Positions 1 to 24,323 of a stretch of DNA of 24,323 nucleotides are shown here, piece after piece. The notes beneath the pieces are model-generated. The model did not search any database. It worked only from the letters and a program-made list of their open reading frames with translations, and had not been told where the DNA came from. This stretch comes from a virus. The translations under genes were made by a program, and so were the position numbers. Position 1 is the stretch's first letter. Each line of letters opens with the position of its first letter. Where the stretch lies: positions 1-24,323 of IMG/VR virus record IMGVR_UViG_3300042875_000003; one strand, written 5' to 3'.

Positions 1-1995
1 CCTGCGGCTGGTCCTGTGCGGACCAAGATCATCGGCAAAGAGACCCCGGCCAAGAAAGAGGCCGCTCAGCGCGTCCAAGAGGACATGAACTTTCAGCTGA
101 CCGAGGTCATGCAAGAGTTCCGACCAGAACATGAGCGCATGCTCTGGAGCCTCCCCGCCACCGGCTCGGCATTCAAGAAGGTCTACTTCGACCCCAGCAT
201 CGGCCGGCAGACCTCCATCTTCATCCCCGCAGAAGACATCCTTCTGCCCTACGGCACCTCAGACATCCAGAGCTGCTACCGCGTCACCCATGTGATGCGC
301 AAGACCAAAAACGAAATTCTTGAACTGCAAAAGGCCGGCTTCTACCTCGATGTTGAGTTGGGCACCCCAGACCGCGCCATCGATGAAATTAACAAGGCCA
401 AGGACAAAGAGACCGGCTTCGCCGACCTGAACGACGAGCGCTTCACCCTCCATGAGAGCCATGTCAAGCTGGTCTTCAAAGACGACCCTTTGGCCGATAT
501 GGACGAAGATGGCGAGCTCAGCGGAGTGGCCTTGCCCTACGTGGTGACCTACATCCGTGGGACAAACACTGTCTTGGCTATCCGCCGCAACTGGAACGAG
601 GACGACAGCCTCCACCTGAAACGCCAGCACTTCGTCCACTACCAGTACATCCCCGGCTTCGGTGCCTACGGCTTTGGCCTGTTCCACCTGATCGGCGGCT
701 TTGCCAACTCGGCCACCAGCCTGATGCGTCAACTGATCGACGCAGGTACATTGAGCAACCTCCCCGGCGGTTTGAAGTCCCGTGGCCTGCGGATCAAGGG
801 CGACGACACCCCGATCGCACCCGGCGAGTTCCGTGACGTGGATGTGGGCTCCGGCACGATCCGCGACAACATCCTGCCCCTGCCGTACAAGGAACCCAGT
901 CAGGTTCTGATGACCCTGTTGGGCAGCATCGTCGAAGAAGGCCGCCGCTTTGCCGCTACCGCAGATATGAAGATCAGCGACATGGGCGCGAATGCTCCCG
1001 TGGGCTCGACCCTCGCGCTGCTCGAGCGTCAGTTAAAGGTCATGACCGCCGTTCAGGCCCGTGTCCACTTCACCCTGAAGCAAGAACTCCAGCTCTTGGC
1101 TGTGATCATCCGCGACTACACGGACGACGAATACACCTACGAGCCGGACGGCGAAGAAGGCCCCCGCGCAAAGAAGAGCGACTACCGCAACGTGGACATC
1201 CTGCCCGTCAGCGATCCAAACGCAGCAACCCTGTCCCAGCGCGTGGTTCAGTACCAAGCGGTCATCCAGCTGGCTCAGTCTGCACCGGACATCTACGACC
1301 TCCCACAACTCCACCGTGGAATGCTGGACGTGCTGGGTATCAAGAACGCCGACAAACTCGTCCCAATGGACGAGGACCAGAAGCCAACCGACCCAGTGTC
1401 GGAGAACCAGAACCTGCTTAAGGGTAAACCCGTAAAGGCGTTCCAGTATCAGGACCATGAGGCCCATATTCAGGTTCACATGTCGGCCATGAACGACCCG
1501 ATCATCATGCAGCTGGTTGGCCAAAACCCACGGGCACAGATGATTCAAGCCGCAGCAATGGCCCACATCTCAGAACACGTTGGCTTTGCCTACCGCCAGA
1601 AGATCGAGCAGCAGCTGGGCATGCCTTTGCCTCCAGAAGGCGAACCAATGCCTCCACAGATCGAGCTTGCCCTGTCCGGGATGATGGCTCAGGCTGCAAA
1701 GCAAGTTCTCCAGCAAAGCCAAACCATGGCAGCTCAAGAGCAGGCCCAACAGCAGGCTCAGGACCCTGTTGTTCAGATGCAACAGAAGGAGATGGAGCTC
1801 AAAGAGCGCGAGGTTGCCATCAAAGAAGCCGGCCTGCAGCTCAACCAACAAAAGCTTGCAGTCGATGCGGCCGACAAGGCGGACAAAACCGAGCTGGCCG
1901 AGAAGAGGCTGTCCATCGAAGCCGCCGACAAGGTTGACAAGACTGATATTGCTGAATTTTTGGCCATGCGTAATTCACAGAAAGGCAACCAATGA
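1..1995 (+). CDS. Portal protein (5' end outside window)
   Basis: The frame is open from base 1, so the true start lies upstream; the GTG at 16 is only an internal codon. At least 664 residues are visible. Portal proteins form the dodecameric ring at one capsid vertex through which DNA is packaged and ejected. The visible part has the mixed alpha/beta body seen in P22/SU10-type podoviral portals. A long C-terminal helical region rich in Gln and Ala follows (roughly base 1500 onward), consistent with a barrel or coiled-coil extension. Near the end two similar heptad-like segments recur (AADKADKTELAE and AADKVDKTDIAE). The gene precedes a scaffold and a coat gene, the usual portal position. The stop overlaps the next start as ATGA. 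The portal call rests on overall resemblance and gene order, not on a single diagnostic motif. Confidence 0.85.
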   Translation, partial: PAAGPVRTKIIGKETPAKKEAAQRVQEDMNFQLTEVMQEFRPEHERMLWSLPATGSAFKKVYFDPSIGRQTSIFIPAEDILLPYGTSDIQSCYRVTHVMRKTKNEILELQKAGFYLDVELGTPDRAIDEINKAKDKETGFADLNDERFTLHESHVKLVFKDDPLADMDEDGELSGVALPYVVTYIRGTNTVLAIRRNWNEDDSLHLKRQHFVHYQYIPGFGAYGFGLFHLIGGFANSATSLMRQLIDAGTLSNLPGGLKSRGLRIKGDDTPIAPGEFRDVDVGSGTIRDNILPLPYKEPSQVLMTLLGSIVEEGRRFAATADMKISDMGANAPVGSTLALLERQLKVMTAVQARVHFTLKQELQLLAVIIRDYTDDEYTYEPDGEEGPRAKKSDYRNVDILPVSDPNAATLSQRVVQYQAVIQLAQSAPDIYDLPQLHRGMLDVLGIKNADKLVPMDEDQKPTDPVSENQNLLKGKPVKAFQYQDHEAHIQVHMSAMNDPIIMQLVGQNPRAQMIQAAAMAHISEHVGFAYRQKIEQQLGMPLPPEGEPMPPQIELALSGMMAQAAKQVLQQSQTMAAQEQAQQQAQDPVVQMQQKEMELKEREVAIKEAGLQLNQQKLAVDAADKADKTELAEKRLSIEAADKVDKTDIAEFLAMRNSQKGNQ

Positions 1996-2195
1996 GCGCA
2001 GAAATCGATTCTTTTGTCCGGGTTCTCAGGGAAAAAATCCGGGAGGACATGAACAACTACGCCGATGACGTGGCCACGGGCGTTTGTCAGGATTTTCATT
2101 CCTACAAGCAGCTCTGCGGGCTGATTCAAGGCTTGGCTCTCGCGGAGCGCCACATCTTGGACTTGGCGCGCAAGACTGAACAAGACGACGAATGA
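1992..2195 (+). CDS. Small acidic phage protein of unknown function
   Basis: This 67-residue protein starts at an ATG that overlaps the portal stop codon by four bases (ATGA), so its translation is probably coupled to the portal gene. It is predicted to be mostly helical, with acidic and basic residues alternating, and carries one Cys-containing segment (GVCQDF). It has no signal peptide or membrane segment. Short helical proteins in this position occur between portal and head genes in many podoviruses, but I do not recognise the family. It is the last gene before the terminator at 2231-2254, so it closes the portal transcription unit. Confidence 0.7.
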   Translation: MSAEIDSFVRVLREKIREDMNNYADDVATGVCQDFHSYKQLCGLIQGLALAERHILDLARKTEQDDE

Positions 2196-2230
2196 GAGAT
2201 TTTTGATCTTCTGCCGAAAGGTGGACTGTT

Positions 2231-2254
2231 CGCCGCACAGCTTGCGGTGTTTTT
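2231..2254 (+). terminator. Rho-independent terminator after the portal unit
   Basis: The arms cgccgca and tgcggtg form a 7-bp stem with one G-U pair around a 5-base loop. Five T residues follow directly. It lies in the 77-base gap between the small gene ending at 2195 and the GroES-like gene at 2273. It would end or attenuate transcription coming from the portal side. I see no clear promoter for the next unit in the short stretch that follows. Confidence 0.6.
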
Positions 2255-2272
2255 AGAAAGTAGAGCAACCAG

Positions 2273-2707
2273 ATGAGTGAAATCATTCTGCCACCGGGCA
2301 TCAGCCTGCCAAAACACATCCAACCGATCGAGGCCCCAGACGAGAGCGCGGATGCAGAGGAGAAAGCGTCGGCCCTGCCGGTCCCAACAGGCTACAAGCT
2401 GTTGTGCATCGTGCCAGAGGTTGATGAAAAGATTGCTGGCACATCCCTCGACCTCGTTCGAGATGCTGCAACCATGCGAGCCGAAGAACATGCCACCACC
2501 GTGCTGTGGGTCATGGCAGTCGGACCAGATGCGTACAAAGACACCGCCAAGTTCCCCTCGGGTGCATGGTGCAAACCCGGTGACTTTGTGCTCGTGCGCA
2601 CCTACACAGGTACGCGTTTCAAGGTGTTTGGTAAAGAGTTCAGGGTTCTGAACGACGACCAAATCGAATGTGTTGTTTTAGACCCCCGTGGGTACACCCG
2701 CGCCTAA
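2273..2707 (+). CDS. GroES-like co-chaperonin (Cpn10)
   Basis: The protein has 144 residues, against about 97 for bacterial GroES. Residues 1-37 are an acidic, Pro-rich extension. The Cpn10-like region runs from about 38 to 136. It begins with GYKLLCIVPEVDEK, which aligns with the first GroES beta strand. Next comes a longer than usual mobile-loop region containing a hydrophobic LDLV, then VLWVMAVGP, matching GroES xVLAVGxG. The segment CKPGDFVLVRTYTG matches VKVGDIVIFNDGYG, and FGKEFRVLNDDQIECVV matches the C-terminal strands. Such proteins cap GroEL rings; T4 gp31 is the classic phage example, used for coat folding. Its place just before the scaffold and coat genes fits a role in capsid folding with host GroEL. 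The fold assignment is good; the role is inferred. Confidence 0.85.
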   Translation: MSEIILPPGISLPKHIQPIEAPDESADAEEKASALPVPTGYKLLCIVPEVDEKIAGTSLDLVRDAATMRAEEHATTVLWVMAVGPDAYKDTAKFPSGAWCKPGDFVLVRTYTGTRFKVFGKEFRVLNDDQIECVVLDPRGYTRA

Positions 2708-2716
2708 GGAGCAAAA

Positions 2717-3664
2717 ATGGCTGGCTATAAATTCCCAGACGAAGTGGACAACGACAACGTTGACAACAAAGAAGGCCCCGACAACGAAGTCGAGGTGGAG
2801 ATTGTTGACGACACCCCGGTCAAAGACCGTGGTCGAGAACCATTAAACCGTGAGGTGGCAGACCCCACCGACGAAGAAATCAGCAGCTACTCTGATGGCG
2901 TGCAAAAGCGCATCAAAGAGCTGACCCATGCCCGTCATGACGAGCGCAGGGCAAAAGAGGCCCTTCTTCGAGAGAAGCAAGAGCTCGAGCGCCTCGCCCA
3001 GCACATGTCCAATGAGAATAAAAAGCTCAAAGAGTACGTCAAATCCGGCACGGAACAGTACGCAGAGTCCATCAAGAAGGTTGCCGAGAACGACTTGGAG
3101 TCAGCCAAGCGTAAGTACAAGGAAGCCTACGAGTCCGGCGACTCTGATGCCTTGGTTGCAGCACAAGAGGCTATGACTGAAGCGAAGATGAAAACAGAAG
3201 CTGCAAAAAACTTTCGCGTGGCCCCTTTACAGGCTGACGAAGTTGATGTACAAACACAACAAACGCAAGTACCTCGTCAAGAAGTCGATGACAAAACTGT
3301 TCGCTGGCAGGCAAAAAACCGGTGGTTCGGCGCTGACGGGTATGAGGAAGTTACCAGCTTTGCACTAGGGCTGCACCAGAAGCTAGTCAACTCGGGGGTA
3401 GACCCCCGCTCTGATGATTACTACGAGCGCATTGATGCTCGCATGAAGTCCACGTTTCCCGATATTTTTGGTGAGACCGAAGACAAGCCACGCTCCGGCG
3501 ATGGCTCCAAACGACCTACCTCGGTTGTTGCCCCCGCGACTCGTTCAACGGGCGCAAGAAAGGTCCAACTCACTCCGACGCAGGTTGCGTTGGCAAAGAA
3601 GTATGGATTAACCCCGCAGCAATACGCTGCTGAAGTAGCAAAATTGGAGAAATCAAATGGCTGA
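2717..3664 (+). CDS. Head scaffolding protein
   Basis: A 315-residue, strongly charged protein starting after an AAGGAG site with 5-base spacing. Residues 1-60 are very acidic. A long predicted coiled coil follows (about 60-165, e.g. RRAKEALLREKQELERLAQ). A middle part contains a Gln-rich linker. The C-terminus ends in a small helical segment with the LTPTQVALAKKYGLTPQQY pattern. Scaffold proteins commonly end in a basic helix-turn-helix that binds the coat protein, and this tail would fit. The scaffold directs coat assembly around the portal and then leaves or is degraded. No protease motif is visible, so a protease fusion is unlikely. The position between the co-chaperonin and coat genes supports the call. 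The last 8 bases overlap the next gene. Confidence 0.8.
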   Translation: MAGYKFPDEVDNDNVDNKEGPDNEVEVEIVDDTPVKDRGREPLNREVADPTDEEISSYSDGVQKRIKELTHARHDERRAKEALLREKQELERLAQHMSNENKKLKEYVKSGTEQYAESIKKVAENDLESAKRKYKEAYESGDSDALVAAQEAMTEAKMKTEAAKNFRVAPLQADEVDVQTQQTQVPRQEVDDKTVRWQAKNRWFGADGYEEVTSFALGLHQKLVNSGVDPRSDDYYERIDARMKSTFPDIFGETEDKPRSGDGSKRPTSVVAPATRSTGARKVQLTPTQVALAKKYGLTPQQYAAEVAKLEKSNG

Positions 3665-4106
3665 AAACCGGACACCTCGTGATCTTGAGTCACGCGCTAA
3701 GACAACTCGGTATGTGTACGCACCCCCGAGTGCATTGCCCGACCCGACACCCGAACCCGGATATGTGTATCGCTGGATTGCGACCCACGTTCTTGGTGAG
3801 GCCCAAAACACGAACGTGTCTACCAAGATGCGCGAAGGTTGGGAGCCGGTAAAGGCGGTAGACCATCCAGAGCTGATGCTGGAAGGTAATGCGAAGACAG
3901 GCAACGTCGAATTGGGTGGTCTCATGCTCTGCAAGATGCCACGCGAACGCGCCCAAGCCCGTGATGAGTATTACTCCAACCAAGCAAAGGCCCAGATGGA
4001 ATCTGTGGATAACAGCTTCATGCGAAACAATGACCCACGCATGCCTCTGTTCGCTGACCGCAAGTCAACGACGAGTCGTGGTGGATTTGGTTCAGGTTCA
4101 AAGTAA
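3657..4106 (+). CDS. Conserved head-module protein, unknown function
   Basis: This 149-residue protein overlaps the scaffold gene by 8 bases, with GGAG about 9 bases upstream of its ATG. The N-terminus is basic (RTPRDLESRAKTTR) and Pro-rich, and a compact region (GYVYRWIATHVLGEAQNT) follows. The C-terminus is Ser/Gly-rich and looks disordered. It has no membrane segment or signal. Proteins of this kind lie between scaffold and coat genes in other aquatic phages as I remember them. A minor head, neck or assembly role is the natural guess, but nothing in the sequence proves it. Confidence 0.75.
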   Translation: MAENRTPRDLESRAKTTRYVYAPPSALPDPTPEPGYVYRWIATHVLGEAQNTNVSTKMREGWEPVKAVDHPELMLEGNAKTGNVELGGLMLCKMPRERAQARDEYYSNQAKAQMESVDNSFMRNNDPRMPLFADRKSTTSRGGFGSGSK

Positions 4107-4120
4107 CAAGGAGTCCTTAA

Positions 4121-4723
4121 ATGGCTACAACCGCTTCCCCCTACGGCCTGCGTGCCGTAAACCGTAACGACGGCATGGCTTATGCCGGCGCTACGAGTCA
4201 GTTCCTGATTAACCCAGCAGGTCTGGCATCCAACATTTTTAACGGCCAAGTCGTCATCATCAACGCTGCTGGTTACGTCGCCCTGTCTACCGCCACTGGC
4301 GCAGACTTGACGACCAACAACCTCGGCGGCGCTGATCTCGGCGCTTTGGGCGTGTTTGTTGGCTGCTCGTACATCAACGCACAAGGTCAGCAGATTTACG
4401 GCCAGTACTACCCCTCCGGCACAACCGGCGTGGTGACTGCATACGTGATCACCGACCCCAACGTGACTTTCCAAGCGCAGCTGGACGGCGTTGCCGACCA
4501 GTCGGACCTCGGTGCCAACACTTTCTTTGCCGCCGTGCAGAGCTCCAGCACTGGTTCTACCCAGACTGGCAACTCGAACAGCGCATTGGAGTCCACCACC
4601 CAGACCGCCGCTGCCGCGTTCAAGATCATCGGTTTCGCTTCCCCAGTGACTGATGCCTTCCCTGACGTGTTGGTTAAGTTCAATCCCGGCGCTCACGCCT
4701 TCACCAACGCCGTTGGCATCTAA
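4121..4723 (+). CDS. Probable capsid decoration or minor head protein
   Basis: A 200-residue protein with a clear AAGGAG site 7 bases before the ATG. It is rich in Gly, Ala, Thr, Asn and Ser with alternating hydrophobic positions, so it should be mostly beta. The start (MATTASPYGLRAVNR) is typical of small proteins encoded just upstream of coat genes in this kind of phage. A Ser/Thr/Gln-rich stretch around residues 145-170 is probably a surface loop. It lies between the scaffold unit and the coat gene, 11 bases before the latter. A decoration protein stabilising the capsid lattice is inferred from composition and place; a fibre-like head protein is possible. Confidence 0.7.
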   Translation: MATTASPYGLRAVNRNDGMAYAGATSQFLINPAGLASNIFNGQVVIINAAGYVALSTATGADLTTNNLGGADLGALGVFVGCSYINAQGQQIYGQYYPSGTTGVVTAYVITDPNVTFQAQLDGVADQSDLGANTFFAAVQSSSTGSTQTGNSNSALESTTQTAAAAFKIIGFASPVTDAFPDVLVKFNPGAHAFTNAVGI

Positions 4724-4734
4724 GGAGCTAAATC

Positions 4735-5667
4735 ATGGCTATTTCACGCGCACAACTGCTCAAAGAACTGCTCCCCGGCTTGAACGCTTTGTTCGGTCTG
4801 GAGTACGCTCGCTACGGCGAAGAGCACAAGGAAATCTACGAAACCGAGAGCTCTGAGCGCTCGTTCGAAGAAGAAACCAAGCTGGCCGGTTTTGGCGCTG
4901 CTCCTGTCAAGAACGAAGGCTCTGCCATCGCTTACGACAACGCGCAGGAAGCCTTCACTGCTCGCTACACCCACGAAACCATCGCTTTGGGCTTCTCCAT
5001 CACTGAAGAAGCTGTGGAAGACAACCTGTACGACAGTCTGTCTGCCCGCTACACCAAGGCTTTGGCTCGCGGTATGGCCTTCACCAAGCAGGTCAAGGCA
5101 GCTTCTGTTTTGAACACCGGCTTCTCTGGCGCTGCCCCCGGTGGCGACGGCGTGTCTTTGTTCGGCAACAACAGCTCCGGCACTCGTGTTGGTCACCCGC
5201 TGGTTGGTGGTGGTGTTAACTTCAACAGCCCAGCTACTCCTTCTGACTTGAATGAGACTGCACTGGAAAACGCAACGATCCAAATCGCTGCTTGGGTTGA
5301 TGAGCGCGGCCTGCTGATCGCAGCCAAGCCTGTTAAGTTGGTGATTCCTCCATCGCTCATGTTCGTTGCCAAGCGTCTGCTTGACACCGAATTGCGCGTG
5401 GCTACCGCCGACAACGACATCAACGCGTTGAAGCAGATGGGCACCATCTCGGCCGGTTATACCGTCAACCACTTCTTGACCGACAACAACGCTTGGTTCT
5501 TGACCACAGACGTTCCAAACGGCCTGAAGCACTTCGAGCGCTCTGCCCTGCAGACCTCGATGGACGGCGACTTCGACACTGGTAACGTCCGTTACAAAGC
5601 CCGCGAGCGTTACAGCTTCGGCTTCTCGGACCCGCTGGGTATCTTCGGCTCTTCAGGTTCGGCCTGA
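4735..5667 (+). CDS. Major capsid (coat) protein
   Basis: This 310-residue protein is translated from a strong AAGGAG site with 7-base spacing. It has the features of an HK97-fold coat: a helical N-terminal arm (about 1-50), an acidic extended loop region with FTARYTHETIALGFSIT (about 74-90), and a long helix EEAVEDNLYDSLSARYTKAL. A Gly-rich stretch lies at about 128-170, and a C-terminal half carries VKLVIPPSLMFVAKRLL and a closing beta region. It lies between a scaffold-containing unit and a strong terminator, as highly expressed coat genes often do. It would form the hexamers and pentamers of the shell. I see no separate cleavage signal. HK97 fold is inferred from pattern, not from structure prediction. 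Confidence 0.88.
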   Translation: MAISRAQLLKELLPGLNALFGLEYARYGEEHKEIYETESSERSFEEETKLAGFGAAPVKNEGSAIAYDNAQEAFTARYTHETIALGFSITEEAVEDNLYDSLSARYTKALARGMAFTKQVKAASVLNTGFSGAAPGGDGVSLFGNNSSGTRVGHPLVGGGVNFNSPATPSDLNETALENATIQIAAWVDERGLLIAAKPVKLVIPPSLMFVAKRLLDTELRVATADNDINALKQMGTISAGYTVNHFLTDNNAWFLTTDVPNGLKHFERSALQTSMDGDFDTGNVRYKARERYSFGFSDPLGIFGSSGSA

Positions 5668-5674
5668 TAAAAAT

Positions 5675-5701
5675 AAAAAGGGGGCTTCGGCCCTCTTTTT
5701 T
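5675..5701 (+). terminator. Strong Rho-independent terminator after the coat gene
   Basis: The left arm aaaaagggggc and right arm gccctcttttt make an 11-bp stem with one G-U pair, closed by the very stable TTCG tetraloop and ending in a T tract. It starts 8 bases after the coat stop. Transcription of the head module should end here, or drop so that coat is made in excess over downstream genes. Confidence 0.88.
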
Positions 5702-5702
5702 A

Positions 5703-5731
5703 TTGCGTCAGTTTAAACGCGATGGTATATT
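5703..5731 (+). promoter_or_regulatory. Candidate sigma70-type promoter
   Basis: TTGCGT at 5703-5708 and TATATT at 5726-5731 are 17 bases apart. TGG directly before the -10 gives an extended -10 element. The site begins right after the coat terminator and about 90 bases before the next gene, where a restart of transcription would be expected. The -35 match is only 3 of 6. A GTTTAAAC palindrome (5711-5718) lies in the spacer. The remaining leader to 5820 holds no gene I can support. Confidence 0.4.
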
Positions 5732-5820
5732 TCAAACACTCCGGGCTTTCCGGTGTATCTGACAGTCCCGGCTGACGACATGCAGACAGATACGCCCAAC
5801 TTGCATGTAAGGACCACATC

Positions 5821-6420
5821 ATGGCATTGACCACATTCTCCGGCCCAGTCTCTTCCCTCAATGGCTTTATCGGTGGCACATCCGCCAGCCCAATTGAAGA
5901 AACAACTGCGGGCAACGTATCCGAGTTTTACGTTACGACCTCAGCCGCTACTGGCGATACACGTTTGTCGTACAACCGGCTGACCTTTACCTCTACAGGT
6001 TCTGGCGAGACTATTCGTGCTTTGACCCGAGTAACGGGCGCTAACGGCGCTACAGGCGGCACAATTAACGGTGCTCACATCTCTACTTCAATCAACACGG
6101 GCGGCACAATCTCTGGTGCGGCTAACGCTATTCGTGCAACCTTAGGAGGCTCCGTAGCTTCTCCCGGCGGTACTTTGGCTGTTCTGCAGTTGGACACAGA
6201 TTATTCTGTTAACGCTACTTTGCCCGGCACAGCTTCGTTTATTCGCGTGACTGACAGCGGCGCAAACACAGGGGAAGTTCCTTTGTTGATGAACATTGAA
6301 ACAGCCCCCGCTGCTACGATTGCGCCTACAGCAACCAGCGTGACTACTGTAGCCAAAGCAATCAAAGTGATGATTGGCGGCACTGTGTACTACGTTCCTG
6401 CGTACTCGACCTTTGCATAA
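5821..6420 (+). CDS. Beta-rich virion protein, unknown function
   Basis: A 199-residue protein beginning after AAGGA. It is rich in Thr, Ser, Gly and Ala, has alternating beta patterns throughout and no charged coiled coil. The segment TSASPIEETTAGNVSEFYVTT, and later strands such as GSVASPGGTLAVLQLDTDY, look like a beta-sandwich or barrel. This is the first gene after the coat terminator and candidate promoter. It is followed by a TAATG overlap into a tiny coiled-coil gene. A surface decoration or head-fibre role is plausible from composition and place, but I do not recognise a named family. Confidence 0.7.
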   Translation: MALTTFSGPVSSLNGFIGGTSASPIEETTAGNVSEFYVTTSAATGDTRLSYNRLTFTSTGSGETIRALTRVTGANGATGGTINGAHISTSINTGGTISGAANAIRATLGGSVASPGGTLAVLQLDTDYSVNATLPGTASFIRVTDSGANTGEVPLLMNIETAPAATIAPTATSVTTVAKAIKVMIGGTVYYVPAYSTFA

Positions 6421-6590
6421 TGCAGATCACCAAGGAATTCTTGGAATCTGAGATTCGTGATCTTGAGACTGAAGCGCAGAAGGCCCAAACCTTTTTAGCT
6501 CAGGCTCAAGCCACAATCCAAGCGTACAAGATGCTCATTAACAGGCTAGACGCACCAGAACCGGAGCAACAAAATGACGATGCAATTTGA
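6420..6590 (+). CDS. Small coiled-coil protein (56 aa)
   Basis: A short frame starts at the ATG sharing a base with the previous stop (TAATG) and ends at TGA 6588-6590, overlapping the next gene. The predicted product begins MQITKEFLESEIRDLETEAQ and ends in PEPEQQNDDAI. It is almost entirely an amphipathic helix with heptad spacing of Leu, Ile and Ala, so it likely forms a coiled coil. Start coupling on one side, a 17-base overlap on the other, and a clean helical design all argue that it is real. Similar short helical proteins follow coat modules in related phages as I remember them. The function is unknown; a small assembly or chaperone-like role is a guess. Confidence 0.72.
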   Translation: MQITKEFLESEIRDLETEAQKAQTFLAQAQATIQAYKMLINRLDAPEPEQQNDDAI

Positions 6591-7047
6591 TGTCAAGTCG
6601 CAACACGCAGCTGTTTCTGGCTTGATGGTTCCGTACCGAACTCGTTTAAAGGGGGCTGTAATATTCCCTTTTAGCGGTGCTACGGGCTATTCAGCTTTTG
6701 TTGAGAACACCTCAATCGCCGGCACGTACACACGCGCCACAACCACCGCAACTGTGACCGCAACAGGCCACGGTTTGTCTACGGGTCAGTGGGTTTATTT
6801 GGACTGGGATTTGACCGACAACCCCTACCAAGTGACTGTGACAACCCCGAACGCTTTCACAGTGACTGTGACTGATACGGGCGCAGCCAGCGGTAACGTG
6901 ACTGTGTACAACAAGATGCTGCTTCAGGCGGACGCCTCAAACGCCACGGCGTTTACGATGGTGATTCCCGGAGAGGGCATTTTGGCGGACCAAGGCATTC
7001 GCGTGTTTTTGGCGGCGGACATTCACTGCACGATCTTCTATGGCTAA
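6574..7047 (+). CDS. Beta-rich virion protein, unknown function
   Basis: A 157-residue protein; GGAG about 7 bases upstream favours the ATG at 6574 over the one at 6580. Residues 1-45 and 110-157 look like parts of one beta-sandwich (e.g. VIFPFSGATGYSAFV and GIRVFLAADIHCTIFYG). A Thr/Val-rich insertion between them (about 50-110, with GHGLSTGQWVYLDW) resembles the small beta modules of phage surface proteins. No membrane segment is present. Context next to head genes suggests a capsid-associated or head-fibre protein. The exact role is not known. Confidence 0.68.
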   Translation: MTMQFDVKSQHAAVSGLMVPYRTRLKGAVIFPFSGATGYSAFVENTSIAGTYTRATTTATVTATGHGLSTGQWVYLDWDLTDNPYQVTVTTPNAFTVTVTDTGAASGNVTVYNKMLLQADASNATAFTMVIPGEGILADQGIRVFLAADIHCTIFYG

Positions 7048-7294
7048 GAAAACCCCATCCCTTGCAGTCGGTCGTGGCGAGAAGCTGCCCGTCTCCAAAG
7101 GGGCGGGGCTGACTGCCAAAGGCCGTGCTCGTTACAACGCTGCCACCGGTAGCAACCTCAAAGCCCCGCAGCCCCAAGGCGGCAAGCGCAAGGATTCGTT
7201 CTGCGCACGCATGTCTGGGATGCCGGGTCCGATGAAAGACGAGAAGGGCAAGCCAACCCGCAAGGCGGCTGCTCTCGCAAGGTGGAAGTGCTGA
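7040..7294 (+). CDS. Small basic protein, possibly DUF6321-like
   Basis: This 84-residue, Lys/Arg-rich protein overlaps the previous gene by 8 bases and has no good ribosome site, so coupling is likely. Its pattern is GLTAKGRARYNAATGSNLKAP, then a Gly/Lys linker, then DSFCARMSGMPGPMKDEKG and a final PTRKAAALARWKC. The order of an LTxxGRxxY motif, a Ser-Phe-Cys-x-Arg segment and PTRKAxA...W resembles what I remember of the DUF6321 family; this is memory and unchecked. Two Cys residues are present but no zinc pattern. It opens the cassette of short basic proteins. Nucleic-acid binding inside the virion is possible but not shown. Confidence 0.7.
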   Translation: MAKKTPSLAVGRGEKLPVSKGAGLTAKGRARYNAATGSNLKAPQPQGGKRKDSFCARMSGMPGPMKDEKGKPTRKAAALARWKC

Positions 7295-7295
7295 C

Positions 7296-7541
7296 ATGAG
7301 TGAAGACGCTATCCAAACAGCCCGTGAACTCGCTACGCATGCGTCCGACATCAAGCACCTGCAAGATGACATGGACAAGATGCTGGTGAACATGAAAGAG
7401 ATGCAGGCAACTCTGATAGACATCCAAAAAACACTTTCCGAAGCTCGTGGCGGATGGAAGGTTTTGATGTTGGTCGGCGGGGCCAGTAGCGTCGTGGGCG
7501 CAGGGCTGGTTCAACTCACCAATTGGTACGTGGGGAAGTGA
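7296..7541 (+). CDS. Coiled-coil membrane protein, XhlA/holin-like candidate
   Basis: An 81-residue protein. Residues 12-50 form a heptad-rich coiled coil (KHLQDDMDKMLVNMKEMQATL), and one hydrophobic segment follows (about 54-78, WKVLMLVGGASSVVGAGLVQL). It ends in a short polar tail. This soluble coiled coil plus one C-terminal membrane span is the layout of XhlA-type haemolysin/holin accessory proteins. The gene sits among structural genes, far from the endolysin at 21732, so it may instead be a membrane-interacting virion or ejection factor. The stop overlaps the next ATG (TGATG). Confidence 0.65.
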   Translation: MSEDAIQTARELATHASDIKHLQDDMDKMLVNMKEMQATLIDIQKTLSEARGGWKVLMLVGGASSVVGAGLVQLTNWYVGK

Positions 7542-7678
7542 TGCCAAGCAAATCCCCGGAGCAGAAAAAGTTTATGCAAGCGGTGGCGAACAACCCCAAG
7601 TTCGCCAAGAAGGTAAAGGTGCCGACCAAGGTCGGTAAAGAGTTTGTCAAGGCCGACAAGGCCAAAAGGAGTAAATGA
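7541..7678 (+). CDS. Tiny basic protein (45 aa)
   Basis: The ATG overlaps the preceding stop (TGATG) and the frame ends at TGA 7676-7678. The product starts MPSKSPEQKKFMQAVANNPK and ends in a Lys-rich tail with VGKEFVKADKAK. About a third of residues are Lys or Arg. Tight overlap on both sides and a strongly biased composition support it as a real gene despite its size. I recall similar SPEQ-KKFM short proteins in aquatic phages, always without known function. It belongs to the basic-protein cassette. Confidence 0.68.
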   Translation: MPSKSPEQKKFMQAVANNPKFAKKVKVPTKVGKEFVKADKAKRSK

Positions 7679-7989
7679 TGAAAGACATGAAAAAAGCTTT
7701 GGCCGCACACGCAGGCAAACCCGCATCCAAAGCCCACAAGGGCCTGAAGATGGGTGGTATGACTGGCTACGCTTCTGGCGGTATGCCAATGGTCATGAAA
7801 GACGGCAAGAAGGTTCCATCGTTTGCTGCTGATGGCAAGGGCAAGATGAAGATGGGCGGTTCTGTTGCAGAATCCAAGATGGGCAAGGTCAAGACCAACT
7901 CTCGCCCTGACGGTGTTGCTGAGCGAGGTCTCACCAAAGCCAAAAAGCCCGTCATGAAAACGATGGCTCGCGGCGGCAAGACCTGCTAA
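7678..7989 (+). CDS. Met/Lys/Gly-rich basic protein with RPDG tag
   Basis: The AAGGAG at 7666-7671 favours the ATG at 7678 (6-base spacing) over the ATG at 7675 (3 bases). The 103-residue product is extremely rich in Lys, Met and Gly, with repeated KMGG-type patches (KMGGMTG, ASGGMPMVMKDGKK, KMKMGGSVAESKMG). Near the C-terminus it has RPDGVAERGLT, which aligns with RADGCAQRGKT at the ends of two downstream proteins. It closes with ARGGKTC. No fold is obvious and it may be disordered until bound to DNA or protein. A virion-internal DNA-associated role is inference only. Confidence 0.7.
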   Translation: MKDMKKALAAHAGKPASKAHKGLKMGGMTGYASGGMPMVMKDGKKVPSFAADGKGKMKMGGSVAESKMGKVKTNSRPDGVAERGLTKAKKPVMKTMARGGKTC

Positions 7990-7999
7990 GGGGATCAAC

Positions 8000-8365
8000 A
8001 TGGTTGCACCACTCGTCGGGGCTGGGGCTGCTTTAGCAGCAGGTTTGCCAATCGTTTATGGGGCTGGCATGGCTCGAGAGCGTGCAAACTCAGAGAAGCG
8101 TGAAAAGCGCGAAAAGAAGGGGCGTGAAGACGCCTCGGAAATGAAGCGCGAGTCACGCAACGAGATGAAATCCACCTCCAAAAGCGGTCAGAAATTGACC
8201 GCTCAAGAGCGTCAAATGATGCAAGAGGTCGAGGACAAAAAGAACCAGCCCAAAATTGACGAGGCTTACGAGAAATCTCGTACCACGTTTAAACAAGGCG
8301 GCTCTGTTTCTAAGCGTGCCGATGGCTGCGCCCAGCGCGGCAAGACTGACTGCAAAATGCGTTAA
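8000..8365 (+). CDS. Basic protein with N-terminal hydrophobic segment and RADGC tag
   Basis: A 121-residue protein after AAGGGG. Residues 2-24 are hydrophobic and Gly/Ala-rich (PLVGAGAALAAGLPIVYGAG), suggesting membrane insertion or a virion anchor. A highly charged, probably helical region (about 25-90) follows, with many Lys, Arg and Glu. The C-terminus is FKQGGSVSKRADGCAQRGKT plus a short DCKMR tail. The last segment repeats almost exactly, in protein and DNA, at the end of the next gene. A hydrophobic N-terminus on a short charged phage protein would suit a small ejection or membrane factor, but this is inferred. Confidence 0.7.
   Translation: MVAPLVGAGAALAAGLPIVYGAGMARERANSEKREKREKKGREDASEMKRESRNEMKSTSKSGQKLTAQERQMMQEVEDKKNQPKIDEAYEKSRTTFKQGGSVSKRADGCAQRGKTDCKMR
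8310..8346 (+). repeat. 37-base direct repeat, copy 1 (RADGC tag)
   Basis: These bases encode SKRADGCAQRGKT at the end of the gene at 8000. They match 9460-9496 at 35 of 37 positions, differing at 8314 and 8341, with 26 identical bases in a row (8315-8340). The surrounding genes are otherwise unlike. Confidence 0.9.
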
Positions 8366-8375
8366 GGAGTACGGA

Positions 8376-9506
8376 ATGGCAATGCACAAACCGAGGAAGC
8401 AGATGCGTTTTCAAGACGGCGGTGACGTTAACGAAGCTGAAATGAAGCAGCGCGGACTGGACATTTCAAACCGTGCTCGTGAAAGCGGCACAGAAAAAAC
8501 CAGCTTCTTTCAGCGCCTGCGCGAAGGTAACATCGACGATCCAAATTCTGCGGCCTACAAGAAGTACGGCGCTGGCCGAGCCCGTCTTGATGATCAGATA
8601 GCAACAGCTAAAGAAAAGCTGGCTGGTGAAGTTCAAGAAAAAGTGGCGGCAAACAAAGCCAGCGATGGCGATGTGAGCGAGTACGATCGTCGTATGGATG
8701 CCATAGCAAGCATGCCGGACCGCATGCCCACCCGCCCCGGTCAAGGCGATGCAATGGCCATGCCACGCATGGCCAAGCCTGCGGCCAAGAAAGAAGAGAC
8801 TTCGGTTGAGTCGGCCGTCATGGCTGGCGAAGCTCGTAGACGCCAGAAGTCGGCCGTAATGAACGACGAAGACCGCAAGCGTCAGAACTCACGCTCAGCC
8901 GTTATGACTGATGAGGCTCGCAAGCGCAAGGCTGGCAAAGATCGGTACTTCAATAGCCCCGGGTACCGCGCTCAAGAAGAGGCTAGGATCAAGAAAATGG
9001 AAAAAGACCAAGCGCTCCAGAGTGTGACGCCTGAGTTGGCCTTACTTGGTGGTGCTGGTGGTTTTGGTTTAAAAGCCCTGCATGCCGGAGCCAAGCGGTT
9101 GGCTGGCACAGGTACAAAAACCGCCACAAAAACCGCCACCACTGGCGCTAAAAGCCCTTTGCGTCAGAAGACCGAACAGCTGATCAAGGAAGACAAGAAC
9201 CCCGGAAGGTCTGTCAGTCCAGCACCAGCAAGCCCCAAAGTCTCGCTCAAGGAGAAGACCAAAGAGCTGATTCAAAGCGACCGGACTGCCAAGACCAAAG
9301 AGCTGTCGAGCAAGATGGCTGAAAAGCAGACGCCAACAAAATTTGCCAGCAAGAAATCTACCTCGGCAGGAAAGCCGCTCGCTTCAAAGAGAACAAAGAA
9401 GTTCAACGAAGACGAGTCCGGGATGGACTTCAAGCGTGGTGGCTCCGTCTCCTCGGCCTCTAAACGTGCCGATGGCTGCGCCCAGCGCGGGAAGACACGA
9501 GCATGA
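8376..9506 (+). CDS. Large Lys/Arg-rich repeat protein with RADGC tag
   Basis: The AAGGAG after the previous stop places the start at ATG 8376 and gives 376 residues; the frame is open upstream but only over the preceding gene. It begins with a GG patch (MRFQDGGDVNE). Three tandem repeats stand at about 146-158, 159-173 and 174-188, each starting SAVM and continuing with acidic then Arg/Lys-rich residues. A hydrophobic Gly/Ala stretch (about 218-245) follows, then Thr/Lys repeats. Two KT-x-x-LI-type motifs (KTEQLIKEDK, KTKELIQSDR) come near 265 and 294. It ends FKRGGSVSSASKRADGCAQ and RGKTRA. It is probably extended or disordered. An internal or ejected virion protein is possible; no known family is recognised. 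Confidence 0.75.
   Translation: MAMHKPRKQMRFQDGGDVNEAEMKQRGLDISNRARESGTEKTSFFQRLREGNIDDPNSAAYKKYGAGRARLDDQIATAKEKLAGEVQEKVAANKASDGDVSEYDRRMDAIASMPDRMPTRPGQGDAMAMPRMAKPAAKKEETSVESAVMAGEARRRQKSAVMNDEDRKRQNSRSAVMTDEARKRKAGKDRYFNSPGYRAQEEARIKKMEKDQALQSVTPELALLGGAGGFGLKALHAGAKRLAGTGTKTATKTATTGAKSPLRQKTEQLIKEDKNPGRSVSPAPASPKVSLKEKTKELIQSDRTAKTKELSSKMAEKQTPTKFASKKSTSAGKPLASKRTKKFNEDESGMDFKRGGSVSSASKRADGCAQRGKTRA
9460..9496 (+). repeat. 37-base direct repeat, copy 2 (RADGC tag)
   Basis: This is the second copy of the segment at 8310-8346, 35 of 37 bases identical, in the same reading phase and again at a gene end. A looser GGCTCxGT match precedes both copies, encoding GGSV. Confidence 0.9.
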
Positions 9507-9748
9507 TGACCAGTCGCGGTATGGGGGACATCAACCCCAGTAAAATGCCTACCAAGTACAAAGAGGGCGGGAAAACAAAGTCCAAGGTGAACGAGGCTGG
9601 CAACTACACGAAGCCGGGGCTACGCAAGTCGATCTTTGAGCGGATCAAAGCAGGCGGCAAAGGTGGCAACCCGGGCCAATGGAGCGCGAGAAAAGCGCAA
9701 ATGATGGCTCAGCAGTACAAAAAATCCGGTGGCGGGTATAAGGACTGA
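9503..9748 (+). CDS. Small basic conserved phage protein (KPGQWSARKAQ type)
   Basis: An 81-residue basic protein whose ATG overlaps the previous stop (ATGATGA; 9506 is an alternative start). It carries a GG patch (MPTKYKEGGKTKSKVNEAG), then NYTKPGLRKSIFERIKAGGK and GGNPGQWSARKAQMMAQQYK, ending in Gly/Lys. I have seen this block in many phages and some large viruses, so the family is real and widespread, but I know of no proven function. The basic helix with AGGKGG followed by W-SARK suggests nucleic-acid contact. It continues the basic cassette and is followed after one base by the next gene. Confidence 0.75.
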   Translation: MMTSRGMGDINPSKMPTKYKEGGKTKSKVNEAGNYTKPGLRKSIFERIKAGGKGGNPGQWSARKAQMMAQQYKKSGGGYKD

Positions 9749-9749
9749 C

Positions 9750-9983
9750 ATGAAAGCACCGCAAAAATCTCTTAAAGACTGGACGGACCAAGAATGGAGG
9801 ACAAAAAGTGGTAAAAAATCTTCTGAAACAGGTGAGCGATACCTTCCTAAAGCTGCAATTAAAAGCCTCAGCCCTGCTGAGTACGCTGCTACAACGCGTG
9901 CGAAACGCGCTGGCAAAAAAGCCGGGAAACAATTCGTAGCACAGCCCAAGACCATCGCAAAGAAAACAGCAGGGTTTAGATAA
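9750..9983 (+). CDS. Small basic conserved phage protein (WTDQEWRTKSG type)
   Basis: ATG 9750, with AAGGA about 5 bases upstream, is preferred to the in-frame GTG at 9729, which overlaps the preceding gene. The 77-residue product has WTDQEWRTKSGKKSSETGER, then YLPKAAIKSLSPAEYAATTR, then a Lys-rich tail. This arrangement is familiar from short proteins in phages and large DNA viruses, often beside the KPGQWSARK type seen here immediately upstream. The pairing of the two suggests a linked role. It is strongly basic, with no Cys or membrane segment. The last base overlaps the start of the connector gene. Confidence 0.75.
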   Translation: MKAPQKSLKDWTDQEWRTKSGKKSSETGERYLPKAAIKSLSPAEYAATTRAKRAGKKAGKQFVAQPKTIAKKTAGFR

Positions 9984-10681
9984 TGGCAACATCCGGCGTA
10001 GCAAACTTCAACCTCGATCTTGCAGAAGTCGTCGAGGAGGCGTTTGAACGCGCCGGCGGTGAGTTGCGCACCGGCTACGACCTGCGCACAGCTCGTCGAT
10101 CGCTGAATCTGATGTTCGCCGACTGGGCAAACCGTGGTTTAAACATGTTCACCTATGAGCAGGGAACACAGGTTCTGACCCCCGGGGTGGCCACCTACGT
10201 CCTGCCAACCGACACCGTGGACCTGCTGGAGCATGTAATCCGTACCGGCGCAGGCAACGTTTCAACTCAGGCTGACCTGACCATCACCCGCATCAGCGTC
10301 TCAACCTACGCCACGATCCCAAACAAGCTCCAGCAAGCTCGTCCCATCCAGATTTTCATTGAGCGTTTAAACACTCCTCAGTTCACCGTCTGGCCAGTTC
10401 CAGACGACAGTCAGACCTACCAGCTCGTGTACTACCGCCTTCGTCGCATCCAGAATGCCGGAGACGGCGTGAACACGATGGACATGCCATTCCGCTTCTT
10501 GCCCTGCATGGTAGCCGGCTTGGCCTACCACTTGGCCCTGAAGATACCCAGCGGCGCTGAGCGCTTGCCCATCCTCAAGCAGCAGTACGACGAAGCTTGG
10601 GCATTGGCATCTGAAGAGGACCGTGAAAAGGCCGCTGTACGCTTTGTGCCGCGCCGTCAGTACCTCGGAAGCGGGACGTAA
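9983..10681 (+). CDS. Head-tail connector protein (gp4/adaptor-like)
   Basis: A 232-residue protein. The N-terminal part is helical (EVVEEAFERAGGELRTGYDL, then RTARRSLNLMFADWANRGLN). A beta region with VLTPGVATYVLPTDTVDLLE and TVWPVPDDSQTYQLVYYRLR follows. A C-terminal helix contains AERLPILKQQYDEAWALASE. Helix pair, beta region and C-terminal helix make the layout of podoviral adaptor proteins (P22 gp4, T7 gp11 and SU10 types) that dock under the portal ring after packaging. Its position after the head modules and before the zinc-ribbon gene fits. A second adaptor-like gene lies at 11458, so each may form a separate ring. The stop overlaps the next start (TAATG). Confidence 0.78.
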   Translation: MATSGVANFNLDLAEVVEEAFERAGGELRTGYDLRTARRSLNLMFADWANRGLNMFTYEQGTQVLTPGVATYVLPTDTVDLLEHVIRTGAGNVSTQADLTITRISVSTYATIPNKLQQARPIQIFIERLNTPQFTVWPVPDDSQTYQLVYYRLRRIQNAGDGVNTMDMPFRFLPCMVAGLAYHLALKIPSGAERLPILKQQYDEAWALASEEDREKAAVRFVPRRQYLGSGT

Positions 10682-11070
10682 TGGGAAACCGGTTTGCTTC
10701 AGCCAAGAACAGCATCGCCATGTGCGACCGCTGTGGCTTCCAGTTCAAGCTGACGAACCTGCGCAAAGAGATCGTCAAGACCAAGACGTTCAATACCTTG
10801 GTGTGCCCAGATTGTTTTGATCCTGACCAGCCGCAGCTTCAGTTGGGCATGTACCCAGTGGATGACCCGCAGGCAGTGAGAAACCCACGCCGGGACACAA
10901 CCTACATTGAGGCTGGTGTAAATACACAGGGCTTCACGACCGGTGGTAGCCGAGACATCCAATGGGGCTGGAACCCCGTGGGTGGCTCTAGGTTTTTTGA
11001 TGATGCTCTGACACCGAATGACTTGGTTTTAACCGTGGAAGTTGGTACAGTACAGGTAACCGTAACATAA
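10681..11070 (+). CDS. Zinc-ribbon-like virion protein
   Basis: A 129-residue protein starting at a TAATG overlap with the connector gene. Residues C15-x-x-C18 and C42-x-x-C45 form two CxxC pairs 23 residues apart (CDRCGF and CPDCFD), a likely zinc ribbon. A Pro/Gln-rich linker (DQPQLQLGMYPVDDP) follows, then a Gly/Trp segment (DIQWGWNPVGGSRFF) and a beta C-terminus. Such proteins sit between connector genes in related phages as I recall. A structural zinc in a neck or connector protein is more likely than a regulatory role, since no DNA-binding helix is visible. The function is inferred from context. Confidence 0.75.
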   Translation: MGNRFASAKNSIAMCDRCGFQFKLTNLRKEIVKTKTFNTLVCPDCFDPDQPQLQLGMYPVDDPQAVRNPRRDTTYIEAGVNTQGFTTGGSRDIQWGWNPVGGSRFFDDALTPNDLVLTVEVGTVQVTVT

Positions 11071-11080
11071 GGAGTCCGTC

Positions 11081-11245
11081 ATGGATGCAAAGACCGCAGT
11101 TCGCAAGCATGAAGAGAACATGCACAAAAATCAAAAGCCAACCAAGCTTCGCGCTGGTGGCAAGACCAACATCGACATGCTGAAGATGGGTCGCGGCTTG
11201 GCCAAGGTGGCCAACCAGAAATCCCCCGGCCGTAAAGGAGCTTAA
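11081..11245 (+). CDS. Tiny basic protein with GG patch (54 aa)
   Basis: An ATG after a perfect AAGGAG site opens a frame ending in TAA 11243-11245. The product contains AVRKHEENMHKNQKPTKLRA followed by GGKTNIDMLKMGRGLAKVAN and a basic tail. The GG patch with nearby KMGRG recalls the proteins of the 7040-9983 cassette, so this is probably a detached member. The strong ribosome site, composition and tight spacing to the next gene (2 bases) support it. Function unknown. Confidence 0.75.
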   Translation: MDAKTAVRKHEENMHKNQKPTKLRAGGKTNIDMLKMGRGLAKVANQKSPGRKGA

Positions 11246-11246
11246 T

Positions 11247-11450
11247 ATGCCTACATACAACCAGCCAAAACCAGCCGCAACTCAAGCGGTTCTTGCCCCG
11301 ACGGACAACAAGAAGTACATGGCGGAAACAAACGTCTCTGTGGGTAACAACCGCAGCAATGACTACAAGCCAACCAAGACCTCCGGGATTAAAATTCGTG
11401 GCACTGGCTGCGCTACCAAGGGCGTCATGGCCCGTGGCCCGATGGCGTGA
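11247..11450 (+). CDS. Small protein with RGTGCATKG C-terminal motif
   Basis: A 67-residue protein with GGAG in the end of the previous gene serving as its ribosome site. The N-terminal half is Pro/Ala/Asn-rich and probably disordered. The C-terminus is GIKIRGTGCATKGVMARGPM, ending in Ala. The RGTGCATKG part resembles the RADGCAQRG tag of the upstream basic proteins (R-x-x-G-C-A-x-[RK]-G), though weakly. I recall the ATKGVxARGPMA ending in many phage proteins without known function. It lies directly before the second connector. Confidence 0.7.
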   Translation: MPTYNQPKPAATQAVLAPTDNKKYMAETNVSVGNNRSNDYKPTKTSGIKIRGTGCATKGVMARGPMA

Positions 11451-11457
11451 GGACTGA

Positions 11458-12165
11458 ATGAACTACGCGCAGCTGTCTGCCAACATCCAAGCATACTTGG
11501 AGAACACGTTCCCCGACACTTTGACGTGGGACGGCCAGACTGTCACGTCCGAAGACCAGATCGACACGTTCATCAAGCAGGCTGAGCAGCGTATTTTCAA
11601 CACGGTCCAGTTCCCCTCGATTCGCAAGAACGTGACGGGCACGCTGACGGCCAACAACAAGTACCTGTCCTCGCCCTCCGACTTCTTGTCGGTGTATTCG
11701 ATGGCAGTGATTGATGCCACCGGGCGCTACGAGTACCTGCTCAACAAGGATGTAAACTTCATCCGTCAGGCGTACCCCAACCCCACGAGCACCGGCATTC
11801 CTCAGTATTACGCTCTGTTTGGCCCGACCACGACCAACAACAACCCGCCCGTCATCACCAATGAGCTGAGTTTCATGGTGGGACCTACGCCCGATGCGGC
11901 GTACTCGGTTGAGCTGCACTACTTCTTCATGCCGACTTCGATCGTCGATGCCGGCACGACTTGGCTGGGCGACAACTTTGACACCGTGCTGCTGTACGGC
12001 TCACTGGTAGAGGCTGCGATCTTCATGAAAATTGATGCACAGACCGAAGGTATTGTGCTCGACACCAAGTACAAGGAAGCATTGGCTTTGGCCAAACGCT
12101 TGGGCGACGGCTTGGAGCGTCAAGACGCTTACCGTAGCGGCCAATACAGACAGGCAGTCACATGA
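11458..12165 (+). CDS. Second connector/adaptor protein (SU10-adaptor-like)
   Basis: A 235-residue protein with GAGGAC upstream. The N-terminus is helical (MNYAQLSANIQAYLENTF, then EDQIDTFIKQAEQRIFNTVQ). A beta region (KNVTGTLTANNKYLSSPSDF) and a middle part with SFMVGPTPDAAYSVELHYFF follow. A C-terminal helical segment carries ALALAKRLGDGLERQDAYRS. This is the standard pattern of the SU10/T7-type adaptor family that bridges portal and nozzle. The similar layout in the gene at 9983 suggests ancient duplication or two stacked rings. The stop overlaps the next start as ATGA. The family call is from pattern memory. Confidence 0.8.
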   Translation: MNYAQLSANIQAYLENTFPDTLTWDGQTVTSEDQIDTFIKQAEQRIFNTVQFPSIRKNVTGTLTANNKYLSSPSDFLSVYSMAVIDATGRYEYLLNKDVNFIRQAYPNPTSTGIPQYYALFGPTTTNNNPPVITNELSFMVGPTPDAAYSVELHYFFMPTSIVDAGTTWLGDNFDTVLLYGSLVEAAIFMKIDAQTEGIVLDTKYKEALALAKRLGDGLERQDAYRSGQYRQAVT

Positions 12166-12566
12166 TCACCCAAACCGTAACCACATCGTTCAAGGCCGAC
12201 CTGCTTAAAGCGGTTCACGACTTCAACACCGACACGTTTAAACTGGCCCTGTACTTGGCCACGGCCGATCTTGACGCAAACACCATCGTTTACACAACCA
12301 CCGGGGAAACCTCTGGCACTGGCTATGTGGCTGGTGGCAACACCCTGACCGGTGTGTCGGTCAATGATGCCGGTTTCGTGACGTTCACCAACACCTCTTG
12401 GAACCCTGCTGCGTTCACCGCACGGGGTGCCCTCATCTACAATAGCACCAAGTCGAACAAGGCTGTGGCGGTTTTGGACTTTGGTTCCGACAAGACCGCA
12501 ACCAACACGTTTCTGGTGCAAATGCCAGCCAACACAGCGACCAGTGCGCTGATCCGATTTTCCTGA
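12162..12566 (+). CDS. Beta-rich tail or appendage protein
   Basis: A 134-residue protein coupled to the connector by an ATGA overlap. It is predicted to be a single beta-sandwich: FKLALYLATADLDANT, then YTTTGETSGTGYVAGGNTL, VSVNDAGFVTFTNTSW and ARGALIYNSTKSNKAVAVLD. This pattern (short helix, then strands ending with a GALIYN-type segment) is widespread in podovirus and siphovirus gene sets as I remember it, usually beside the next gene type. The role is unknown; it may attach fibres or decorate the neck. Confidence 0.72.
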   Translation: MITQTVTTSFKADLLKAVHDFNTDTFKLALYLATADLDANTIVYTTTGETSGTGYVAGGNTLTGVSVNDAGFVTFTNTSWNPAAFTARGALIYNSTKSNKAVAVLDFGSDKTATNTFLVQMPANTATSALIRFS

Positions 12567-12578
12567 TAGGAGCTTGAA

Positions 12579-13100
12579 ATGAGCATTGAAAAAGTCAAAG
12601 CTGGTGGCGTGTTCACCGTGCAGTGTTTCGACAGCGAGGGCAACCTCAAGTGGGAAGAGAAGAAGCACAACCTCGTGGTCAACGTCGGCCTGCAGTTCAT
12701 GAACGACAAGTTCTTCAAGGGCTCCTCGTATACCGCTGCTTGGTACTTTGGCCTGTACGGCGCTGCTGCTTCGAACAACCCCGCTGCTGGCGACACCATG
12801 GCCTCCCACGCCGGCTGGACGGAAGTCACAGCCTACTCGGAAGCCACCCGCCCCGCAGCCACATTCGGCACCCCCACCACGGCTGATCCATCGGTGATCA
12901 GCAACTCGTCTTCTGTGGCTGTGTTCAGCATCAACGGCACCACGACCGTTGGCGGCGCGTTCCTCACCACGGACAACACCAAGGGTGGCACTTCCGGCAC
13001 GCTGTTCTCGGCTTCGGACTTCCAATCCCCCGGCGATCGCTCTGTGGTCTCTGGTGACGTGATCAACCTCACGTACCAATTCAGTCTCGACGCGGCGTAA
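12579..13100 (+). CDS. Beta-rich virion protein (GGVFTVQCFDSEG type)
   Basis: A 173-residue protein after TAGGAG with 8-base spacing. The N-terminal block KAGGVFTVQCFDSEGNLKWE, then HNLVVNVGLQFMNDKFF, is strongly conserved in phages I remember. A Ser/Thr/Ala-rich beta part (about 60-130) follows, and the protein ends with SGDVINLTYQFSLDA. It is probably a surface appendage or neck protein. The next gene starts at a GTG two bases after the stop. No enzyme motif is visible. Confidence 0.73.
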   Translation: MSIEKVKAGGVFTVQCFDSEGNLKWEEKKHNLVVNVGLQFMNDKFFKGSSYTAAWYFGLYGAAASNNPAAGDTMASHAGWTEVTAYSEATRPAATFGTPTTADPSVISNSSSVAVFSINGTTTVGGAFLTTDNTKGGTSGTLFSASDFQSPGDRSVVSGDVINLTYQFSLDAA

Positions 13101-13101
13101 T

Positions 13102-14010
13102 GTGTTTGCTGGAGCCCCGTTTGCAACTGCACCGTTCTCTGCCCTAAGCGGGAACGTCTTCGTCGCTGTCGTAAACGAGAGCGCGAGCGGGGCTGATTTA
13201 GTTTCTTCGCTGGCTGCATTTGCGGCCTTGACTGCTGAGTCTGCAACAGGCACCGACGAAGTTTCCACCCGTGTGGTGGTCATCTCTCTGGTCACAGAGG
13301 CGGCGGTTGGCCAAGATCAAGTCAGCACCAACACATCGGTGCGCTCGGCGGTGTTCGAGTTGGCCAGTGGGCTGGATGCTTTCATTGGCAACGTAGCGTT
13401 TAGCGCTGCCATCCAAGATGGGGCAACGGGCCAAGACCAAGTCAGCAGCACCCCTGAGTACGGCGTCACAGTCCTTGAGACCGCCTCTGGCCAAGAGGTT
13501 GCGAGTGCGCTGGTCAGCCTTGTGTCTCTGGTCTCCGAATCGGCCGTAGCCGAGGACATCATCAGTGCGCTCAAGGCGCAGATGGTCACGATCTTTGAGG
13601 GTGCTACGGGCGCTGATCAGGTTGTGGGTAACGTCATTGTGTTGGCCAACGTGGTTGAGGCAAGCACCGGCTCCGAGACGGTTTCTGCACGTATTAACTT
13701 TGCTGCTCTGGTCGCAGAAGCTGCACAGGGCCAAGACACCGTTTCGGCGCGCACGCTCTTCAAGGTGATCATCACTGAACTGGGCATCGCCGAGGACAGC
13801 GTTCAAGCTGCATTCTTATGGAACATCATCAATGACAGCCAGACGGTAGCGTGGCAAAATATCAGCAGTGAGACAACGCCGAGCTGGACGGCCATTTCCT
13901 CGGATGCCGATGGCGCTTGGCAAACCATTCAAAGTTCGTCTGGTGTCGTTTGGCAGAACATCGGCACGGCCGCAGAGCCAAACTGGCAAGTCATCAAAAC
14001 ACAGCCGTAA
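13102..14010 (+). CDS. Appendage protein of eleven 20-residue repeats
   Basis: Translation from GTG 13102 begins MFAGAPFATAPFSAL; an ATG at 13100 is in another frame and closes after 14 residues. Residues 26-245 are eleven consecutive repeats, each exactly 20 residues. The consensus is E-x-A-x-G-x-D-x-V-S followed by ten mostly hydrophobic positions. No repeat has an insertion or deletion, which points to a regular beta-solenoid or a stacked beta-fold. After that come five 11-residue repeats centred on Trp (AWQNI, SWTAI, AWQTI, VWQNI, NWQVI). There is no membrane segment. A fibre shaft with a C-terminal binding part is the likely role. No clear ribosome site is present, so coupling to the upstream stop is probable. 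Confidence 0.8.
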   Translation: MFAGAPFATAPFSALSGNVFVAVVNESASGADLVSSLAAFAALTAESATGTDEVSTRVVVISLVTEAAVGQDQVSTNTSVRSAVFELASGLDAFIGNVAFSAAIQDGATGQDQVSSTPEYGVTVLETASGQEVASALVSLVSLVSESAVAEDIISALKAQMVTIFEGATGADQVVGNVIVLANVVEASTGSETVSARINFAALVAEAAQGQDTVSARTLFKVIITELGIAEDSVQAAFLWNIINDSQTVAWQNISSETTPSWTAISSDADGAWQTIQSSSGVVWQNIGTAAEPNWQVIKTQP

Positions 14011-14019
14011 GGAACGCAC

Positions 14020-14478
14020 ATGGCCTTTGTTGTCAAGGATCGAGTCAAGGTCACAACGACCACCACCGGGACGGGCACGCTCACACTCGGCGCTGCTGCT
14101 GTGGGCTTTCAGTCGTTCGCCGTTATTGGCGACGGGAACACCACCTACTACGCAATTGTTGATTCCGCCTTTGGTGCGTGGGAAGTTGGCGTCGGTGTTT
14201 ACACATCCAGCGGCACAACCCTGTCGCGTGACACAGTGCTTGAGTCATCGAACGCAGGAGCACTGGTGGACTTTGCTGCGGGCTCCAAGGACGTGTTCGT
14301 GACCTACCCGGCAGAGCGTGCTGTGGTAGGCGGCATGGGCTACATCGAGAACGCGGCCACGGTGACTCAAAGCTCGACGATCAACGAGGGGCACAACGCC
14401 ATCTCAGCCGGTCCTGTGACAATCGCAAGTGGTGTCAGTATTACCGTGCCATCGGGCAGTCGGTACGTTGTGGTTTAA
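14020..14478 (+). CDS. Tail/appendage protein (VKDRVKxTTTTTGTGT type)
   Basis: A 152-residue beta-rich protein with TAAGGA upstream. Residues 5-100 hold the widespread block VKDRVKVTTTTTGTGTLTLG, then GFQSFAVIGDGNTTYYAIVD, TTLSRDTVLESSNAG and DVFVTYPAERAVV. The last part (about 120-152, GPVTIASGVSITVPSGSRYV) is a short beta-helical or clip motif that I recall at the end of many phage fibre proteins. It is likely a fibre or fibre-adaptor piece. Four further beta-rich appendage genes follow without a break. Confidence 0.75.
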   Translation: MAFVVKDRVKVTTTTTGTGTLTLGAAAVGFQSFAVIGDGNTTYYAIVDSAFGAWEVGVGVYTSSGTTLSRDTVLESSNAGALVDFAAGSKDVFVTYPAERAVVGGMGYIENAATVTQSSTINEGHNAISAGPVTIASGVSITVPSGSRYVVV

Positions 14479-14488
14479 GGGGTAAGAC

Positions 14489-15028
14489 ATGGCAATCGTT
14501 TTAGATGGAACCTCGGGCATCACGGCCCCCAACGCCACTGTTTCAGGAACTGTACAGGGTTCTCCCGTGCGTGGCGGCTTGGTGTCTGGTACTGCTGTCG
14601 CATCGACCAGCGGCACTTCAATTGACTTCACTGGCATCCCATCGTGGGCCAAGCGAATCACGGTGATGTTTAGCTTGGTGAGTACAAACGGGACAAGCGG
14701 ACTACTCGTGCAAATTGGTGATTCTGGCGGGGTTGAAACAACCGGGTATGCAAGTGTTACAGACGTTACTGGCGTGGTTGTGACTACGGGGTATTCAATC
14801 TACAGCACCGCCGCTGCACGGATTACAAGCGGCGCTGTTGCATTGTTAAATGTTTCAGGAAACACATGGGTTGCAAGCGGGCAGTTCGTCCAAACGGACA
14901 GTGGTTTCCTCCCGTCAGTGGGTGGAAATAAAACCCTCTCCGACACACTGACCCAAGTCCGCATCACCACGGTCAACGGCACAGACACCTTCGACGCTGG
15001 CACGATCAACATCATGTACGAGGGCTGA
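14489..15028 (+). CDS. Tail fibre component
   Basis: This 179-residue protein starts MAIVLDGTSGITAPNATVSG, a fibre N-terminal signature found in many phages. The middle (about 45-165) is a beta-sandwich-like domain: GTSIDFTGIPSWAKRITVMF, then a Gly/Thr-rich part and LTQVRITTVNGTDTFDAGTI. It ends in a short NIMYEG. No enzyme motif is visible. Its place among fibre genes suggests a spike or fibre segment that presents a receptor-binding or structural beta domain. Confidence 0.75.
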   Translation: MAIVLDGTSGITAPNATVSGTVQGSPVRGGLVSGTAVASTSGTSIDFTGIPSWAKRITVMFSLVSTNGTSGLLVQIGDSGGVETTGYASVTDVTGVVVTTGYSIYSTAAARITSGAVALLNVSGNTWVASGQFVQTDSGFLPSVGGNKTLSDTLTQVRITTVNGTDTFDAGTINIMYEG

Positions 15029-15030
15029 AC

Positions 15031-15459
15031 ATGACCAAAGTTGCAATCATAGGAAACGCGAGCGGAACAGGTACTCTGACGCTCACGTCTCCGGATACAG
15101 ATACCGACCGGACGCTGAACATCCCAGACAACTCTGGCACGATTGGCTTTGCTGGTGTCCCGCGTTCTGGTTTGGCCAAAACAGGCTCTTACACCTTGTT
15201 GGTAACTGATGTTGGTCAGCTCATTGAGGTCGGCTCCGGTGGCTCGATTACTATCCCTGACGCAACATTTGCGACAGGCGATATTGTCTCGATATTTAAT
15301 AACACGACCGGCAGCATCACCATCACTTGCTCAATCACCACAGCCTACATCGCCGGGGTTGATGCAGACGATGCTTCGGTGTCTTTGCTGACTCGTGGTG
15401 TCTGCTCGGTGTTGTTTGTCAGTGGCACGGTTTGCGTTATTACGGGGAACGTCGTATGA
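15031..15459 (+). CDS. Tail fibre component with TDVGQ beta module
   Basis: A 142-residue protein. The N-terminal 45 residues carry TLTLTSPDTDTDRTLNIPDN and SGTIGF, a short beta motif also present at the start of the gene at 16675. Residues 50-142 form a module (GSYTLLVTDVGQLIEV, IPDATFATGDIVSIFNN, then SLLTRGVCSVLFVSG and VITG). It is clearly related to the C-terminal part of the protein at 17439. Both copies are followed directly by a glycine-rich fibre gene, so the pair looks duplicated. Stop and next start overlap (ATGA). Confidence 0.72.
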   Translation: MTKVAIIGNASGTGTLTLTSPDTDTDRTLNIPDNSGTIGFAGVPRSGLAKTGSYTLLVTDVGQLIEVGSGGSITIPDATFATGDIVSIFNNTTGSITITCSITTAYIAGVDADDASVSLLTRGVCSVLFVSGTVCVITGNVV

Positions 15460-16313
15460 CGGGAGTAGTTGCGCTTTTTGCGTCTTCGAAAAAGCGTTTT
15501 ATTACCGCAACTGGCGGTACTGTTACTACGTATTTGGCAGGCGGAGTTACCTATCAAGTTCACACATTCACCGGATCGGGCACTTTTACGGTTCTTGAAA
15601 CTGGGGGCGTAGAAAACACCCTTGAATACTTGGTTGTTGCAGGCGGCGGTGGCGGTGGCGGAAGTGGCGGTGGCGGCGGCGGGGCTGGCGGCATGTTAAC
15701 TGGAACAACATCAGTAACCCTCGGAGATTACACGGTTGTTGTTGGCGCTGGAGGAGCGGTAGCCACCAGAGGAGATACCTCTTCTGCCTTTAGTATTGCA
15801 CCCACTGGCGGCGGCTTGGGTAGCGGCACGGGCAACGGGGGGAGTGGTGGCTCCGGTGGCGGCGGTTACGGCAACACGAACGGAACTGGCGGTGCAGGCA
15901 TCTCTGGACAAGGGCGTAACGGTGGCAACGGCAGGGTTGTATCTGGCGATTTTCTTAGTGGCGGTGGTGGCGGCGGCGCAGGCGCTGTTGGTGGTAACGC
16001 CGGTACAGGCGGTGGTGGCGCTGGCGGGGCTGGCCTTTCAAACTCACTTCGCACTGGCACTGGTGAGTTTTATGCTGGCGGCGGTGGCGGCTCCGGTGGT
16101 TCGGCGTTTAGTTTGCCCTCTACGGACCCCGGAGGTGTTGGGGGGAATGGTGGAGGTGGTCGTGGCGGAGGATCGCAGGGTGTGTCCGTTGCTGGAACGG
16201 CGAACACTGGCGGCGGCGGTGGTGGTATGAGCTACAACCCAAACAGCCCCACCCCAAGAGATGCAAAGCCCGGCGGCTCTGGCATCGTTGTCCTTCGATA
16301 TAGGATTGCGTAA
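15456..16313 (+). CDS. Glycine-rich tail fibre tip protein
   Basis: ATG 15456, overlapping the previous stop (ATGA), is preferred to the in-frame TTG at 15432. The 285-residue product has a beta leader (about 15-62, TATGGTVTTYLAGGVTYQVH then TGSGTFTVLE). About 200 residues dominated by Gly follow, with GGGG runs separated by short strands (e.g. GDYTVVVGAGG), and the end is GSGIVVLRYRIA. This matches the Gly-rich fibre or adhesin type, whose polyglycine-II helices form a sandwich and whose loops bind receptors (e.g. S16-type gp38, from memory). Two further copies lie in the gene at 18266. Host recognition is the likely role. Confidence 0.8.
   Translation: MTGVVALFASSKKRFITATGGTVTTYLAGGVTYQVHTFTGSGTFTVLETGGVENTLEYLVVAGGGGGGGSGGGGGGAGGMLTGTTSVTLGDYTVVVGAGGAVATRGDTSSAFSIAPTGGGLGSGTGNGGSGGSGGGGYGNTNGTGGAGISGQGRNGGNGRVVSGDFLSGGGGGGAGAVGGNAGTGGGGAGGAGLSNSLRTGTGEFYAGGGGGSGGSAFSLPSTDPGGVGGNGGGGRGGGSQGVSVAGTANTGGGGGGMSYNPNSPTPRDAKPGGSGIVVLRYRIA
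15645..15692 (+). repeat. GGN-rich coding microsatellite
   Basis: A dense run of ggc/ggt/gga triplets encodes GGGGGGGSGGGGGGAGG at the start of the glycine-rich domain. Similar runs recur throughout 15645-16290 and 18460-19860. Length changes by whole codons would keep the frame and alter the polyglycine helices. Confidence 0.6.
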
Positions 16314-16675
16314 TGGCACATTTTGCACAGATCAACGAACAAGGCGCGGTGCTGACAGTCATCGTGGTCAAAAACAGCGACATCTTGGATGAGAATGGCC
16401 AAGAGTCAGAAGCCATTGGCAAGCAGTTTTGCACAAGCCTGCTCGGCGGCGAGTGGGTGCAGACCAGCTACAACGGCAATATGCGCAAGCAGTACGCCAG
16501 CATCGGCGGCAGCTACGATGTAGCAAACGATGTGTTCATTGCGCCCAAGCCATACGCAAGCTGGGCACTAGACGAGAACTTTGACTGGCAAGCGCCAGTG
16601 CCTTCACCCGGCGGCGACTACGTCTGGGACGAGGATAATCAGCAGTGGGTGCAAGTGCCCACGGAGGAACCATAA
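16313..16675 (+). CDS. Tail fibre-associated protein, possible assembly factor
   Basis: A 120-residue protein starting at a TAATG overlap. It has AHFAQINEQGAVLTVIVVKN, then a QFCTSLLGGEWVQTSYNGNM block, then a Trp/Pro-rich end (YASWALDENFDWQAPVP and YVWDEDNQQWVQVP). This pattern is common in phages of cyanobacteria and aquatic proteobacteria as I remember it, always near fibre genes. The WxxDE...W repeat in the last third resembles that of fibre-assembly or fibre-attached proteins, but the role is not proven. It is directly followed (TAATG) by the C1q-like gene. Confidence 0.7.
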   Translation: MAHFAQINEQGAVLTVIVVKNSDILDENGQESEAIGKQFCTSLLGGEWVQTSYNGNMRKQYASIGGSYDVANDVFIAPKPYASWALDENFDWQAPVPSPGGDYVWDEDNQQWVQVPTEEP

Positions 16676-17232
16676 TGGCAAACGGAACATTGGCTGCAAG
16701 CCAGATTGAGATGCTGTCCCAAAGCGGGACGGGTATCACGACCGTCGTCCCCCCAGCGACCAACATCGACCGGACACTGACGCTGCCTGATGTCACTGGC
16801 ACGCTCTCGACCAACGGCCCTGCATTCTTTGCAAACGGTGCAACCAGCGCATCACTGACTTCTGGCACCAACACCAAGGTCGCCGCATTTTCGTCCGAGG
16901 TGTTTGACACCAACAGCAACTTCGACACAGCCACCAGCCGCTTCACACCAACGGTTGAAGGGTACTACCAAATCTCGGCGTCTGTTCGCTCGGATACATC
17001 GTTGACGGTTCTTCACGCAAGCGTCTACAAAAACGCAACAATTTACGCTGCTGGTAGCTTTACAAGCCTTTCGGCGGGAGTGACAAACAAGGCATCCACC
17101 GTTTCCGCACTTGTTTATTTGAACGGGTCTACCGACTACGTTGAGATTTACGCCTTTGTGTCTGGTACCGCAACAACGAGCACCTCTGCTGGTCAGACTT
17201 GGTTTTCTGGTGTTTTGGTAAGGGGAGCATGA
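16675..17232 (+). CDS. Tail fibre protein with C1q-like jelly-roll domain (candidate)
   Basis: ATG 16675 (TAATG overlap) gives 185 residues; an upstream in-frame start at 16645 would overlap the previous gene by 31 bases. The N-terminus (about 1-47) is ANGTLAASQIEMLSQSGTG, then NIDRTLTLPDVTGTLS, a motif shared with the gene at 15031. Residues 48-184 look like a C1q/TNF-like jelly roll: FFANGATSASLTSGTNTKVA, then VFDTNSNFDTATSRFTPTV, EGYYQISASV, and a final TWFSGVLV strand. Such trimeric domains occur in phage fibres as receptor-binding tips. The assignment is from the GYYxxSASV-type strand and surrounding spacing. Confidence 0.72.
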   Translation: MANGTLAASQIEMLSQSGTGITTVVPPATNIDRTLTLPDVTGTLSTNGPAFFANGATSASLTSGTNTKVAAFSSEVFDTNSNFDTATSRFTPTVEGYYQISASVRSDTSLTVLHASVYKNATIYAAGSFTSLSAGVTNKASTVSALVYLNGSTDYVEIYAFVSGTATTSTSAGQTWFSGVLVRGA

Positions 17233-17435
17233 TGACACTCTACGAACAGATTATGGCAATCTACCCCGAGTTGACGATTGACGACTTTATGAGCGTCATT
17301 GCGTTGCAGAACGATGTTGATGGTCGCGGTGACTACATTGCCAAATGGGAGCACCCCGCCTACCCACGTCCGACTGAGGAGCAACTGCTTCCCGCAGAAG
17401 ACCAAATCGGGCAAAATACACCCATTCAGGAGTAA
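17232..17435 (+). CDS. Small XkdW-like phage protein
   Basis: GGAG at 17224-17227 better suits ATG 17232 than ATG 17229, which overlaps the previous stop. The 67-residue product has TLYEQIMAIYPELTIDDFMS, then VIALQNDVDGRGDYIAKWE and a Pro/Gln-rich end. The LQNDxDGxGDYIAKWEHP block resembles XkdW-type and related short tail-region proteins as I remember them. In this region a fibre attachment or assembly role is likely, but unproven. Confidence 0.7.
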   Translation: MTLYEQIMAIYPELTIDDFMSVIALQNDVDGRGDYIAKWEHPAYPRPTEEQLLPAEDQIGQNTPIQE

Positions 17436-17438
17436 CCG

Positions 17439-18266
17439 ATGCCATCAACCTTTTCACCAAATTTACGGATCGAGCTGATCGGCAACGGCGACCAAGCCGG
17501 CACTTGGGGCTCGACCACCAACACCAACCTCGGCACGCTCATCGAAGACGCAATCTCGGGCTACGAGACGGTGTCGGTGACCACGGCCAACCAAGCCTTT
17601 GTCTACGCCGACGGCGCATCGGATCAGGCACGAAACGCCATGATTGCACTGTCTACTACGACCGGTGCCAACTTCAGCGTTTACGCGCCTCCTAGCCCCA
17701 AGCAGTACGTCATCAACAACACCAGTGCGTTCACTGCCACGATCTACAACTCCACGGTTGCAGGTAACACGACGGCTGCTGGTACGGGCGTAGCCATTGC
17801 TGCTGGCAAAAAGATGGTGGTGTTTAGCGATGGCACAAACTTCATCACAATCTACGCAGCTACGGCTGGCTTGGCGGATGAAGCCACTGCACTGACCACC
17901 ACGCTGCCAATCAACAAAGGCGGCACAAACGCCATCACAGCGGCGGCGGCCAGAACCAATCTGGGCGTTTACACGGTACCGCCTGTAAGCACCACGGGCG
18001 TATACACATTGTTGGCCACCGATGTTGGGCAGTCTGTCCAAGCTGATGCCAACGTCACGGTGCCTCCAGCGGTGTTCAGTGCTGGTGACGTAGTGGTGAT
18101 TTACAACAACTCGGCCGGCTCCATCTCAGTGCTGCGCGGCGCGGGTGTAACGATGTACTGGGTTGGTGGTGTAAACGGCGACCGAGCGTTGAGTGCTCGG
18201 GGTCTGGCCACGATACTCTGCGTGGCGTCCAACGTCTTTGTCATCACCGGTCAAGGTCTCGCATAA
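17439..18266 (+). CDS. Tail fibre protein, proximal type
   Basis: A 275-residue protein with CAGGAG upstream. It begins TFSPNLRIELIGNGDQAGTW and GSTTNTNLGTLIEDAISG, a start shared by many phage fibres that attach to the tail. A beta-rich shaft (about 45-145) follows. INKGGTNAITAAAARTNLG (about 158-176) is the well-known GGTxxxTAxxAxxNLG repeat-like motif of fibre shafts. Residues 185-275 hold a TDVGQ beta module homologous to that of the gene at 15031. It is joined by TAATG overlap to the double glycine-rich gene, so this gene may be the base and the next the tip of one fibre. Confidence 0.8.
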   Translation: MPSTFSPNLRIELIGNGDQAGTWGSTTNTNLGTLIEDAISGYETVSVTTANQAFVYADGASDQARNAMIALSTTTGANFSVYAPPSPKQYVINNTSAFTATIYNSTVAGNTTAAGTGVAIAAGKKMVVFSDGTNFITIYAATAGLADEATALTTTLPINKGGTNAITAAAARTNLGVYTVPPVSTTGVYTLLATDVGQSVQADANVTVPPAVFSAGDVVVIYNNSAGSISVLRGAGVTMYWVGGVNGDRALSARGLATILCVASNVFVITGQGLA

Positions 18267-19900
18267 TGAGCGGCGTCCTGTCTGTCCTTGCCGGGGCTAT
18301 TGGCCAAGGCTTTCGTCCCATGTCCGCCACGGGCGGCACGATCACGGACATTACAGTATCCGGCGTCCCTTACCGTGTTCACACATTTACTTCCGGGGGC
18401 ACGTTTACGGTCACGAGCTTGGGTGACTCTTCTGGAACCATTGAATACCTAGTGGTTGGCGCTGGTGGCGGAGGCGGCAACAAAGACGGCACCGGTCGCG
18501 GACTTGGCGGCGGCGGTGGCGGCGGTCAAGTGATTACTGGGAACAGTTTGGTTTCAGTAACAGGGTACAGTGTTGTGGTTGGCAGCGGTGGCGGTGTTGC
18601 AACCGCTGGAGCAGCTAGTTCCGCGTTTGGTGCTTCTGCTGCAGGAGGTAGCGGCGGCAGAACTCCAACTTCAGATGCTCCCGGCGGTTCTGGAGGCGCG
18701 AGTGGTTCAGGCAACTCCGGTGGAAGCGGGTCCACATGGACAGGTTCTGGTTTTACACACGGCTCAGGTGGCGGCGGCGGTGGCAATTCCGCAAACGGAA
18801 CTTCTTCTACCGGACGCCCCGGCGGCAATGGCGGTAACGGCTCTACGTCAACGATACAAACAGGATCGGCCATTTACTATGGCGGCGGCGGAGGCGGTGG
18901 CGAAGCACAAGACGCTGGTGGTGTTGGTGGAAATGGCGGCTTGGGCGGCGGCGGTTCAACTCAGATTAACGGCCCAAACAATCCGGGCACAGCCAACACG
19001 GGTGGCGGCGGTTCTGGTTCATCGTACGCATCAGGAAATGCAGGCTCTGGCGGCTCTGGCATTGTTGTGGTGCGGTATCCCCTTGTGCGTCTTGGCCTAA
19101 TTGCCACTGGTGGCACGACTACCACATACACCTCTGGCGGATTCCTTTACCAATCCCACACATTTACCTCCAGCAGCGACTTCAGCGTGGTTGAGCTGGG
19201 CTCCCTTGGCGGCGCGGTTGACTACCTTGTGGTTGCTGGTGGCGGTGGTGGCGGTGGTCGAGGGGGTGGTGGTGGTGCTGGCGGCATGCTCACAGGAGCT
19301 ACTACGGTCACGCCATTCACCTACCCGGTGGTCATTGGCTCCGGCGGGCTTGGCGCCATACAAGGCGTTCGAGACTCCGCAAACGGTGGTAACTCATCGG
19401 CCCTTAGCATCACAGCCACAGGCGGCGGTGGTGGCGGAAACTACAACGGGATTGCTGGTAAGGCTGGCGGTTCCGGTGGTGGCGGTGGCGGTGAAAACTC
19501 TAGCTCTGGCGGCGCAGGCGTCTCTGGCCAAGGCTTTAACGGCGGCGGAAACCCAAGTGGTAGCGCTTCCGGTGGTGGCGGCGGCGGCAAAGGTGCTGTT
19601 GGCGGTAACTCTGCCCTCGGCGGTAACGGCATTGCTGGTAACGGCGGTGCTGGTGCCGCTAACGCACTCCGTACTGGGTCAAACATCACATACGCAGGTG
19701 GCGGCGGCGGTGCAGGTATTGCAGGCGGAACTCTGGGCTCGGGTGGTGCTGGTGGCGGCGGCGCAGGCGGCAACCCCGGCGTAAGTGGTACAGCCAACAC
19801 GGGTGGTGGCGGCGGTTCTGGTGGATCGTCTGGCGGCGTCTGGTCCAATGCTGGTGACGGCGGCTCGGGTATCGTCGTAATTCGTTATCGTATTGCTTAA
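18266..19900 (+). CDS. Double glycine-rich tail fibre protein
   Basis: The 544-residue product is made of two copies of one module. The first (about 21-271) has ATGGTITDITVSGVPYRVHT, then EYLVVGAGGGG, a Gly-rich region and GSGIVVVRYP. The second (about 280-544) has ATGGTTTTYTSGGFLYQSHT, then DYLVVAGGGGGGGRGGG, a Gly-rich region and GSGIVVIRYRIA. Both match the 285-residue protein at 15456. Gly is by far the most common residue. The repeated strand-GGGG-strand pattern fits stacked polyglycine helices, with variable loops that could contact the host. Opposite-strand open frames here are Pro-rich mirrors of the GGN codons. Tandem duplication inside one gene is clear; receptor binding is inferred. 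Confidence 0.82.
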   Translation: MSGVLSVLAGAIGQGFRPMSATGGTITDITVSGVPYRVHTFTSGGTFTVTSLGDSSGTIEYLVVGAGGGGGNKDGTGRGLGGGGGGGQVITGNSLVSVTGYSVVVGSGGGVATAGAASSAFGASAAGGSGGRTPTSDAPGGSGGASGSGNSGGSGSTWTGSGFTHGSGGGGGGNSANGTSSTGRPGGNGGNGSTSTIQTGSAIYYGGGGGGGEAQDAGGVGGNGGLGGGGSTQINGPNNPGTANTGGGGSGSSYASGNAGSGGSGIVVVRYPLVRLGLIATGGTTTTYTSGGFLYQSHTFTSSSDFSVVELGSLGGAVDYLVVAGGGGGGGRGGGGGAGGMLTGATTVTPFTYPVVIGSGGLGAIQGVRDSANGGNSSALSITATGGGGGGNYNGIAGKAGGSGGGGGGENSSSGGAGVSGQGFNGGGNPSGSASGGGGGGKGAVGGNSALGGNGIAGNGGAGAANALRTGSNITYAGGGGGAGIAGGTLGSGGAGGGGAGGNPGVSGTANTGGGGGSGGSSGGVWSNAGDGGSGIVVIRYRIA

Positions 19901-19920
19901 TTTTTCAACAGGAGAAAAAA

Positions 19921-20385
19921 ATGAAACGATTGATTTTGGCCACTGCTGTGGCCCTCACCTTGACGGCTTGCGCTACAAACCAAGACGCCTACTACAACGC
20001 CATCGCTGCTCGTGAAGCACGACAGGCCGAGCAAGAACTCCGTGCCGACACTGCCATTGCGCAGATGGCCGCATCCGGTGACGCACAGGCCAAGGGCATG
20101 GCGTTGATGCACTTTGCGATGAAAGCCAACAGTGTGAAGCAGAACCAGCAAGCCATTGCCGCACCCAAGTCCACTGCAGAGGCTTTGCTGCCGTGGGCCG
20201 CGCTGATCGTGCCAAGCATCACGCAGTTCTACTCGATCACCAAAAATGCTGAGATTGCCATCAACTCCAGCAACAATGCTTTGACTGGCAAGCTGGCCGA
20301 CAATGACATGATTGTTGATCTGGTGCATGACCGCATCACTCCAATTGTCGGCACTTCTGACGACGTGCTGCTGTACCCACGATGA
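19921..20385 (+). CDS. Phage lipoprotein of the lysis region
   Basis: A 154-residue protein with AGGAG upstream. Residues 1-16 are a signal peptide (basic MKRL, hydrophobic core) and LTAC at 14-17 is a lipobox, so Cys17 should be lipidated. Ala follows Cys, so no inner-membrane retention signal is seen and the outer membrane is expected. The mature part is helical and Ala/Gln-rich (AAREARQAEQELRADTAIAQ), with one more hydrophobic part (about 88-105, EALLPWAALIVPSITQFY). It may help lysis or modify the envelope (e.g. superinfection exclusion), but no family is recognised. The stop overlaps the spanin start (ATGA). Confidence 0.78.
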   Translation: MKRLILATAVALTLTACATNQDAYYNAIAAREARQAEQELRADTAIAQMAASGDAQAKGMALMHFAMKANSVKQNQQAIAAPKSTAEALLPWAALIVPSITQFYSITKNAEIAINSSNNALTGKLADNDMIVDLVHDRITPIVGTSDDVLLYPR

Positions 20386-20846
20386 TCTTCCCTACGCCCT
20401 ACTTGTTGGCTGGTGCGCTGGCTGTGGGGCTACTCACTGGCTGGACGGCCAATGGGTGGCGTTTAAACGCTAAGATCGACGAGATGGTGCTGGAGCACAC
20501 GCAGGCCGTTCAGGTGGCCACGCAGAAAGCTCTGGACGAAACAACACGGATGCAAAGGGAGAAAGACAATGCAGTTGCACAAGCCCAAGCCCAAGCGAAG
20601 TCCAATGCTGCCGCTGCTGATTCTGCTCGCGCTGAGCGTGACGGGCTGCGCGACGACCTCGCTGCCAGTCGTACCACCTTCGCCGACTCTACCCACACCT
20701 CCCTTGCCGCTTACGCCGACACCCTCTCAGTCGTATTCGAGCAGTGCACAAAAGAATATTCAGACATGGCGGCAAAGGCTGACGGCCACGCCCTTGACAC
20801 AACAACCCTCTTCACAGCTTGGAAAGCCGTGATCAAGAAGGACTGA
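20382..20846 (+). CDS. Rz: Inner-membrane spanin subunit (Rz-like)
   Basis: A 154-residue protein beginning at an ATGA overlap. Residues 6-24 are one N-terminal membrane anchor (PYLLAGALAVGLLTGWTANG), followed by a long periplasmic helix (about 28-100) rich in Ala, Gln, Glu, Lys and Arg. The ending has few hydrophobic residues. Anchor plus coiled coil is the i-spanin layout; these proteins pair with a short outer-membrane lipoprotein and fuse the two membranes in the last step of lysis. An o-spanin frame is embedded inside (20569-20832), as in lambda Rz/Rz1, which makes the call strong even though sequence identity to Rz was not checked. Confidence 0.88.
   Translation: MIFPTPYLLAGALAVGLLTGWTANGWRLNAKIDEMVLEHTQAVQVATQKALDETTRMQREKDNAVAQAQAQAKSNAAAADSARAERDGLRDDLAASRTTFADSTHTSLAAYADTLSVVFEQCTKEYSDMAAKADGHALDTTTLFTAWKAVIKKD
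20569..20832 (+). CDS. Rz1: Embedded outer-membrane spanin lipoprotein (Rz1-like)
   Basis: This 87-residue frame lies wholly inside the Rz-like gene, shifted by one base. AAGGGAG (20555-20561) stands 7 bases before ATG 20569. A basic start (MQLHKPKPKRSP) is followed by a hydrophobic core (MLPLLILLALS) and the lipobox VTGC, so Cys27 should be lipidated; the next residue is Ala, giving outer-membrane placement. The mature part begins with a Pro-rich region (LPVVPPSPTLPTPPLPLTPT), typical of Rz1 proteins. Nested location, lipobox and Pro-rich linker are the three hallmarks of o-spanins. It should bind the C-terminus of the Rz-like protein across the periplasm. Confidence 0.88.
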   Translation: MQLHKPKPKRSPMLPLLILLALSVTGCATTSLPVVPPSPTLPTPPLPLTPTPSQSYSSSAQKNIQTWRQRLTATPLTQQPSSQLGKP

Positions 20847-20849
20847 GCC

Positions 20850-21296
20850 ATGTTGCTGGAGCTTGCAGCCGCCAATGCGGCCTTCGCGGTCATCAAAGAG
20901 GCGGTGCAGCACTCCGGCGACATCATGGCCGCAGGCGATGCGCTGTTTAAATACTTTGACAGCAAAGCAGAACTCCAGAGAAAAGCCAACGAAAAGGGTG
21001 GCTCAAAGGGCAGTGACCTTGAAGAGTTCATGGCGCTTGAAAAACTCAAGCAGCAAGAGGAAGAACTCAAGCAGATGATGATCTACGCTGGTCGCGGTGG
21101 CATGTGGGACGACTGGTTGGCGTTTCAGGTGAAGGTCAAGAAAAAGCGTGAAGCGGACAAGCGCCAGAAAGTGCTCGATCGTCAGCGCCTCATTGGCCGG
21201 ATCAAAGACGTGGCCATGATCATTTTAATCATTGTGCTGCTGGGAGGTCTCGGGATCATCATTGGCGCAGCAGTTTGGCTTGCGAGGGACAAATGA
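20850..21296 (+). CDS. Membrane protein of the lysis region
   Basis: A 148-residue protein with AAGGAC upstream. The N-terminal part (about 1-45) is helical (LELAAANAAFAVIKEAVQHS and GDIMAAGDALFKYFDS). A charged coiled-coil-like middle (about 45-115, EEFMALEKLKQQEEELKQ) and one strong membrane span near the C-terminus (about 119-144, VAMIILIIVLLGGLGIIIGA) follow, with a short RDK tail. I remember similar proteins in aquatic phages beside lysis genes. It may be an antiholin, a spanin regulator or a virion-attached membrane protein; the sequence does not decide. The stop overlaps the next gene (ATGA). Confidence 0.75.
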   Translation: MLLELAAANAAFAVIKEAVQHSGDIMAAGDALFKYFDSKAELQRKANEKGGSKGSDLEEFMALEKLKQQEEELKQMMIYAGRGGMWDDWLAFQVKVKKKREADKRQKVLDRQRLIGRIKDVAMIILIIVLLGGLGIIIGAAVWLARDK

Positions 21297-21460
21297 AAAC
21301 CATCATCACAATGCTGGCCTTGGTGGCCCTTGTCGGGTGCGACGATCGCTTCCGGTATGACTGCCAAGACCCCAAGAATTTCGGCAATTCGAAATGTGAG
21401 CCCCCTGCCTGTGAGGCAACGGGAACCTGTACCAAAGACCTGCTAGGACCAACCAAATGA
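21293..21460 (+). CDS. Tiny Cys-rich lipoprotein (55 aa)
   Basis: ATG 21293 overlaps the preceding stop (ATGA), so the in-frame GTG at 21275 is not needed. The 55-residue product has a short signal (MKTIITMLALVALVG) and a lipobox LVGC, so Cys16 is the probable lipid site. The mature part is 40 residues with four further Cys (24, 35, 40, 46), enough for two disulfides. Asp at position 17, right after the lipidated Cys, is the classical inner-membrane retention signal for lipoproteins. The family (CDDRFRYDCQDP) looks familiar from other phages. Possible roles are lysis control or exclusion of other phages; none is shown. Confidence 0.75.
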   Translation: MKTIITMLALVALVGCDDRFRYDCQDPKNFGNSKCEPPACEATGTCTKDLLGPTK

Positions 21461-21729
21461 AACCCACCTTGGACGAGAAGTTGAAGTTTGTCATCGGCGT
21501 CGGCATGACGATCACCCTGATGGGCATCGTTTTCACGGTGCTGTACTCACTCGTGTTTGTCACCCAGCCGATGGGCGGCATGGCCCCCAATGACGCACGC
21601 TTCTTCGAGTTGCTGTTCCCGATTGCCACGTTCATCACCGGCTCGTTGGGCACCCTGTTGGCCATTAACACCGACCCGGCCAAGCCCAAGAAGCCTGAGC
21701 CAACCCCCGAACCCACAGAAGGAGTTTAA
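21457..21729 (+). CDS. Putative two-span holin
   Basis: A 90-residue protein starting at an ATGA overlap. It has a short charged N-terminus (MKPTLDEKLK), a first hydrophobic span (about 11-35, FVIGVGMTITLMGIVFTVLY), a short loop with MGGMAPND, and a second span (about 50-70, FELLFPIATFITGSLGTLLA). A Pro/Lys/Glu-rich tail (PAKPKKPEPTPEPTEG) follows. Two spans, small size and direct neighbourhood to the endolysin (start 2 bases after the stop) fit a class II-type holin, which makes the inner-membrane holes that trigger lysis. Holin families are not conserved enough to confirm by eye. Confidence 0.68.
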   Translation: MKPTLDEKLKFVIGVGMTITLMGIVFTVLYSLVFVTQPMGGMAPNDARFFELLFPIATFITGSLGTLLAINTDPAKPKKPEPTPEPTEGV

Positions 21730-21731
21730 AC

Positions 21732-22199
21732 ATGACCCAACTGACCCAGAACTTCTCCCTGCATGAGCTGACCAAGTCCGAGACCGCTGCTCGTCATGAC
21801 ATGGAAAACAACCCCGGCCCCGCCGAGATTGCCAACCTGACCGAGTTGGCTGGCAAGGTACTTCAACCCATTCGGGACCACTACCAGAAGGGTGTCCACA
21901 TCAACAGCGGTTTCCGGCACCCCGACGTCAACGCCAAGGTCGGTGGTTCTAAGACGTCGGATCACTGCAAAGGTCAGGCCGCAGACATCGAAATTCCCGG
22001 CGTGGCCAATGCCGATCTGGCACAGTGGGTCAAGGACAACCTCGAGTTCACCCAGCTCATCCTCGAGTTCTACACCCCCGGCATCCCTGACAGCGGTTGG
22101 GTGCATGTGAGCTACGACCCCAAGAACCTGAAGAAGCAGGTCATGACTGCCACGAAGCAGAATGGCAAAACGGTGTACTTACCCGGTCTGGTTGCGTAA
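21732..22199 (+). CDS. Endolysin, M15-family peptidase
   Basis: A 155-residue single-domain protein with AAGGAG overlapping the end of the holin gene. It has the M15_3-type layout: an N-terminal FSLHELTKSETAARHDMENN, then SGFRHPDVNAKVGGSK (59-74), the zinc-binding block SDHCKGQAADIEI with His78 and Asp85, LILEF (Glu112) and WVHVS with His125 as third ligand. These enzymes cut peptide bonds in the peptidoglycan stem (Ala-Glu or D-Ala cross-links). There is no signal peptide, so a holin is needed for export. No separate cell-wall-binding domain is present, as is usual for Gram-negative phages. Family call is secure; exact bond specificity is not known. Confidence 0.92.
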   Translation: MTQLTQNFSLHELTKSETAARHDMENNPGPAEIANLTELAGKVLQPIRDHYQKGVHINSGFRHPDVNAKVGGSKTSDHCKGQAADIEIPGVANADLAQWVKDNLEFTQLILEFYTPGIPDSGWVHVSYDPKNLKKQVMTATKQNGKTVYLPGLVA

Positions 22200-22225
22200 A
22201 ATCCAAGCAATCTGAAGGATTTGCC

Positions 22226-24323
22226 ATGACTCTGAAAGCGCTCAAATTTCGACCCGGTGTGAATCGGGAGAACACGACCTTGACCAACGAGGGGACGTGG
22301 TTCGAGTCGGACAAGGTGCGCTTCAGGTCTGGCAGCCCCGAGAAGATCGGCGGCTGGGAAAAGGACTCCGGCACTCAGGCGTCTGGCCTTATGCCTCCAA
22401 CCGGTTCGTACTGGGGTGTGGCAAGGGCCCTGTGGAACTGGGCCAACCTGTCAGGCTACAACCTGCTGGCCGTGGGCACCAATCTGAAATACTACATCCA
22501 GAACACGGTTGGCGGTGCTTTTAACGACGTCACACCGTTGCGAGAAACCACCGCTGCCGGCGAGGCTACCTTCGCTGCCACCACTGGATCAAACATCATC
22601 ACGGTGACGGACACCGGGTCTGTTGTTCAGCAAGGCGACTTTGTGACCTTTAGTGGTGCCAAAACGCTCTCCGGCCGGCTCTCAACTGGAACAATTGCAG
22701 GTACATCCACTGGTAGCGCCACCTTCACAGCGGTAGCTCAAAGCTCAACATCTGGGGTCGGTTACGGGGCGCAGTTCACCATTACCTCTAATGGAGTTGG
22801 AGCCTATACGTTAGACGCCATTACAAACGCCGGCAATGCCTACGCAGTCTCAGACACCATTGTTATTGCCGGAGCCAGCTTGGGTGGATCAACTCCAGCC
22901 AATAACGCGACCATCACCGTTACAGCAGTCAACTCTGGAAACATTACGGCCGCTGTGCTCAACAAAGAGCATCAGGTGGCCACCGTTACTAGCTCGTCTG
23001 TTTACACCATTGTGGTCGGAGTCAATGCCACTGCAAACGACACGGGTAACGGCGGCTCATCTACCGTGGCCGAATACCAGATAAGCACCGGCTCCGATGT
23101 TTACACCGTGGGCGTGGGCTGGGGCGCAGGCGGCTGGGGTGGCATTACGCCCGGTTACTCAAACACCGGCTGGGGCGTGGCATCTTCTGCCATTGGTGTT
23201 GACGTTCAGCTCCGCACATGGAGCCAGTCAAACTGGGGTGAGGACTTGGTTCTCAATGATCGCGGTGGCCCCATCTACTACTGGAAGAACAACGCCAACC
23301 CCACCATCTTTGACCGTGCTGTGGTTCTTTCGCCAGCCAGCTCACCCCCATTTGAAACTGATGCGTACTGCCCAGAGGTGTGCAACTACGTGCTGGTGAC
23401 GGATCAGTCGCGCTTTGTGGTGGCCTACGGTGTAAACGATCCAGATGCCGCAGACCCCAACCAGCAAGACCCCATGCTGATCCGCTGGTCAGGACAAAAC
23501 GATTACGCCGTGTGGGACCCCATCGACGGCGATACCACTCAAGCAGGCTTCTTCCGCCTGACCCGTGGCTCTGAAATCATCATGGCCCAGCAGACCCGTC
23601 AAGAGGTGCTGGTGTTCACGGACGCTGCGGTCTACTCACAGCAGTATCAGGGTTTACCCTTTGTGTTCAACTTCCAGCTCTTGGCTGACAACACGTCGAT
23701 CGCCGGACCCAACGCCGTGGCAACGGCGCATGACGTGACCTACTGGATGGGCGTGGACAAGTTCTACGTCTACAACGGCCGGGTTCAGACCCTGCCCAGC
23801 ACGCTGCGCACCTACGTGTTCCAGAACATCAACCTAGACCAGCAGTACCAGATCACGGCAGGCATCAACGACGCATTCAGCGAGGTGTGGTGGTTCTACT
23901 GCTCGGCCAACTCCACCACTGTGGATCGCTATGTGGTGTACAACTACCTCGAGAACGTCTGGCACTACGGCACCATGGCCCGTACAGCTTGGATTGATGC
24001 ACCGCTTCGTCAGTTCCCTGTGGCTGCTGGCTACGGTGGGCAGGTCCTGTACCACGAGGTGGGCAACGATGACGGCTCGACCAACCCACCAGCGGCTATT
24101 GACTGCTTTATACAGTCGGCTGACTTCAACTTGGAGGATGGTGACTCGTTTGGTTACGTCTGGCGCATCATCCCTGACTTGACATTTGACGGCTCCAACG
24201 CTCCGTTTCCCACGGCGCAGTTCTCGATCAAACCACGTCAGTTCCCCGGTACGAACTACGGCACGGCCAACAACCCAGACGTGCAGAGCGCCAACAACTA
24301 CCTTGGCCAGCGAACATACAACG
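22226..24323 (+). CDS. Tail nozzle/stabilisation protein (3' end outside window)
   Basis: A frame opens at ATG 22226 after GAAGGA and stays open to the end (699 complete codons seen). The start (TLKALKFRPGVNRENTTLTN, then TWFESDKVRFRSGSPEKIGG) is familiar from gp10/nozzle-type proteins of podoviruses. The later part (about residue 320 onward) holds many Trp/Tyr/Asp strands such as IYYWKN, YVLVTDQSRFVVAY and VYSQQYQGLPF, like blades of a beta-propeller. Between about 112 and 285 there is a Thr/Ser/Ala/Gly-rich, Trp-free insert with fibre-like beta patterns, probably an extra surface domain. Nozzle proteins close the tail below the adaptor ring. The stop codon lies outside the window. Confidence 0.82.
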   Translation, partial: MTLKALKFRPGVNRENTTLTNEGTWFESDKVRFRSGSPEKIGGWEKDSGTQASGLMPPTGSYWGVARALWNWANLSGYNLLAVGTNLKYYIQNTVGGAFNDVTPLRETTAAGEATFAATTGSNIITVTDTGSVVQQGDFVTFSGAKTLSGRLSTGTIAGTSTGSATFTAVAQSSTSGVGYGAQFTITSNGVGAYTLDAITNAGNAYAVSDTIVIAGASLGGSTPANNATITVTAVNSGNITAAVLNKEHQVATVTSSSVYTIVVGVNATANDTGNGGSSTVAEYQISTGSDVYTVGVGWGAGGWGGITPGYSNTGWGVASSAIGVDVQLRTWSQSNWGEDLVLNDRGGPIYYWKNNANPTIFDRAVVLSPASSPPFETDAYCPEVCNYVLVTDQSRFVVAYGVNDPDAADPNQQDPMLIRWSGQNDYAVWDPIDGDTTQAGFFRLTRGSEIIMAQQTRQEVLVFTDAAVYSQQYQGLPFVFNFQLLADNTSIAGPNAVATAHDVTYWMGVDKFYVYNGRVQTLPSTLRTYVFQNINLDQQYQITAGINDAFSEVWWFYCSANSTTVDRYVVYNYLENVWHYGTMARTAWIDAPLRQFPVAAGYGGQVLYHEVGNDDGSTNPPAAIDCFIQSADFNLEDGDSFGYVWRIIPDLTFDGSNAPFPTAQFSIKPRQFPGTNYGTANNPDVQSANNYLGQRTYN

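Follow-up and report, generated by a model that had tools for sequence, protein, structure and literature searches.

The stretch of viral DNA analysed here (the window; 24,323 nt of IMG/VR record IMGVR_UViG_3300042875_000003) carries a gene for a protein made up largely of short tandem repeats, which lies among genes for virion proteins (Table 1). The portal, the major capsid protein and an M15 peptidase are also encoded in the window. The phrog_8123 protein matches KPP25 ORF007 at E 1.7e-13, and ORF007 is the chain named 'Structural protein' in PDB entries 26la and 44nx. Since both the phrog_8123 and the phrog_3287 proteins have matches to PDB structures, the repeat gene falls in the tail/fibre part of a genome resembling that of a short-tailed phage, and we infer that its product belongs to the virion tail/fibre apparatus. 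Two further observations concern the neighbouring genes. The genome has two separate proteins of the SU10_adaptor family (9983-10681 and 11458-12165), and two proteins of the fibre block are very rich in glycine (15432-16313 and 18266-19900), the second of them having two glycine-rich halves.

Table 1. Coordinates of the repeat gene, its parts and its neighbours in the window.
Feature	Position	Strand	Remarks
SU10_adaptor (Pfam) protein, SU10-type adaptor	11458..12165	+	
phrog_644 protein	12162..12566	+	Also directly upstream of the DSL-LC04 counterpart
phrog_8123 protein	12579..13100	+	Directly upstream of the repeat gene; homologue of KPP25 ORF007
Repeat protein ORF	13102..14010	+	GTG start, 302 aa, open; start in line with the ATG/GTG starts of 31 relatives
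Aromatic triad F2-x4-F7-x4-F12 (MFAGAPFATAPF), proposed dock	13105..13137	+	Triad in family N-termini
Eleven 20-residue units	13177..13836	+	aa 26-245; family consensus ESATGSDTVSALATFFASVS; two strands per unit predicted by AF2
C-terminal tail, six Trp at exact 11-residue spacing	13819..14007	+	First unit overlaps the last 20-mer
Tail-fibre-like block	14020..19900	+	phrog_34255/phrog_5342 matches, glycine-rich proteins
phrog_3287 virion structural protein	22238..24322	+	Open at the window end; phmmer match to PDB 9nwi_Y (six chains)

The first-pass annotation had divided residues 26-245 of the repeat protein into eleven units of exactly 20 residues, each opening on E or D and acidic again at column 7, and this division is confirmed: all 11 units have E/D in column 1 and D/E in column 7, with no indel, and the self-identity of the protein peaks at a lag of 20 residues (0.29, with 0.24 at lag 40), while the highest value in any of 2000 shuffles, over lags 5-44, was 0.19. 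Ahead of unit 1 there is a partial unit with the strand NVFVAVVN (aa 18-25). The mean identity between the units is 30% for protein and 42% for DNA, the best DNA pair reaching 58%; with units so diverged the array is old, and its exact length does not come from recent copying. In 282 orthologous unit pairs pN was ~0.09 and pS ~0.37, and the gene is thus under purifying selection; because of this difference, and because the antisense frames carry stops, the plus strand is the coding strand. Two long antisense ORFs are present on the minus strand, at 12129-13295 (388 aa) and 13198-13806 (202 aa). They are probably not genes, as every antisense frame over the repeat gene is interrupted by stops, both in the window and in each of the relatives tested.

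No relative of any strength was found for the protein in Pfam, PHROG or the PDB. Designed helical repeats in the PDB matched in sequence at E 0.003-0.2 but were rejected as matches of composition, and the label of phrog_38045 ('membrane protein'), matched at E 0.006, was not adopted as an annotation. Neither the whole protein nor the relative L089 matched a named phage by tblastn, a search in which the filtering of low-complexity sequence may conceal matches; scans of bacterial and archaeal genomes yielded no relative, and a literature search on the repeat itself found nothing relevant. A scan of IMG/VR with the protein itself returned 12 loci, and its C-terminal motif occurs at at least 550 loci (557 confirmed among the 600 pattern matches listed). 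The family is thus common in uncultured aquatic phages, in hundreds of viruses, and no Pfam or PHROG model describes its units. The window shows the features that mark this family, namely tandem E-x5-D 20-mers, the N-terminal triad, the Trp tail and a phrog_8123 gene upstream. In 104 of the 118 family loci, a set partly gathered by way of this neighbour, the phrog_8123 protein lies no more than 1.5 kb upstream. Its gene has at least 600 pattern matches in IMG/VR and would be a useful structural marker, though still labelled unknown. In the phrog_8123-bearing phages KPP25, F116, AP1, VS-ABTNL-3, MetMV and ctwe8250, the repeat protein is absent from the next genes.

When 124 distinct family proteins were segmented with a unit profile, 1352 of 1388 spacings between units were exactly 20 residues (1351 of 1392 without a penalty on other spacings). 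The length taken as strict in the first-pass annotation is therefore exact within this protein and somewhat relaxed in the family, where ~3% of spacings are 21-23 residues and one is 18. Where units are longer by one or two residues, the additional residues lie either in columns 8-15 or at the end of the unit, and none in columns 1-7. The view that the register is under structural selection is borne out, as 97% of ~1390 spacings are exact despite ~11.5 differences from the consensus per unit. An alternative is that the repeats form a low-complexity linker, for the most part disordered or extended, with a fixed length that stems from duplication rather than from a fold. A composition rich in Ser, Thr and Ala would suit such a linker, as would the near-identical units seen within two relatives (L060 and L048); we nonetheless consider it unlikely, because the length is kept at 30% unit identity, because ~17,400 differences from the consensus stand against ~40 off-length spacings in the family, and because pN is below pS.

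The number of units varies from 4 to 22 across the family, the lowest values including contig-end truncations. As the first-pass annotation had anticipated, this number shifts by whole repeats: unit-by-unit alignment gives four additional units in L063 relative to L056, four in L076 relative to L068, and a five-unit difference between L089 and L063. With this natural series of 4-22 units, the relation between repeat number and appendage length becomes testable.

The columns of the unit suggest how it may fold. Their information content alternates between odd and even positions, with 3.6 bits at E1, 1.6 at A3, 1.6 at G5, 3.4 at D7, 2.2 at F15 and 1.7 at V19. The odd columns (E1, A3, G/A5, D7, V9, A11, F15, A17, V19) are mostly the more informative ones, while the even columns are polar or variable and substitute faster between orthologues (0.177 vs 0.128, p 0.02; p 0.08 when E1 and D7 are left out). 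In a first full-length AF2 run on the monomer, with 32 full-length rows, two strands per unit were predicted in 11 of 11 units, at a pLDDT of 48.5. A second run on residues 21-180 of the window protein (eight units) gave a uniform model with two strands per unit, a pLDDT of 89.1 and a pTM of 0.82; its alignment consisted of 114 eight-unit family rows taken from sliding windows, which reinforce periodicity, and one model of five was above 80 pLDDT, with the other four at 61-77. The low pLDDT of the first run would fit the disordered linker discussed above, against which the confidence of the second argues. In both runs two strands were predicted for each unit, and a globular fold with non-equivalent repeats was not seen.

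We thus regard the 20-residue units as likely turns of a two-strand β-solenoid, in agreement with the one turn per repeat proposed in the first-pass annotation, the confident model and the alternating columns speaking for this fold and the weak first run and the lack of a PDB fold match at E<0.001 against it. For perfect repeats, AF2 is reported to yield solenoids that score confidently yet are unrealistic, stacked like charges being a warning sign, whereas for diverged repeat families different methods agreed (PMC11795689). The divergence of the repeats studied here eases this concern; the known bias, the stacking that E1 and D7 would show, the sliding-window alignment and the four models at 61-77 are the reasons why we grade the solenoid as likely only. 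Each 20-mer would then be one turn of a two-sided solenoid. One strand would span roughly positions 16-3 and the other roughly 7-13; the corner between them, E1-x-A-x-G-x-D7, would be tight and flanked by acidic residues, and the other corner, at 13-15, would be looser. Odd positions would point inward and even positions outward.

Phage fibres are commonly trimers, and the repeats might instead build a homotrimeric fibre shaft, either a triple β-spiral or a triple β-helix as in adenovirus and phage fibre shafts, in which a 20-mer would be one spiral repeat and the shaft about three times as long as the solenoid. We hold this to be possible, if rather doubtful. The gene does lie in a fibre gene block, and a fixed repeat whose hydrophobic columns alternate and whose turn is rich in G/A would be compatible with a spiral too. 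However, the deep-alignment run was already confident for the monomer, no PDB fibre shaft matched in sequence (the tail fibre 7qlr appeared only at E 7.4), and the fold matches include one phage tail fibre, 7y5s, a weak one.

Those fold matches come from Foldseek, which returned nothing from the PDB at E<=0.001. The best of the weak matches, all at E>0.1, are mostly β-solenoids, including CsgA and RTX proteins, together with 7y5s; in BFVD, phage proteins were matched with probabilities of 0.92-1.00, one of them labelled 'Curlin associated'. This label, and the presence of CsgA and FapC among the weak matches, bring up an extracellularly polymerising subunit, curli-like or otherwise of the amyloid type, for which there is a precedent in the curli-like gene cluster reported in pelagimyophages (PMC7029224). 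We believe this to be very unlikely, since PF07012 was matched neither in the window (E<=1) nor in 32 family members, with E. coli as a positive control, since E/D stands where curlin repeats have Q/N, and since the gene sits in a structural block beside a homologue of a virion protein.

Returning to the putative solenoid, both of its ends carry regularly spaced aromatic residues. The N-terminal triad, with spacings of 5 and 5, is found in 116 of 124 family proteins by a relaxed pattern; its strict form is found in 80 of 124, as against 2.9% of shuffles, and other members of the family have the forms GWGSGTWGEAGWG. By analogy, this triad may dock the protein, either onto the virion or onto a partner fibre: in the nozzle of phage SU10, three Trp residues of a loop form a pseudo-threefold star that grips the trimeric short tail fibre (PMC9509320). 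Both have three aromatic residues at near-regular spacing, but the spacing in SU10 is 8 and 10 rather than 5 and 5, and we take the likeness as analogy and not as homology. In seven relatives (L044, L048, L053, L054, L071, L075 and L090) the Trp tail contains an insert that carries a second triad (F/Y-x4-F-x4-F) and is followed by Trp units, as if a second dock had been spliced in.

For the C-terminal end, the first-pass annotation had described five 11-residue Trp repeats following the 20-mers. The spacing of 11 is exact, and there are six Trp residues (W240, 251, 262, 273, 284 and 295), making up five full 11-mers and an 8-residue end; the first overlaps the last 20-mer rather than following it. 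Across the family the spacing of the Trp units is exactly 11 residues (403 spacings). In the 110 complete tails, that is, after two contig-end truncations were taken out, the number of Trp is 2 in 5, 3 in 4, 4 in 69 and 6 in 32 tails; it is never 5, and it is even in 106 of 110. On a tree of the neighbouring gene, the Trp number changes at least 35 times and its parity 4 times, and this rarely changing even parity fits a tail that proceeds in 22-residue, two-strand steps. Pairs of relatives that differ by one Trp and involve L118 were discarded, contig-end truncation being the source of the difference. P/G/N/T are frequent at positions 9-11 of the tails, and the P/G there disfavour a helical tail.

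A counterpart of the repeat protein is found in phage DSL-LC04 from Dishui Lake (OR003939.1), where the hypothetical protein WJZ48131.1 (L176:1150-2280) combines a 22-residue VTGV repeat with four aromatic triads and a tail with four Trp. Like the window protein, it has N-terminal triads (here W-x4-W-x4-W) and a tail with 11-residue Trp spacing, and the gene order is as in the window, with phrog_644 upstream and fibre genes, an M15 peptidase, a holin and phrog_3287 downstream. Its middle, in contrast, is of the 22-residue V-T-G-V type, and no 20-residue unit scores. A scan with WJZ48131.1 gave 80 loci, with ~60 distinct IMG/VR proteins of the 22-residue type. Five Trp units are absent from this group as well as from the 20-residue family; an even number of Trp was rejected as a general rule, since 18 of 48 tails of the 22-residue group have three. 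The same two ends around different middle repeats suggest that the repeats are an exchangeable rod.

Based on this, we suggest that the protein is a short rod in the tail/fibre apparatus of a short-tailed, SU10-like phage, with solenoid turns as its body, the triad as a dock, the Trp tail as its end and a length set by the number of units; we put the probability of this reading at roughly 55%. The rise per turn of a β-solenoid is ~4.8 Å, and the window protein, with ~12 turns, would be 5-6 nm long. The Trp tail would carry the rod on in 22-residue, two-strand steps and then end or join it. Such a rod would, we infer, serve as a short spacer in the host-attachment apparatus. More tentatively, and with somewhat more doubt than belief, we propose a modular rod common to short-tailed phages of aquatic habitats, where the triad dock and the paired-Trp tail hold swappable solenoid cassettes, either of the 20-residue E/D or of the 22-residue VTGV type, with length changing by whole turns; this would be a natural, length-adjustable spacer that positions receptor-binding fibres. 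That the ends are conserved while the middles can be exchanged suggests a general plan for the attachment rods of phages, and also an easy rule for annotating them.

Several known proteins resemble parts of this architecture. Among Paenibacillus phages, tape-measure proteins also have W-x-x-I at 11-residue spacing (tblastn E ~4e-3), but as WNGIK-type repeats within a long, helical-looking protein, which sets them apart from the P/G/N/T-rich tails of our family; the likeness is probably convergent. The window protein is itself not a tape-measure protein, as it has 302 aa and only its Trp tail resembles such repeats. The repeats of CsgA (PF07012, Curlin_rpt) resemble the predicted units in having ~20 residues and two strands per turn, with weak Foldseek matches to 8c50 and 8enq; they differ in that our protein has no PF07012 match, has acidic columns rather than Q/N ladders and lies in another gene context. 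The calcium-binding β-solenoids, namely RTX proteins and the Marinomonas-type antifreeze domain (PDB 3p4g), likewise share the predicted two strands per turn and an acidic corner, with weak Foldseek matches; if the solenoid is right, one might guess that the E1/D7 corner binds a cation as theirs does. The units nevertheless are without the GGxGxD motif, and the RTX/haemolysin-type calcium-binding family was absent from all-Pfam scans of the protein (E<=1) and of 32 family members (0.01). Repeat-built appendage proteins of phages are already known, and the family described here is a widespread new one with a clean architecture.
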